From: Pectobacterium aroidearum
Lineage (GTDB): Bacteria; Pseudomonadota; Gammaproteobacteria; Enterobacterales; Enterobacteriaceae
DNA: 64,000 bases
NCBI RefSeq assembly: GCF_015689195.1
Contig: NZ_CP065044.1
Coordinates: 1,550,001-1,614,000 of the forward strand
Reading direction: 5' to 3'
Position 1 is the stretch's first letter; every line of letters starts with the position of its first letter. The position numbers and the translations under genes are program-made. Shown here in pieces: positions 1 through 64,000 of this stretch. The notes beneath the pieces were generated by a model. That model did no database searches. It was given only the letters and a program-made list of their open reading frames with translations, and was not told where the DNA came from.

Positions 1-399
1 TTGGATGATGCCGTTGAGCATGCGCTGCGGGCGGCGGCGCTCTGGCATGAGGTAAAGGATCGGCTGAGCGACAACGCGTTGACGCTATCCAGTGGGCAGC
101 AGCAGCGTTTGGTGATCGCACGTGCGATCGCCATTGAGCCGGAAGTGCTGTTGTTAGATGAACCGACCTCCGCGCTCGATCCGATTTCGACGCTGATTGT
201 TGAAGAACTGATGGGAACGCTAAAGCAGCATTTCACGCTGGTATTGGTGACGCATAACATGCAGCAGGCGGCTCGCGTGTCGGATTACACCGCGTTTATC
301 AATCAGGGTAAGTTAATTGAGTACAACCGTACGGACGATCTGTTTACCTCGCCGACGCAGCGCCGCACAGAGGATTATATTACCGGACGCTTTGGGTAA
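1..399 (+). CDS. pstB: Phosphate ABC transporter ATP-binding protein PstB-like (3' part only)
   Basis: This is the C-terminal 132 residues of an ABC ATPase; the gene begins left of the window, so the first codon here is probably internal. Visible are an ABC signature LSSGQQQ (residues 29-35, LSSGQ in place of the common LSGGQ), Walker B LLLDEP (50-55), a D-loop SALD and the H-loop histidine in [13 protein letters not shown]. The ending, with [18 protein letters not shown] and EDYITGRFG, is typical of PstB, which energises high-affinity phosphate import through PstCA at the inner membrane. About half of the usual 257 residues, including Walker A, is missing. The family call is firm; whether this is the main pst operon or a second copy cannot be told. 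Confidence 0.85.
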
Positions 400-530
400 A
401 ATTTCATCAGGCCACTGTGTTCAAAGGGCTTAAAAAAATTATGGATACCGTTCATCAATTGTCCGTGCCATTTGAAAAATTGATGATAAAATGCGCGCAA
501 ATTTTTTGACTCTGGCAAGTGGCGGGTAAG

Positions 531-968
531 ATGAAATTTAGCACTATGAACGAAGGCGAAATTATTACCGAGCTGTGCCGGAGGATAAAAGACGCCAGAA
601 TCCAGCAGCGCTTATCGCAGGTCGATCTCGCCGAGCGAGCAGGACTGGGGATTGCGACGATCAAACGTGCTGAAATGGGCGAATCCATTACGCTCAGCAG
701 CCTGCTTTCCATTCTGCGTGGGTTGAATCGCCTGCATCAGATTGAGGGCGTGCTCTTCGACGCCGAAGTGGAGTCTTTCCACGCACAGATCAGCGGTGAG
801 AAAAAACAGACGCCGCTGCGTATCAGAAAGAAAGCTGCGGCCTTTCCCGCCAAGGCGCTCGCTAAGCATGAAAATGTCAAGAAGCCTGCTAACAGCACTG
901 TGGACTGGTACATCGCGGCAGCTGAAAACAACATTGTCTGGTCATTGCCGGAAAGTGATAAAAAATAA
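531..968 (+). CDS. Helix-turn-helix (Xre/Cro type) transcriptional regulator
   Basis: A protein of about 145 residues with an N-terminal Xre-type HTH: helices around RIKDARIQQRLSQVDLAERA and GIATIKRAEMGE form the classic five-helix domain, followed by SITLSSLLSILRGLNRL. The C-terminal third is basic and low-complexity (KKAAAFPAKALAKHE) and probably flexible. A GTG at 519 could extend it by four residues; ATG 531 follows a purine-rich stretch and ATG 546 is also possible. It resembles HipB/antitoxin-like regulators, but no toxin gene lies next to it, so it is best treated as a solitary regulator with unknown targets. Confidence 0.75.
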   Translation: MKFSTMNEGEIITELCRRIKDARIQQRLSQVDLAERAGLGIATIKRAEMGESITLSSLLSILRGLNRLHQIEGVLFDAEVESFHAQISGEKKQTPLRIRKKAAAFPAKALAKHENVKKPANSTVDWYIAAAENNIVWSLPESDKK

Positions 969-993
969 AGGGTTAATGCAAATGCATTAACCC
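960..993 (-). terminator. Rho-independent terminator of sdaCB
   Basis: The palindrome GGGTTAATGCA-AA-TGCATTAACCC occupies 970-993. Read on the minus strand, it is followed by a T-rich run (CTTTATTTTTT), so it fits as the terminator of the leftward sdaC-sdaB transcript. It lies directly after the stop codon of the regulator at 531-968, so the stem could also serve the rightward transcript, though no T-run follows in that direction. Confidence 0.7.
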
Positions 994-1057
994 CTGCGCA
1001 TCACCCCTGATTGTCGCGTTAATCTGCCGAGCATTTAATGCGACAAGGCCAGTTTGA

Positions 1058-2425
1058 TCATTCGCACAGCACGACTTTAATCGCCAATCCCCCGCGAGAG
1101 GTTTCACGGTACTTGGCATTCATGTCTTTGCCTGTTTCATACATGGTTTCAATTACTTTATCGAGCGATACGCGTGGTTCACTGGCGCGGCGCATGGCCA
1201 TTCTTGCTGCGTTGATCGCTTTTACGGAGGCAATGGCGTTACGTTCGATGCACGGCACTTGAACCTGACCCGCGACCGGATCGCACGTCAGCCCCAGATT
1301 GTGCTCCATGCCGATTTCCGCTGCGATGCATACCTGCTCTGGGTTGGCACCGAGGAGTTCTGCCAGACCGGCCGCGGCCATTGAGCAGGCCACGCCAACT
1401 TCGCCCTGACAGCCCACTTCGGCCCCAGAAATAGACGCATTCATTTTGTAGAGCATACCGATAGCGCCAGCTGCCAGAAAATAGCGCAGGTAAGATTCCG
1501 GCGTGACCGGTTGAACGTAGCGATCGTAATAGGCCAGCACGGCAGGAATAATGCCGCACGCGCCGTTAGTTGGTGCAGTGACCACGCGCCCGCCTGCCGC
1601 ATTTTCTTCCGACACGGCCATGGCGAACATGTTAACCCAGTCCATCGCATCCATCGGATCGTTAGAAAAACGATCGTTGATGAACAGCAGGCGATGCAGC
1701 GCTGATGCCCGGCGGGGAACGCGTAACGGGCCGGGCAACACGCCTTCCGTATTCATGCCGCGATGCATACAATCCTGCATGGTTTTCCACACGTCGGCAA
1801 AATAGTGCTCAAGTGCTTCCCGGCCATGCATCGCAATCTCGTTTTTCAGGACGATAGCGGATAACGACAGGCAGTGATCGTGACAATGTTGCAGCAGTTT
1901 CTGGGCAGAAAAGAACGGGTAGGGCGCGCTTTCCTCTGCCAAATTGGGTTTGCCGAAGTTTTCCTGATCGACGACGAATCCGCCCCCGATGGAGTAATAC
2001 GTTTTGCTATAGACCCGCTCTTGTCCGCTGTAGGCGCGAATGGTCATGCCGTTTTCATGCAGCGGCAGGTTTTCCGGTTGGAAACGCAGGGAAGTTTCCA
2101 GCGGGAAGCTGACCTCATATTGACCGTTGAGTATCGGTAACCGCTGAGTCTCTTTCACCTGCTGAATAAAGGCCGGAATACTATCGATATTAACGCTATC
2201 TGGCAGATTACCGGCTAATCCCATAATGATGGCGATATCGGTGTGGTGACCTTTTCCCGTCAGGGAGAGCGAGCCGTAAATATCAACGACGATGGATGTC
2301 ACCGATGAGATAAGCGCGCGGTTCACCAGATCGTCGGTGAACATCTTGCCCGCTTTCATTGGGCCGACGGTATGAGAACTGGACGGGCCGATACCGATTT
2401 TGAAGATATCAAATACGCTGACCAT
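1058..2425 (-). CDS. sdaB: L-serine ammonia-lyase (L-serine deaminase)
   Basis: Converts L-serine to pyruvate and ammonia in the cytoplasm with a 4Fe-4S cluster. The 455-residue length matches enterobacterial SdaA/SdaB. The N-terminal beta domain starts with FDIFKIGIGPSSSHTVGPMKAG; the C-terminal alpha domain carries NEENAAGGRVVTAPTNGACG, GAEVGCQGEVG and GLTCDPVAG, supplying the conserved cysteines that bind the cluster. Position directly downstream of sdaC, as in E. coli sdaCB, favours sdaB over sdaA, although the two paralogues are similar enough that the symbol is an inference. A strong hairpin with a T-run lies between sdaC and this gene, so the two are probably not expressed equally. The Shine-Dalgarno AAGGA precedes the ATG. 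Confidence 0.9.
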   Translation of the reverse strand: MVSVFDIFKIGIGPSSSHTVGPMKAGKMFTDDLVNRALISSVTSIVVDIYGSLSLTGKGHHTDIAIIMGLAGNLPDSVNIDSIPAFIQQVKETQRLPILNGQYEVSFPLETSLRFQPENLPLHENGMTIRAYSGQERVYSKTYYSIGGGFVVDQENFGKPNLAEESAPYPFFSAQKLLQHCHDHCLSLSAIVLKNEIAMHGREALEHYFADVWKTMQDCMHRGMNTEGVLPGPLRVPRRASALHRLLFINDRFSNDPMDAMDWVNMFAMAVSEENAAGGRVVTAPTNGACGIIPAVLAYYDRYVQPVTPESYLRYFLAAGAIGMLYKMNASISGAEVGCQGEVGVACSMAAAGLAELLGANPEQVCIAAEIGMEHNLGLTCDPVAGQVQVPCIERNAIASVKAINAARMAMRRASEPRVSLDKVIETMYETGKDMNAKYRETSRGGLAIKVVLCE

Positions 2426-2437
2426 AGCGATTTCCTT

Positions 2438-2474
2438 AAAAAAAACGCCGGTCGTTAGACAACGTTCCGGCGTT
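2438..2474 (-). terminator. Terminator-like hairpin between sdaC and sdaB
   Basis: On the minus strand AACGCCGG (2467-2474) pairs with CCGGCGTT (2444-2451), with inner AACG/CGTT pairing possible, followed at once by eight Ts and then the sdaB ribosome-binding site. This has the full form of an intrinsic terminator inside the presumed operon. It may act as an attenuator that limits read-through from sdaC into sdaB. Confidence 0.7.
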
Positions 2475-2491
2475 AAATTAGTGTCGGGGGC

Positions 2492-3781
2492 TTACAGCAG
2501 ATCGCGCAGGCTGTAAACGATGGCGGAAATAGCGATCAGTCCCATCAGAGTGACGAAGACGTTACTGATGTGGCCGCTGTATTTTTTCATTGCCGGGACT
2601 TTCTGAATAGCGTACATCGGCATCAGGAACAGCAGGCATGCGATAATCGGGCCGCCCAATGTTTCGATCATGCCCAGAATGCTTGGGTTCAGCGTCGCAA
2701 CAATCCAGGTAGTGATCAGCATGAACAGCGCAGTGATGCGGTTCAACTTGGTGCTGGAAATGGTTTTTCCTCTGCTGCGCAGGGTTTTCACGATCATACC
2801 ATTGAAACCTTCGCCAGCACCCAGATAGTGACCCAGGAACGATTTAGATATTGCGATAGTGGCAATAACCGGTGCCAGATAGCCCATGACTGGGTTGTTA
2901 AAATGGTTCGCCAGATAGGACAGAATAGAAATATTCTGCGTTTTCGCTTCCATCAGTTCAGCAGGAGAGAGGCTCAGTACGCAGCTGAAGACGAAGAACA
3001 TCACGGTCAGCACCATCATAATGTGGCTATAAGACAGGATGCGTGAACATTTTTTCTCTGCGTCATCGCCATATTCTTTCCGCTTGGCAACGGCGAAAGA
3101 GGAGATGATCGGGGAGTGGTTGAAGGAGAAAACCATCACCGGAATAGCCAGCCATAATGTCGCCAATAGACCATTGCCCGTTACGCTGGAACTCAAAGAA
3201 ATGTTTTCAAAAACAGATGTATTCCAGTTCGGAATTAAATAAAGCGCCAGCAACATCAGCACGGCGACGAAAGGATAAACCAGAATACTCATTGCCTTAA
3301 CGATCATCGCTTCACCGAAGCGAACAATAAACATTAACCCGAGGATTAATATTAATGACAGCACGGCACGCGGCGGAGAAGGTAAATGCAACTGGTGAGT
3401 AATAAAGCTATCAACCGTATTGGTGATGGCGACGCTATAAACTAACAGGATCGGATAAATAGCGAAAAAATAAAGCAAAGTGATTAATTTACCCGCACCA
3501 ACGCCGAAATGTTCTTCAACAACTTCGGTAATATCTTCGCCACCTTTTTTGCCGGATAATACAAAACGGCATAAAGCACGGTGAGAATAATATGTCATCG
3601 GAAAAGCAATCAGCGCCATGATAATTAACGGAATTAAACCACCAATACCGGCGTTGATAGGTAAGAATAACACGCCAGCGCCGATGGCCGTGCCATAGAG
3701 GCCTAGCATCCAGACGGTATCGCTTTTACGCCATCCTGAAGCCTGTTCTAACACCTGGCTGCTATCTTGAATTGTGCTCAT
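2492..3781 (-). CDS. sdaC: Serine/H+ symporter SdaC (HAAAP family)
   Basis: An inner-membrane proton-coupled serine importer of the hydroxy/aromatic amino acid permease family, 429 residues as in E. coli. About eleven hydrophobic segments are spread over the chain, beginning with [19 protein letters not shown], the family's first transmembrane helix with its GTAIGAG break. The start chosen is the ATG at 3781 (MSTIQDSSQ), which has GAGGAGA about 10 bases upstream; a longer reading frame from 3808 lacks this. It supplies serine to the deaminase encoded next (sdaB), so the pair forms a serine-catabolism unit read leftward from a promoter within 3782-4257. Confidence 0.92.
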
Positions 3782-4257
3782 ATACTGATTTCTCCTCGGT
3801 GAACACATTAATACCCGTCGTGTTGGGGTACAAAAATTACAGTACCGGCAACTTGCCGTTACAGAGTTTAAAAAACGAACAAGACATATTGCTAATTATG
3901 TCAACAGGTCAATACTGTTTTGTGGCGGCATTCTATATCGTGGTGGTCAGCGAATAATATTGAGGCGATCACAGAAATGAATTGACGGGGAATATTTTAA
4001 TAAATTTTCGAGAAAAATAAAATATCAATCCTGATACTTTATTTTAAATATTTTTAACGGCTCGTTATTGATACTTTATTTAATTGCTGAGTGATAAAAA
4101 TGCACAGTGAATAAAATAAATAGCAGCTGAAATAATAAACGCAATTTTGCTGATGTCACGCGTAATGATGATTTTTCTCTTTTTCGACGCAGCGGTAGCA
4201 GATGTGCTTCCTGCGAACGTATCGAATGCGTTGCTATTAATAGATAGTTATTAATAG
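3782..4257. other. AT-rich intergenic region upstream of sdaC
   Basis: About 475 bp without a supported gene between the sdaC start and the purK 3' end. It must contain the sdaC promoter. It is strongly AT-rich from about 3960 to 4130 (runs such as TATTTTAAATATTTTTAAC), which could favour H-NS or Lrp binding, but I see no confident operator. A 61-codon rightward reading frame (3772-3957) is not credible. Confidence 0.5.
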
Positions 4258-4295
4258 ACGGTTATCCGACAGGCTGTCATCTGCCGGATAACCGT
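4258..4295 (-). terminator. Stem-loop downstream of purK
   Basis: ACGGTTATCCG (4258-4268) and CGGATAACCGT (4285-4295) form a perfect 11-bp stem with a 16-nt loop, 10 bp past the purK stop codon. The T-run on the minus strand is weak (CTATTAATAA), so termination may be imperfect or the hairpin may protect the mRNA 3' end. Confidence 0.6.
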
Positions 4296-4305
4296 TACCG
4301 CGCTG

Positions 4306-5376
4306 TCAGGCAGTCAGTTTTTCTTCTGCCCACGCCAGACCGCTGTGATATTCCTCTGGTAATAGAGGTGCTAGCGATTGCAGCGTGTGTTGCAGCTGTG
4401 CGGCATCCGATGACGATAAATTGAGGTGTCCAACTTTGCGGCCGGGGCGAACCTCTTTCTCATACCAGTGCAGATGTACCAGCGGCAGCGCCAGCCAGTC
4501 GATATTTACGTCGGTGCCAATCAGGTTGACCATCACCGAAGGCGTTTCAACGACCGGTACCGGTAGCGGCAGATCCAGAATGGCGCGCAGGTGCAATTCA
4601 AACTGGCTGATCGACGCGCCATTTTGCGTCCAGTGGCCGCTATTGTGTACGCGGGGAGCCAGCTCGTTAATGAGCAGACGATCGCCGACAATAAAGCATT
4701 CCATCGCCATCACACCGACATAACCCAGCGCGTTCATAATCGCGGATAGCATCTGCTCTGCCTGTTGTTGCAATTGCGGGTTGGGCTGAGGGAAGGCCAC
4801 GCTGGTGCGCAGAATGCCATCCTGATGCAGGTTATGGGTGAGCGGATAGAACACGCATTTGCCGTGCGTATTGCGGGCACCGACCAGTGAGACTTCACCG
4901 GAAAAATTAATGCCTTGTTCAACGATGCATTCGCCGTAGCAGTCTGCAGGCAACGTCTGCTGTTCCCCATCGCGCAAGCGCCACTGTCCGCGACCGTCGT
5001 AACCACCAACGCGACGTTTAACGATCGCCAGTTCACCTAATGAGGAAAAAACGTGCGGCCATTCATCGGCGCTGGCCAGTAATTGCCAAGGCGCGGTCGC
5101 CAGATTCAGCGAATCCAGCAGCTGTTTTTGCGTCAGGCGATCGGCCAGACGCGGGAAAATATCGCGGTTCGCAAACGCGGTGTGTTCGGCCAATTCACGG
5201 GTGAGGGCGGTTTCCGGCCAGCGCTCGATCTCGGCGGTAATCACACTGTTATGAAACGGTACCGATTCCGGCTCAGCATCCAGTCCCACCGGATAAACGG
5301 CAATACCTAATGGTTCGCCAGCCTGACGCAGCATTCTGCCCAACTGACCATTACCTAATACGCAGACCGGCTTCAT
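4306..5376 (-). CDS. purK: N5-carboxyaminoimidazole ribonucleotide synthase
   Basis: ATP-grasp enzyme of purine synthesis that joins bicarbonate to AIR to give N5-CAIR, which PurE then rearranges. At 356 residues it is the usual length (E. coli 355). It begins [21 protein letters not shown], the PurK N-terminal domain; the central ATP-grasp part includes [13 protein letters not shown] and a FSGEVSLV segment, and the metal-binding end includes [14 protein letters not shown]. It overlaps the purE stop by 4 bp (ATGA), the usual translational coupling in purEK. Confidence 0.95.
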
Positions 5377-5882
5377 GCCTCCTCCCGCGGATCGGGATGA
5401 GAGAGTACATCGTCGGTTTGCGCCTGGCGCCAGTCGGCCAGTCGGGTGGCGATGCCACGATCGTGCAGGGCGAGAATTTGTGCGGCCAGCAGAGCGGCAT
5501 TCGCTGCGCCCGCTTTGCCAATGGCTAACGTGCCGACCGGAATACCGCGAGGCATTTGGACGATAGAATACAGGCTGTCTACACCGCTCAGCGTTGAGCT
5601 TTGAACCGGCACGCCAAGCACGGGAACCAGCGTTTTCGCTGCCAGCATACCCGGCAGGTGTGCTGCGCCGCCTGCGCCAGCGATAATCACATCAAAACCG
5701 TTCTGTGCCGCTTGTTCTGCAAAGCTGAACAGCTTATCCGGCGTCCGGTGTGCGGAAACGACTTCGGTATGAAAAGGAATGTTCAGCGTGGTAAGGATTT
5801 CCGCAGCAAACTGCATAGTGGCCCAGTCACTCTTTGAACCCATGACGATGGCAATTTTAGCCGGGGCAACGTTGGATGACAT
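5373..5882 (-). CDS. purE: N5-carboxyaminoimidazole ribonucleotide mutase
   Basis: Class I PurE, 169 residues, catalyses N5-CAIR to CAIR in the cytoplasm. Diagnostic segments are [12 protein letters not shown] near the N-terminus, [12 protein letters not shown] carrying the catalytic histidine, and [17 protein letters not shown]. The start is the ATG at 5882 ([10 protein letters not shown]), which gives the exact family length; an in-frame extension to 5969 would add 29 residues unlike any PurE. It is the first gene of a purE-purK operon and has a PurR-like operator upstream. Confidence 0.95.
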
Positions 5883-5986
5883 GCCTGTAACGCTCCTGTG
5901 ATTGTACGTGTTCGTAACGCCTTTGCGTCGACCAGACGGGGAGGGTCTGGCGTTGAGGGCGTAGAGCATACCACGCCATTATGGCA

Positions 5987-6002
5987 AGGAAAACGGTTGC
6001 GT
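5987..6002 (-). promoter_or_regulatory. Candidate PurR operator of purEK
   Basis: AGGAAAACGGTTGCGT matches the 16-bp PurR consensus ACGCAAACGTTTGCGT at 13 of 16 positions, with the central ACG retained. It lies about 105 bp upstream of the purE start. purEK is a known PurR target in enterobacteria, so the assignment is plausible; binding is not shown. Confidence 0.7.
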
Positions 6003-6060
6003 ATGCGGAAATGCTGGGGAAATAAGATTAGAGGCCGTTAAGCCAATGGCAGGAAACGCA

Positions 6061-6783
6061 TTAAAATGGGAAGGAAATCAGTTCGATATTTTGTGGCGTG
6101 ACCTTAATCATCGACCCTTCTTCATGCCAGGCACCGAGAACGGCGCGACGGGCATAAGACTCGCCGAGATCGACCTGATGAATGGCCGGGCGGTGCGTGT
6201 GGCCATGAATCATTGTCTTTACCTGATAATGCCGTAGGCGTTCAAGTACCGCGTCATGATTGACATCCATAATCTGCTGCGATTTTTTCTGGTTTTCCTG
6301 CTGACTGGTTGCACGCATCTTCGCCGCGATTTTCACGCGTGATGACAGCGGTAATAGCAGAAAGAGTCGCTGAATGAATGGATTGTGAACCCGGCGGCGG
6401 AATTGCTGGTAGTGATGATCGTCGGTACACAGCGTATCGCCGTGCAGAATAAGGATCTTTTGACCGTAAAGATCGAGCACCGTTTCCGTTGGAAGCAGCG
6501 TCATTCCGCTTTGTTTAGCGAAACGCTTACCGATCAGGAAATCACGGTTACCGTGTACAAAATAGCAGGGAATGCCGCGCTGATGTAATGCATAAAGTTC
6601 AGCGGCGATGGTGGCATGTAGCGGCTGAGGATCGTCGTCGCCAATCCAGGCATCAAACAGATCGCCAAGAATGTATAACGCATCGGCATGAATCGCATCA
6701 TGGCGTAAAAAACGCAGAAAACCGGCGGTAATCGCCGGTTCATGAAGACTTAAATGCAGATCGGCAATGAACAGCGTTGCCAT
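6061..6783 (-). CDS. lpxH: UDP-2,3-diacylglucosamine diphosphatase
   Basis: Peripheral inner-membrane metallophosphoesterase of lipid A synthesis; hydrolyses UDP-2,3-diacylglucosamine to lipid X and UMP. It has 240 residues, as in E. coli. The calcineurin-like metal motifs are in order: ADLHL near residue 8, [12 protein letters not shown] near 40, GNRDFLIG near 80, HGDTLCTDD near 114 and HGHTHRPA near 195. It follows ppiB by 10 bp on the same strand, the usual enterobacterial ppiB-lpxH pair. Its product feeds the lipid A that the arn genes further right modify. Confidence 0.95.
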
Positions 6784-6793
6784 GCAGATCGGA

Positions 6794-7288
6794 TTATTCG
6801 CTGACCGTTACGTGGGTAATTACCACGTCTTCTTTCGGTACGTCCTGATGCATGCCGCTGCGGCCAGTAGCTACGCCTTTGATTTTATCAACGACGTCCA
6901 TACCTTCGGCGACTTCAGCGAAAACGCAGTAGCCCCAGCCATCTGCACGCTCTGAACGGAAGTTCAGGAAGTCGTTATCGACAACGTTGATAAAGAACTG
7001 AGCCGTTGCAGAGTGCGGATCGTTGGTACGCGCCATTGCCAGCGTGCCACGCGTGTTTTTCAGGCCGTTGTTGGCTTCATTTTTGATTGTCGCGTTGGTT
7101 TCTTTCTGATCCATACCGGGAGCGAAGCCGCCGCCCTGGATCATGAAACCATTAATCACACGGTGGAAAATCGTGTTGTCATAAAAACCGCTGCGGCAGT
7201 AGTTCAGGAAGTTTTCTACGGTAACCGGCGCCTTGTCTGCAAACGTATTAATAACGATATCGCCGTGGTTGGTATGAAGCGTAATCAT
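6794..7288 (-). CDS. ppiB: Peptidyl-prolyl cis-trans isomerase B (cyclophilin)
   Basis: Cytoplasmic cyclophilin-type prolyl isomerase, 164 residues like E. coli PpiB. It starts [23 protein letters not shown] without a signal peptide. The active-site core is [16 protein letters not shown] with the catalytic arginine, then [21 protein letters not shown]. It is promoter-proximal to lpxH. In E. coli ppiB is divergent from cysS directly; here a DoxX gene has come between them. Confidence 0.95.
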
Positions 7289-7647
7289 AATAATGAACCC
7301 TAGATAGCCTTAGTGATTAAGAGTGCTGTTCACAAAAGGCGGTGAACAGCAAGAGCGCTGTTATAGCATAACTGGTCGATTGAGTCAGTACTTCGCGCTT
7401 ATCGCGCCGTTGTTAGCGGTTGGCTGGAGGGGTAAATCGTATAAAAATGTTTACTACTCTGATTTTGGTAGGCATCAGATAAGGTGTGCGCTGAAGAAGA
7501 TTGCGTAATCAGGCGTTAATCAGGGAATAGGGACTTTTAAAAACAAATAAATTGATCAAATTTTTCAATTACAGTTAATTAATTTGAATGATATTTTTGT
7601 TGCCCTAGATCAATGTTTTGCGTAATCAACGTGTTCTTTTTTTGCGG
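7289..7647. other. Intergenic region between ppiB and the DoxX gene
   Basis: About 360 bp of divergent promoter space. It becomes AT-rich from about 7540 onward. An inverted pair GTGCTGTTCAC/GTGAACAGCAAGAGCGC lies around 7322-7354, just upstream of ppiB. No credible gene is present; the 61-codon rightward frame starting at 7323 has no ribosome-binding site or recognisable protein character. Confidence 0.45.
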
Positions 7648-7663
7648 CTCAGATTAATCTGAG
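7648..7663 (+). promoter_or_regulatory. Perfect 16-bp palindrome upstream of the DoxX gene
   Basis: CTCAGATTAATCTGAG is a perfect palindrome 46 bp before the DoxX start codon, where an operator overlapping the promoter or leader would sit. I do not recognise the cognate regulator. Confidence 0.5.
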
Positions 7664-7709
7664 AGTAATTCTTATTCCTCCTAAATAACTCTAAAGAGAT
7701 AGGTGAACT

Positions 7710-8141
7710 ATGCTGGGCATTCTGGATAGTGTTAATCGTCTGTTAGACAAGCCGGATTTTGGCAAACTGTTTCTGCGCGTATCTTTCAGCGTTTTGATGT
7801 TGTTCCACGGTTGGCACAAACTACACGGTGGCATTGGTTTTATTGAAGGAATGCTGACTAATGCTGGGCTCCCTGCGTTTGTAGGCTACGGTGTTTATAT
7901 CGGGGAAGTGATCATTCCGATCATGATGATACTCGGCATCTTGACGCGGCCTGCCGCGCTGATCTTCTCTTTCACCATGCTTGTTGCTGCATTGCTGGTG
8001 CATTCTGGTGACTTCCTTTCTCTGGAAAAAACCGGCGCATGGGCAGTTGAAGGCGCTGCGGTGTTCTTCTTTGCGGGTATCGCGATTGCTTTTCTCGGCA
8101 GCGGAAAATACTCCGTGATGTCGAATCCACGCTTGCGCTGA
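7710..8141 (+). CDS. DoxX family membrane protein
   Basis: Small inner-membrane protein, 143 residues, with four hydrophobic segments (about residues 20-38, 57-75, 78-98 and 112-130). The DoxX-family signature shows in GKLFLRVSFSVLMLFHGWHKL and in GEVIIPIMMILGILTRPAAL. Family members are linked to respiratory-chain or oxidative-stress functions (DoxX/YqjF/YphA), but no specific reaction can be assigned here. The gene has its own promoter region with a 16-bp palindrome and ends at a strong terminator, so it is monocistronic. Confidence 0.85.
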   Translation: MLGILDSVNRLLDKPDFGKLFLRVSFSVLMLFHGWHKLHGGIGFIEGMLTNAGLPAFVGYGVYIGEVIIPIMMILGILTRPAALIFSFTMLVAALLVHSGDFLSLEKTGAWAVEGAAVFFFAGIAIAFLGSGKYSVMSNPRLR

Positions 8142-8169
8142 GTGTTTTTTCGCCAGTACGTCGATTGTG

Positions 8170-8206
8170 TGAAATGGCCCGGATTTTCCGGGCCATTTCA
8201 TTTTTA
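8170..8206 (+). terminator. Terminator of the DoxX gene
   Basis: TGAAATGGCCC (8170-8180) pairs with GGGCCATTTCA (8190-8200) around GGATTTTCC, followed by TTTTT: a clear intrinsic terminator 28 bp past the stop. Confidence 0.9.
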
Positions 8207-8379
8207 TCCTTTCCTACCTTTCCCTTTTCTTATTAACCTTGCAATACAGTAGGGTTCAGGTTTCAATACGCCGTTGGGTATCAACCCGAACGCATTGATG
8301 TTACTGACGCTAGCCGCGTCTGTGATTGACCTATCGTGTGAACGCTATACTTTTTGAACATTGTGTCGAATGTCGTGCG

Positions 8380-8426
8380 TTTGTGAAAACCATTTCTTTG
8401 AAAAACGTTTTTTGTGAAAACCATTT
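8380..8426 (+). repeat. Two 16-bp direct repeats in the cysS leader
   Basis: TTTGTGAAAACCATTT occurs at 8380-8395 and again at 8411-8426, separated by CTTTGAAAAACGTTT, 26 bp before the cysS start codon. A -10-like TATACT lies at 8346-8351, so both copies should be in the 5' untranslated leader. Function is unknown; slippage duplication is also possible. Confidence 0.6.
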
Positions 8427-8451
8427 TTTATAAAAACACTGGAACGCCCTG

Positions 8452-9837
8452 ATGCTAAAGATTTTTAATACGCTGAGTCGCCAAAAAGAGGAATTTAAAC
8501 CTATCCACGCCGGTCAGGTGGGAATGTATGTGTGTGGCATCACCGTTTATGACCTGTGTCATATCGGTCACGGGCGTACTTTCGTGGCGTTTGATGTGGT
8601 GGCGCGGTATTTGCGGTATCTGGGATATTCACTGAAGTATGTGCGTAATGTCACCGATATTGACGACAAGATTATTAAACGTGCGGCCGAAAACGGGGAA
8701 ACCAGCGACCAACTGACGACTCGTATGATTGCAGAAATGCACGCCGATTTTGATGCTTTGAATATTCTGCGCCCGGATGCCGAGCCGCGTGCGACGCACC
8801 ATATTGCCGATATCATCGAAATGGTGGAAACGCTGATTGCCCGTCGCCACGCCTATGTCGCGAGTAATGGCGATGTGATGTTCTCCGTTGATACCGCGCC
8901 GGGCTACGGTGTGCTGTCTCGCCAGGATCTGGATCAATTGCAGGCTGGCGCACGCGTTGAAATTACAGAAGTGAAGCGTAACCCGATGGACTTCGTTTTG
9001 TGGAAAATGTCCAAACCGGGTGAACCGCACTGGTCTTCTCCGTGGGGAGAAGGGCGTCCTGGCTGGCATATCGAATGTTCTGCCATGAACTGCAAACAGC
9101 TCGGCGAGCACTTTGATATTCACGGCGGGGGTTCAGATTTGATGTTTCCGCACCACGAAAACGAGATCGCGCAATCCAGCTGTGCACACGATGGTCCGTA
9201 TGTGAATTACTGGATGCACTCCGGCATGGTAATGGTTGACCGCGAGAAGATGTCGAAGTCGCTCAATAACTTCTTCACCGTTCGCGACGTGCTGGCGTAC
9301 TACGACCCGGAAACCGTGCGTTATTTCCTGATGTCAGGCCACTATCGTAGCCAGTTGAACTACAGCGAAGACAACCTTAAACAAGCGCGTGCGGCGTTAG
9401 AACGTCTGTATACGGCGCTGCGTGGAACGGATCCTGATGCTGCGGCGCAAGGGGGAGACGAGTTTGAAGCCCGTTTCCGCGAAGCGATGGACGATGATTT
9501 CAACACGCCTGAAGCGTACTCGGTGCTGTTTGATATGGCGCGTGAAGTTAACCGCCTGAAAACGGAAGATGTGCAGGCGGCGAATCAGCTGGCATCGGCA
9601 CTGCGTAAACTGTCAGGCGTGCTCGGCCTGCTGGAACAGGATCCAGAACAGTTCCTGCAAAACGGTGCGCAGGTGGATAACGACGAGGTGAAAGAAATCG
9701 AAGCGTTAATCCAGCAGCGTAAAGATGCGCGCGCGGCGAAAGACTGGGCGTTGGCGGATCAGGCTCGCGATCGACTGAATGAAATGGGGATCGTGCTGGA
9801 AGATGGCCCGCAGGGAACGATCTGGCGCCGTAAGTAA
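8452..9837 (+). CDS. cysS: Cysteinyl-tRNA synthetase
   Basis: Class I aminoacyl-tRNA synthetase that charges tRNA-Cys in the cytoplasm; 461 residues, identical in length to E. coli. The zinc-binding cysteine lies in YVCGITVYD (residue 28), HIGH in CHIGHGRTF, a second zinc ligand region in [14 protein letters not shown] and [12 protein letters not shown], and KMSKS in [12 protein letters not shown]. It is transcribed alone and ends at a strong terminator shared with the convergent ybcJ. Confidence 0.97.
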
Positions 9838-9859
9838 TCTTCTTCTCTTTCAATAAATA

Positions 9860-9893
9860 AAAAGCCCGCAAATATACATTGCGGGCTTTTTTT
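9860..9893 (+). terminator. Terminator of cysS
   Basis: AAAAGCCCGCAA pairs with TTGCGGGCTTTT and runs into a T-tract. The A-run on the left side means it could also terminate the convergent ybcJ transcript. Confidence 0.9.
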
Positions 9894-9916
9894 CACCATC
9901 ATTGCCGTCTTAAGCG

Positions 9917-10129
9917 TTAGTCGGCGATTTTTACCGTTTCACCGTTGAACTGAACGGTTTGCCCGGCGACGATCTTGCAGCGCTTGCGTGTTTCTATCTG
10001 GCCGTCAACGGTCACGTCACCTGCGGCGATAGCCAGCTTAGCCGTCGCGCCGCTTTCACTCCAGCCCAGCAATTTCAAGAGATCGCACAGTTCAACGTGC
10101 GGATGTTTTTCAAGATTAAAGGTTGCCAT
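9917..10129 (-). CDS. ybcJ: S4-domain RNA-binding protein YbcJ
   Basis: A 70-residue protein made of one S4-like RNA-binding fold: HPHVELCDLLKLLGWSESGATAKLAIAAGDVTVDG with the typical basic loop ETRKRCKIVAGQTV. Length and content match E. coli YbcJ, which also neighbours folD. It is probably ribosome- or RNA-associated, with no defined reaction. It lies 32 bp downstream of folD on the same strand and is likely co-transcribed. Confidence 0.9.
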   Translation of the reverse strand: MATFNLEKHPHVELCDLLKLLGWSESGATAKLAIAAGDVTVDGQIETRKRCKIVAGQTVQFNGETVKIAD

Positions 10130-10161
10130 AAGTTCCTGCTTATTCGTGTTTGACTCGCCAG

Positions 10162-11025
10162 TTATTCGGCGTGGTCATGGTACTCTTCGCACGCCTGCAG
10201 CGTGTTTTGAATCAGTGTGGCAACGGTCATAGGGCCGACGCCGCCCGGCACAGGACTGATGTAAGACGCTCTTTCCTGTGCGGTTTCAAATTCCACATCG
10301 CCGACGACTTTGCCGCTTTCCAGACGATTGATACCTACGTCCAGCACGATTGCACCCGGTTTAATCCATTCGCCAGGAATGAAGCCCGGTTTACCCACGG
10401 CGACAACCAGCAGATCGGCATTTTCAATATGGTGGCGCAGATTTTTGGTGAAACGGTGTGTGACGGTAGTGGTGCAGCCTGCCAGCAGCAGTTCCAGACT
10501 CATCGGACGGCCAACAATATTAGACGCGCCGACGACAACGGCATTCAGGCCGAAGGTGTCGATATTATAACGTTCCAGCAGCGTGATGATGCCGCGTGGC
10601 GTACAGGCGCGTAGCAGCGGCGCGCGCTGGCACAGGCGACCGACGTTGTAAGGATGGAAGCCATCAACATCTTTACTTGGCGCGATGCGTTCGATCACTT
10701 TGGTGTTATCAATGCCCTCTGGCAGCGGAAGCTGGACCAGAATACCGTCAATCGCCTGGTCGGCATTGAGCTGGTCGATAAGTGTTAACAGCTCTGATTC
10801 TGTTGTCGTGGCGGGTAAATCATAAGAGCGGGAGATAAAGCCGACTTCTTCACACACCTTGCGTTTGCTGGAGACGTAAATCTGTGATGCCGGATTCTCG
10901 CCGACCAGCACAACAGCCAGACCCGGTGCGCGTTTTCCTGCTGCCAAACGCTGTGTGACTCGTGCGGCAACTTCGTCTTTGACCTGCTGCGCAATCGTTT
11001 TACCATCAATAATCTTTGCTGCCAT
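10162..11025 (-). CDS. folD: Bifunctional methylenetetrahydrofolate dehydrogenase/methenyl-THF cyclohydrolase
   Basis: Cytoplasmic NADP-dependent enzyme of one-carbon metabolism interconverting 5,10-methylene-, methenyl- and 10-formyl-THF. It has 287 residues (E. coli 288). Seen are the [14 protein letters not shown] helix with the catalytic Tyr and Lys, [10 protein letters not shown], the Rossmann segment [13 protein letters not shown], and [15 protein letters not shown] near the end. Its 10-formyl-THF is a substrate for ArnA in the nearby arn operon, a metabolic link only. Confidence 0.96.
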
Positions 11026-11143
11026 CTGAGATGAGACCCATCAATGTGAAATAGGGGGGAGATGGCCGCTATTCTGTCAGAAGCTGCTCGTGCTGTCAGG
11101 CATTGCATCAACATTAATTGTTTCTACATTGAGATTTTTCTCG

Positions 11144-12691
11144 CTATTCGCTCACTTCGATACGGTTTTTGCCGCCATTTTTGGCGCGATACAGCGCGGC
11201 ATCGGCGATATCGATGACGGACGACGCGGTTGGCGGCGGAGTATCCACGCAGAACACGTAGACACCCGCGCTAATGGTGACGATTTTGTCTAGGAACAGC
11301 GTCGTTTCATGCGAAATTTTTTCTTCGCGCACTAAATCCAGTGCACGCTGAGCAAGCGTGGTGGCACCGTGCTTATCGGTGTCGGTGATGATGATAGCGA
11401 ACTCCTCGCCGCCATAGCGGGCGACCAAATCCTCTTTGCGCCTCGGCATGTTGCTCAGGATATTACCAATCTTACGCAGGCACTCATCGCCAGCCACATG
11501 CCCATAGTGATCGTTGTATTTCTTGAAGGCGTCGACATCGATCATGATGAGCGCCATACATTCCCGCGTTTCCGCCGCTCGCAATAGCGTTTGCTGTAGG
11601 AACATGTCGAATTGACGACGGTTGGCTAATCCCGTTAGGCCATCAAACAGCGCCAGCGTTTGCAGGGTATGGTTAACTGAGGTGAGTTCATCACGCACGA
11701 TGGTTAAATCGACCTGATTTTTCAAATTGATGCGAATTTGTCTCAGTACGATCAGGCCGAGCAGGACAATGGTGAACAGCAGGATGAGCGTAATGGCACC
11801 GTAAACCAGACTATCTGTTCTCCATTTTGCGAGCACTAAATTGAGGTCGTAGCCTGCTGCGATAACGATGGGGTAGCGCTTTAATTTGGTGTAGCCATAA
11901 ATCCGTTCGATGTGATCCAGCGTGGAGACGAATGTCGCTGTACCACTCTCGGACTGTTTCAGATGTTCTGAAAAGAGCGGACCGTTGGATACATTACGGT
12001 TGATGTATGAATCGTCGTAAGGCCGACCGTACAGAATCCTGCCATCGGACAGCAAGATAGCGAGCACATCCATGTTCCCCATGGAGTAGTACCCATAATA
12101 CTGTTTGAAATAGTTCAGCGAGAGGGTGGCAAGTAGCACGCCGTTAAAGCTGCCGTCTGGCTTATTGATGCGCATAGAGACGGGAATGATCAAATCGCCC
12201 GTAGAGCGACTCTGAATCACGCTGCCGATGTGCATGGTCTGGCTGACGTTGCTCTGGTGGTACTTGAAATATTCTCTGTCGGCGTTATTCGCATTTGCTG
12301 GTTTTGCTATCCCTGAGTTCACCAGCCACTCGCCTTTGTCGTCGTAAATGAAGATGCCATGCAACTGCGGCAGCGTCGCTTTACGATTTTTTAGAATATC
12401 GCCCAATCGGTTCAGCTGTGCGGGCGATTGACCATCCTGCTCGATACGCTCTTGTAAATCCTGTAACAATATGTCGACTTGTAAAAATGTATCTTCGGCA
12501 TGGCGTGCCAGTGACAACGACAGGTTTTTGGCGTTTCGCTCTGTGGAATCGATAAGCTGTTGGTGAGAGTTGAATACTGCCCATCCGTTCAGCGCCACTA
12601 CCGTGGTGATGATGAATAGCATAAAAATAATCATCAATTTTTGGAGCGGCATTTGATAGTGGCTGGCCTTGTCACGCGTGCTGACCTTCAT
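11144..12691 (-). CDS. Membrane-anchored diguanylate cyclase with periplasmic sensor domain
   Basis: About 515 residues. A first transmembrane helix (about residues 21-43) and a second near 298-320 enclose a periplasmic sensor region of about 250 residues, likely a Cache-type ligand domain. The cytoplasmic GGDEF domain carries ALFDGLTGLANRRQFD, the active-site loop RYGGEEFAII (GGEEF form, active in many cyclases) and an inhibitory-site RxxD (RKED) five residues before it. It should make cyclic di-GMP in response to an external signal, with product inhibition. Start: ATG 12691 (MKVSTRDK) follows GGAAGGA; an ATG at 12703 is also possible. It is monocistronic; the ligand is unknown. Confidence 0.88.
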   Translation of the reverse strand: MKVSTRDKASHYQMPLQKLMIIFMLFIITTVVALNGWAVFNSHQQLIDSTERNAKNLSLSLARHAEDTFLQVDILLQDLQERIEQDGQSPAQLNRLGDILKNRKATLPQLHGIFIYDDKGEWLVNSGIAKPANANNADREYFKYHQSNVSQTMHIGSVIQSRSTGDLIIPVSMRINKPDGSFNGVLLATLSLNYFKQYYGYYSMGNMDVLAILLSDGRILYGRPYDDSYINRNVSNGPLFSEHLKQSESGTATFVSTLDHIERIYGYTKLKRYPIVIAAGYDLNLVLAKWRTDSLVYGAITLILLFTIVLLGLIVLRQIRINLKNQVDLTIVRDELTSVNHTLQTLALFDGLTGLANRRQFDMFLQQTLLRAAETRECMALIMIDVDAFKKYNDHYGHVAGDECLRKIGNILSNMPRRKEDLVARYGGEEFAIIITDTDKHGATTLAQRALDLVREEKISHETTLFLDKIVTISAGVYVFCVDTPPPTASSVIDIADAALYRAKNGGKNRIEVSE

Positions 12692-12703
12692 TGTCCTTCC
12701 CAT

Positions 12704-13243
12704 CCTTAGCCAGAGAGATGACTGATGATAAGTGTAGACGTTCTTGTCGTTTGCGCTGTTATTGATGAGATTTGCTTATGATTTTTTGCCGGATTTTATC
12801 GAGCAATAAGTCGCTCTGATAATAAGGTAACCCCTCTGGATTTCGTCTCCATCTACCGTTGATAAAAACGCTAAAATAAATCGGTATCATCATGCTTATT
12901 TACTAAAATCATCTACGATAAATGACGTTGTGTTACATAACGTTATGAAAATTTATTTCTATGCTAACGATCAAGGTGAGTCACAAGGTGTAAGGAAATT
13001 TTTATTTGGCATTAAATACGCTATGTTTAATTGGCGTTTAACTGAAATTGCTAATGATAGGGCTATTGTATTTTTACGTTTCGGTTGATGAGAGTGACGG
13101 AGCATTCGTGAATGTAGATTGCTCATCACGATTAAGAAGGGCAAGAAATAAATTGAAATGTAACACCTCTATTCAGATTGAAAAATAAGAAAGATACTGC
13201 GGCGGAATATGGTTTCAGTCAGTGATGAAATAAAGAGCCCTTC
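12704..13243. other. Intergenic region between the diguanylate cyclase gene and ugd
   Basis: About 540 bp of divergent promoter space, AT-rich from about 12880. It holds a PhoP-like box (13024-13040). I see no convincing small gene or terminator. Confidence 0.5.
13024..13040 (+). promoter_or_regulatory. PhoP-box-like direct repeat upstream of ugd
   Basis: TGTTTA-N5-CGTTTA matches the PhoP box (T/G)GTTTA-N5-(T/G)GTTTA except for one base, in the direction of ugd and 203 bp before its start codon. ugd is PhoP- and PmrA-controlled in Salmonella, which supports the reading. The distance would require a long leader. Confidence 0.5.
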
Positions 13244-14410
13244 ATGAAAATAGCGATTAGCGGAACAGGTTATGTCGGTTTATCGAATGGATTATTATTG
13301 GCACAACAGCATCAGGTTGTGGCGTTAGATATTGTGGCTGAAAAAGTGGCGATGTTGAATCAACGCAAATCGCCGATTAATGACGCCGAGATTGAGCGTT
13401 TTTTACAACACGAAACGCTAAATTTTTCCGCTACGCTGGATAAGCATGAAGCGTATGCCGATGCGCAGTTCGTGATTATCGCTACGCCGACAGATTACGA
13501 TCCACACACTAACTATTTCAACACGTCGTCGGTAGAGGCGGTCATTCGCGATGTGCTGGCGATTAACCCACAGGCCATTATGGTGATTAAATCGACGGTG
13601 CCTGTTGGTTTCACCGAGAAAATCAGCCAGCAGTTGGATACTGATAACATCATTTTTTCGCCCGAGTTTTTGCGCGAAGGAAAGGCGTTGTACGACAACC
13701 TTTACCCGTCGCGGATTGTCGTGGGTGAGCGGTCGGAAAGAGCCCGTTTTTTCGCTAACCTATTGATGGAATGTGCATTAAAAAAAGATATTCGCGTGCT
13801 GTTTACCGACCCGACAGAGGCCGAGGCGATAAAACTGTTTGCGAATACCTTCCTGGCGATGCGTGTCGCCTACTTTAATGAATTGGACAGCTATGCTGAA
13901 TCGCTGGGGTTGAATACCCGGCAGATTATTGAAGGTGTGTGCCTCGATCCGCGTATTGGCAACTACTACAACAATCCTTCTTTCGGCTACGGCGGCTACT
14001 GTTTGCCGAAGGATACCCGGCAGCTTTTGGCTAACTATCGTACTGTTCCGAATAACCTTATCAAGGCTATCGTGGACGCTAACCATACGCGGAAAGACTT
14101 CATTGCCGATACGATTATCCGTCGCCATCCGAAAATCGTCGGCGTTCATCGTCTCATCATGAAGGCGGGGTCGGATAATTTTCGCTTTTCTTCCATTCAG
14201 GGCATTATGAAAAGAATAAAAGCGAAAGGAATCAATGTCGTGGTTTATGAACCTGGGATTGATGATGATAATTTCCTGGATTTCCCCGTCATTCACCAAC
14301 TCGACAGTTTCAAACAACAGTGTGACATTATTATTACCAACCGCTATGCCGACGAATTAAAAGATGTAATAGGAAAGGTTTATACAAGGGACTTATTTGG
14401 TGAGGATTGA
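13244..14410 (+). CDS. ugd: UDP-glucose 6-dehydrogenase
   Basis: Oxidises UDP-glucose twice with NAD+ to UDP-glucuronate, the precursor consumed by ArnA. It has 388 residues, as in the short enterobacterial form. The N-terminal Rossmann motif is [10 protein letters not shown], followed by [11 protein letters not shown] and [15 protein letters not shown]; the catalytic cysteine is in [11 protein letters not shown], and the C-terminal UDP-binding domain ends near EYTRDLFG-like YTRDLFGED. It lies just upstream of arnBCADTEF, so the window holds the whole route from UDP-glucose to L-Ara4N-lipid A. Confidence 0.95.
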
Positions 14411-14544
14411 TTTCTTGTCGTAAATCAATAAATCGACATTTCGCTATTCGAGAAAAGTTCATTTTTGCATTGTAATTAATTATGTCTTCTTGCCGCTTTG
14501 TGATGTTGTGCGGTTTATCTGTGATTTTATGATTGTCGCAATAA

Positions 14545-14561
14545 ATTAAGGTTGGCTTAAG
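14545..14561 (+). promoter_or_regulatory. PmrA box of the arn operon
   Basis: ATTAAG-GTTGG-CTTAAG fits the PmrA/BasR consensus HTTAAK-N5-HTTAAK at every constrained position. It ends 61 bp before the arnB start, with a -10-like TATTTA starting about 9 bp further downstream. The arn operon is the classical PmrA target. Confidence 0.8.
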
Positions 14562-14622
14562 GCTTCATTATTTAGACTGCTTAATGATGATTTGTCGCCA
14601 TTATTTATTTTGGGAATACGTT

Positions 14623-15771
14623 ATGACGGATTTTTTGCCTTTTTCCCGCCCAAGCATGGGCGAAGAGGAAATTGCTGCCGTGGCGGAGGTATTACGTTCC
14701 GGCTGGATAACTACAGGGCCGAAATGTCAGCAATTAGAACAGGCGTTTTGCCAGCAGGTCGGGTGCCGACAGGCGATTGCGGTTAGCTCTGCGACGGGGG
14801 GGATGCACGTTACGCTGATGGCGCTTGGGATTGGCCCCGGCGACGAAGTGATTACGCCGTCCCAGACCTGGGTTTCGACCGTCAATATGATTACGCTCCT
14901 GGGGGCGGAACCGGTGATGGTGGACGTGGATCGGCATACGCTGATGGTGCGACCGCAGGATATCGAGGCGGCTATCACACCGAAAACCAAGGCGATTATT
15001 CCCGTGCACTATGCCGGTGCGCCAGCCGATCTGACGGCGCTGCGTGCTCTGAGCGAACGCTATAGCATTCCGCTGATTGAGGATGCGGCGCATGCCGTGG
15101 GTACGCAGTATCGCGATGAGTGGATCGGCGCGCGTGGAACCGCCATTTTCTCGTTTCACGCGATTAAAAATATCACCTGTGCGGAAGGTGGCATGGTGGT
15201 GACGGACGACGAGGCTCTTGCCGAACGCATACGTAGCCTGAAGTTTCACGGGCTGGGCGTTGATGCGTTCGACAGGCAGCGACAGGGGCGCAAGCCACAG
15301 GCTGAAGTGGTAACGCCGGGGTTTAAATACAATCTGGCGGATATCAATGCGGCGATTGCGCTGGTGCAACTGGATAAGCTCCCGGCGATCAACGCCCGCC
15401 GTCAGCAGCTTGCCGCCCGTTATCTTACCCAACTGCGTTCGCTGCCGCTCCAGCCGCTGGCTGTTCCCGATTATCCCCATTTGCATGCCTGGCATCTATT
15501 TATGGTGCGCGTGGATGAAACGCGGTGCGGCATCTCGCGCGATGGCCTGATGGCGGCACTACAAACGCACGGCATTGGCACCGGACTGCATTTCAGAGCG
15601 GTGCACACGCAGAAATATTACCGTGAGCGCTATCCCCATTTGCACCTGCCGGAAACGGAGTGGAATTCGGCGTCGCTGATGACGCTGCCGCTATTCCCTG
15701 ATATGCAGGATAGCGATGTCGATCGCGTCGTCGCGGCGCTAACCTCGATTCTGGAGTCTGTTCGTGATTGA
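14623..15771 (+). CDS. arnB: UDP-4-amino-4-deoxy-L-arabinose aminotransferase
   Basis: PLP enzyme that converts UDP-Ara4O to UDP-Ara4N with glutamate as amino donor, second step of L-Ara4N synthesis in the cytoplasm. It has 382 residues. It starts [17 protein letters not shown], the family's usual N-terminus; the PLP pocket includes [21 protein letters not shown] and the Schiff-base lysine in [14 protein letters not shown]. The ATG at 14623 is preferred over an in-frame ATG at 14584 that would add 13 atypical residues. It overlaps arnC by 8 bp and heads an arnBCADTEF operon controlled by a PmrA box. Confidence 0.96.
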
Positions 15772-16747
15772 TGACATCAAAAATGTGTCCGTTGTAATTC
15801 CCGTTTATAACGAAGAAGAGAGCCTGCCGGTGCTGATTGAACGCACGCTGGCGGCCTGTCGGCAGATCGGTAAACCCTGGGAAATTATTCTGGTTGATGA
15901 TGGTAGCAGCGATCGCTCGGCGGAACTGCTGACTGAGGCGGCGAGCGACCCGGAAAAGCACATTATTGCCGTATTGCTGAACCGTAACTATGGTCAGCAC
16001 TCGGCCATCATGGCTGGATTCCAGCAAGCGGTAGGCGATGTGGTCATTACGCTGGATGCCGATTTGCAAAACCCGCCGGAGGAAATTCCACGGCTGGTGG
16101 AGTATGCCGCGCAAGGCTATGACGTGGTCGGCACTGTGCGAGCCAACCGGCAGGATTCACTATTCCGCAAAGTGGCCTCGAAAACCATCAACATGATGAT
16201 CCGGCGTTCGACGGGGAAATCTATGGCGGATTACGGCTGTATGCTGCGTGCTTATCGTCGCCACATCGTTAGCGCGATGCTGCACTGCCATGAACGCAGC
16301 ACCTTTATTCCTATTCTGGCCAACACCTTTGCGCGGAAAACCATTGAGATCGACGTGATGCACGCCGAACGCGAATTCGGCACGTCCAAATACAGTTTTC
16401 TGAAGCTGATTAACCTGATGTACGACCTGCTGACCTGCCTGACGACGACGCCGCTGCGCATACTCAGCCTGATTGGCAGCGTCGTTGCGCTGTCGGGTTT
16501 CCTGTTGGCGCTGCTGTTGATCGGCCTGCGTTTGTTTTTAGGGGCAGAGTGGGCGGCAGAGGGCGTGTTCACGCTGTTTGCCGTGCTGTTCATGTTTATC
16601 GGCGCGCAGTTCGTCGGGATGGGGCTATTGGGGGAATACATTGGTCGTATCTATACCGATGTGCGTGCCCGGCCACGCTATTTTGTGCAAAAAACAGTGA
16701 GCGCGGCAACGCCACTGACCACCAGTTTACGGGATGAAGAAGAATGA
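15764..16747 (+). CDS. arnC: Undecaprenyl-phosphate 4-deoxy-4-formamido-L-arabinose transferase
   Basis: GT2-family enzyme that transfers Ara4FN from its UDP form to undecaprenyl phosphate at the cytoplasmic face of the inner membrane. It has 327 residues. Motifs seen: [36 protein letters not shown] (metal-binding DxD type), then two C-terminal transmembrane helices near residues 235-257 and 268-292. It uses a GTG start inside the arnB 3' end; the nearby ATG at 15771 is out of frame. It overlaps arnA by 4 bp. Confidence 0.96.
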
Positions 16748-18762
16748 AAGCGATCGTATTTGCCTACCATGATATCGGCTGCGTCGGCCTTGAGGCGTTA
16801 AAGCTTGCCGGTTATGAGATTCAGGCGGTGTTCACGCACAGCGATGCACCGGGTGAGAACCACTTCTATGCGTCGGTGGCGAAAGCGGCAGCCGAGATGG
16901 ATGTGCCGGTGTTTGCTCCGGAAGACGTTAACCATCCGCTCTGGGTGAACCGTATTCGGGAACTGGCGCCGGATGTGATTTTTTCCTTCTATTACCGCAC
17001 GCTGTTAAGCGACGATATTCTTCAGTTGCCGTCGTTTGGCGCATTCAATCTGCATGGATCTCTGCTGCCGCGCTACCGTGGACGGGCACCGGTGAATTGG
17101 GTGCTGGTGAACGGTGAAACGCAGACGGGCGTGACGCTGCACAAGATGGTGTCACGCGCCGATGCTGGCGATATCGTTGCTCAGTCCGTGGTGGCGATTG
17201 ACGATGAAGACACCGCGCTGACGTTGCATGGAAAATGTCGTACTGCCGCTGCGGCTTTACTGGCGCAGCAGCTCCCGCTGATCCGCTCGCGTGAGATTAT
17301 GCTGACGCCGCAGGATGAGAGTCAGGCTAGCTATTTCGGACGTCGTACCGCGGCAGACGGGCTGATCGATTGGCAAAAAAGCGCCCGTGAGATCAACAAT
17401 CTGATCCGCGCGGTGACGGAGCCGTATCCGGGGGCGTTTACGTTCCTCGGCGAGCGCAAAGTGGTTATCTGGCGTGCCCGCGTGCTGAAAAACGACAGTA
17501 TGAAAGCCAATGGCGTGAAGCAGGAACCAGGCTCGATTATCTCGACATCGCCGCTGGTCGTGTCCTGCGGTGAAGATGCACTTGAGATCGTCAGCGGACA
17601 GAGCGAGTCCGGGCTGTATATGTCGGGTAGCCGACTGGCGGCGGAAATGGGCATGGTGCCACAGGCGAAACTGGGTAACCTTGCCAGCCGTGTGCAACGA
17701 CGCCGCACGCGCGTCCTGATCCTCGGCGTGAACGGTTTTATCGGTAATCACCTGACCGAACGCCTGCTGCGCGACGATCGCTATGAAATTTACGGACTGG
17801 ATATCAGTTCGGATGCCATCGCCCGTTTTCTTGGCGATCCGCGTTTCCATTTTGTGGAAGGCGATATCAGCATTCATAACGAATGGATCGAATATCACAT
17901 CAAGAAATGCGATGTCATTTTGCCGCTGGTGGCGATTGCAACGCCTATCGAATACACCCGTAATCCACTGCGCGTGTTTGAGCTGGATTTTGAAGAAAAC
18001 CTGAAAATCGTGCGCGACTGCGTGCGCTACAACAAACGCATTGTCTTCCCGTCCACCTCAGAAGTGTACGGCATGTGTGATGACAAAGAGTTTGATGAAG
18101 ATACCTCACGCCTGATTGTCGGGCCGATCAACAAGCAGCGCTGGATTTACTCTGTGTCCAAGCAACTGCTGGATCGGGTGATTTGGGCGTACGGCGCGAA
18201 AAATGGCCTGCGTTTCACGTTGTTCCGTCCGTTTAACTGGATGGGGCCGCGTCTGGATACGCTGGACGCCGCGCGAATCGGCAGTTCCCGGGCAATTACC
18301 CAGTTGATCCTCAATCTGGTGGAAGGATCGCCGATCAAGCTGGTGGACGGCGGAGCACAGAAACGCTGCTTTACCGACATTCACGATGGTATTGAGGCGT
18401 TGTTCCGTATTATTGAAAACCGCAACGGTCAGTGTGACGGGCAGATTATCAACATCGGCAATCCGCACAATGAAGCCAGTATCCGTGAACTGGGCGACAT
18501 GCTGCTGACCAGCTTTAATGCCCACCCGCTGCGCGATCGTTTCCCGCCGTTCGCCGGATTCATTGAAGTGGAAAGCAGCAGCTATTACGGCAAAGGGTAT
18601 CAGGATGTGGCGCATCGCACGCCGAGCATTCGTAACGCCAAACGGCTGCTGGAATGGGAACCGACGGTGAAGATGGAGCAAACCGTCGCGGAAACGCTAG
18701 ACTATTTCCTGCGTACCGTTGATCCCCAGCACGCCGATAACGTCACGGATACGCAGGGATGA
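16744..18762 (+). CDS. arnA: Bifunctional UDP-glucuronate decarboxylase/UDP-Ara4N formyltransferase
   Basis: Two-domain cytoplasmic enzyme of 672 residues. The N-terminal formyltransferase half carries [19 protein letters not shown] with the catalytic Asn and His, and uses 10-formyl-THF to formylate UDP-Ara4N. The C-terminal short-chain dehydrogenase half begins at about residue 320 with [17 protein letters not shown] and has the Ser/Tyr/Lys set in PSTSEVYG and [10 protein letters not shown]; it oxidatively decarboxylates UDP-glucuronate to UDP-Ara4O. It overlaps both neighbours by 4 bp, a sign of translational coupling. Confidence 0.97.
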
Positions 18763-19652
18763 CGCGCGTTGGCCTGCGAATTGATGTCGATACCTGGCGC
18801 GGTACGCGGGACGGCGTGCCCGCGCTGCTGAAGGTGCTGGCGGAGTTCGACACTCAGGCGAGTTTCTTTTTTAGCGTCGGTCCGGACAACATGGGGCGCC
18901 ACCTGTGGCGTCTGCTGCGCCCACGCTTTTTATGGAAGATGCTGCGCTCCAGCGCGGCCTCGCTCTACGGCTGGGATATTTTGCTGGCCGGCACGGCGTG
19001 GCCGGGGCGTCATATTGGCGCACGGTTTGGCTCGTTAATCCGCCAGACGTACGACGCCGGGCATGAAGTGGGGTTACATGCCTGGGATCATCACGGCTGG
19101 CAGGCGAATGTCGCTCGTTGGTCGGATGCGCAACTGGCTGCGCAGTTCCGTGAAGGCATGGACGCGCTGACGCCGATGCTGCCAGCGCCGGTACGCTGTT
19201 CTGCGGTGGCGGGTTGGCGAGCCGATCCGCGCGTCGTTGAGATGAAACAGCGCTGGGATCTGGACTATAACAGCGACTGTCGCGGCACCCGACCTTTTCG
19301 GCCGCGCCTGAAAAACGGTGAGTTGGGCACTGTGCAGATCCCGGTTACGCTGCCGACCTACGATGAAGTCATTGGTGAGCGCGTGAGCGACGACGAATTC
19401 AACGACTTTATTCTTGAGGCGATCCAGCAGGATCGCGGCGTGCCGGTCTACACCATCCATGCGGAAGTGGAAGGGGGCGTGAAGCTGGCGCTGTTTCGCC
19501 AGTTGCTGCTTCGAGCCCGTCAGCAGCACATCGAATTTTGTCCACTTTCTTCATTACTGCCTGATGACCGAGCGACGTTACCCGTCGGGCGAATTGTACG
19601 CGCGCCGTTTCCCGGACGGGAAGGGTGGCTTGGCGTGCAAACGGAAGAATAA
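18759..19652 (+). CDS. arnD: 4-deoxy-4-formamido-L-arabinose-phosphoundecaprenol deformylase
   Basis: NodB-type polysaccharide deacetylase fold, 297 residues. It removes the formyl group from undecaprenyl-phosphate-Ara4FN, making the transfer cycle irreversible. Seen are [18 protein letters not shown] at the N-terminus (metal-binding Asp) and [13 protein letters not shown] (the metal His pair), with [11 protein letters not shown] carrying the conserved Arg. The 4-bp overlap with arnA keeps it in the arn operon. Confidence 0.95.
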
Positions 19653-19669
19653 ATAAAGCAGGAGATAGC

Positions 19670-21340
19670 ATGGAAAAAGGCATGATAAAGCTGAAAAGTA
19701 CCGTAATACTGGTGCTATTTGCTTTGCTCTACCTGTTGCCACTTAACGGCCGCTGGCTGTGGTCGCCGGATGAAACGCGCTATGCGGAAATCAGCCGCGA
19801 GATGCTTCAGCGCGGTGATTGGATCGTGCCGCATTTGCTGGACGTTCGCTACTTTGAGAAGCCTGTTGCAGGCTACTGGCTGAATAACATCAGTCAGTGG
19901 TTACTGGGTCATACCAATTTTTCTGTGCGCTTTGCCTCGGTATTTTCTACTGCCTTGAGCGCGCTGCTGGTGTTTTGGCTGGCGCTGCTGCTGTGGAAAA
20001 ACCGGCGTACTGCGCTGCTGGCGGCGACGATCTATCTGACGTCACTGCTTGTGTATGGTATCGGCACGTACAGCGTACTTGATCCCATGGTGACGCTCTG
20101 GATGACGGCGGCGCTGTTCAGCCACGTGCTGATTCAGCGCGCTACGCTGACGCGTGAACGGCTGATGGCCTGGGGACTGATGGGGCTGGCCTGCGGCATG
20201 GGGTTTATGACCAAAGGTTTTCTGGCGCTGGCCTTGCCGGTCATCAGCGTGCTGCCAGTCGCGCTGGCGCAAAAGCGGATTAAGGAATTGCTGCTGTTCG
20301 GGCCGCTGGCAATTGTTGTCGCGGTATTGCTGAGTGCGCCGTGGGCGCTGGCAGTGCATGCGCGAGAAGCCGATTACTGGCATTACTTCTTTTGGATTGA
20401 ACATATTCAGCGCTTTGCAGAAGACGACGCGCAGCATAAAGCGCCGTTCTGGTATTACCTGCCGGTGCTGATTGTCGGCACATTCCCCTGGCTGGCGCTG
20501 CTGCCGGGTGCATTGCGCAGCGGTTGGACGGAACGAAAGTCCTCCCCGGAACGGTTCCTTCTGCTGTGCTGGATGGTGATGCCGCTGCTGTTTTTCAGCA
20601 TCGCCAAAGGCAAACTGTTAACCTACATCCTGCCGTGCTTTGCGCCGCTGGCGCTGCTGATGGCGGCGTGGATTTCCGGGCTGGCCCCTGCGGTACGCGA
20701 CCGTCTCTTGCGCATCAATAGCTGGCTCAATCTTGCGTTCGGCAGTGTGCTGGCGCTCGCCGTTGCGGCGCTGGGCCTCGGTATCATCATGCCGCATCTC
20801 TATCAGCCAGGGGAAGGGTTGACCATCGTATCGGGTGTCGTCTGTTTTGTCGGCTGGGTGGCTTTTGCCGCAGTCAGCCTGAAAAAGTCGCGATCGTGGG
20901 GCTATCTGGTGGCAGGCTGTCCGTTATTTTTGGCGCTGCTCGTCGGCGGGAGTATTCCGGCGAGCGTGGTCGATTCAAAGAATCCTCAAACCTTTATTCG
21001 TAGTCATCAGCCATTGCTGGAGGACAGCCGCTATGTGCTGAGCGATGAAGTTGGGCTGGCTGCCGGGCTGGCGTGGGAGCTTAAGCGTAGCGATATCACC
21101 TTATTTAAGGCACGGGGTGAGCTGAACTACGGGCTGAACTATGCGGATGCCGCCGATCGCTTTGTGGATGAGGGGGCTTTCCCTGCCTGGCTTGCTGAGA
21201 AGCGGCGTAGCGGAAATGTTGCGCTGGTGCTGAAGATCGATAGAGATACCGATGAAGAATACCGCAACCTGCCTGCACCCGATCAGTTGAAAAAATCGCA
21301 CCGCTACGTGCTGTTGTTTTATAAGCAGATAGCGCCATGA
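19670..21340 (+). CDS. arnT: Undecaprenyl phosphate-alpha-L-Ara4N transferase
   Basis: GT83 inner-membrane glycosyltransferase that moves L-Ara4N from its lipid carrier to lipid A phosphates on the periplasmic face, lowering binding of polymyxin and other cationic peptides. It has 556 residues with about twelve transmembrane helices in the first 450 and a soluble C-terminal domain. The first periplasmic loop has WSPDETRYAEISREML with the catalytic acidic residues. The start is ATG 19670 behind GGAG; the in-frame ATG at 19625 lies inside arnD. Confidence 0.95.
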   Translation: MEKGMIKLKSTVILVLFALLYLLPLNGRWLWSPDETRYAEISREMLQRGDWIVPHLLDVRYFEKPVAGYWLNNISQWLLGHTNFSVRFASVFSTALSALLVFWLALLLWKNRRTALLAATIYLTSLLVYGIGTYSVLDPMVTLWMTAALFSHVLIQRATLTRERLMAWGLMGLACGMGFMTKGFLALALPVISVLPVALAQKRIKELLLFGPLAIVVAVLLSAPWALAVHAREADYWHYFFWIEHIQRFAEDDAQHKAPFWYYLPVLIVGTFPWLALLPGALRSGWTERKSSPERFLLLCWMVMPLLFFSIAKGKLLTYILPCFAPLALLMAAWISGLAPAVRDRLLRINSWLNLAFGSVLALAVAALGLGIIMPHLYQPGEGLTIVSGVVCFVGWVAFAAVSLKKSRSWGYLVAGCPLFLALLVGGSIPASVVDSKNPQTFIRSHQPLLEDSRYVLSDEVGLAAGLAWELKRSDITLFKARGELNYGLNYADAADRFVDEGAFPAWLAEKRRSGNVALVLKIDRDTDEEYRNLPAPDQLKKSHRYVLLFYKQIAP

Positions 21341-21678
21341 GTTATCTGCTGGTTGCTATCGTCTGCCTGCTGACCAGTCTGGGACAACTGTGCCAGAAAC
21401 AGGCGGCGGAGTGCTGGCGGCGTTTGCCGCCAGATCGACGCCAGCGCGTGACGCTGGGGTGGCTGATGCTGGCGGCTGTGTTGCTGGGTATCGGGCTGTT
21501 GCTGTGGCTTGTGGTGTTGCAGCATATTCCGCTTGGCGTGGCATACCCGCTGCTGAGCATCAATTTTGTTCTGGTTACGCTGCTGGCGCACTATTGGTTT
21601 GGTGAGCGTGTGGACAGACACCACTGGTGGGGCATTGCGCTGATTGTCACCGGTATCTATCTGATGCAGGGGGGATGA
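21337..21678 (+). CDS. arnE: L-Ara4N-phosphoundecaprenol flippase subunit ArnE
   Basis: Small EamA/SMR-like membrane protein of 113 residues that pairs with ArnF to flip undecaprenyl-phosphate-L-Ara4N across the inner membrane. It has four hydrophobic helices and the family segment [20 protein letters not shown]. It overlaps arnT by 4 bp and arnF by 4 bp. Confidence 0.93.
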
Positions 21679-22070
21679 TGGCGAGACGAGGCTATGTCTG
21701 GGCGCTGGGCAGCATTGTATTAGCCAGCATTGCGCAGGTGTTAATGAAAAGCGGGATGCTGGCACTGCCGAGCATCTCCATGACGCACTGGCCGTCACTC
21801 AGCACATTGATGGGCGGTTGGCCTGCGGTTGCGGTGTTCTGCGGGATGGTCTGCTACGGACTGTCGATGGTGTGCTGGTTCATGGTGCTGCGTTATCTGC
21901 CGTTAAGCCGCGCCTATCCCCTGATTAGCCTGAGCTATGCGGTAGTGTATTTGGCGGCGGTTTTCCTGCCGTGGCTGAATGAGCCGATGAGCCTGCGTAA
22001 AAATCTCGGCGTTCTGATTATTATGCTGGGCGTTTGGCTGGTGACGCGTAACGCGCAGGCGGAGCGATAA
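21675..22070 (+). CDS. arnF: L-Ara4N-phosphoundecaprenol flippase subunit ArnF
   Basis: Partner of ArnE, 131 residues, four membrane helices, with the matching [20 protein letters not shown] motif. The start is the ATGATG at 21675 overlapping the arnE stop; an upstream in-frame ATG at 21627 lies within arnE. It is the last gene of the arn operon; I see no strong intrinsic terminator before the convergent iron-transport ATPase gene. Confidence 0.92.
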
Positions 22071-22098
22071 ACCGCCTGAGCGCGCGGGTAGTGCGGGA

Positions 22099-23169
22099 TT
22101 ATTGACTGAAGACGTGAGCGGTACCCGTGACGCTCAGGCTGACCTGTTGGCCGACGGCGAAAGCAGCGTGGCTGACGGTTTTCAGTTCAATGATCTCGGT
22201 TTCTGCGTGGTGGACGTGCAGCGTGAGCGTAGAGACGAAGCCGGAAAAATCAACTTTACGGATGGTTGCGCGAATCGTCGCTGCACGCTTTTCCCCCGCT
22301 CGGCCTATCTCTGTGCTATCAACCTCGACATCCTGAATCGTGATCTGCTCGGGTCTGAGCATGATCCGGGCTTTACCGCTGGCGATTGGGCGATCCACTG
22401 CGATGCGCCCAAGCAGGCAGTCAGCCTGACCGCCGTTAACCTGCGCATCAAGAATTAGCGTTTCGCCGAGGAAGGTCGCGATGTCTTCGCTGGCGGGCTG
22501 ATGATACAGCGTCCACGGCGAGCCGGATTGTGACAGTTGACCGTCGCGCATCACGACGACGCGATCGGCAAAAGACAGCGCTTCCCCCTGATCGTGGGTC
22601 ACCAGAATTGATGCCACGTTAGCCTGCTGCAAGACGTCCATCACCGCTTTACGCGTGGCGGCACGTAGGCCGGTGTCCAATGCGGAAAAGGGCTCATCCA
22701 GCAGCATTAATGCAGGGCGTTGCGCCAGCGCGCGAGCCAGCGCGACACGCTGCTGCTGACCGCCGGAAATCTCATGCGGCGAGTGCTTCTGTAAATGCGC
22801 GGGAAGGGAAACCAGCGCCATCAACTCCTCCACGCGCTTTTGCTTTTCCGCCTTCGAGCCTTTTAGCCCAAAGGCGATGTTGTCCGCGATGCACAGATGC
22901 GGGAACAGCGCGCCATCCTGCGGGACATAGCCGATCCCTCGCTGATGGGCGGGGACGGAAAGCCCGTTATCGCAGAGCGTTTTCCCGTTCAGCGTGATGA
23001 CGCCGATATCTGGTTTTTCAAACCCGGCAATCAGGCGCAGCAGCGTGGTTTTCCCTGAACCGGACGGGCCGACAATCGCCGTGCGGCGGCTGTTTTCTAA
23101 CGTCAGATGAATGTCAGACAGCACGGTGCGCCCGTTAAAGCTTTTACTGACGCGATGAAGTTCCAACAT
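22099..23169 (-). CDS. fbpC: Ferric iron ABC transporter, ATP-binding protein (FbpC/SfuC type)
   Basis: ATPase of a periplasmic-binding-protein-dependent Fe(III) importer, 356 residues. It has Walker A GPSGSGKTT near residue 37, signature SGGQQQRVALARAL, Walker B LMLLDEPFSALD and the H-loop VTHDQGEALSFAD, with a C-terminal TOBE-like regulatory domain (IMLRPEQITIQ). The start is ATG 23169 (MLELHRVSKSF); the longer reading frame to 23220 runs into the permease gene. It is the third gene of a leftward fbpA-fbpB-fbpC unit with a 2-bp gap to fbpB. Confidence 0.88.
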   Translation of the reverse strand: MLELHRVSKSFNGRTVLSDIHLTLENSRRTAIVGPSGSGKTTLLRLIAGFEKPDIGVITLNGKTLCDNGLSVPAHQRGIGYVPQDGALFPHLCIADNIAFGLKGSKAEKQKRVEELMALVSLPAHLQKHSPHEISGGQQQRVALARALAQRPALMLLDEPFSALDTGLRAATRKAVMDVLQQANVASILVTHDQGEALSFADRVVVMRDGQLSQSGSPWTLYHQPASEDIATFLGETLILDAQVNGGQADCLLGRIAVDRPIASGKARIMLRPEQITIQDVEVDSTEIGRAGEKRAATIRATIRKVDFSGFVSTLTLHVHHAETEIIELKTVSHAAFAVGQQVSLSVTGTAHVFSQ

Positions 23170-23171
23170 GA

Positions 23172-24749
23172 TTACAGCCCCGCCATTTTTTGTGATTGCG
23201 TGTAGAGAAACCAGGTCCACGGTAGCGACAGTAGGACCAGAATAAGCGCGTAGGGTGCCGCAGCGGGATAATCGATCTCACTGGTGAGCGCCCAAAACCC
23301 GGTTGCCAGCGTGCGGGTGCCGTTGGGGGCCAGCAGCAGCGTGGCGGTCAGTTCGTTAACGATCGCCAGAAAGACGAGCGTTGCACCTGTGGCGACGCCG
23401 GGCGCGGCCAGCCGAATCGTCACGGTCATCAGCGTCTGTAATGGCGAACGCCCCAGACTCGCCGCAACCTGCTCCAGCTCCACGGGTGCCTGTGCGATAC
23501 CCGCGCGTAGATTAACCAGCGCCCGTGGCATAAACATCAGCAGGTATGCCAGTAACACGGTGAATTCCGTCTGGTACAGCGGCCTGATGAGGTGAATGGT
23601 GGTGGTCACTAGCGCCAGCGCGACGACGATACCCGGCAGAGAACTGGTGATGTAATTGCACCCTTCCAGAAACCGATACAAGCGGTTGGGGTGGCGAATT
23701 GTCAGCCAGGCCATTGGAATGGCCGCCAGCGTCGTCAGTACGGCACCGCTCAGCGCCAGCGTCATGGTCTGGCGAAAGGCATCGAGCAGCTCGCTGCGCA
23801 GCCAGACGTCCCAGCCGCCAAACCACAGCCAGCGAGACAGCGTAATAAAAGGCACGCCGAGCGTGAGCAGCACCAATGTCACCAGTAACAGCAGCGCCAG
23901 TAGCAGCGGAAACGGCGACAGATGTTTTGGTGTGATAGCCTGCGGCGCGCCGGAACCGACATGTGCATAACGCGTGACGCCGCGTACGCGGGCATCCGCA
24001 CACAACAGAAACAGGCACAGTAGCGCCAGCACGCCAGCCAACATATTGGCCGCCGGACCATTAAACGTTGACTGAAATTGATCGAAAATCGCGGTAGTAA
24101 ACGTATCGAAACGGATCATGGCGAACAGGCCATACTCAGCCAGCAGATGCAGAGCAATCAGCAGCAGCCCGCCGCCGATAGCCAGCTTTAGCTGCGGCAG
24201 CACCACGCGGAAAAATACGGTCACGGGAGGCACGCCCAGCGTAGCCGCGACATCTTCCAGCGCAGGATTAAGCCGTCGCAGCGTCGCGGCACAGGGTAAA
24301 TACAGAAACGGTAAATAGGCGACGACGGATAAAAACACGCCGGCCGGGAGACCGTGCAAACCGGGAGCGGTGCTGATCCAGGCATAGCTTTGTACAAATG
24401 CGGGGATCGCCAGCGGCGCGGTGAGCAGCAGTGACCACAGGCGTCGGGCGGGCAGAGTGGTACGTTCCGTCAGCCAGGCCAGCAGTACGCCCAGAACCGT
24501 ACAAATCGGCAGCGTCAGGGCAACCAGCAGCACGGTGTTCGTCAGCAGTTCGCCCACGCGAGGGCGAAACAGCAGGGCGCGCGCTGTTTCCCAACCGGTA
24601 TCAATGCTAACGCCAATCACAAAGCCCAGCGGAACAAATCCCAGCAGGGATAATATCAGGGCGATGAGGGTAAGCAGCGCGACTGGCTTGCATAATGGCG
24701 AAGAGGGGGCGGTGAACGCGGTCGTTTCGCTGTAGCTAACGTTTGTCAT
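23172..24749 (-). CDS. fbpB: Ferric iron ABC transporter, permease (FbpB/SfuB type)
   Basis: Inner-membrane permease of 525 residues in which two binding-protein-dependent permease domains are fused, as is typical of FbpB: each half has about six helices and an EAA-like loop (one near [20 protein letters not shown], another near [19 protein letters not shown]). It forms the iron pore energised by FbpC. ATG 24749 (MTNVSYSE) is preferred to an ATG at 24812 that lacks a ribosome-binding site. Spacing to fbpA is about 150 bp, so fbpBC may also have some separate control. Confidence 0.88.
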
Positions 24750-24901
24750 ACGGCCTGTAGCTGCCTCGTCAGGACGATATTTTAAGACGGTGAAGCCGCG
24801 CTGAGCGGGCATTCAGGTAAGGATTCATCAGGGCGCGAACGCCCTGATGAAAGGGGGTTATGACATCTATGTGCTATAACCCATGCGCGACAATCTATGT
24901 G

Positions 24902-25918
24902 CTACAGCAAGCCAGCTTGTGTCATCAGATCCACGACTTTTTTGCTGTTGAGCTTGGCAGCATCGACTTTCGGTGCGTCCAGATCTTTCAGCGGAACCAG
25001 TTTGTCATTTGAGGCCGCGTTAACGCCAACGGCATACTCAAAGGCATCGTTGGTGCGTAAGATTTCCTGACCGGACTTGCCCGTAATCCATTTAATAAAG
25101 GCCTGTGCGTCTTTTGCATGTTTGCTGGATGCCAGTACACCGCCACCGGAAATACTGACGAACGCGCCCGGATCTTTATGTTTGAAGTAGTACAGCTTGG
25201 TGTTGTTACTGTTTTCGCCGGTTTTAGCCTGATCGACAAAACGGTAATAGTGATAGATCACGCCGCTATCAATCTGACCCGCGTTCACCGCTTTCATCAC
25301 CGTACTGTTGCCTTTGTAGGCGGTGAAGTTTTCTTTCATGCCTTTCAGCCACTCTTGCGTGGCTTTCTCACCTTTCAACTCCAGATAGGCGCTAACGATG
25401 GCTTGAAAATCTGCACCGGACGGCGAGGCAGCCCAGCGGCCTTTCCATTCTGGCTTCGCCAGATCGGCTAAGGATTTCGGCAACTGCGCGTCGGTAAATT
25501 TGGTTGGGTTGTAGACAAAGACGGTTGAACGCGCGGCAATCCCGATCCAGCGTCCGTGGGACGGACGATAATCAGACGACACCTGTGCGAGGGTGGCTTT
25601 ATCCAGCGGAGCAAAGAGATCGGCGTTATCGACCAGCACCATTGACGGTGAGTTTTCGGTCAGGAACACATCGGCAGGCGACGATTTCCCTTCCTGCACC
25701 AGTTGGTTGCCCAACTCGGTGTCGCTGCCATTGCGTAATGTCACCTTGATGCCGGTTTCTTTGGTAAAACCGTCGACCCAGGATTTTACGAGATTTTCAT
25801 GCTGGGCATTGTAAATCACAATCCCTTCATCGTTTTCTGCTGCATTTGCCGACGCGCTGAGAGCCAAACCGGAAGCGAATAAAACGGCAGAACTCAGTAA
25901 TCCAAAACCAAGCTTCAT
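24902..25918 (-). CDS. fbpA: Periplasmic ferric iron-binding protein (FbpA/SfuA type)
   Basis: Periplasmic Fe(III)-binding component, 338 residues. A Sec signal peptide covers roughly residues 1-26 (LLSSAVLFASGLALSASANA, cleavage before AEND). Iron-ligand features of the transferrin-like FbpA class are visible: the early His in VIYNAQHENL and the tandem tyrosines in GVIYHYYRFVDQ. The start is ATG 25918, preceded by AAGGGTAA. The gene is first in the transporter unit and has a strong Fur-like box and a PmrA-like box upstream. Confidence 0.9.
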   Translation of the reverse strand: MKLGFGLLSSAVLFASGLALSASANAAENDEGIVIYNAQHENLVKSWVDGFTKETGIKVTLRNGSDTELGNQLVQEGKSSPADVFLTENSPSMVLVDNADLFAPLDKATLAQVSSDYRPSHGRWIGIAARSTVFVYNPTKFTDAQLPKSLADLAKPEWKGRWAASPSGADFQAIVSAYLELKGEKATQEWLKGMKENFTAYKGNSTVMKAVNAGQIDSGVIYHYYRFVDQAKTGENSNNTKLYYFKHKDPGAFVSISGGGVLASSKHAKDAQAFIKWITGKSGQEILRTNDAFEYAVGVNAASNDKLVPLKDLDAPKVDAAKLNSKKVVDLMTQAGLL

Positions 25919-26063
25919 ATTATTTACCCTTATCAATACTTGTCGTGTTTGCGTATTGCTGGCCTACATGAGAGCCCCCGTATCGCTGACGATAACCACG
26001 TTATTTTAGCGATACAGGCCGATATGTAGCGGCAGTCAAGGATGGATTTTACATATTGGTAAT

Positions 26064-26082
26064 AATAATGATAGTTATTATT
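26064..26082 (-). promoter_or_regulatory. Fur-box-like operator upstream of fbpA
   Basis: AATAATGATAGTTATTATT matches the 19-bp Fur consensus GATAATGATAATCATTATC at 15 of 19 positions and sits in a longer AATAATAA...TTATTATT dyad, 146 bp upstream of fbpA. Iron repression by Fur is the expected control for this transporter type. Confidence 0.75.
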
Positions 26083-26092
26083 ATTTCGCTTT

Positions 26093-26109
26093 CTTAAGGT
26101 TAAATTAAG
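26093..26109. promoter_or_regulatory. PmrA-box-like repeat next to the Fur box
   Basis: CTTAAG-GTTAA-ATTAAG fits HTTAAK-N5-HTTAAK at all constrained positions, and also fits when read on the opposite strand. It lies 10 bp from the Fur-like box. It could serve fbpA (leftward) or the PTS IIA gene (rightward). Confidence 0.55.
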
Positions 26110-26121
26110 GTTTTGGTGAAT

Positions 26122-26140
26122 GTGATATGTCGGTTATCAC
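26122..26140. promoter_or_regulatory. 19-bp dyad GTGATA-N7-TATCAC
   Basis: A perfect 6+6 inverted repeat, 276 bp upstream of the PTS IIA gene. The spacing does not fit a CRP site. It may be an operator for an unidentified regulator. Confidence 0.4.
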
Positions 26141-26416
26141 TTTATTTCAGGGCGTGTCACGGTGTGGAATAGTATTAATCCATTGCCTGAAAAATAGCCT
26201 GGGGCGGTTGTGAAATTTATTTCACCAGAAATGAGATATAACGTCATGATTTACAGAAACAAATCCTGATTAATCATCTATATTTACTGTGCAGGCTGTG
26301 AGTAGCGATACAACAAATGCACCGTATTTCTTCGGTGTCACGTGCGCTTGTCTGCAATTTTGGGTTAATTGACCGACAAAAGGTGACACAGCAACTGATA
26401 TTCGGGGGATGGAAAA

Positions 26417-26740
26417 ATGGATGTAGAAACGCGGATGATTGAGCTTATCGTTAAATCTGGCGAAACACGTTCCTGCGCAATGGAAGCCTTGAGATCTGCT
26501 CGCCGAGGGGAGTGGGATCATGTCGATGAACTATTAAAAATGGCAGCGGTGGCGTTGAACCGGGCGCAATTGATTCAGACCGGGTTCATTGGCAACCAGA
26601 GTAAGGAAAAAACGAATCTCGAACTTATCGTGGTGCACGCACAGGATCACCTGATGAATGCGATGCTGTGCCGTGAACTGGCTGAAGAGATTATTGAACT
26701 CAGAAAAGAGGTCTCTGGCGTCAATCTTCACGTGCGCTAA
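26417..26740 (+). CDS. PTS lactose/cellobiose-type EIIA protein (orphan)
   Basis: A 107-residue all-helical PTS IIA of the lactose/diacetylchitobiose family. The phosphorylatable histidine is in VVHAQDHLMNAML, and AALNRAQLIQTGFI-like VALNRAQLIQTGFIG precedes it, as in ChbA. Normally such proteins pass phosphate from HPr to a IIB partner for beta-glucoside uptake, but no IIB, IIC or phospho-glycosidase gene lies nearby. It may therefore serve a distant transporter or act in regulation. The start ATG 26417 follows GGGGGAT. Confidence 0.8.
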   Translation: MDVETRMIELIVKSGETRSCAMEALRSARRGEWDHVDELLKMAAVALNRAQLIQTGFIGNQSKEKTNLELIVVHAQDHLMNAMLCRELAEEIIELRKEVSGVNLHVR

Positions 26741-26855
26741 GCGCATCACGGAGCAAATAGAAAAGCCATTCGGCTTCACGCTGAGTGGCTTTGCTGTTTC
26801 TGCCCGCCGCGCTTTTTTCTTAGCGACGGCTTCCTTATAGTAATTTTTTCTTGTG

Positions 26856-27329
26856 CTACTTCGCTTTTCCGTACTGTTCGTCGCTGACTTTTTCCAGCCA
26901 GTCGACCGGGCTGCCGTTAAGTGATTCGGCAATGGCAATGTGCGTCATGGCGGTTTGTGCCGTGGCACCGTGCCAGTGTTTTATGCCTTCGGGTATCCAG
27001 ACGATATCGCCCTGATTGATCTCCTGAACTTCGCCACCCCATTCCTGAAGCCAGCCTCGCCCCTGCGTGACGATTAGCGTCTGGCCGAGTGGATGGGTGT
27101 GCCATGCCGTACGGGCGCCCGGTTCAAACGTGACCGTCGCGCCGCCAACCCGGGCGGGTGCGGTGCTCTGGAAAGGGGCATCGATACGTACGTTGCCGGA
27201 AAAATAGCTTTCCGGGCCGGGCTGGGACGGAAGTGAACCGCTGCGGGTAATTTTCAATTTTTCCTCCATTCCGGCAATCGCAGCCGGAGCTAATATAGAT
27301 AACATCACAGCAGAGGCTGCAAGTTTCAT
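26856..27329 (-). CDS. Secreted cupin-domain protein
   Basis: About 157 residues with an N-terminal signal peptide ([20 protein letters not shown]) and a single cupin beta-barrel. Metal-ligand residues of cupin motif 1 are in [16 protein letters not shown], and motif 2 is [16 protein letters not shown]. It belongs to the small cupins annotated as mandelonitrile-lyase-like or dehydratase-like; the substrate is unknown. A GTG at 27344 could add five residues. The start region carries an 8-bp hairpin (27336-27355). The divergent LysR gene at 27600 is a likely regulator. Confidence 0.8.
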
Positions 27330-27335
27330 TTTTAT

Positions 27336-27355
27336 GACGGACACCCTTGTCCGTC
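27336..27355 (-). promoter_or_regulatory. Hairpin with AGGG in its loop before the cupin gene
   Basis: On the minus strand GACGGACA and TGTCCGTC form a perfect 8-bp stem around AGGG, ending 6 bases before the ATG at 27329. The loop is the only Shine-Dalgarno-like sequence nearby, so folding may influence translation. It could equally be a DNA operator. Confidence 0.5.
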
Positions 27356-27578
27356 ACCCTGCGCGGGCCATCGCAAGCGACGTTGAAAAACGTTACTGCG
27401 ATTTATGGGGAAGCACCAGAGGGCAAAAGCCGCAAGAGGCTATGAATTATATTCATTAATTGTGCGAGTAATGCAGGAGGTTATTCCCGATTGCCGCTTT
27501 TCAGTGCCGCCAAATCGGCTATTTCCGGTTTCACATGAACATCATTCATGAATTTGTATAATAGGTACACATTGATGA

Positions 27579-28493
<915 letters not shown>

Positions 28494-28537
28494 CGATTGG
28501 GATTTTGAGTTTTCTTGTTAATACTTAAGGAAATGAA

Positions 28538-28924
28538 ATGCTCTCTGATAATAATGACGCGCATTTAGCGGTTTTTTCCGGTGAGTTTAGCGTTAGTGAC
28601 GATGCCTGGACGCTGGATGCCGTGCGGTGGGGATTCGTTGAAAAGAAAAAGATCATCGCCAGCCTAAAAGGGAAAATGGGGAGCGGCCCGTTTAATGCAG
28701 AGATAGAGTTATTATGGCGGGAAGAACTCAACGACTATTTCGGCAGAGGCGAAATTACCTATGATAATTACCGCTCGGAATACAAAACTAATGGTTTCGC
28801 AATAAAAATAATGGCGTCAGATATTTATCTAGAAGACGATGTTTGCGTTATTGACGAGGCCGAATGGCTGGAAAATGGCTACCCGTATGCCTTTTATGGC
28901 GATTTAGAACGGGTAGGTCATTGA
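28538..28924 (+). CDS. Hypothetical protein, 128 residues, acidic
   Basis: I do not recognise this protein. It is soluble, without signal peptide or membrane segments, and acidic, with paired motifs such as SVSDDAWTLDAVRWGFVEKKKII and EDDVCVIDEAEWLENGYPYAFYGDLE. The start ATG 28538 has AAGG seven bases upstream. It lies 44 bp after the LysR gene. Its size and acidity are like those of many immunity or small accessory proteins, but there is no adjacent toxin gene to support that. Confidence 0.6.
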   Translation: MLSDNNDAHLAVFSGEFSVSDDAWTLDAVRWGFVEKKKIIASLKGKMGSGPFNAEIELLWREELNDYFGRGEITYDNYRSEYKTNGFAIKIMASDIYLEDDVCVIDEAEWLENGYPYAFYGDLERVGH

Positions 28925-29060
28925 AGCGAATAGCGGCCATTTTCAATAATGACCGCTATTTTATCAGCGTTATTTTGAGGGAGAGTGGATTTATTCGAAG
29001 GCGATCGTATGTTCTGTAAAATACACCGGATCTTCGCGGGATCTGATGAACATACCTGCA

Positions 29061-29261
29061 TCAATGCCTTGATTGCTCGCACTGATTTTTTAGCCTCATC
29101 ATTTCCGCTGGTGGCAAGGGGGCTGTCATCATAGAACGATACTTCATACACGCTGGTGTTTCATCCGTAGGGGATCTCTTCGTGCTGGATGAGCAGGCGA
29201 TAACAAATAGGGTTATTGAGACGATTAATAGCCGAGGGATCGTGGCCTGATAATTTTTCAT
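29061..29261 (-). CDS. ChiQ/YbfN-family lipoprotein
   Basis: A 66-residue predicted lipoprotein: signal segment LLIVSITLFVIAC with the lipidated Cys at about residue 21 followed by SSS, so it should go to the outer membrane. The C-terminal part, TPACMKYRSMMTAPLPPAEMMRLKNQCEQS, resembles the ChiQ/YbfN lipoproteins, whose paired cysteines may form a disulfide. The ATG at 29261 is preceded by CAGGAGA; an in-frame ATG at 29288 is less likely. In E. coli ChiQ is next to a chitoporin gene; here no porin lies nearby. Confidence 0.65.
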   Translation of the reverse strand: MKNYQATIPRLLIVSITLFVIACSSSTKRSPTDETPACMKYRSMMTAPLPPAEMMRLKNQCEQSRH

Positions 29262-29317
29262 CGATTCTCCTGTTTGCTTTTTATACATTACCTTTCAACA
29301 CTATTCACTTCCACCCG

Positions 29318-29722
29318 TTATGGGAAAGGTATATGTAAATAGCATAGTTCACGGCCCAATAGCTTGTTGTTTTTGCACTCTGCCATTCTACATATCTCTG
29401 AATCAAGTCCGCCGTGGGCAAGAAGACAAAGATGCACCTTAGCTGCCTTTATTTCTTTATCTGAAGGTAATGAATTCACATCCTTCGTCTTTAATGCGAA
29501 GAGGAGGGAAGGGGAGTGTTCTGGGGTACACTCGATGTACCATGCTTGTCCACATTCCGCACAGTAATACATGGATTCCTCATAGTTCCACTGTGGTTCA
29601 AAATACTCACTATCTGGTGTTTCAAAATGCCGATTATGAGTTAATGCATTTGAAAAGTGGAAACCGTGCCCCCAATAGTCGAGTTCAGCCACGCTGGTGG
29701 GAAGTTGTTTGCAATTACACAT
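29318..29722 (-). CDS. Hypothetical cysteine-rich protein, possible zinc-ribbon
   Basis: A 134-residue protein with cysteines arranged as MCNCKQLP at the N-terminus, YYCAECGQAWYIEC in the middle (CxxC zinc-knuckle-like) and CRMAECKNNKLLGRELCYLH at the C-terminus. This suggests zinc binding. I do not recognise a named family. It is divergent from the dlt operon; the PmrA-like box at 29809-29825 lies 87 bp upstream of its start, so it could be the box's target instead of dlt. Confidence 0.6.
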   Translation of the reverse strand: MCNCKQLPTSVAELDYWGHGFHFSNALTHNRHFETPDSEYFEPQWNYEESMYYCAECGQAWYIECTPEHSPSLLFALKTKDVNSLPSDKEIKAAKVHLCLLAHGGLDSEICRMAECKNNKLLGRELCYLHIPFP

Positions 29723-29808
29723 AGTTTTTATATTAAATTTAATCGCACAATAGTAACCCTATAAAGCATGAGGAGGAATACCGAGCGAATCCGTAATATT
29801 GCGAATAT

Positions 29809-29825
29809 ATTAAGTTAACATTAAG
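29809..29825. promoter_or_regulatory. PmrA-box-like repeat upstream of dlt
   Basis: ATTAAG-TTAAC-ATTAAG (CTTAAT-N5-CTTAAT on the other strand) is a full match to the PmrA pattern HTTAAK-N5-HTTAAK on either strand. It lies 373 bp before dltD and 87 bp before the divergent zinc-ribbon-like gene. Confidence 0.6.
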
Positions 29826-29863
29826 AGAATGGTTTGTCAGATGAAATAAAAAGGAAGGTCAGG

Positions 29864-29905
29864 ATGACGCTATTCGTACTTATTCATCACACCAAAGATT
29901 CTTGA
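29864..29905 (+). CDS. Possible 13-codon leader peptide before dlt
   Basis: A short frame (MTLFVLIHHTKDS) follows a very strong ribosome-binding site, AAGGAAGG at 29851-29858, just downstream of the PmrA-like box. It could be a regulatory leader peptide. No attenuator hairpin was identified, so it may also be chance. Confidence 0.25.
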   Translation: MTLFVLIHHTKDS

Positions 29906-30198
29906 ACGCCATCATCACTGAAATCACTCACAAATCTGAGAACTCGGAGCTGTCAACAACCCTTTACTGCCTCATATTCAGGCGGCGTAGATGATAATGA
30001 CGGCCTGAAAACCCTTCTCCTATCTGGTTATCAGCCTGATTATTGTGACGGACATAAACACTGTACATACCGTTACACAGCAACGCTCATCATCGGCGAT
30101 AAGCCTGGTATATAATCCAAAAATACAGGGATCGATTTACTGTGAAGATAAAAATTCACAACTTTCAAACAATAAATATCATGTAGCCTTACTTTATA

Positions 30199-31335
30199 AT
30201 GAAAATCAAAAATACTCTCTGCCTACATATCCTGATGGCTACCCTTGCCATCCTGTTTCTTAGCGTTCCCCCGCTGGTGAAGAGCGTTGATCCGGCGCTG
30301 ACATTCCAGCCGATGATTAACACGATGGAAGGGACGGCAAAAGAACAAAAGGAAAAGATAGCCACCATTTCCCATGCATTACAGGGAAATGCGATTTTCT
30401 TTCTCGGCGCTTCCGAGGTCTCTACATCGGAAGATGAACATTACGCTGTCTATAATTACTTTAATAACCAGTTACATCGTCCGGTTGTGGCCTATGGCGA
30501 TAGCTATGTAGATAGCGTCACGCACTTTTTACTGCTTTCACGTTTTAAAAATGAGCTTAACGCTAACAGTAAAGTTGTTTTGCTGCTGGCACCCGATAGC
30601 TTTTATTCAGACGGTATTCCCCCGGCAATTTTTGCCAATAATTTCCCGGCATCTATTTTTAATCCCCTGATGCAGGATGATCAGACGCGCCCCTTTTTGG
30701 TCAATTACTTACAACATATCGATAAAGAAGAGATAAGCCACTTAACGTTTGGCCAAATGCAAGTCTATGGCTGGGATCCACAAATTATCTGGCAGGAAGT
30801 GAGTTATCAATTTGCTAATTTCTGCGAGCTAATAAAAAACGACTGGCTGTCGATGCTAGGTATTATTCCCCAGCCGACACAACCGTGGCCACATCGGTCA
30901 ACTGTCAATACGATTCCTGACTGGAATCGCGAGTTGGCGCAGGCTCAGTTGTTGAATCAGTCCCGCGAGCAAAGTGCAGACACATTGTGGATGGATAAAT
31001 CCGTTTTTGCAGACGATAAAACACCGGAAGAGTGGGACGATGCACCGATTGTTCCGGCGCAGATGGAAGCGTTATCGGCGACGATCAAACTGCTGAAAGC
31101 GCGCAACGTCCAGTTTGTTGTGATTGTCGATCCGATTAATCCGTGGGCAATTAAAAATTCCGAGAAATTCCAGCCAGTCGATACCCAGATCAGATCGATG
31201 CTGGAGGCAAATCAGGTTCGCTATTTTGATATGTATGCGCAGCCTTATCAGAACGGCTGGAATTGGGATCGCCTGCACCCAACCGATCCGGCATGGGTCG
31301 CGATGGATCAATTTATTGCAGAGAGTTTTAAATGA
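30199..31335 (+). CDS. dltD: DltD-family D-alanyl transfer protein
   Basis: SGNH-like esterase anchored to the inner membrane by an N-terminal helix (residues about 8-28) with its body in the periplasm; 378 residues. The catalytic set of DltD is present: Ser in FFLGASEVSTSE near residue 75 and the Asp/His pair in NWDRLHPTDPAW near the C-terminus. In Gram-positive bacteria DltD takes D-alanine from DltX to teichoic acid; here the acceptor must be another envelope polymer. It is first in the operon and overlaps dltX by 4 bp. No good ribosome-binding site precedes ATG 30199, so the start is less certain. Confidence 0.85.
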   Translation: MKIKNTLCLHILMATLAILFLSVPPLVKSVDPALTFQPMINTMEGTAKEQKEKIATISHALQGNAIFFLGASEVSTSEDEHYAVYNYFNNQLHRPVVAYGDSYVDSVTHFLLLSRFKNELNANSKVVLLLAPDSFYSDGIPPAIFANNFPASIFNPLMQDDQTRPFLVNYLQHIDKEEISHLTFGQMQVYGWDPQIIWQEVSYQFANFCELIKNDWLSMLGIIPQPTQPWPHRSTVNTIPDWNRELAQAQLLNQSREQSADTLWMDKSVFADDKTPEEWDDAPIVPAQMEALSATIKLLKARNVQFVVIVDPINPWAIKNSEKFQPVDTQIRSMLEANQVRYFDMYAQPYQNGWNWDRLHPTDPAWVAMDQFIAESFK

Positions 31336-31454
31336 TGAAAACTGCCATTCGCCTTTTTTTCCTTTATCTCTTTCTGGCAGTCACCATCGTCGCATGGACT
31401 TCTGTTGATGAAAGCATGAGTTTAAAAGTGCATTTTGAATATCAAAAATTCTGA
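31332..31454 (+). CDS. dltX: DltX-like membrane microprotein (40 residues)
   Basis: A short frame that automatic annotation may skip. It begins ATGATG overlapping the dltD stop, encodes one N-terminal transmembrane helix (about residues 6-22, LFFLYLFLAVTIVAW), and ends exactly in F35-E-Y37-Q-K-F40. FxYxxF at the C-terminus is the conserved motif of Gram-positive DltX, whose tyrosine carries D-alanine between DltB and DltD. dltB begins 7 bp downstream. Position, size, topology and motif all agree, but in Gram-positive operons dltX precedes dltA, so gene order differs. Confidence 0.8.
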   Translation: MMKTAIRLFFLYLFLAVTIVAWTSVDESMSLKVHFEYQKF

Positions 31455-31461
31455 AGGATGA

Positions 31462-32583
31462 ATGATGTACAGCTCCGGAATGTTTTTTTTCCTTCTGTTT
31501 TCATCGGCCTTACTGTTCGCGCTGGTTAATCGCGTATTCAGTTATCGGCTGACGTATTTATCCGCCTTTTCCGTATTGGCGGTGCTAGGCTGGGGATATA
31601 TTTTCCAGGGGGATTACCTTGTTCCCGTGGCGGTTTTCCTGAGCTTTTATCTTCTGGTCACCTTAAAAGAGAAAGGGTGGTTAAAAACCTGGCAGGCAGT
31701 CAGCCTGACGCTGTTGCCGCTATTTTTGGTGAAATTACACCTCAATAACCACTGGGGCATGATCGGCCTGTCCTTTATGACCTTCCGCGCCATTGATGTG
31801 CTGCTTTATCGCAGCAAAAAAGATGGTCAGCATTTCCTGCATTACTTCTGCTACCTCTTTATGCCTTTTATTATTCTGGCTGGCCCGATGTATCGCTGGC
31901 GGACATGGGTTAATGACATCACTAAGCCTGTCTTCACGCTCACCCGTGAGCAGTTTTTGGTGGCCATGGAGCAAATTTTTACCGGCATTATTCAGAAGTT
32001 CTTATTTGCCATGCTGATCAATAATCTGGTTATTGAATCGTGGAGCCATCGCCCGTTTACGTTAAGCGTTGGCGTCGTGATGTCGCTGGCCTACAGCGCC
32101 TATCTCTACTTTGATTTTGCCGGCTACAGCAATATGGCTATCGGGGCTGGTCGCTTATTTGGCCTGAGTATCCCGGCAAACTTCAATCTGCCTATTCTGG
32201 CCAAAAACCCGCAGGATTTCTGGCGGCGCTTCCATATCAGCCTGTCTGAATGGCTGCGGGATGTGGTCTTTATGCCGATTTATATGAATCTGATGAAGCT
32301 CGACTTTTTCCGACAGAACAAAACGTTGGCGCAGAATATTGGCATCTTCTGCACCCTGTTTTGTATGGGGGCATGGAACGGGCTTGAACGACACTATGTC
32401 ATCAGCGGCGCGCTGTTTGGCGCCATTTCCGTTGCTCACAACATGTTGCAGTGGTCAGCCAAACGCAGCCCAACGCTGAGCAATTGTCTACATCATCCGG
32501 TTATTGTGTTCATCGGTCGAATTCTGACGCTGGCAAGCGCTGCGGCCTCCCTCTACATCTTTAGCGGAATGTCTCCTCTATGA
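31462..32583 (+). CDS. dltB: DltB-family MBOAT acyltransferase
   Basis: Inner-membrane O-acyltransferase of 373 residues with about ten or eleven hydrophobic helices. It should take D-alanine from DltC on the cytoplasmic side and pass it to DltX. The MBOAT core is visible: YFDFAGYSNMAIGAGRLFG, then NPQDFWRRFHISLSEWLRD with the conserved His258. The second MBOAT motif, normally WHG, reads GAWNGLERHY, giving Asn306 where the family usually has the catalytic His; His311 lies five residues on. It overlaps dltA by 4 bp. Confidence 0.88.
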   Translation: MMYSSGMFFFLLFSSALLFALVNRVFSYRLTYLSAFSVLAVLGWGYIFQGDYLVPVAVFLSFYLLVTLKEKGWLKTWQAVSLTLLPLFLVKLHLNNHWGMIGLSFMTFRAIDVLLYRSKKDGQHFLHYFCYLFMPFIILAGPMYRWRTWVNDITKPVFTLTREQFLVAMEQIFTGIIQKFLFAMLINNLVIESWSHRPFTLSVGVVMSLAYSAYLYFDFAGYSNMAIGAGRLFGLSIPANFNLPILAKNPQDFWRRFHISLSEWLRDVVFMPIYMNLMKLDFFRQNKTLAQNIGIFCTLFCMGAWNGLERHYVISGALFGAISVAHNMLQWSAKRSPTLSNCLHHPVIVFIGRILTLASAAASLYIFSGMSPL

Positions 32584-34013
32584 ACCTTCACTCTGAGCTT
32601 CAGGAACTGCAAGATTTCCTCCGTGCGGCCTTACTCCAACCCGCCAACCCAGATTGGTTGGCGATTAGCGGCAGCGATGACGCGATGACCTGGCAACAGC
32701 TCTCCGTCGCCGTGACAGACTGGTGGCATCGCTATCAGCAATGCCAGCAGCCTGCGGGATTGCCGGTCGTGTTATATGGTCACCAGCAGGCTGAGTTTGC
32801 CGTAGCGATCTATAGCTGTTTGCTGCATAACATTCCGTATATCCCAGTGGATTGCATCTATCCGCAAGAGCGGCTTAAAGAGATTTGCCATCTGGCGAGC
32901 GCGCCTTACTATTATGATGTCGCGACCCGACAGTTCATTGCGACCGGGGAGGCCGGACAGGCGCTGGTCGAGCAGGACCTTGCCTATATTATGTTTACCT
33001 CTGGCAGCACCGGAAAACCTAAAGGAGTGCAGATCGGACGTGAAAGCCTGTGGCACTTCATGAAGTGGGTACGTCAGGACTTTTCGCTGCCGGACGTGCC
33101 GGTGCTGATGAACCATGCGGTGTTCAGCTTCGATCTCTCGTTGATCCCGTTGCTGGCGAATCTGGCAACCGGAGGGCATATCGTTCTGAATGCGAAAGAG
33201 GATATCGCGGCAGAAAACTGGCTCGATCGCCTGAAAGACAACGGCGTTTCCGTCTGGGTGTCAACGCCGTCTTTCGCTTACCAGAAGCTGCTCTCGCCTC
33301 AGTTCAACAGTGAATATTTACCTGAACTCAACGTCTTTGTGTTCATTGGCGAAGTGCTAAATAAAGCATTGGTCAAACAGCTACGCCGCCGCTTCCCGCA
33401 GGCCAAAATTCTCAACTCTTATGGGCCAACAGAAGCGACTATCGCGACCACTGTTATCGAAATCACCGATGAAATCCTACACAGCGACAACGATCTGCTG
33501 CCGGTCGGCGCGATGATGCCGGATTCCAGAATGGAAATTACCGCTGAAGGTGAGTTGATCATTTGGGGCAAAAACGTGATGCGCGGCTACCTTGGGCTCG
33601 CGAAAGAGAATGCCGAAAAATTGCTGCGTCGGGAAAGCGAAGCGTTCCGGGGCTACAGAACGGGCGATCTGGGCTACGAGAATGGGTTGCTATACTGCCA
33701 GGGGCGTAATGACAGCCAAATCAAACTAAATGGCTACCGTATTGAAATCAACGAGATTGAAAACCGCCTGCTGGCGATGTCCGACATCAGTGAAGCGGTG
33801 GTTCTGCCGCTGATGAAATCGGGCGGCGGCGTTCTGCGCATCGCGGCGTTCTGCGTCACGAACTTAGCGCCTGAAGCGATTAAAACGTCACTCTCGAAAG
33901 TCATCCCGCCTTACATGGTGCCTTCCCAAATTATTATCAAAGATGCGTTGCCGCTGAATCCTAACGGCAAAATCGACCGTAAACTGCTGGACACCCATGC
34001 CCGCACGATCTAA
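32580..34013 (+). CDS. dltA: D-alanine--D-alanyl carrier protein ligase
   Basis: Cytoplasmic adenylation enzyme of 477 residues in the ANL superfamily. It activates D-alanine with ATP and loads it on DltC. Core motifs in order: YIMFTSGSTGKPKGV (P-loop, near residue 140), LNSYGPTEATIATT, YRTGDLGYENG (A7/A8 region) and NGYRIEINEIE, and the C-terminal lysine in NPNGKIDRKLL. The domain layout is that of a stand-alone adenylating enzyme without condensation domains. It lies between dltB and dltC, 13 bp before dltC. Confidence 0.9.
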   Translation: MNLHSELQELQDFLRAALLQPANPDWLAISGSDDAMTWQQLSVAVTDWWHRYQQCQQPAGLPVVLYGHQQAEFAVAIYSCLLHNIPYIPVDCIYPQERLKEICHLASAPYYYDVATRQFIATGEAGQALVEQDLAYIMFTSGSTGKPKGVQIGRESLWHFMKWVRQDFSLPDVPVLMNHAVFSFDLSLIPLLANLATGGHIVLNAKEDIAAENWLDRLKDNGVSVWVSTPSFAYQKLLSPQFNSEYLPELNVFVFIGEVLNKALVKQLRRRFPQAKILNSYGPTEATIATTVIEITDEILHSDNDLLPVGAMMPDSRMEITAEGELIIWGKNVMRGYLGLAKENAEKLLRRESEAFRGYRTGDLGYENGLLYCQGRNDSQIKLNGYRIEINEIENRLLAMSDISEAVVLPLMKSGGGVLRIAAFCVTNLAPEAIKTSLSKVIPPYMVPSQIIIKDALPLNPNGKIDRKLLDTHARTI

Positions 34014-34026
34014 TGACTCAGGAAAA

Positions 34027-34251
34027 ATGATGGAACAAGAAATACTCGCGCTGTTTGAAAAGATCTTATCCCGCAAAGTGGGTTTCAATGATGAGCTGAT
34101 AGAGTCCGATATTCTCGACTCTATTCTGGCGGTCGACTTGGTACTGGAAGTGCAGGACGTTTACGGCTGCGTGATCCCGCCAACCGAAGTCGCTACCGTA
34201 CTGAAAACTCCGGCGGACTTGGCTCGCTATATTGAAGAGAACCGCGGCTAG
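34027..34251 (+). CDS. dltC: D-alanyl carrier protein
   Basis: A 74-residue acyl-carrier-like protein. Ser32 in SDILDSILAVDL is the phosphopantetheine attachment site, in the DS context used by DltC. The following helix VLEVQDVYGCVIPPTEV is the usual partner-recognition helix. ATG 34027 (with ATG 34030 next to it) follows CAGGAAAA. It is last in the operon and is followed by a terminator. Confidence 0.88.
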   Translation: MMEQEILALFEKILSRKVGFNDELIESDILDSILAVDLVLEVQDVYGCVIPPTEVATVLKTPADLARYIEENRG

Positions 34252-34281
34252 GGCTGAAACGGCAACGGCTTTTCATGATTT

Positions 34282-34313
34282 AAAAACCCTGGATATTTAT
34301 CTGGGGTTTTTTT
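34282..34313 (+). terminator. Terminator of the dlt operon
   Basis: AAAAACCC pairs with GGGTTTTT (loop about 14 nt with extra wobble pairing), followed by Ts, 30 bp beyond dltC. Confidence 0.85.
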
Positions 34314-34390
34314 ATGGGATTTTATTCAGGTTGATTACATCATCAGATAGTGGTGAACAATAGGGGGAGTGATTCTCTATTCCAACCACC

Positions 34391-34443
34391 CTAATTATTA
34401 TAATTGTATCCGTGGTGTTGAAAATTTGTTGCCGATATTATCT
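34391..34443 (+). promoter_or_regulatory. Promoter-region block shared with hcp (copy 1)
   Basis: This 53-bp block is identical at 41 positions, without gaps, to 37402-37454 upstream of hcp; the first 16 bases (CTAATTATTATAATTG) are fully identical. It holds TTGAAA and a -10-like TATTAT with 17-bp-type spacing and ends 41 bp before the dioxygenase start. It is probably a promoter with an activator site. Confidence 0.65.
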
Positions 34444-34484
34444 GAAAAGATCTTTCAACAATGGATAATACACGGAGACGTAAA

Positions 34485-35363
34485 ATGGACTCATTCACTT
34501 TAGAAGATCGATTTAATTATCAACCTTTAACCAATTCTCAAGGTGAAATCTACCCTTTTGGCGTGAGTATTGAACCTAAACAGTCAGGTGTGCATATTGG
34601 CGAATTATCGCCTAACTGGCTGCGTACACTCGTAGAGAACCAACAATTAGTGATACTGCGGGGCTTTGATAGTTTTACGAGTGCAGAAAATTTAACAACA
34701 TACTGCGCCGCCATGGGTGACATTATGCAATGGCCGTTTGGCGCCGTGTTGGAACTGGTTGAACAGCCCGATGCTACCGATCATATCTTTGCTAACAACT
34801 ATGTCCCCTTGCACTGGGATGGCATGTACCTTAAGACCGTGCCTGAGCTCCAGGTCTTTCAATGCGTCTCAGCGATTGGCGAAGGGCAGGGTGGGCGAAC
34901 CACGTTTTCTAGTACCACCACTGCGTTACGTCTGGCATCACCCGAAACCAAAGCGTTGTGGCAACGTGCAACAGGTCAGTATCAGCGTGCCGTCGAGCTA
35001 TATAGCAGTACCGCAGAAGCGCCTATTATAGAACAGCACCCTTACCGCACTTATCCCGTCATTCGCTTTTGTGAGCCGCCGATTGCTGGCGATAAAGAAT
35101 TCTTGAACCCATCCACTTATCATTTCTCAGGCATTGAACCTGAAGAGCAAGAGCTATTACTCAGCAGTTTGCAACAAGCCTTATATGATCCACGGGTTCA
35201 GTATGCGCATCAGTGGCAAAGCGGCGATATTGTCATTGCAGATAACTACTCGTTATTACACGGTCGTGAATCTTATGCCAGCCAGAGTGGCCGTCATCTA
35301 CGTCGGGTGCACATCCATGCGAAACAGCCGCTGACTAACCCACATTTGGTGCAACCGTCATGA
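34485..35363 (+). CDS. TauD/TfdA-family Fe(II)/2-oxoglutarate dioxygenase, PvcB/IsnB-like
   Basis: A 292-residue non-haem iron oxygenase. The 2-His-1-carboxylate facial triad shows as HWD in NNYVPLHWDGMY (about residues 106-108) and a distal His in NYSLLHGRESY, with the 2-oxoglutarate-binding Arg in GRHLRRVHIHA. The segment WPFGAVLELVEQ...DHIFANNYVPLHWDGMYL is what I associate with PvcB, which oxidises isonitrile-functionalised tyrosine; no PvcA-type isonitrile synthase gene is present nearby. ATG 34485 follows GGAG by seven bases; ATG 34461 is less likely. It overlaps the next gene by 4 bp, so the two act together. Confidence 0.75.
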   Translation: MDSFTLEDRFNYQPLTNSQGEIYPFGVSIEPKQSGVHIGELSPNWLRTLVENQQLVILRGFDSFTSAENLTTYCAAMGDIMQWPFGAVLELVEQPDATDHIFANNYVPLHWDGMYLKTVPELQVFQCVSAIGEGQGGRTTFSSTTTALRLASPETKALWQRATGQYQRAVELYSSTAEAPIIEQHPYRTYPVIRFCEPPIAGDKEFLNPSTYHFSGIEPEEQELLLSSLQQALYDPRVQYAHQWQSGDIVIADNYSLLHGRESYASQSGRHLRRVHIHAKQPLTNPHLVQPS

Positions 35364-36793
35364 AACCACAGCATGTTGATCTCATGATTATCGGCGCCGG
35401 GCCAGTCGGCCTGGCCTGTGCCTATCTTGCTCAGCTGTCAGGTTTAAGCACTGTCATTATCGATAAATCATCAGGGCCGCTAACGGTAGGCCGTGCTGAT
35501 GCGCTAAACGCCCGTAGCTTACAGCTGTTTGAAATTATCGGTTTATTCGACGAGCTTTACCCCTTAGGCAAAACCTGCAATACCAGCTCAGTCTGGTCAA
35601 AAGGTAAATTTATTTCACGCCAATCTACCTGGTGGGATGCTTTAGAAGGCTGTTTCCACAAGCATTTTTTAATGATTGGTCAGGCTTATGTGGAACAAGC
35701 GCTCGATAATAAGCTCACCGAACTAAAGAGTGCCGTGCGCCGTAATACTTCTGTGGAAAATATTGTGCTGGAGGGCGACGGCTGCCTCACTACGCTCACC
35801 AACGGTGAGACCGTGCGTTCCCGGTATTTGATTGGTGCAGATGGTTCACGATCGTTTGTGCGCCAACACTTTGCTATCCCGTTTGAGATCACGCGACCAC
35901 AAATTACCTGGGCCGTGATTGATGGTGAAATAGAAACTGATTTCCCAAAAGTACCAGAGATTATTGTTTTCCAGGCTGAAACTGCCGATGTAGCGTGGAT
36001 ACCACGTGAAGGTAAGATTGATCGTTTCTATATCCAGATGGAGAGCGAGGACTTCACGCAACAGCAGGCGGTAGATAAAATTAATCATGCTCTGCAACCA
36101 CACCGTCTTCGTTTCAAGTCGATTGAGTGGTACTCACAATTCTCGGTTAAAGAGTCCGTAGCAGAACATTATAGCCTTGAAAATAAATTATTTATCGCTG
36201 GTGATGCGAGCCATATTCACTCGGTAAATGGTGGGCAAGGGTTAAATACCGGGTTGGCTGATGCATTTAACCTCATCTGGAAAATAGCGATGATTACCCA
36301 TCATCATGCGCCTCAAACGCTATTACAGACTTACGAAACAGAGCGAAAAGCGGTCGCGCTGGAAGTGGTAAAAACGTCAGCGGAACTCGTGCGTTCGACC
36401 AAAACCTCAGAGACAGGCAACCATGCCGATGATTACGTCAAGATTGTCGAAAAACGTGCGGGTTACATCACGGGGATGGGCGTTCGCTATGGAACCGACG
36501 GGCGTGTTGGTGAAAGGCTGCATGATTTTATGTGGTGTGATCCTCAATCTGGGCAGCCTGGCAGAATTTACTCACATTTAAATTATCGTCATTACAGTTT
36601 GCTCATCATCGGCGCGGCAGATGTACCTGCATCACTGCCTGATATCGTCAATATTCTGCACGTTGAAACGGGAAGTAGCCCCTATTCCGATCAATACCTG
36701 TTAGTTCGGCCAGATGGCTATATAGCCGCCACCGCTCCTCTCGACCATCCTTCAGTCATCAGTCATTACTTCAGTGACTGGCGAGTTCAATAG
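35360..36793 (+). CDS. FAD-dependent aromatic hydroxylase-type monooxygenase
   Basis: A 477-residue group A flavin monooxygenase. The N-terminal FAD motif is LMIIGAGPVGLACAYLAQLSG, with the later conserved GADGSRSFVR (DG motif) and IAGDASHIHSVNGGQGLNTG (GD motif). Relatives hydroxylate phenols or tailor natural products. Coupled by overlap to the PvcB-like dioxygenase, it probably acts on the same small-molecule intermediate, which is unknown. It is followed by a terminator, so the operon has two genes. Confidence 0.82.
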   Translation: MKPQHVDLMIIGAGPVGLACAYLAQLSGLSTVIIDKSSGPLTVGRADALNARSLQLFEIIGLFDELYPLGKTCNTSSVWSKGKFISRQSTWWDALEGCFHKHFLMIGQAYVEQALDNKLTELKSAVRRNTSVENIVLEGDGCLTTLTNGETVRSRYLIGADGSRSFVRQHFAIPFEITRPQITWAVIDGEIETDFPKVPEIIVFQAETADVAWIPREGKIDRFYIQMESEDFTQQQAVDKINHALQPHRLRFKSIEWYSQFSVKESVAEHYSLENKLFIAGDASHIHSVNGGQGLNTGLADAFNLIWKIAMITHHHAPQTLLQTYETERKAVALEVVKTSAELVRSTKTSETGNHADDYVKIVEKRAGYITGMGVRYGTDGRVGERLHDFMWCDPQSGQPGRIYSHLNYRHYSLLIIGAADVPASLPDIVNILHVETGSSPYSDQYLLVRPDGYIAATAPLDHPSVISHYFSDWRVQ

Positions 36794-36805
36794 AATAAAC
36801 GTTGC

Positions 36806-36836
36806 CGGCTCAGTGGGATTGTACTGAGCCGATTTT
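36806..36836 (+). terminator. Terminator of the dioxygenase-monooxygenase operon
   Basis: CGGCTCAGT pairs with ACTGAGCCG around an 8-nt loop and is followed by ATTTTT, a clear intrinsic terminator. Confidence 0.88.
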
Positions 36837-36840
36837 TCTC

Positions 36841-37401
36841 TGTCGTGCAAAGTGTAATAGAGCACGCTAGACGTTATTTTGCTTACAATCCAAACTTCAA
36901 AGTCTATAGAGATGTCATCTCTTTTGATCGGCTGCTGAACTCTGCTAACGAGCGCGCCTCTCTGCTGCTGAGACTAAGCAAGATGCGGTTAATGAAGTGG
37001 GGTTCTTCGCAACTAAATACGGTATGTAAACGGCGACACACGGTAGAGAAATTAAAGCGTTATTTCGGAAATTGGGGCGCGGAATGGTAATGTTCTGGTT
37101 ATTATTTTCCCGAAATACAAAAAATGAGTATGTCAGACGACATGTAAAAGTGAATGGTTCGGTTTGGCGGGCGCTTACATCTGAATTTTATTAATCTCCC
37201 CAGCCTGACGGGTTTATACTTTTATGCTTATAATTTTTTAAATAAGTTCCAAAAAAACATCACGAGGCTCGACCTCACCACCAAGAAGTTCCTTCTTAAA
37301 ATCGTATGTAGGGTTATTTAATTTTCTGTCGATGGGGAACGTTCATAATAATTTATAAATAATAAAATCGATTCACTGATTTCTTTGAACCTCATACCAT
37401 T
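36841..37401. other. Intergenic region between the monooxygenase gene and hcp
   Basis: About 560 bp without a gene I can support. A GTG-started 81-codon rightward frame (36845-37090) is rich in basic residues but matches nothing I know and lacks a ribosome-binding site; it could be a relic of a lost gene. Confidence 0.4.
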
Positions 37402-37454
37402 CTAATTATTATAATTGCATCCATAGTCTTAAGCATTCATTAGCGATAATATCT
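37402..37454 (+). promoter_or_regulatory. Promoter-region block shared with the dioxygenase operon (copy 2)
   Basis: Same block as 34391-34443 (41/53 identical, same length), ending 33 bp before the hcp start. The -10-like TAATAT is kept; the -35 position reads CTTAAG here. Confidence 0.65.
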
Positions 37455-37487
37455 ACAAGGCTCAAAACCATTGAAAAGGAAATTTAT

Positions 37488-37973
37488 ATGGCTAATTATG
37501 CATACATGACTATCGAAGGTAAATCACAGGGATTGATTTCTGAGGGATGTTCCACATTAGAATCAATCGGTAACCGATATCAGGCAGGGCATACCGATGA
37601 AATCATGATCCTGGCTTTTAACCACATGATGAGTAATGACGGTCATGCTGTTCATAATCCTATCACCCTGGTAAAACCTATCGATAAGTCAACACCGTTA
37701 CTGGCAATGGCATTGAACGAGCAAGAAAAGGTCAAAGTGTTGCTCGATTTTTACCGCACCACGCAACATGCCAAGCAAGAGAAGTTTTTCTCCATTCAAA
37801 TTAATGATGGACTCATATCAGATATCAATCTAGTCATGCCTAATATCATTGATGATGGTGCTGGTCTGATATTAGAGCATATCTCTATCAGATATAAAGA
37901 TGTGACATGGACGCACCACAAAGCCGGAACGTCTGGTTATGCATTGTGGGAAATGACGAAGTTTATGAACTAA
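37488..37973 (+). CDS. hcp: Hcp-family type VI secretion tube protein
   Basis: A 161-residue Hcp. It starts MANYAYMTIEGKSQGLISEGCSTLESIGN, the family's N-terminal beta strands, and ends with the typical ISIRYKDVTWTHHKAGTSGYALWEM. Hcp hexamers stack into the tube expelled by the type VI system and carry small effectors. No tss genes are in the window, so this is an orphan copy working with a main T6SS elsewhere. It is monocistronic with its own terminator, faces a convergent candidate toxin/immunity cluster, and shares its promoter block with the dioxygenase operon. Confidence 0.9.
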   Translation: MANYAYMTIEGKSQGLISEGCSTLESIGNRYQAGHTDEIMILAFNHMMSNDGHAVHNPITLVKPIDKSTPLLAMALNEQEKVKVLLDFYRTTQHAKQEKFFSIQINDGLISDINLVMPNIIDDGAGLILEHISIRYKDVTWTHHKAGTSGYALWEMTKFMN

Positions 37974-37978
37974 AAAAG

Positions 37979-38002
37979 TGCAGGGGAGACCCTGCATTCA
38001 TT
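37979..38002 (+). terminator. Terminator of hcp
   Basis: TGCAGGG-GAGA-CCCTGCA followed by TTCATTTTT. It marks the junction with the convergent small-gene cluster and overlaps the end of the 37998-38198 gene. Confidence 0.85.
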
Positions 38003-38198
38003 TTTCATCAAGCCATGTGAAGAACTTCCCTAATCCGAAGCAGACTGCAATGGCGATGATGAGATGAATGGCCTTTTCATTCCACGAAGCATAACCAACC
38101 AATAAAATATAGATGATACAAAGAAAGGATATGCTGAAAAGAGCAAATATGATGTTTTTAAATAAAAAATAAGCCGATTTTTTTAAGAGTTTAAGCAT
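37998..38198 (-). CDS. Small two-helix membrane protein (paralogue B)
   Basis: A 66-residue protein with two transmembrane helices (about residues 14-35 and 44-60), a basic N-terminus and the ending KFFTWLDEK. It is 35/66 identical to the product of the adjacent 38214-38414 gene, so the two arose by tandem duplication. Size and topology fit an immunity protein against a membrane-active toxin, or a holin-like protein; the function is not known. It is the last gene of a three-gene leftward cluster. Confidence 0.65.
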   Translation of the reverse strand: MLKLLKKSAYFLFKNIIFALFSISFLCIIYILLVGYASWNEKAIHLIIAIAVCFGLGKFFTWLDEK

Positions 38199-38213
38199 GT
38201 TATTGGCTCATGT

Positions 38214-38414
38214 TTATTTCTTATCAAACCAGTCAGATAACTTCCCAAGTCCAATGAAAGTGGAAACGGCAATGATTAAATGGACTGTTTTTTCACTCCA
38301 GGGGGCATATCCAACAAATAGAATATAACAAATCCAAAAGAAGCATATGCTGAAAAGAAACATGGTTATGTTGTTTAATATGAAAATAAATGCCTTTTTT
38401 AGAAAGGTAGTCAT
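38214..38414 (-). CDS. Small two-helix membrane protein (paralogue A)
   Basis: A 66-residue protein with the same layout as paralogue B: helix 1 around ITMFLFSICFFWICYILFVG, the strongly shared GYAPWSEK turn, helix 2 around HLIIAVSTFIGLG, and a charged end. It begins 2 bp after the stop of the 218-residue gene upstream, so the two are translated together; paralogue B follows 15 bp later. Confidence 0.65.
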   Translation of the reverse strand: MTTFLKKAFIFILNNITMFLFSICFFWICYILFVGYAPWSEKTVHLIIAVSTFIGLGKLSDWFDKK

Positions 38415-38415
38415 A

Positions 38416-39048
38416 TCACTTAATCCTGTATTCTATTTTATCAATTAATTTATTAAAAATTCCATTACCATACACTCTCCTCATCTTTATCGCTTCGGTT
38501 AGTGGTTCAACATTTTCTTCAAACAGGAAGAAAAGAAAATCTAAATCATCTCTTCTCAACTCTGAATATACTTCAGGATTATGGTTTCTCAAATACATTG
38601 ATCGATATATTGACCGCTTCGCCATCCCGCCAAGCAACAAAATATAATATACCGTGCCAGTAGATACTTTGGGGGCATTGCCGATTCTCTTAGCTATTTG
38701 AAAGACTGCCTGTGAAACAAGCATACTACCCACTACGGAGCCTACAGCTTTATGATAGATTGCTTCTTTTTGAGATTCAGAGGCATTTCGGTTAAAGACT
38801 TTAAATATTCTTTTTATTGCCTCAATAATTTTTTCTCTTGATACAATTCCTCTATGAATCGCTTTTATCAATCTCTCCATTTCTCGTGATTTGGCATACC
38901 GTGTATCCGTATCAATAAAATCATAGGCTAGATAGCCAAAATTCTTACCTATTTCTGATATGCCAGAACCCATCCCTTCATAAAAATCCGTAGTGGTTAG
39001 CATCTTCACTATACGGTCAGCCAGTTCATCCAAGTCTGCTTCGGTCAT
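38416..39048 (-). CDS. Unknown protein, candidate membrane-active toxin/effector
   Basis: About 210 residues, not recognised. It begins with acidic helices (MTEADLDELADRIVKML), has a basic central part (RLIKAIHRGIVSREKIIEAIKRIFKVFNR), then two weakly hydrophobic, glycine- and alanine-containing segments (SVVGSMLVSQAVFQIA and TGTVYYILLLGGMA) and a charged C-terminus. A hydrophobic hairpin after amphipathic helices is a layout seen in pore-forming toxins, and the two adjacent duplicated membrane proteins would be its immunity proteins. ATG 39048 follows GGA; ATG 39072 would add eight residues. The DNA is visibly more AT-rich than the flanks, suggesting acquisition. Confidence 0.55.
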   Translation of the reverse strand: MTEADLDELADRIVKMLTTTDFYEGMGSGISEIGKNFGYLAYDFIDTDTRYAKSREMERLIKAIHRGIVSREKIIEAIKRIFKVFNRNASESQKEAIYHKAVGSVVGSMLVSQAVFQIAKRIGNAPKVSTGTVYYILLLGGMAKRSIYRSMYLRNHNPEVYSELRRDDLDFLFFLFEENVEPLTEAIKMRRVYGNGIFNKLIDKIEYRIK

Positions 39049-39183
39049 TGTTATTCCATCCGTGAATGACAAGATTACTTAGATTGTAGTGTAATCGACA
39101 GGTGAGCGGAATACATTCTTGTTATATTAATAGGCTGCTATCTGTCTGGTATGAATAAAAGATGTTGTTCTCAGAAAGCAATA

Positions 39184-39770
39184 CTAAGCAATAAGACTGA
39201 ATTCGGAGATATTACCCTTTCCCAGATTATCAACATAATCCGCATACCATTGAAGCATTTCCCGCCGACCATCCAGATATAGCGCGTGGTTGTATGTGGC
39301 ACGGATAGTGTTTTTATCGACATGGGCTAACAGGAGTTCAATCCATGCGCTGTTATAGCCTTGTTCATGAAAGATGGTACTCATCGTGTGGCGAAAACCG
39401 TGTCCGTGAGTTTTTTATCGTATCCGACACGTTTGATGACCTGATTGATGCTCGCTGTCTTTTTTCAGATATTCAAGAATGTCTTCAGCATAGCCCTTTG
39501 ACCAGTTAGGGCGCTTATGTTCGTGCCACTCTAATGCGATAAGCTTAAAGCTGTTATTGACCGCCGCGATTTTTGCCTGTTTCTCAACTTGCTTTTCTTC
39601 GCTCGGATCGCCGCCATTCGCAAGAAGCTTTCTGGCTTCCCCACGTTTTGTTCTTGCATCACCCAGTGAGATATCGGGATATGTGCCAATAGAAAGCAGT
39701 TTTTCTTTCCCTGCATAGCGATACTTTAAACGCCAGTAGCGTGAGCCATTTGAGCACCATCAATTAGCTT
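39184..39770 (-). pseudogene. P4-type tyrosine integrase, degraded
   Basis: Fragments of one integrase can be read on the minus strand: NGSRYWRLKYRYAGKEKLL, IGTYPDISLGDARTKRGEARKLLANG and NNSFKLIALEWHEHKRPNW, all N-terminal domain, then a jump to C-terminal pieces INQVIKRVGYD, HGHGFRHTMSTIFHEQGYN and WIELLLAHVDKNTIRATYNHALY. The central catalytic part is deleted, frames shift, and the start is lost. It begins about 155 bp from the 3' end of tRNA-Arg, the normal place for such an integrase, so it marks an old island inserted there that can no longer mobilise itself. Confidence 0.85.
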
Positions 39771-39925
39771 CATTTGGGGGTATCACTGCTATTGAACCTG
39801 CGAATACCCCCAAGTGATGCTGGAACTCAATAGACCACACTAGACCTTCGTAGCCCATATTGCAGAGGATAATGCTGATTTTAAAGGGGATTGTAGACTT
39901 TAAGATACGTCAAAAGACGAGATTA

Positions 39926-40002
39926 TGGTACGCCCTACAGGATTCGAACCTGTGACCTACGGCTTAGAAGGCCGTTGCTCTATCCAGCTGAGCTAAGGGC
40001 GC
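39926..40002 (-). tRNA. argU: tRNA-Arg(TCT)
   Basis: A full 77-nt cloverleaf on the minus strand: acceptor GCGCCCT...AGGGCGT with encoded CCA, D-arm AGCTCAGCTGGATAGAGC, anticodon loop CTTCTAA with anticodon TCT (complement of 39966-39968), and TTCGAAT T-loop. It matches enterobacterial argU, a well-known phage and island attachment site; the integrase remnant to its left agrees. Confidence 0.95.
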
Positions 40003-40399
40003 ATTGCGCAAAGAAATGGCTGCTGCTTGTCACAACAGTGGGCTGGATTATACCCACACGTCCCAGTGAGTCAACGGGTTAGCGCTGGATTTACGCTATA
40101 CGGTGAATCCCTGTACAACTTTGGCGAATGTCGCTTTTTCGGGTGTGACTTTTTTGCACAATTGCGAGTGCTGTCCACACGTACTACACATAGCAATGAA
40201 AGTTTCAGTTTTATCTGCTGGATGCGTCCAGTAATTCTTTTCAAGTTATGATCGGACGTATTCTGTACCCTGCGCTGTTGGTACACTATGCCCGCATTCG
40301 TTGGGTTTTGGATGAGTGTGGGCTGCTTTCACATATCGGGTTTATCGCTCGGTTATTTGTGGATCCGCTATTCTGTCGAACTTTGGAACCTTTTGATTT
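40003..40399. other. Region between tRNA-Arg and the mechanosensitive channel gene
   Basis: About 400 bp that must hold the leftward tRNA promoter and the rightward channel promoter. Short overlapping frames on both strands (for example 40027-40251) show no protein-like features. Nothing else is seen. Confidence 0.4.
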
Positions 40400-42847
40400 A
40401 TGAACATTCTTTCATCCGCATTCTTGCGCGTTTGCCTGCTGGCGATGTTGATGCTGCCTGTTGGATATTCATCGGCGGCGAGTGCGGATCCTGATCCACA
40501 GCCTGCGCAGACCGATGCGCCAGTAAAAATTAATGTTGATGCCGAGTTGGTCAAGCTGCAAAAACAGTTAGATAACATCAAGCAGCAGGTCTCAGGCACC
40601 AATAACGACAGCAAATTTGGCGCGTTGAATGACACCACGCAGGAACTGGCGAATAACGCCAGCGAGCTTGCCAATACCGTAGCGCCGCAGCGCGCTCAAA
40701 TCCAGGCTCAGTTGGATGTTTTAGGGCCAGCGCCAGAACCCGGCTCTAGCATTACTGAAACCAGTGAGGTGACGCGTAAGCGAAACAGTTTGAATGCGCA
40801 AAAAGCAAAAATGGATGCGCAGAGCGAGCAGATTCAGGCGTTACGCACCAGCGCGGCCAACTTATCAGCGCAAATTGTCACTCTGCGTCGTAATGCGCTG
40901 AAAACGCAGCTGGCATTGAATTCCGGTAGCATTCTGGGCGGGCGTTTCTGGGCACCGGTTGTGACTCCGCAGGCCGAAGACGTACGTCGCCTGAGTGCCT
41001 TTCAGGAGCAGTTAAGCGATGCCTTTACTGTAGCCTGGGAGCCGGACTGGCGTTACGGTTCTGCCTTTCTGATTGTGATCGCCATGGTGATGAGTTCGAC
41101 AGGGCGTCGGTATCTGGAGAAATATCTGGCCTGGGCGGGAATTCACTGGCTGCCAGAAGGGCGTCTGCGGCGGAGTTTTTTAGCTACGGCGTCGGTTATC
41201 TCGACCGTGGTCACGATCGGTATCGCAGTGAATCTGATCGACTTTACGTTTACGCGCCACGGCGAGGCTTCAGAACGCGTCGTGTCGTTCCTTGATGCGC
41301 TGGTGAGGCAGGCCATTTTCTGTTCGATGGTGGCCGGATTAGGACGCGCGTTCCTTTCAAATCAGCGCCCTTCGTGGCGTTTGCCTGCGATTGCTAATCC
41401 CGTCGCTAAAGCGATGAAGCCGTTCCCCGTGGTGGCGGCTGGCATTATTCTGATCTTCGGTTTTATTGAACAAGTGACGGCGACGGTGGGGACATCGGTC
41501 GCGGCAACCATTATGGTGAACGGCTTATCTGCGCTGTTCCTTGCGCTCACTGCCGGAACGATAACGCTGAAAAGCGATCAGATTCGTCGGCAGATGGTGC
41601 ATTCAGGCGAACAGCCAGAAGCGCGTTCGACGTTATCCGGTGTTATTCATCTTGCGGTATTGGCGACGGCGTTCTCGATTCTGGTGTCGCTGGTCATCGG
41701 CTATATCTCACTGGCTCGTTTTTTGGCGTTCGAGCTGGTGTGGATTGGCATGGTGTTCTCCTGCCTGTATCTGTTCTCAACATTCATTACTGATATCTGC
41801 GAAAGCCTCTTTTCCCCCAACAATGCCAGCGGCAAGCGGATGAAAAATTCGCTCAATCTGGACGATCGCCATCTGGCTCAGGCCGCCTTGATCTTGTCAG
41901 CCAGCGGTAAAGTCATTTTAATTTTAATGGCGGCGGTCGCCTTACTTAACGGTACGTTTGGCACCACGACGCCTTTGGAACTGGTGCAAAAAGCCGTTGA
42001 GATCTGGGGCGGGAAAGGGCTGGAAACCTTAAGCATTGTGCCTGCTCATCTGGTCAATGCCGTGCTCTTTCTTGTCGTGGGGGTCTATGTTCTACGCTCC
42101 TCAAAACGCTGGCTGGAAGATGAGTTCCTTCCTAAAACGACGTTAGAGCGCGGAATCCGTGCGTCACTGGTAACGCTGTTCAGCAACATCGGCTATATCC
42201 TGATTATCCTGTTGACGCTGGCGACACTGGGGATTCAATGGAACAAGCTGGCGTGGATTGTCAGTGCGTTGTCGGTAGGTATTGGTTTTGGTTTACAGGA
42301 AATAGTGAAGAACTTTATCTCCGGCCTGATTTTGTTGACGGAGCGTCCGGTGAAAGTAGGGGACTCGGTCAGCATCAGTGGGGTTGAGGGAGATATCCGG
42401 CGGATTAATGTGCGTGCGACGGAAATTCAGTTGGGTGACCGTTCGACGGTGATCGTGCCGAACTCTCAATTTATCTCACAGAATGTGCGCAATATTACGA
42501 TGGGTAACCCGTTTGGGGTTGCTACGCTGGCGCTGACGTTCCCGCTAGATATCGACCCTGAAGAAGTCCGGGCACTGCTACTGGATGCGTATATCAACCA
42601 CGATTCGATTCTGGAATCACCGGCACCGTCAGTGAAGTTCAGTCAACTCACCCCAACGGGCATGGTGCTGAGCGTAACAGGCTATGTCAGCAGCCCGAGA
42701 ATGGTATCGGAAGCAAAGAGCGATCTGTTGTTTGAGATCATCAAGCGATTACGGGCATCTAATATTCCGCTGGCCGTACCGCAGAAGATGGTGTTGGAAA
42801 ACTCAGGGCTTGCGCTGACTGACGGCACTTCGGGTGAGGATAAATAA
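40400..42847 (+). CDS. MscS-family mechanosensitive channel with DUF3772-type N-terminal domain
   Basis: An 815-residue inner-membrane channel. A signal peptide (about residues 1-28, ending SSAASA) leads into a periplasmic coiled-coil-rich domain (ELVKLQKQLDNIKQQ, NAQKAKMDAQSEQIQALR), followed by about eleven transmembrane helices. The MscS core near the end includes the pore helix GIGFGLQEIVKNFISGL and the beta domain ERPVKVGDSVSISGVEG...RSTVIVPNSQFIS. It should open under membrane tension to release solutes in osmotic downshock. The long N-terminus sets it apart from MscS itself and makes it like YbiO/MscK relatives. It is monocistronic. Confidence 0.85.
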   Translation: MNILSSAFLRVCLLAMLMLPVGYSSAASADPDPQPAQTDAPVKINVDAELVKLQKQLDNIKQQVSGTNNDSKFGALNDTTQELANNASELANTVAPQRAQIQAQLDVLGPAPEPGSSITETSEVTRKRNSLNAQKAKMDAQSEQIQALRTSAANLSAQIVTLRRNALKTQLALNSGSILGGRFWAPVVTPQAEDVRRLSAFQEQLSDAFTVAWEPDWRYGSAFLIVIAMVMSSTGRRYLEKYLAWAGIHWLPEGRLRRSFLATASVISTVVTIGIAVNLIDFTFTRHGEASERVVSFLDALVRQAIFCSMVAGLGRAFLSNQRPSWRLPAIANPVAKAMKPFPVVAAGIILIFGFIEQVTATVGTSVAATIMVNGLSALFLALTAGTITLKSDQIRRQMVHSGEQPEARSTLSGVIHLAVLATAFSILVSLVIGYISLARFLAFELVWIGMVFSCLYLFSTFITDICESLFSPNNASGKRMKNSLNLDDRHLAQAALILSASGKVILILMAAVALLNGTFGTTTPLELVQKAVEIWGGKGLETLSIVPAHLVNAVLFLVVGVYVLRSSKRWLEDEFLPKTTLERGIRASLVTLFSNIGYILIILLTLATLGIQWNKLAWIVSALSVGIGFGLQEIVKNFISGLILLTERPVKVGDSVSISGVEGDIRRINVRATEIQLGDRSTVIVPNSQFISQNVRNITMGNPFGVATLALTFPLDIDPEEVRALLLDAYINHDSILESPAPSVKFSQLTPTGMVLSVTGYVSSPRMVSEAKSDLLFEIIKRLRASNIPLAVPQKMVLENSGLALTDGTSGEDK

Positions 42848-42927
42848 GTTGCTTCGCCATCCGTTATCCGACATTGGACGGGTAACGGATGAGCATCAAA
42901 GCCGTGCTGGCAGAGTGTGACGCGCGG

Positions 42928-43788
42928 CTATTTTCCCTGCTGTTTAATCATATCGAGATAGATTTCACGTAACTGCTGGGTAATTTTTCCAGGCTTGCCG
43001 TCGCCAATCGTTTTTCCATCCAGCATCACGACAGGAAGGACGAGCATGGTGGCTGAACTGACAAAAATTTCTTTGGCGTGATAAGCCTCTTCCGGCGTAA
43101 AACACCGTTCTTCCAGCGTAATCCCTTCCTTTTCTGCCAGCTTGAGCAGCGACTGACGCGTAATGCCGTGCAGAATATCGTTGCTGAGTGGACGTGTCAC
43201 AACTGTGTCGTCATGCAGAACAATGTAACAGTTGCAGGAACTGCCTTCGGTAATGAAACCCTCTTCGACAAAGAAGGCATCATCGGCCTGATTTGCATGG
43301 GCGTACTCTTTTGCCAGGCTGGCAGCCAGCAGGCTGACGGTTTTGATATCCCGACGATGCCAGCGAATATCCTCGGTGGTGACAACGTGCAGGCCTGTTG
43401 TGGCTTTCGGGTTACCGACCAGCGAACGCGCCTGAGTGAATAGAACCAGCGTGGATTTGACGTCAGCAGAAGGGAAGTAGAAATCGCGATCGCCAGCATT
43501 GCCGCGGCTAAGCTGTAAGTAGATCGCGCCTTCTTTCAGATCGTTTTTACTGATCAGCTCATCGTGAATATCTTTGAGTGTCTCAGGAGTGACGGGCAAC
43601 GTGAGCGATAGCTCGCGGCAGGAGCGTTGCAGGCGAGTGATATGATCGGGGAAATCAACTAGCTTGCCATCGATGACCGCAGTCACTTCATAAACGGCAT
43701 CAGCAAACAGAAAGCCACGGTCAAATACAGAAATTTTTGCTTCATTTTCTTCCAGATACTGTCCATCAACATAAACAAGACGTTGCAT
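42928..43788 (-). CDS. dat: D-amino-acid transaminase
   Basis: A 286-residue fold-type IV PLP enzyme. Characteristic segments are MQRLVYVDGQYLEENEAKISVFDRGFLFADAVYEV, the PLP lysine in RRDIKTVSLLAASLAK, and EEGFITEGSSCNCYIV. D-amino-acid transaminase links D-alanine, D-glutamate and 2-oxo acids; BCAT-like activity cannot be excluded but the N-terminus is DAAT-like. AAGGAG lies seven bases before ATG 43788 (a GTG at 43791 is in frame). It is followed in genomic order by an L-Ala-D/L-Glu epimerase gene on the same strand, a small D-amino-acid metabolism group. Confidence 0.85.
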   Translation of the reverse strand: MQRLVYVDGQYLEENEAKISVFDRGFLFADAVYEVTAVIDGKLVDFPDHITRLQRSCRELSLTLPVTPETLKDIHDELISKNDLKEGAIYLQLSRGNAGDRDFYFPSADVKSTLVLFTQARSLVGNPKATTGLHVVTTEDIRWHRRDIKTVSLLAASLAKEYAHANQADDAFFVEEGFITEGSSCNCYIVLHDDTVVTRPLSNDILHGITRQSLLKLAEKEGITLEERCFTPEEAYHAKEIFVSSATMLVLPVVMLDGKTIGDGKPGKITQQLREIYLDMIKQQGK

Positions 43789-43830
43789 CACAACACTCCT
43801 TAATAGTTGCTCAATGCAGGTTAACGCGCG

Positions 43831-44811
43831 TTATCCCCACAATAATGCGTTGGGCGGTAATATTTCGCTACCGTTATAGTGCAACCCGTTATTGCGATCG
43901 CGCTGCAAGAGCAGCGGACCGTCCAAATCAACCACGGCGGCACCTTGTGCGACGACAAATGCGGGTGCCATCGAGAGCGATGTGCTTACCATGCAGCCGA
44001 CCATAATTTTTAAGCCTTCCTCCTGCGCGGAGTGGCGTAGGCGCAGGGCTTCCGTTAGACCGCCAGTTTTATCCAGCTTGATGTTGATCATGTCATAGCG
44101 CCCGGTCAGAGCGGCCAGCGATTGGCTGTCATGACAGGACTCATCGGCACAGACGGGAATCGGGCGGGGCAGATCTGCCAGCACATCATCTTTGCCCGCT
44201 GGGAAAGGTTGTTCGATCATCGTGACGCCAAGTGCGGCGAGTTCAGGCACCAGCATCAGATAGCGTTCAGCGTCCCATCCTTCATTGGCATCCACAATCA
44301 GGCGAGCCTGAGGGGCGCCCTCTCGAACCGCGGCGACTCTGGCCAGATCGTTTGCATCCGCCAGTTTTAATTTGAGAAGGGGACGATGGGCATTGTGTAT
44401 TGCGGCGTGCCGCATACGATCGGGTGTATCTAGCGATAGCGTATAGGCGGTCTCCAGCGGCATAGGCGAAGGGAGATTCAAACGTTGCCAAATGCGCTGC
44501 TGGTGCTGTTTGCATTCCAGATCCCAGAATGCGCAATCAAGCGCATTGCGCGCCGCGCCTGCGGGCAGAATGTTTTGCAGCGTCTCCCGATCTAAACCGT
44601 TACGAAAATCGCTGTGCAATGAGGCAATTTGCGCCATTACGCTGTCGAGGGATTCGCCGTAGCGTGAATAAGGGACACATTCTCCGTAGCCTGCTACCGT
44701 GCCGGACTGAAGCGCAACCATAACGACATCCGCCTGGCGTTTGCTACCGCGCGAGATGGTAAATGCGCCCTCTATTGGCCAACTTTCGGTAAAACATTGC
44801 ATCTCGGTCAT
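43831..44811 (-). CDS. ycjG: L-Ala-D/L-Glu epimerase (enolase superfamily)
   Basis: A 326-residue member of the muconate-lactonising-enzyme subgroup. It has the KxK catalytic pair in LLKLKLADAND, metal ligands in LIVDANEGWD, MIEQPFP and VCADESCHD, and the opposite catalytic Lys in NIKLDKTGGLTEA. The whole chain resembles E. coli YcjG, which epimerises L-Ala-D-Glu released from peptidoglycan during murein recycling. The start ATG 44811 has GAGAA upstream. It lies 42 bp upstream of dat on the same strand, so the two are likely co-transcribed. Confidence 0.88.
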   Translation of the reverse strand: MTEMQCFTESWPIEGAFTISRGSKRQADVVMVALQSGTVAGYGECVPYSRYGESLDSVMAQIASLHSDFRNGLDRETLQNILPAGAARNALDCAFWDLECKQHQQRIWQRLNLPSPMPLETAYTLSLDTPDRMRHAAIHNAHRPLLKLKLADANDLARVAAVREGAPQARLIVDANEGWDAERYLMLVPELAALGVTMIEQPFPAGKDDVLADLPRPIPVCADESCHDSQSLAALTGRYDMINIKLDKTGGLTEALRLRHSAQEEGLKIMVGCMVSTSLSMAPAFVVAQGAAVVDLDGPLLLQRDRNNGLHYNGSEILPPNALLWG

Positions 44812-45164
44812 AAGCTTATTCTCGGGTTAACCATCCTGTGCATCAGGGGATAAGCGCCTTGTCTACACGGCCTGAGCGGGTCACCAAGTGTAATGCTTCT
44901 TCCGGCATGTATTCTTCATTTTTCGCACTTTTAGTCGGAAATCGATGAGGCTTCATGTCGGGAAGAAAAAATTTATTAAGCGTGGTATCGACAGGGTGAA
45001 TTATCTGAGATAGCTTGAATAAGCTCACTGCACTTCAGGTCGTACGTGCCGCCGTCATCAACAAAACTGGCTGGCTGCGTTTTGAATGATATTGAGTAGA
45101 GTGCCTTCTTACAGGCACTGCGTCGCTCGGACGGTCCGGGCGCTCACGTTAATTTGAGGATGTT
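44812..45164. other. Intergenic region between ycjG and alaC
   Basis: About 350 bp of divergent promoter space. A 61-codon leftward frame (44843-45028) has no ribosome-binding site or recognisable features. No confident operator or RNA gene was found. Confidence 0.4.
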
Positions 45165-46406
45165 ATGGCTGATTCTACTTCTCCGCGCCGTTTTACGCGC
45201 ATCGATCGTCTTCCCCCGTATGTATTTAATATCACTGCTGAATTAAAAATGGCTGCGCGTCGTCGCGGCGAAGACATTATTGACTTCAGTATGGGTAACC
45301 CTGACGGCCCGACACCTCCTCATATCGTGGAAAAACTCTGTACGGTTGCACAACGCGAAGATACTCACGGATATTCGACATCCCGAGGCATTCCGCGCTT
45401 ACGTCGTGCAATCTCCCGCTGGTACGCCGATCGTTATGAGGTTGATATCGATCCTGAAAGTGAAGCGATCGTCACGATTGGTTCCAAAGAGGGGCTGGCG
45501 CACCTGATGCTGGCAACGTTGGATCATGGTGATACGGTGCTGGTGCCGAACCCCAGTTACCCGATTCACATTTATGGTGCGGTGATTGCCGGGGCGCAGG
45601 TTCGCTCTGTACCGCTGGTGGAAGGCGTCGATTTCTTCAATGAATTGGAACGCGCTATCCGCGAGAGCATCCCGAAGCCGAAAATGATGATTCTCGGTTT
45701 CCCGTCGAATCCGACAGCACAGTGCGTCGAGCTGGATTTCTTTGAACGTGTGGTTGAGCTGGCGAAACAGTACGGCGTGTTGGTGATCCATGATTTGGCC
45801 TATGCCGATATCGTGTATGACGGCTGGAAAGCGCCATCGATCATGCAGGTTCCCGGTGCGAAGGACATCGCGGTGGAGTTCTTCACGCTGTCAAAAAGCT
45901 ACAATATGGCGGGCTGGCGTATTGGCTTTATGGTCGGGAACCCAGAGCTGGTCAGTGCATTGGCGCGGATTAAGAGCTACCACGATTACGGCACGTTTAC
46001 GCCGTTGCAGGTCGCGGCGATCGCGGCACTGGAAGGCGATCAGCAATGTGTGCTGGATATTGCCGAGCAGTATCGCCAGCGCCGTAACGTTTTGGTGCGT
46101 GGTCTGCATGAAGCGGGTTGGATGGTTGATGAACCCAAAGCGTCTATGTATGTCTGGGCCAAAATTCCTGACGCCTATGCGCATCTGGGGTCGCTGGAAT
46201 TCGCCAAGCGACTGCTGTCGGAAGCGAAGGTTTGCGTCTCCCCCGGCATCGGTTTTGGCGATTATGGCGATACGCATGTTCGGTTTGCCTTAATTGAAAA
46301 TCAGGATCGTATTCGGCAGGCCGTGCGCGGTATTAAGACCATGTTCCGCGCCGATGGCATCTTACCGACGACCAAACCGGTATCAGGCAAGGGCTCCGCA
46401 GCTTAA
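45165..46406 (+). CDS. alaC: Alanine transaminase
   Basis: A 413-residue fold-type I PLP aminotransferase, closely like E. coli AlaC (412). It converts pyruvate and glutamate to L-alanine and 2-oxoglutarate in the cytoplasm. Motifs: [42 protein letters not shown] and the Schiff-base lysine in [24 protein letters not shown] precedes the ATG. It is monocistronic; its product feeds the alanine pool that racemases and dlt would draw on. Confidence 0.93.
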
Positions 46407-46514
46407 TCATCACGGCTCCCAGTCGGCTGACTGGGAGCAATATAAACATGCCGTGACAGCGGCTTATCATTTGCTAGAATGCCTACCGTTAATCTCAATC
46501 AGGATGAGTTCTTC

Positions 46515-46928
46515 ATGTCGTTATCTCTGTCTAAATTTTCCGCGTTAACGCTGCTTTGCGTCACGCTGGCCGGGTGCCAACAAACAGGAACGTCTGCCCA
46601 CAAAGGAACGGTGGCAGGTCAGTCTTCTGCGGTAACGGTCTCTCCTAACGATCAACTGAATCAGCTGTCGTCGCTGGTTGCAGCTACTCGCTATCTCAAA
46701 TCAAAATGTAATCGCAGCGATCTTCCCGATGATGCGACGGTTATGAATGTTGCGTTGACAGTGGCGAAACAAAGAGGCTGGAATGTTGCGAGCTACCAGG
46801 CTTTACCGCAGCGCAGTGAAAGCCTGTATCAAGGATTATTAAAAGATAGCACGCCAAAAGAGACGCAGTGTTCGGAGTTTAACCGTACGCTGACGCCGTT
46901 TATCGATGCTATTCGCAGTCGCGGCTAG
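46515..46928 (+). CDS. outS: Type II secretion pilotin lipoprotein OutS
   Basis: A 137-residue lipoprotein with lipobox LAGC (cysteine at about residue 19) followed by Gln, so destined for the outer membrane. It is the pilotin that binds the OutD C-terminus and guides the secretin to the outer membrane. The mature part is the small helical pilotin fold with paired cysteines (SKCNRSDLP and KETQCSEF). ATG 46515 is chosen because the signal peptide starts there; the frame from 46479 adds 12 unrelated residues. It converges with outB, overlapping by 4 bp, the arrangement expected beside out clusters. Confidence 0.85.
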   Translation: MSLSLSKFSALTLLCVTLAGCQQTGTSAHKGTVAGQSSAVTVSPNDQLNQLSSLVAATRYLKSKCNRSDLPDDATVMNVALTVAKQRGWNVASYQALPQRSESLYQGLLKDSTPKETQCSEFNRTLTPFIDAIRSRG

Positions 46929-47497
46929 GGCGCGGCGCTTCCACTTTCATCGGCGGCGGAACGTTCATTCTCATTGAATTTTCCGCCTGGCCAATCCTCC
47001 AACGCCTCCAAAATAAACACTTCACCCTCGACGCTGAAAATGGTCATGTCCTGTTGGATTTGTTCGATGGTCAACCCTTCTATTGGCGAATCGCCTTCAC
47101 GGAATTGCAGGCCGTTGAGCGTGATACTGCGCTTGGCTTCATCCGACGTGTAAACGTGTGCGCTGTAGGTCAGCGGTGGAACCTCACCATTGCTGATGGC
47201 AGGTAACGGCAATGTGGTTCTTTTCTCTGGCAGTGCAGGCGCCTCGACATGAGCTTCTTCTTGCTGAGGTGGTGTCGCCGCGGGTGCGGCTGGTGCTTGT
47301 CCCTCTGCCGCAGGCAAGGTAGCAGCTTGGGCAGCTAAAGCGACGGCAGGAGAAGTAGAACTCCCCCAGCGCTGATGGCTGAACCAGCCAAGTGCGATAA
47401 AAAGCAGAGCATAAATAACCATCAAATACCCAGGCATGGGGTATTTGGCAAGCAGCGCTGGCTGTGAGTGTGTCTGTGCGTCCGGTGCGTTATCCAC
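46925..47497 (-). CDS. outB: Type II secretion protein OutB (GspB)
   Basis: A 190-residue bitopic inner-membrane protein: a short cytoplasmic N-terminus, a transmembrane helix (about residues 24-42, GYLMVIYALLFIALGWF), a Pro/Ala-rich linker, and a C-terminal periplasmic homology-region domain, PPLTYSAHVYTSDEAKRSITLNG...IEQIQQDMTIFSVEGE. In Dickeya, OutB is a scaffold that contacts the OutD secretin. Its stop overlaps that of the convergent outS. Confidence 0.88.
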   Translation of the reverse strand: MDNAPDAQTHSQPALLAKYPMPGYLMVIYALLFIALGWFSHQRWGSSTSPAVALAAQAATLPAAEGQAPAAPAATPPQQEEAHVEAPALPEKRTTLPLPAISNGEVPPLTYSAHVYTSDEAKRSITLNGLQFREGDSPIEGLTIEQIQQDMTIFSVEGEVFILEALEDWPGGKFNENERSAADESGSAAP

Positions 47498-48015
47498 GCG
47501 CTAATCCTTAATTATCTACTTAGGCCGTGTAGCCTCACATCATAAACGAAAGTAGGGTGAGTAGGATGGTGCCGTCTGCCTTATTTTGCAAAAAATAGGA
47601 AGAGCCAGAAAACTGAATCTCTCGGTTATGTGACAGTTCCTCCATTTTGATTAAAAACTATTGCAATCATAATAATCACATATGGAATCTTGAAGCGGGT
47701 CGCAAAAAAAACGTGCGAATTTGCTTTAATGAAACCATGTTTTACCCTTGTAGGTATGGCGTTTCTTTTCAAGGTTTGAATAGTCAATAAATGTGGAGGT
47801 CATAATCATTTAATTAACATTTCCGAGTGTTAAATCAGCAGTCTCATTATGTGGTTTTTACTACAGGTATTGCGCTGCTTTTTTATCAATCAGGGATGTA
47901 AAAATCTGCCGTTAATTTATGAATAAAAGCAATTTTAAAGTATGCGATTAATATCGCAGGGTTTTGTGCGGATTTATTTTTCTATTTTGATAATTAAAAA
48001 ATACTGAGGGATAAA
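47498..48015. other. Divergent promoter region of outB and the pectate lyase gene
   Basis: About 520 bp, AT-rich, containing a KdgR-like box (47727-47747). No credible gene. TGTGA at about 47630 lacks a proper CRP partner half-site. Confidence 0.5.
47727..47747. promoter_or_regulatory. KdgR-box-like operator
   Basis: Within TAATGAAACCATGTTTTACC the core ATGAAAC and ATGTTT half-sites match the KdgR consensus AAATGAAAC..TGTTTCATTT at about 14 of 20 positions. KdgR represses pectinase and out genes until pectin breakdown products appear. The box could serve the pectate lyase gene (268 bp downstream) or outB (230 bp away). Confidence 0.6.
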
Positions 48016-49584
48016 ATGTTTAGAGCGGTTATTGGGACTGGTCGTTTACGCACCTGTGCGGTAGCTATTGCCTTTTCTGGGCTCGTGCTTTCCGGGTGTG
48101 ATAATAGTCAGAAACCAGTGGAAGAAGCGGCTCCGCCAGATTTGCAGGTGAAAACGGCACCGTTTGGCTGGGCTGCGCAATATCAGAATACGGATGGTAA
48201 GTTTTATGCAACGACGGGGGGCGAAGGCGCACATGAAAATAGCATTTATGTCGTGACCAGCCGCCAGGAATTAAAAGATGCGTTAAATAATATACGCAGT
48301 CCCCTTTATATCGCAGGCGATGCCGATGCGGAGTTGAAGGCAAAGTTAGAGCCTAAAATTATCTATTGGCAAGGCACTATCCGCGGCGATGATTTAGGTA
48401 ATGGGCGCTATGCGGATGCTGAGTATTATAAAACCAAGCCGAATAAAACAACGTTTGATTTTGATTTATATGTCAAAGCGTTCGATCAGGATTATATGGC
48501 GCAGTTGAAAGCGACGGCGGATGCGGGTGGCAGCGATGCGGCGGCGGCTAGCGCGGAACTGAGCCTGCTTAAGAAACAAAATGGTCAACGCTCGCAGTAT
48601 GCCAACAACCAGAAGGCGCAGATTCAATTTCAGGTACCGCCGAATACCACGATTTTAGGCGTAGGTAGCGAAGCGAAACTGGTGGAAGGTTATTTATCCC
48701 TCAACACCTTAAGTCATACGTTTGGCAAAACTGATAACAGCAACATCATTATCCGTAATATTACCTTTCAGGCGCCGCGCGACTTTGCCCCAGCATGGGA
48801 TGCCAGCGACGGCGATAAAGGGAACTGGAATGCCCGTTATGATGCCGTCTCGATTAATGCCAGCAAAAATGTTTGGGTTGATCACTGCACCTTTACGGAT
48901 GGTGAACATCCTGACTATCAGGAACCGGTGTTATTTGGCAAACATATCCAACGCCATGATGGCCTGCTGGATATAGAAGACGCTGCCGATTATCTGACGA
49001 TTTCCTACAACATTTTCGCTCAGCATGACAAAACGGTATTAATTGGCTCCGGTGACGGTGATAAAGGGGAATATCGAATCACTTTTGAAGGGAATTTATG
49101 GGACAACAGCGTGCAGCGTTCTCCGCGAGTGCGTTTTGGTCAGGTGCATTTGCTCAATAATTACCATCGCGGGGCAACGGACACGAATTACCCCATTCTG
49201 TATGCCGTTGGGATGGGATTCGACTCCTCCATTCTTTCCGAAAGTAACGTGTTTAATTTCCAGGGCGGGGGAGCGGATGAAAAGTTGATTATCGGCGCCT
49301 ACAAGGGAAGCAAATTTAAAGACAACGGCTCCTGGTTCAATGGCAATCCGGCAAGCAATTTGAATCAAATCGCATTAGACAAATGCAGTGCATTGCAAGA
49401 AACCGAGAAGGCCGCTGCCGCAAACTCAGGGAAAGCAGTACCCGCATGGGCGCTGGAGACCTGCACCAATGAATTGGAATGGAGCCCACCTTATGCGTAC
49501 AGCGCAGGGAAATCCCTCGCCGTCGTTGAGAAATATGTTCTGGAAAATGCCGGTGCGGGAAAACTGGAGATTGCCCTGCCGTAG
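48016..49584 (+). CDS. Pectate lyase, family PL1, predicted lipoprotein
   Basis: A 522-residue parallel beta-helix pectate lyase that would cleave polygalacturonate by beta-elimination using calcium. PL1 features: WVDHCTFTDGEHPDYQ, DGLLDIEDAADYLTISYN (calcium-binding acids), and the catalytic arginine in QRSPRVRFGQVHLLNNYH. The N-terminus has a lipobox, L25-S-G-C28, with Asp at +2, the residue that normally keeps enterobacterial lipoproteins in the inner membrane. A normally secreted enzyme as a lipoprotein is unusual. It starts behind GAGGGA at 48016 and lies between outB and outC. Confidence 0.88.
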   Translation: MFRAVIGTGRLRTCAVAIAFSGLVLSGCDNSQKPVEEAAPPDLQVKTAPFGWAAQYQNTDGKFYATTGGEGAHENSIYVVTSRQELKDALNNIRSPLYIAGDADAELKAKLEPKIIYWQGTIRGDDLGNGRYADAEYYKTKPNKTTFDFDLYVKAFDQDYMAQLKATADAGGSDAAAASAELSLLKKQNGQRSQYANNQKAQIQFQVPPNTTILGVGSEAKLVEGYLSLNTLSHTFGKTDNSNIIIRNITFQAPRDFAPAWDASDGDKGNWNARYDAVSINASKNVWVDHCTFTDGEHPDYQEPVLFGKHIQRHDGLLDIEDAADYLTISYNIFAQHDKTVLIGSGDGDKGEYRITFEGNLWDNSVQRSPRVRFGQVHLLNNYHRGATDTNYPILYAVGMGFDSSILSESNVFNFQGGGADEKLIIGAYKGSKFKDNGSWFNGNPASNLNQIALDKCSALQETEKAAAANSGKAVPAWALETCTNELEWSPPYAYSAGKSLAVVEKYVLENAGAGKLEIALP

Positions 49585-49642
49585 CCATCTGATCTTACTC
49601 GTTATTTAAATTTTCATCTGTAAACCCTCCGCCTGATGTGTG

Positions 49643-49675
49643 TCTCCCTGTGGTAATGATTCTGCCGCAGGGAGA
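49643..49675 (+). promoter_or_regulatory. Stem-loop between the pectate lyase and polygalacturonase genes
   Basis: TCTCCCTGTGG and CCGCAGGGAGA pair (one G-T wobble) with an 11-nt loop, without a T-run. It may be a processing or partial termination site between the two pectinase genes. Confidence 0.5.
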
Positions 49676-49710
49676 AAGATGTCGGGCGATATAAAAATAC
49701 AGGAAATGTT

Positions 49711-51690
49711 ATGACTGATTTTTTACCTCGTACTCGCCTTACGCTCTGCGCGACACTCGTTCTGAGCGGCCTGATTGCCGGATGCAGCGATAGCGACTCA
49801 ACGCCGAATGTGGATGTTGACCGTTCTGCCGCGCCACAGAATCTTAAAGTGCCGACATTGGCCTATGATGACAACAGTGTGGTACTGGCCTGGGAAAAAC
49901 CGACCAAACCTGCCGCGGGTATTAAGGATTACCGTGTCTACATGAATGGAACCTTGCTGGGCGGCACGATTGACAACCAGAACACTCATTCGCCCGCCAA
50001 GCCTTATATCGATAACTTCTACAACGCGATCGATACCGATAACTGGCATGTTCGCGTTAGCTTCCATAATTTCAAGGTGACGAATCTGTCGCCGGAAACG
50101 GAATATCGCTTCACGGTGCGCGCGCTTTATGACGACGGCAAAGAATCGGTAGATAGTGAAACCATCGTGCAGAAAACAACGGCGACGCCAGCCTCATTGA
50201 ATGTAACCAACTACGGTGCAAAAGGGGATGGCATAGCCAATGACACGCTGGCGATTCAGAAGGCAATTGACGATTGTACGCCAACGGCGTATCCGAAAGG
50301 GTGTAAAGTCGTGGTTGAAGGGGGAACGTTTAAAACTGGCGCGCTGTTCCTGCATAGCGACATGACGTTTGAGGTTGCAAAAGGCGCTACGCTGCTGGGG
50401 TCGGCAAATGGTGACGACTATCCACTTGCCCGCGGTTACTATCTCTACCCTTACACTTCCCCTCAATTACCTAAGCGTCCGCCTTCGCTGATCAACGTGT
50501 TGGAAGCGGACGATCGGGGCAATAGCCATGCCGGTACCTTTAAAAATATTCGTATCGTCGGACAGGGTACGATTGATGGCAACGGTTGGACGCGCGGCAT
50601 TAAAGCCAGTGATACAAACATTACTGAAATTGATGAATTAAAGAACGAATTGCCACTCTATCGTGCGAGCAAAGCGACCAATGTTGGCAGTGACGGTATT
50701 CTGGCAAAAGACCAAACGGCCAAAGCCGTTACTGAAGGCATGTCACTGGAGGAAGCGTACAAAAACCGACGCTCCAGCCTGATGACGCTGCGTGGCGTGA
50801 GCAATATGTATCTGGAAGGGCTGACGATTCTGAACCCGGCTTACCACGGTGTGATGGTGCTGGAATCCGAAAATGTGGCGATGAATGCGCTGGTGCACAC
50901 GACGTATGATGCGAATAATGCGGATGGCATTGAATTCGGCAACAGCCAAAACGTCATGGTATTCAATAACTTTTTTGATACAGGTGATGACAGCGTAAAC
51001 TTTGCGGCAGGGTACGGTGCCGAGGTGGCGACGCTGGGGCAAAAAGCGCAGAGTGGGGCCTGGATCTTCAATAACTACTTCCGCCGCGGACACGGCGCGG
51101 TGGTCACGGGTAGCCATACCGGTGCCTGGATTGAAAAAATTGTTGCTGAAGATAACGTCATGAATAAGACGGATGTTGGCTTGCGCATGAAGAGTCGACC
51201 CTATTATGGTGGCGGCTCGCGTGACGTGGTATTCCGTAATAACGCGATGCGTGATATTGTCAACGAGCCGTTCGTTTTCACTATCAAATATAAAGCGGAC
51301 GTGAACGATACCCAGCCTGCGGCTGAACCTGCACAATTCCGTGATGTGACCGTCTCCAACGTCACGATTGATGGCTCAGCGAAGAAAAACAGCATTCTGG
51401 TCGATGGGATGACCATCGCTGAGATGGCTGATGCGTATAAGTTCTCTTTTGAACGTGATGCCTATCATCAAGGCTTGCATTTTGAGAATGTAAAATTCAG
51501 AAGTGTAAAAGCCACGGACATTACGTTCCTGAAGAACAGTGACTTTAAAAATGTCATTTTTGAGAATGTACCGGGAGCCTGGAATTTCGGTCATATTGAA
51601 AATATCAGGCTCGAAGACCGTGTAAATAATGATGCCGCGCTGACGACCAGCGGTGATGAAACCATCACCCGGGAAGCCGCAACGGAATAA
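49711..51690 (+). CDS. Exo-type polygalacturonase, family GH28, predicted lipoprotein
   Basis: A 659-residue enzyme resembling PehX-type exo-poly-alpha-D-galacturonosidases that release digalacturonate. After a lipobox (I22-A-G-C25, Ser at +2, outer-membrane sorting) comes a fibronectin type III-like domain (about residues 38-155) and then the GH28 beta-helix. Active-site motifs are NADGIEFG, DTGDDSVNF, RRGHGAVVTGSHTG and VGLRMKSRP, the NxD, DD, GHG and RxK set. It follows the pectate lyase gene by 126 bp and ends only 50 bp before outC. Confidence 0.88.
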   Translation: MTDFLPRTRLTLCATLVLSGLIAGCSDSDSTPNVDVDRSAAPQNLKVPTLAYDDNSVVLAWEKPTKPAAGIKDYRVYMNGTLLGGTIDNQNTHSPAKPYIDNFYNAIDTDNWHVRVSFHNFKVTNLSPETEYRFTVRALYDDGKESVDSETIVQKTTATPASLNVTNYGAKGDGIANDTLAIQKAIDDCTPTAYPKGCKVVVEGGTFKTGALFLHSDMTFEVAKGATLLGSANGDDYPLARGYYLYPYTSPQLPKRPPSLINVLEADDRGNSHAGTFKNIRIVGQGTIDGNGWTRGIKASDTNITEIDELKNELPLYRASKATNVGSDGILAKDQTAKAVTEGMSLEEAYKNRRSSLMTLRGVSNMYLEGLTILNPAYHGVMVLESENVAMNALVHTTYDANNADGIEFGNSQNVMVFNNFFDTGDDSVNFAAGYGAEVATLGQKAQSGAWIFNNYFRRGHGAVVTGSHTGAWIEKIVAEDNVMNKTDVGLRMKSRPYYGGGSRDVVFRNNAMRDIVNEPFVFTIKYKADVNDTQPAAEPAQFRDVTVSNVTIDGSAKKNSILVDGMTIAEMADAYKFSFERDAYHQGLHFENVKFRSVKATDITFLKNSDFKNVIFENVPGAWNFGHIENIRLEDRVNNDAALTTSGDETITREAATE

Positions 51691-51698
51691 GGCATTTT

Positions 51699-51720
51699 CC
51701 CCACGCCCATCGGCGTGGGG
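51699..51720 (+). promoter_or_regulatory. Stem-loop between the polygalacturonase gene and outC
   Basis: CCCCACGCC and GGCGTGGGG form a perfect 9-bp stem with a 4-nt loop, but AGTATT follows, not a T-run. It sits in the whole 50-bp gap before outC and may set the ratio between peh and out mRNA. Confidence 0.6.
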
Positions 51721-51740
51721 AGTATTATGGATGATTATCT

Positions 51741-52604
51741 ATGGCACGATTGCAAGCTTTCAAAGAACCGTCTTTTAATTCGTTGGTTGCGACTTTTCGG
51801 TCACTGCCCGCGCCGCTGATCCGACGTATCGTGTTGGGGCTGATTTTACTGCTGATTTGCCAGCAGTTGGCCGTCTTGACCTGGCGCTTTCTCCTTCCTG
51901 AAGATTCACGCATTGTTGGCGTGTCGGTGACGCCTGCCCAGGCGAAAGAAAAACCCGTGACGCCCGGTGACTTTACCCTGTTTGGCCATGCTCCTGATGC
52001 GGATGCCGCTGCGGCTAACGATGCTGCGCTATCTGGTGATATTCCGCTGACATCGTTAAATATCAGTCTGACAGGGGTTCTGGCGAGTGAAGATGCTAAG
52101 CGTTCGATTGCCATCATCGCTAAAGATAGTCAGCAATACAGCCGCAACGTCGGCGATGCCATTCCGGGCTATGAAGCCAAAATTGTGACTATCTCTGCCG
52201 ATCGTGTTGTGATCCAGTATCAGGGGCGCTATGAAGCGCTGCATTTGTATCAGGAAGAAAACACCGCCGATGCACCGCCGTCTTCTGGCGCATTTAGTCA
52301 GGTGAAAGAGGAAATACAAAAAAATCCCCTCTCGGCACAGGATTACCTCACCATTTCTCCCGTCACGGAAGAAGAAGTACTGAAAGGATATCAGTTAAAC
52401 CCCGGCAAAAATCCCGATCTTTTCTACCGCGCAGGCTTGCAGGACAACGATCTCGCAGTGTCATTAAACGGCATGGATTTACGCGATGCAGGTCAGGCAC
52501 AGCAGGCGATGGCGCAACTGGCAGGGATGAGCAAATTTAATTTGACCGTTGAGCGTGATGGTCAACAGCAGGATATATATCTGGCATTGGATGGAGACCA
52601 CTAA
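51741..52604 (+). CDS. outC: Type II secretion protein OutC (GspC)
   Basis: A 287-residue inner-membrane protein: cytoplasmic N-terminus, transmembrane helix at about residues 28-48 (RRIVLGLILLLICQQLAVLTW), a periplasmic homology region (LNISLTGVLASEDAKRSIAII) and a C-terminal PDZ domain (ISPVTEEEVLKGYQLNPG...LQDNDLAVSLNGMDLRDAGQ). It couples the OutD secretin to the inner-membrane platform and helps select substrates. It is the first gene of the outC-O operon; outD starts one base after its stop. Confidence 0.93.
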   Translation: MARLQAFKEPSFNSLVATFRSLPAPLIRRIVLGLILLLICQQLAVLTWRFLLPEDSRIVGVSVTPAQAKEKPVTPGDFTLFGHAPDADAAAANDAALSGDIPLTSLNISLTGVLASEDAKRSIAIIAKDSQQYSRNVGDAIPGYEAKIVTISADRVVIQYQGRYEALHLYQEENTADAPPSSGAFSQVKEEIQKNPLSAQDYLTISPVTEEEVLKGYQLNPGKNPDLFYRAGLQDNDLAVSLNGMDLRDAGQAQQAMAQLAGMSKFNLTVERDGQQQDIYLALDGDH

Positions 52605-52605
52605 T

Positions 52606-54645
52606 TTGTTTAGCAAGGGACAGGGATTTTTTAAGCCTCAGGTTTTTTCAAAACATAAAAACCAATGGCTTGGTCATGTACGCCGTAAGAGCATGTTATT
52701 ACTCAGCGGGAGCGTTTTGCTGATGGCGTCATCATTGGCGTGGAGCGCCGAATTCTCCGCCAGTTTTAAGGGCACGGATATTCAGGAGTTTATCAATACC
52801 GTCAGTAAGAATTTGAATAAGACGGTCATTATCGATCCGTCGGTCAGCGGAACGATCACCGTACGCAGCTATGACATGATGAACGAAGAACAGTATTACC
52901 AGTTCTTCCTGAGCGTGCTGGATGTCTATGGATTTACCGTTATTCCGATGGATAACAACGTCCTGAAAATCATTCGCTCGAAGGATGCGAAATCGACGTC
53001 TATGCCGCTGGCGACTGACGATCAGCCGGGCATTGGCGATGAAGTGGTGACACGCGTCGTGCCGGTGAACAATGTCGCTGCCCGCGATTTGGCGCCGCTG
53101 CTGCGCCAGTTGAACGATAACGCTGGCGCCGGGAGCGTGGTGCATTACGAACCGTCGAACGTGCTGCTGATGACCGGCCGCGCGGGGGTGATCAAACGGT
53201 TGATGACGATTGTCGAACGGGTTGATCAGACGGGCGATCGGAATGTGACCAGCATACCGCTGTCTTACGCTTCCTCGACGGAAGTGGTGAAAATGGTGAA
53301 TGAGCTGAACAAGATGGATGAGAAATCCGCCTTGCCCGGCATGTTGACCGCTAACGTGGTGGCTGACGAACGAACCAACTCGGTGCTGGTGCGCGGAGAA
53401 CCTAACTCACGCCAGCGCGTTATCGACATGATCAAACAGCTCGATCGCCAGCAGGCGGTACAGGGCAACACCAAAGTTATCTACCTTAAGTACGCGAAAG
53501 CGGCCGATCTGGTCGAAGTGCTCACTGGCGTCGGCGACAGTATTCAAACCGACCAGCAAAATGCGCTGCCTGCGCTGCGCAAAGACATTTCGATTAAGGC
53601 CCACGAACAAACTAACTCACTGATTGTGAATGCGGCACCTGACATCATGCGCGATCTGGAACAGGTGATTGCACAGTTGGATATCCGCCGTCCGCAGGTA
53701 CTGGTCGAAGCGATTATCGCAGAAGTACAGGATGCCGATGGAATGAATCTGGGTGTTCAATGGGCGAATAAAAATGCCGGGGTAACGCAATTCACCAATA
53801 CGGGATTGCCGATTACGACAATGATGGCAGGAGCGGACCAATTTCGACGTGATGGAACGCTTGGCACGGCAGCGACAACGGCACTTGGCGGTTTCAACGG
53901 GATTGCCGCCGGTTTCTATCAGGGTAACTGGGGCATGCTGATGACGGCGCTGTCTAGCAACAGCAAGAACGACATTCTGGCAACGCCCAGTATCGTGACG
54001 CTGGATAATATGGAAGCGACGTTTAACGTTGGGCAGGAAGTACCTGTATTGGCAGGTTCGCAGACGACATCCGGCGACAACGTTTTCCAAACAGTGGAAC
54101 GTAAAACGGTCGGTATCAAACTGAAGGTGAAACCCCAAATCAACGAAGGCGACTCCGTTCTGCTGGAAATCGAACAGGAAGTCTCCAGCGTGGCTGATGC
54201 CGCCTCCAGCAGCAGCACCAACCTTGGCGCAACATTCAATACGCGTACCGTTAATAACGCGGTGCTGGTCAGCAGCGGCGAAACCGTGGTGGTTGGCGGT
54301 TTGCTGGATAAAAGTACGAATGAGTCTGCAAGCAAAGTGCCCCTATTGGGCGATATTCCCGTTCTGGGATACTTGTTCCGCTCCAACAGTCAGGAAACGA
54401 AAAAGCGTAACCTGATGCTGTTTATCCGTCCTTCCATTATTCGCGATCGCAGTCAGTACCAGAGTGCTTCTGCCAGTAAGTATCATTCGTTCAATGCTGA
54501 AGAAGAGAAGCAGCGAGAGGCGAATGGCGGGAAGGCTAATCTGCTGGATAACGATTTACTGCGCTTGCCGGAAGGCGGGAACGCCTATACGTTCCGTCAG
54601 GTTCAGTCCTCTATTGTGGCGTTTTATCCGGCGGGCGGGAAATGA
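52606..54645 (+). CDS. outD: Type II secretion secretin OutD (GspD)
   Basis: Outer-membrane secretin forming the exit pore, about 680 residues. A signal peptide ends around MASSLAWSA; periplasmic N0 ([21 protein letters not shown]), N1, N2 and N3 domains follow, then the secretin core with [11 protein letters not shown], the transmembrane-ring motif [16 protein letters not shown], and an S-domain at the end that binds OutS. Start: TTG 52606 has GGAG eight bases upstream; ATG 52591 inside outC is an alternative. The N-terminal region before the hydrophobic core is long for a signal peptide. Confidence 0.92.
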
Positions 54646-56138
54646 GTGACGTTGCCTCCCAGATTATAGAATTACGCCCCATACTGCCTTTTGCCTATGC
54701 TCGGTCGCAGCAAATTTTGCTGTTGCAGCGGGAAAATGATACCAGTCTGCGGACGATCTGTGTCGCGCAAACGCCGCCAGCCGCCTTGCTGGAGGCACGT
54801 CGGATTGCAGGCTGTTCGCTTAAGATTGAACGCGTTACGGAAGACGAATTTGAGCGGCAATTAGTTATCAGCTATCAGCGTGATTCGGAAGAAGCCCGTC
54901 GTCTGATGGAAGACATCGGCAATGAGATGGATTTCTATACGCTGGTGGAAGAGCTACCGGACAGCGATGATTTGCTTGATGCCGATGATGATGCGCCGAT
55001 TATCCGCCTGATCAATGCGATGCTGACCGAAGCGATTAAGGATAAGGCGTCGGATATTCATATCGAAACGTATGAGCGCTATTTGTTGATCCGTTTCCGT
55101 GTCGATGGTGTGCTGCGTGAAATCCTGCGTCCACAGCGTAAGCTGGCGTCGCTGCTGGTATCGCGTATCAAGGTCATGGCCAAGCTGGATATTGCGGAAA
55201 AACGTATCCCGCAGGATGGACGCATGGCGCTGCGGGTGGGGGGACGAGCGATTGACGTTCGTGTCTCCACGCTGCCGTCGAACTATGGTGAACGCGTTGT
55301 GCTGCGTTTGCTGGATAAAAACAGCGTGAAGCTCGATCTTGAACTGCTGGGCATGTCGCAGCGCAACCGGCAGCAGCTGGACAGCCTGATCCATCGTCCA
55401 CATGGCATTATTCTTGTCACCGGTCCGACAGGGTCGGGGAAAAGTACCACGCTGTACGCTGCGCTCAGCCGCCTGAATGCTTCGGAACGTAACATCATGA
55501 CGGTGGAAGATCCCATCGAGTATGAGCTGGAAGGCATTGGGCAAACCCAGGTCAATACCAAGGTGGATATGACGTTTGCCCGCGGGCTGCGTGCCATTCT
55601 GCGTCAGGACCCGGACGTTGTGCTGGTAGGGGAAATTCGTGATGGTGAAACGGCACAGATTGCCGTGCAGGCATCGCTGACCGGTCACCTTGTGTTATCC
55701 ACACTGCATACCAATAGCGCGCTGGGCGCGCTGTCTCGTTTACAGGATATGGGCGTCGAGCCTTTCCTGCTGTCAACCTCTCTGCTGGGCGTGCTTGCAC
55801 AGCGTCTGGTCAGAACGCTGTGTTCTGAGTGTAGCCAGCCGCATCCGGTCGATCCGGTTCAGGCCGAACAGATGGGGATCGCACCGGGTACGCTGCTGCA
55901 TAATCCGGTGGGTTGCCCGCAGTGTAGCTATACCGGCTATCGGGGACGTATCGGCATTCATGAACTGGTACTGATCAATGACGACGTTCGCGCCGCGATC
56001 CACCGCAGCGACGGTGAAATGGCGATTGCGCAGATTCTGGGCACAAGTCGAACGACAATTCGTCAGGACGGGCTGGAAAAGGTACTGGCGGGGTTCACGA
56101 CCTGGGAAGAAGTGATCCGCGTAACCAAAGAGGAATGA
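54642..56138 (+). CDS. outE: Type II secretion ATPase OutE (GspE)
   Basis: Cytoplasmic hexameric ATPase powering the pseudopilus, 498 residues. It has Walker [10 protein letters not shown], Asp box [12 protein letters not shown], Walker B region [19 protein letters not shown], His box [15 protein letters not shown], and the zinc tetracysteine CSEC...CPQC in the C-terminal part. The N-terminal domain binds OutL. It overlaps outD by 4 bp. Confidence 0.96.
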
Positions 56139-56139
56139 T

Positions 56140-57366
56140 ATGGCACAGTACCACTATCAGGCGCTGGATGCGCAAGGGAAAAAATGCCGTGGCACTCAGG
56201 AAGCGGACTCTGCCAGACAGGCGCGTCAGCTATTGCGGGAGCGCGGACTGGTGCCGCTGTCGGTTGATGAAGGCCGCGGTGACCAGCAGAAAGCCGGTTC
56301 TTCGGGGTTTTCCTTACGCCGCAAAATTCGTATCAGTACCTCAGATTTGGCGCTGTTAACTCGCCAGTTGGCGACGCTGGTGGCGGCGTCATTGCCGCTG
56401 GAAGAAGCACTGGATGCGGTGGCGAAACAGAGCGAAAAGCCGCATCTGAGCCAGTTGATGGCGGCAGTGCGCAGCAAGGTTATGGAAGGGCATTCGCTGG
56501 CCGATGCGATGAAATGTTTTCCCAGCAGCTTTGAGCGACTGTATTGCGCGATGGTGGCCGCAGGCGAGACCTCCGGACACCTTGATGAAGTGCTTAACCG
56601 ACTGGCGGACTACACCGAGCAGCGCCAGCAGATGCGTAGCCGCATCCAGCAGGCGATGATCTATCCGTGCGTGCTTACCGTCGTTGCGATTGCCGTGGTC
56701 AGCATTTTGCTATCCGTTGTGGTACCAAAAGTCGTCGAGCAATTTATTCATATGAAGCAGGCGCTGCCGCTTTCAACCCGCGTGTTGATGGGAATAAGCG
56801 ATGCCGTGCGCACATTCGGGCCATGGGTGGTGCTGGTGCTGCTGGCCGCGTTCATGGCGCTACGCGTGATGCTGCGACAGGAAAAACGGCGCATCAATTT
56901 CCATCGGCGTTTGCTGTATTTGCCGCTGCTCGGCCGTATTGCTCGCGGTCTGAATACGGCACGCTACGCGCGGACGCTCAGTATTCTCAATGCCAGTGCC
57001 GTGCCGCTGTTGCAGGCGATGCGCATTAGCGGCGATGTGATGAGTAATGACTATGCCCGCCATCGGCTCTCTCTGGCGACGGATGCGGTACGAGAAGGCG
57101 TCAGTCTGCATAAAGCGCTGGAACAGACGGCGCTCTTTCCCCCAATGATGCGTCATATGATCGCCAGCGGTGAACGCAGTGGCGAGTTGGACAGCATGCT
57201 GGAACGGGCGGCGGATAATCAGGATCGGGAATTCAGTTCGCAGATGACGCTGGCGCTGGGGTTATTTGAACCTCTGCTGGTGGTCAGCATGGCGGCGGTG
57301 GTGCTGTTTATCGTACTGGCGATTTTACAGCCGATTCTGCAACTGAATACGTTAATGAGTTCGTAA
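56140..57366 (+). CDS. outF: Type II secretion inner-membrane platform protein OutF (GspF)
   Basis: A 408-residue polytopic protein with two repeated cytoplasmic GspF domains (about residues 70-190 and 275-395) and three transmembrane helices. Family motifs include [22 protein letters not shown] and [20 protein letters not shown]. It forms the platform core contacted by OutE and OutL. It begins one base after the outE stop. Confidence 0.95.
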
Positions 57367-57398
57367 GCGAACCAACAATTGAACGAGGAAAAGTAAGG

Positions 57399-57854
57399 AT
57401 GCAACAGTCTCAGCGTAGTTGTGGACAAAATAGTTATGGTCAGCGTGGTTTTACCCTGTTGGAAATTATGGTGGTGATCGTCATTCTCGGCGTACTGGCG
57501 AGTCTGGTAGTACCCAATCTGATGGGGAATAAGGAAAAAGCGGATCGGCAAAAAGCCGTCAGCGATATTGTGTCTCTCGAAAGCGCACTCGACATGTACA
57601 AGCTGGATAACAACCGTTACCCGTCCACGGAGCAGGGACTGAAAGCGTTGGTGACGAAACCAACCGTTCAGCCGGAACCGCGTAACTACCCAGCCGATGG
57701 TTACATCCGCCGCTTACCACAGGATCCGTGGGGCTCTGAGTATCAACTGTTGAACCCTGGTCAGCACGGTAAGCTGGATATCTTCTCTCTGGGGCCAGAT
57801 GGCATGCCGGGAACGGAAGATGATATCGGCAACTGGAATCTGGATAAAAAATAA
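57399..57854 (+). CDS. outG: Major pseudopilin OutG (GspG)
   Basis: A 151-residue prepilin with cleavage site QRG-FTLLEIMVVIVILG, Glu at +5, followed by the hydrophobic helix. The C-terminal part has the GspG calcium-site loop GPDGMPGTEDDIGNW. After cleavage and methylation by OutO it polymerises into the pseudopilus that pushes substrates through OutD. Confidence 0.96.
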   Translation: MQQSQRSCGQNSYGQRGFTLLEIMVVIVILGVLASLVVPNLMGNKEKADRQKAVSDIVSLESALDMYKLDNNRYPSTEQGLKALVTKPTVQPEPRNYPADGYIRRLPQDPWGSEYQLLNPGQHGKLDIFSLGPDGMPGTEDDIGNWNLDKK

Positions 57855-57954
57855 AGGCATGGGGCGATTATGCCCGTCTTTATAAGTGACTGTTGCAGAT
57901 GGAACTGTAGATAGTTGCTGTCGATAGCGTGCGGGAAAAGGATGGCAAGGCGCA

Positions 57955-58517
57955 ATGAAGCGGTCAACGAGGAAACAGCAGGGGTTTACCCTGCTGGAAA
58001 TGATGCTGGTCGTGTTACTGGCGGGCATTGCAGCTAGCATGGTGGTCATGGCGTTTCCTCGCGAACGCCAGAACGACAGCGCGTGGCAGTTGGCTCGCTT
58101 TCAGGCGCAGTTAGAGTTTGCCGCTGAAAGCAGTCAGGTTAACGAATACATGCTGGGTGTTCGCATCTATCCCGACCGTTGGCAGTTTTATCAACTTCAG
58201 CGACCCGCTGCATCGGAAGGGACACCGATCCCGAGCGGCGATCGCTGGCAGGGCTACAAGTGGCAGCCGTGGCAACCGCATCGGGTGAGCGCCTCGGCGA
58301 CGCTGCCTGAGGCATTACGGCTTGAGCTCTTGCAGGCCGATGGGAAAAAAGTGGATAAAACGCAGAGTGGCGACGATCCCGATATCCTGATTTTGCCCGG
58401 CGGTGAAATCACGCCTTTCCGTCTGCTCGTTAAGTCTAAAGACAAAGCGCTCTCGAATTGGCTTCAGGTCGATAGCAACGGAAAATTTGTGACGTCGATG
58501 AGTCAGGGTAAGAAACG

Positions 58518-58521
<4 letters not shown>
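57955..58521 (+). CDS. outH: Minor pseudopilin OutH (GspH)
   Basis: A 188-residue prepilin-like protein with [20 protein letters not shown] at the N-terminus. The length and beta-rich C-terminal region fit GspH, a pseudopilus tip component. It is separated from outG by 100 bp, the largest gap inside the outC-O run, and overlaps outI by 4 bp. Confidence 0.93.
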
Positions 58522-60512
<1,991 letters not shown>

Positions 60513-60516
<4 letters not shown>

Positions 60517-61790
60517 AATTAGCGGGAAAATGGAAGCAAAAAGCCGCGAAAACCCCATTAAATCGAGGTCCGGTTGTTCGTCATCCGTGCCTCATTGTGC
60601 GTCTTCCGGTAGAGGAACAGGGCGAGATTGAATGGCAGGTTCGTTCACCCAATGGGGAAAACTTACTGAGCCAAGGGCGTGGTAACGTCGAACAGGTTTG
60701 TCAGGCGCTGGCGGCGTATCCGTCTGTGGCATTTACCCGCGTTCTGGTTCCGGCAACGGACGTGACGTTTTATGCTCTGACGCTCCCCCGGCAGGCCCGG
60801 CGTCAGCTAACGCAAGTTGTGCCGTTTATGCTGGAAGATCAGCTGGCGACAGAAATCGAAAAGCTGCATTTTGCTGTGCTGGAAATTCATGGAGATGATG
60901 GCACGGTTGCCGTGGTGGAAAAAAACCGGATGCAGCGTTGGCTGACGCAGTGTGATGCATTGGGGCTCATCGTCAATACCTTATTACCTGATGCCCGGGT
61001 ATTGCCGAAACATCAGGATGGCTGGAGCGCGTTGCAACATGATGACATGTGGCTATTTCGTCAGCCGACGGGCCATGCTATGGCGGCAGAGTCCTCCTGG
61101 TGCGGCGACCTGCTGAAAGCGTCTATGCCGCTGCCGGCGATATACAGCTACAGTGTTGCATCGGTCGGCGGTGAGCTGTCGCAGTATGAATGGCAGGAGG
61201 AGGGCGAGTGGAAGGCTCAGCCCGCAACGGATCTCTTCACGCTGGCTGCAACGGCGCAGCTACCAGCCTCGGTCGATCTGCGGCAAGGCGATTACGCGCC
61301 AGAGAAAGCCTGGCAAAACACGCTGCTGCCGTGGCGCGGCGTGGGAATCGCTTTTGCCTGTTATCTTTTGCTGGTCGTAGCGGATGCTGGCTGGGCGCAC
61401 TATCAGCTTTATCAGCAGGCTGAGCATTGGCGACAGGAAAGCGTGCGCGTCTATCGGCAGATTTTCCCCTCCGAGACGAATGTCGTTAACCCACGTGCGC
61501 AGATGCAGCAGCACCTGCAACGTACGGCTGCCGGGGGCGCGGGGAAAGGACTACTGGAGCAATTGAACCCTTTACAGCAATTGATGACGCAAAATAGTGC
61601 GATCAAAATTCAGTCGCTGTCTTACGACGGTTCCGCTGGCGAATTCCGGCTGGCGTTGCAGGCCACGTCGTATCAGGAATTAGAGCAGTTTCAGCAGCAG
61701 GCTGCCGCTTATTATCAGGTACAAGCGGGAGAGATGCGGCAGGAAAACGATCGGGTTGAAGGCCGCTTAACGTTGAGGAGCCAGCAATGA
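60513..61790 (+). CDS. outL: Type II secretion protein OutL (GspL)
   Basis: A 425-residue bitopic protein. A cytoplasmic actin-like domain (about residues 25-270) recruits OutE, one transmembrane helix follows at about residues 274-292 (GVGIAFACYLLLVVADAGW), then a periplasmic ferredoxin-like domain that pairs with OutM. It overlaps outM by 4 bp. Confidence 0.93.
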
Positions 61791-62281
61791 ATGAATTACG
61801 GCAACGCTGGCAAGCGATGAGCCAGCGCGAGCGCCAACTGATGGTCGTGTGTGCGGCGGTGCTCCTGCTCTGTCTGGTGTATTACGCCATTTTTCAGCCC
61901 TGGCTGCTGCGGGAAGATCAGTGGGAACGTACGATTTCCCGCGAGCAACAGACCGTCAACTGGATGCAGAAGCAAGCTCCATTGATTCCGCAGGGCAATC
62001 AGGCACAGGGAGACAATAGTCAGCGAGACGTCAGCCTGCCGATTTTGATTTCGCAAAGTACCAAACGTTACGGGCTGACGGTCGTACGCTTGCAGCCGCA
62101 GGGCAATCAGGCGTCGGTGACGCTGGCTCAGAGCGACTTTACCAGTTTGCTGCGCTGGCTTAGCGAACTGGAACAGAAAAACGGCGTGAAAGTGATGTCA
62201 CTGGATGTGAATGCCGTTGAGCAAAGCCCGGGAATGGTGGATGTGACCAGACTGATGCTGGAACGGGCGGATGAAGCTTAA
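61787..62281 (+). CDS. outM: Type II secretion protein OutM (GspM)
   Basis: A 164-residue bitopic inner-membrane protein with a helix at about residues 18-37 (LMVVCAAVLLLCLVYYAIF) and a periplasmic ferredoxin-like fold. It stabilises OutL and the assembly platform. It overlaps outN by 11 bp. Confidence 0.92.
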   Translation: MNELRQRWQAMSQRERQLMVVCAAVLLLCLVYYAIFQPWLLREDQWERTISREQQTVNWMQKQAPLIPQGNQAQGDNSQRDVSLPILISQSTKRYGLTVVRLQPQGNQASVTLAQSDFTSLLRWLSELEQKNGVKVMSLDVNAVEQSPGMVDVTRLMLERADEA

Positions 62282-63017
62282 ATCCGGTATTGGCGCAGGC
62301 GTCGCTATGGTTCTGGCCTATGGGGTGTTCCTGGCGTGCTATGCGCCTGCCCGCTTGCTCACGGCGGTGCCGCTGCCGACCGGAATGGTGGTTGCAGAAG
62401 CCGCCGGAACGCTATGGCAGGGGAACCTGCAACGGTTTAGCTGGCGCACGTTAATGTTGGATGATGTGCGGTGGAATATCACCTTCTCGGGTTTTATGCC
62501 TGCACTAGAAATTGCCTTCCACAATCCGGAGGGCATTGAAGGCCGTGGGATCATTCGTGGTTGGCAGCAGCCGCAGTTTTATCAATGGCAGCTTTCGGTA
62601 CCCGCGGGCTATTTATTCAGCCGCATGCGTTTTATCGTGCCAATCGGGGCAGAAGGAAACGTGCAACTGAACCTGCAAGAAGCGACGGTTGACCGTTCTG
62701 GCTGCCAGTCGCTCGATGCCAACATCAGTTGGCCGGGCGCTCGGGTGAACACCCCGCTGGGTGGGCTAATGCTCGCAACACCTCAGGCCGCATTACGCTG
62801 CCAGCAAGGGGCGCTTGAGGCAAACCTGCGGCAGACTTCTTCGCATCTGCAATTGTCCGGCAAAGGCAGCGTTACCCCAAAAGGTGAATATCGTTTTACG
62901 GGGCAACTTAGCAGCGGAAACGACTTACCCGCTACCATGAAAAAGTTACTGGCGACCACTGGCAAAGCAGACGAACAAGGTGCCAGGACGCTGAATTTTC
63001 AGGGGCGTCTGTTGTAA
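62271..63017 (+). CDS. outN: Type II secretion protein OutN (GspN)
   Basis: A 248-residue protein with one N-terminal transmembrane helix and a periplasmic beta-rich domain. LTAVPLPTGMVVAEAAGTLWQGNLQ is the family's characteristic segment. GspN is found in only some T2SS and is not always essential; its exact job is unclear. Confidence 0.9.
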   Translation: MKLKSGIGAGVAMVLAYGVFLACYAPARLLTAVPLPTGMVVAEAAGTLWQGNLQRFSWRTLMLDDVRWNITFSGFMPALEIAFHNPEGIEGRGIIRGWQQPQFYQWQLSVPAGYLFSRMRFIVPIGAEGNVQLNLQEATVDRSGCQSLDANISWPGARVNTPLGGLMLATPQAALRCQQGALEANLRQTSSHLQLSGKGSVTPKGEYRFTGQLSSGNDLPATMKKLLATTGKADEQGARTLNFQGRLL

Positions 63018-63124
63018 CAACGATGGCCGTTTTACTAGGGATGACCGTTGTCATTGCTGTGTAGTGGTTTGCAACAAGGAGCCGCTAACTTATCTCTTTT
63101 CTTTATCAACAATCAGGGACTAAC

Positions 63125-63970
63125 GTGGACGATTTAAGGGAATTCGCACTGGTATTTCCGGCATGGTGGTATGGTGCGCTGGGCGTATTGGGCTTGATTG
63201 TTGGCAGTTTTCTGAACGTCGTGATTTACCGCCTGCCGATTATGTTAGAACGCCGCTGGCGGCAGGACATCGAACTGCAAACGGGTGTGACCGATGTCGA
63301 GCATGTGACGAGTTACAACCTGTGTTGGCCGCCTTCGTCTTGCCCGCACTGTCAGCAGGCGATTGCGGTGAAAGATAACATCCCGTTATTCAGTTGGCTG
63401 TGGCTGCGCGGCCGCTCCCGCTGCTGTCATCAGCCAGTGTCTGTGCAGTATCCGCTGGTGGAAGTAATTACGATGCTGGCTTTTCTGGTCGCAGGGTTAC
63501 TGTGGTTGCCCGGCATGGCGTTATGCGGGGCGCTGATTCTGCTGTCCTTTCTGGTGGTTTTGACCGTCATTGATATAAAAACGTTACTGCTGCCAGATGT
63601 GCTTACGCTTTCGCTCTTGTGGATGGGACTGCTGTTTAATCTGTCGGAGACCTTTGTCCCATTACGCGATGCCGTAGTAGGCGCGATGGCGGGCTATTTG
63701 TCCCTGTGGCTACTTTATTGGGTATTTAAATATGCCACAGGCAAAGAAGCGCTAGGGTATGGTGATTTTAAGTTACTCGCCGCGCTGGGTGCCTGGCTGG
63801 GCTGGCAGGCATTGCCGAATCTGGTCTTGGTGGCGGCGCTGAGCGGGCTGGTCGTTACTCTCATCTGGCGCGGGGTGCGTAAAGAAGATACGGCTAAACC
63901 GTTGGCCTTTGGCCCCTGGCTGGCGATTGGCGGCGTGTTCGGTGTGATAATAAACGGACTCTATCTGTAA
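63125..63970 (+). CDS. outO: Prepilin peptidase/N-methyltransferase OutO (GspO)
   Basis: A 281-residue polytopic aspartyl protease that cleaves and N-methylates OutG-K. The N-terminal domain has GSFLNVVIYRLP and a zinc CPHC; the second expected CxxC reads SRCC. Catalytic aspartates are in VIDIKTLLLPD and GYGDFKLLAALGAW. It starts at GTG 63125 with AGGGA upstream, about 108 bp after outN, and closes the out operon. Confidence 0.94.
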   Translation: MDDLREFALVFPAWWYGALGVLGLIVGSFLNVVIYRLPIMLERRWRQDIELQTGVTDVEHVTSYNLCWPPSSCPHCQQAIAVKDNIPLFSWLWLRGRSRCCHQPVSVQYPLVEVITMLAFLVAGLLWLPGMALCGALILLSFLVVLTVIDIKTLLLPDVLTLSLLWMGLLFNLSETFVPLRDAVVGAMAGYLSLWLLYWVFKYATGKEALGYGDFKLLAALGAWLGWQALPNLVLVAALSGLVVTLIWRGVRKEDTAKPLAFGPWLAIGGVFGVIINGLYL

Positions 63971-64000
63971 AAAATAACAAAGCGAATGCCGAATTATTAA

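What the first reader, a model, noticed from the sequence alone, without database searches (positions are those of the whole stretch)
30199..34251. Complete dlt-type D-alanylation operon in a Gram-negative plant pathogen (order D-X-B-A-C)
Five overlapping or tightly spaced genes encode DltD, a DltX-like microprotein, an MBOAT DltB, the D-alanine ligase DltA and carrier DltC, closed by a terminator. The textbook substrate, teichoic acid, does not exist in Gram-negative cells, so the acceptor must be another envelope molecule (lipopolysaccharide, enterobacterial common antigen, capsule, osmoregulated glucans or peptidoglycan). A related dra locus in Bordetella links such operons to cationic peptide resistance. 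The order differs from dltXABCD.
Basis: partly seen in the sequence, partly recalled or inferred. Interest (0 to 1): 0.85.

Follow-up and report, generated by a model that had tools for sequence, protein, structure and literature searches.

The report
Gram-negative Dlt operon missing catalytic histidine
This is a known kind of five-gene operon that probably attaches D-alanine to the cell surface and helps bacteria resist antimicrobial peptides, but its membrane enzyme lacks a histidine that is thought essential in this enzyme family.

Summary
In detail: window 30199-34251 holds dltD-dltX-dltB-dltA-dltC, followed by a terminator-like hairpin. The operon is not new: dlt genes of Dickeya and Pectobacterium, and a polymyxin-sensitive dltB mutant, are in print.

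Apparently new: the active-site His of the MBOAT protein DltB (His336 in the solved DltB, called invariant or universal) is Asn306 here. All 74 aligned DltB rows (71 distinct proteins) from soft-rot bacteria, Kosakonia, Enterobacter, Buttiauxella, Photorhabdus and the Paralcaligenes family carry Asn; 7 of 7 Gram-positive DltB and 10 of 10 other MBOATs carry His. The Asn proteins form one clade, and 8 of 8 unsaturated dN/dS values are 0.04-0.08. Partner catalytic residues are kept. The likeliest reading is a working pathway with a rebuilt MBOAT centre.

The DltA residue that sets D- over L-alanine choice (Cys269) is Ile in 46 of 46 enterobacterial copies, but Cys in Photorhabdus and the Paralcaligenes family. 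D-alanine is therefore inferred, and the acceptor is unknown. Verdict: new variant of a known kind.

The parts
30199..31335 (+). dltD: periplasmic SGNH-type acyltransferase with an N-terminal membrane anchor; Ser72, Asp357 and His360 in place
   Evidence: Pfam DltD E 1.5e-24; membrane anchor and side of membrane inferred from the sequence
30412..30414 (+). codon of DltD nucleophile Ser72 (TCC)
31332..31454 (+). dltX-like 40-aa membrane microprotein ending FEYQKF (acyl shuttle motif FxYxxF)
   Evidence: motif definition from PMC12148441 passages
31440..31442 (+). codon of DltX Tyr37, the expected carrier of the aminoacyl group (TAT)
   Evidence: function by homology
31462..32583 (+). dltB: MBOAT-fold membrane aminoacyltransferase, 373 aa
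32233..32235 (+). codon of DltB His258 (CAT), equivalent of His289, kept
   Evidence: 74 of 74 rows
32377..32379 (+). codon of DltB Asn306 (AAC), equivalent of the MBOAT catalytic His336
   Evidence: Asn in 74 of 74 rows, His in 17 of 17 outgroup rows
32580..34013 (+). dltA: amino acid adenylating ligase for the carrier protein
33345..33347 (+). codon of DltA Ile256 (ATT), equivalent of the enantiomer-selecting Cys269 of B. cereus DltA
34030..34251 (+). dltC: carrier protein, 73 aa, phosphopantetheine Ser31 in LDSI
   Evidence: start chosen by alignment
34282..34311 (+). terminator-like hairpin with a U tract
   Evidence: not listed by the consensus scan

Best explanation
This is the Gram-negative branch of the dlt D-alanylation pathway, and it probably works by the same relay as in Gram-positive bacteria. 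DltA activates a small amino acid, most likely D-alanine, and loads it on the phosphopantetheine of DltC. DltB moves it through the membrane onto the tyrosine of DltX. DltX hands it to the serine of DltD, which esterifies an acceptor outside the inner membrane and so lowers the negative charge of the envelope. What differs is the MBOAT centre of DltB: the His that is held to be the catalytic one is Asn306, and nearby Tyr345 and His349 (Streptococcus numbering; the second counted along the alignment) are Ser315 and Phe319. I propose that the remaining His258 takes over the catalytic role with Asn306 as its partner, which mirrors the Asn/His pair of eukaryotic MBOATs. Shown here: gene content, order, kept and lost residues, single clade, purifying selection. 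Inferred: activity, amino acid, acceptor, the role of each residue.
Against: Replacing the equivalent His abolished activity in PatA and is reported to be required in DltB (PMC12148441 passages), and HHATL, where it is Leu, is thought inactive (PMC5831804 passages). A D. dadantii dltD mutant is reported to be as resistant as wild type (PMC5541007 passage), which does not fit a strict relay through DltD. The dltB mutants are insertions and may also silence dltA and dltC. His258 is shared by all MBOATs examined and His326 is also fixed in the clade (74 of 74 rows, 0 of 7 Gram-positive, 3 of 10 others), so His326 is a rival for the substitute base.
Confidence: 0.6

Rival explanations
1. DltB of this clade is a catalytically dead scaffold or channel: DltC reaches DltX or DltD without MBOAT chemistry, or the pathway has another function.
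For: The His that is called universal is lost in 74 of 74 rows together with two neighbouring residues; HHATL, the cited exception, is thought inactive.
Against: The carrier, adenylating enzyme, shuttle tyrosine and DltD residues are all kept, the gene is under strong purifying selection, and the fold and His258 are kept. D-alanine incorporation by the Bordetella dra locus is cited in print.
Confidence: 0.15
2. The enterobacterial branch carries glycine or another small amino acid, not D-alanine.
For: Cys269, which sets D- over L-alanine choice in B. cereus DltA (PMC4176424 passages), is Ile in 46 of 46 enterobacterial DltA; the Met of the methyl pocket is Ile in 46 of 46 and Val is Ile in 40 of 46.
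Against: Asp197 and Leu198 are kept, NCBIfam's best matches are DltA models, and a larger residue at 269 would still exclude L-alanine. Photorhabdus (4 of 4) and the Paralcaligenes family (23 of 23 rows) keep Cys.
Confidence: 0.2
3. An ordinary dlt operon with D-alanine on LPS, with the His to Asn change functionally neutral.
For: LPS is named as the probable target in Dickeya (PMC5541007 citing Pandin 2016).
Against: The change is fixed in 74 of 74 rows against 17 of 17 His outside, and the neighbouring positions 315 and 319 changed as well, so a neutral drift is unlikely. The cited Bordetella acceptor is protease-susceptible, which points to protein rather than LPS (title only).
Confidence: 0.2

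Closest known systems
dltDXBAC locus of Dickeya and Pectobacterium (D. dadantii; Costechareyre 2013 PMC3544676, Pandin 2016)
   Same: Same genes and order; Dickeya loci L076 and L081 have D-X-B-A-C and the Asn in DltB.
   Different: None found in gene content. The Asn, and the Ile in DltA, are not mentioned in the passages that I saw; Pandin 2016 is not held and was not read.
dltXABCD of Gram-positive bacteria (teichoic acid D-alanylation)
   Same: Homologous DltX, A, B, C and D with kept partner active sites.
   Different: Order; DltB His336 to Asn, Tyr345 to Ser, next His to Phe; 25-29% DltB identity to four Gram-positive rows; below all NCBIfam equivalog cut-offs; DltA Cys269 to Ile in the enterobacterial branch.
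dra locus of Bordetella pertussis (BP2987-BP2991)
   Same: Cited as a five-gene locus that puts D-alanine on the outer membrane and gives peptide resistance.
   Different: Sequence not fetched by name. Named family members Candidimonas and Paralcaligenes have order C-D-X-B-A and DltA Cys.
PatA/PatB peptidoglycan O-acetylation and AlgI-type MBOAT-SGNH pairs
   Same: MBOAT plus SGNH partner, tyrosine shuttle motif (PMC12148441 passages).
   Different: Shuttle motif is fused to the MBOAT there, donor is acetyl-CoA, and His is kept in 46 of 46 such loci.
HHATL (mammalian Gup1 homologue)
   Same: The cited exception that lacks the MBOAT His (PMC5831804 passages).
   Different: Leu rather than Asn, and thought not to be an acyltransferase.

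Membership tests
dlt D-alanylation operon | Five adjacent genes dltA, B, C, D, X on one strand | tested here: met
dlt D-alanylation operon | DltX C-terminal FxYxxF shuttle motif | tested here: met
   FEYQKF; motif from PMC12148441
dlt D-alanylation operon | DltD SGNH Ser and Asp-His | tested here: met
   Ser72, Asp357, His360
dlt D-alanylation operon | DltC phosphopantetheine Ser | tested here: met
   LDSI
dlt D-alanylation operon | DltA selects D-alanine through Cys269 | tested here: not met
   Ile256 at that position in the window and 46 of 46 enterobacterial rows; Cys in the two sister groups. Activity itself not testable here.
dlt D-alanylation operon | Acceptor is teichoic acid | not testable with these tools
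   Gram-negative genome; acceptor not determined
MBOAT superfamily | MBOAT fold | tested here: met
MBOAT superfamily | Catalytic His of the WHG motif | tested here: not met
   Asn306
NCBIfam LTA_dltB, LTA_DltD, DltA, DltC equivalogs | Score above the curated cut-off | tested here: not met
Bordetella dra locus | Orthologous DltB with the same Asn | tested here: inconclusive

The most novel reading that the evidence does not exclude
A whole clade of bacterial MBOAT enzymes is active without the histidine that is held to be universal. The catalytic pair is swapped: His stays at the position where eukaryotic MBOATs such as ACAT1, DGAT1 and PORCN have Asn, and Asn sits where they have His. Enterobacterial members may also have changed their amino acid.
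Probability: 0.45. Interest if true: 0.75.

Novelty: new variant of a known kind. Interest (0 to 1): 0.55.

Why it matters
Recent work describes the MBOAT His as invariant in DltB or found in all MBOAT proteins (PMC11035591 and PMC12148441 passages). If 71 distinct, selected DltB proteins do without it, the assumed general-base mechanism of the superfamily is directly testable in a natural variant. It also bears on how these bacteria resist antimicrobial peptides, because DltB is being pursued as an inhibitor target and the residues that bind the inhibitor m-AMSA (His336, Tyr345) are both changed here.

Tried and rejected
Decay of DltB was rejected: full-length frames in the aligned set, dN/dS 0.04-0.08, synonymous change at the Asn codon. 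Of the 56 named dlt loci, L111 (broken dltB), L113 (broken frames), L115 (contig edge) were left out; L088, L104, L111 and L113 were left out of the DltA count. L113 and L115 still show WNG; 55 of 56 named loci do.

An early regular-expression reading suggested Ala or Ser at the DltA position in L110 and L114; the full alignment shows Cys, and that reading was dropped. An early alignment made His326 look common to all MBOATs; the wider one shows 3 of 10.

A functional link to the downstream TauD-like and FAD-dependent genes was rejected: at the E 1e-8 cut-off they were found beside dlt in 3 of 56 named loci (L062, L063, L104). PF03062 found no MBOAT in the window's genome but missed DltB itself, so that search says nothing. 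The operon was not found in E. coli genomes by megablast. Search of the G575 family gave 6 weak hits of 299; five read as WHG, the sixth (L130) was not caught by the pattern.

The claim that Asn in DltB is not in print rests on searches, of which I saw listings with titles and starts of abstracts, in an open-access library that lacks most subscription papers.

Full report
What is there. The window carries five co-directional genes, dltD-dltX-dltB-dltA-dltC, at 30199-34251, followed by a terminator-like hairpin. Pfam and NCBIfam identify DltD, DltA and DltC, and NCBIfam DltB, but all fall below the NCBIfam equivalog cut-offs, and DltX matches no model. DltX has 40 residues and ends FEYQKF, which fits the FxYxxF shuttle motif described in PMC12148441 (passages). 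The nearest named relatives of the window's DltB are in Pectobacterium (nearest on the tree P. zantedeschiae).

What is known. PMC3544676 (passages) reports dltBAC and dltD in D. dadantii, Pectobacterium and Photorhabdus, their induction in aphids, induction by polymyxin, and lower polymyxin survival of a dltB mutant. PMC5541007 (passages) cites Pandin 2016 for dlt in soft-rot bacteria, with LPS as probable target, and for a dltD mutant as resistant as wild type. PMC10931765 (passages) names DltB as needed for virulence of D. solani on nightshade. Pandin 2016 and Taneja 2013 are not held. So the operon, the order and the peptide link are already known.

Distribution. A scan of named genomes gave 59 loci: 56 with dlt genes and 3 other MBOATs. 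Order by script: D-X-B-A-C 48, C-D-X-B-A 6 (Photorhabdus 3, Candidimonas 2, Paralcaligenes 1), D-X-B-A 1 (L088, dltC not found), B-A 1 (L115, contig edge). By whole genomes, dlt-type DltB was seen in 8 of 394 of the order (my reading of hits with frames of 373-385 aa), 1 of 369 of the class, the window's own, 0 of 299 of the G575 family, and 24 of 200 of the family of Paralcaligenes. Flanks shared with the window were found at E 1e-8 in most Pectobacterium loci and hardly elsewhere, and an identical operon lies between insertion sequences on two plasmids, so it moves between hosts.

Is it functional. Ten pairs against the window gave dN/dS 0.039-0.078 in eight, two saturated. The Asn codon is AAC in 48 and AAT in 25 of 73 rows. 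DltD Ser is kept in 53 of 53 (52 with G/S-A/S-S-E and L067 with AASE; L111 and L113 left out), Asp-His in 53 of 53 by pattern, the DltC Ser in 54 of 54. The DltX motif is FEYQKF 39, FEYQQF 10, YEYQQF 3 in 52 found by similarity, and is also present in L110, L112 and L114 and in 20 of 20 loci L133-L152 (17, the other three). These facts favour an active pathway. Against it stand the loss of activity of PatA when this His is replaced and its reported need in DltB, and HHATL.

The amino acid. Cys269 of B. cereus DltA contributes to the choice of D- over L-alanine (PMC4176424 passages). The aligned residue is Ile in 46 of 46 enterobacterial rows, the window among them, and Cys in 4 of 4 Photorhabdus and 23 of 23 Paralcaligenes-family rows, of which three are double. 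The amino acid of the window's pathway is thus D-alanine by homology only.

The acceptor. Nothing in the window names it. [quoted passage not shown] I favour an outer-membrane component with exposed hydroxyl groups, without better evidence.

Verdict. The new element is a clade-wide His to Asn change at the MBOAT centre, with an Ile at the DltA selectivity site in one branch.

Noticed in passing
L120:6736-10788 and L121:6736-10788: A complete D-X-B-A-C operon, 88% identical in DltB to the window, lies between insertion sequences on a Klebsiella electrica and an Enterobacter cloacae plasmid; the two copies are 100.0% identical, and a K. pneumoniae plasmid has 55% of it across the record start.
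   Followed up: partly
L095: The record is titled Chryseobacterium, but its flank shares 83-87% DNA identity with enterobacterial loci L102 and L103, so it is probably a mislabelled or contaminated assembly.
   Followed up: partly
L088, L104, L111, L113: dlt genes with broken or missing frames; L088 and L113 are insect-symbiont Symbiopectobacterium.
   Followed up: no
window 37488-37973 (+): A gene for an Hcp family protein (Pfam T6SS_HCP, E 4.4e-22) lies about 3 kb downstream.
   Followed up: no
window 34461-36793 (+): A TauD-like dioxygenase and a FAD-dependent monooxygenase overlap by 4 bases; the second passes NCBIfam NF005531 (854 against 530 bits).
   Followed up: no
G1377 C8:289395-290441 (Photorhabdus L107 genome): A second, 477-aa MBOAT frame in the Photorhabdus genome (E 3.1e-35).
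   Followed up: no
window DltB residue His326: Fixed in 74 of 74 clade rows, 0 of 7 Gram-positive DltB, 3 of 10 other MBOATs; possible substitute for the lost His.
   Followed up: partly
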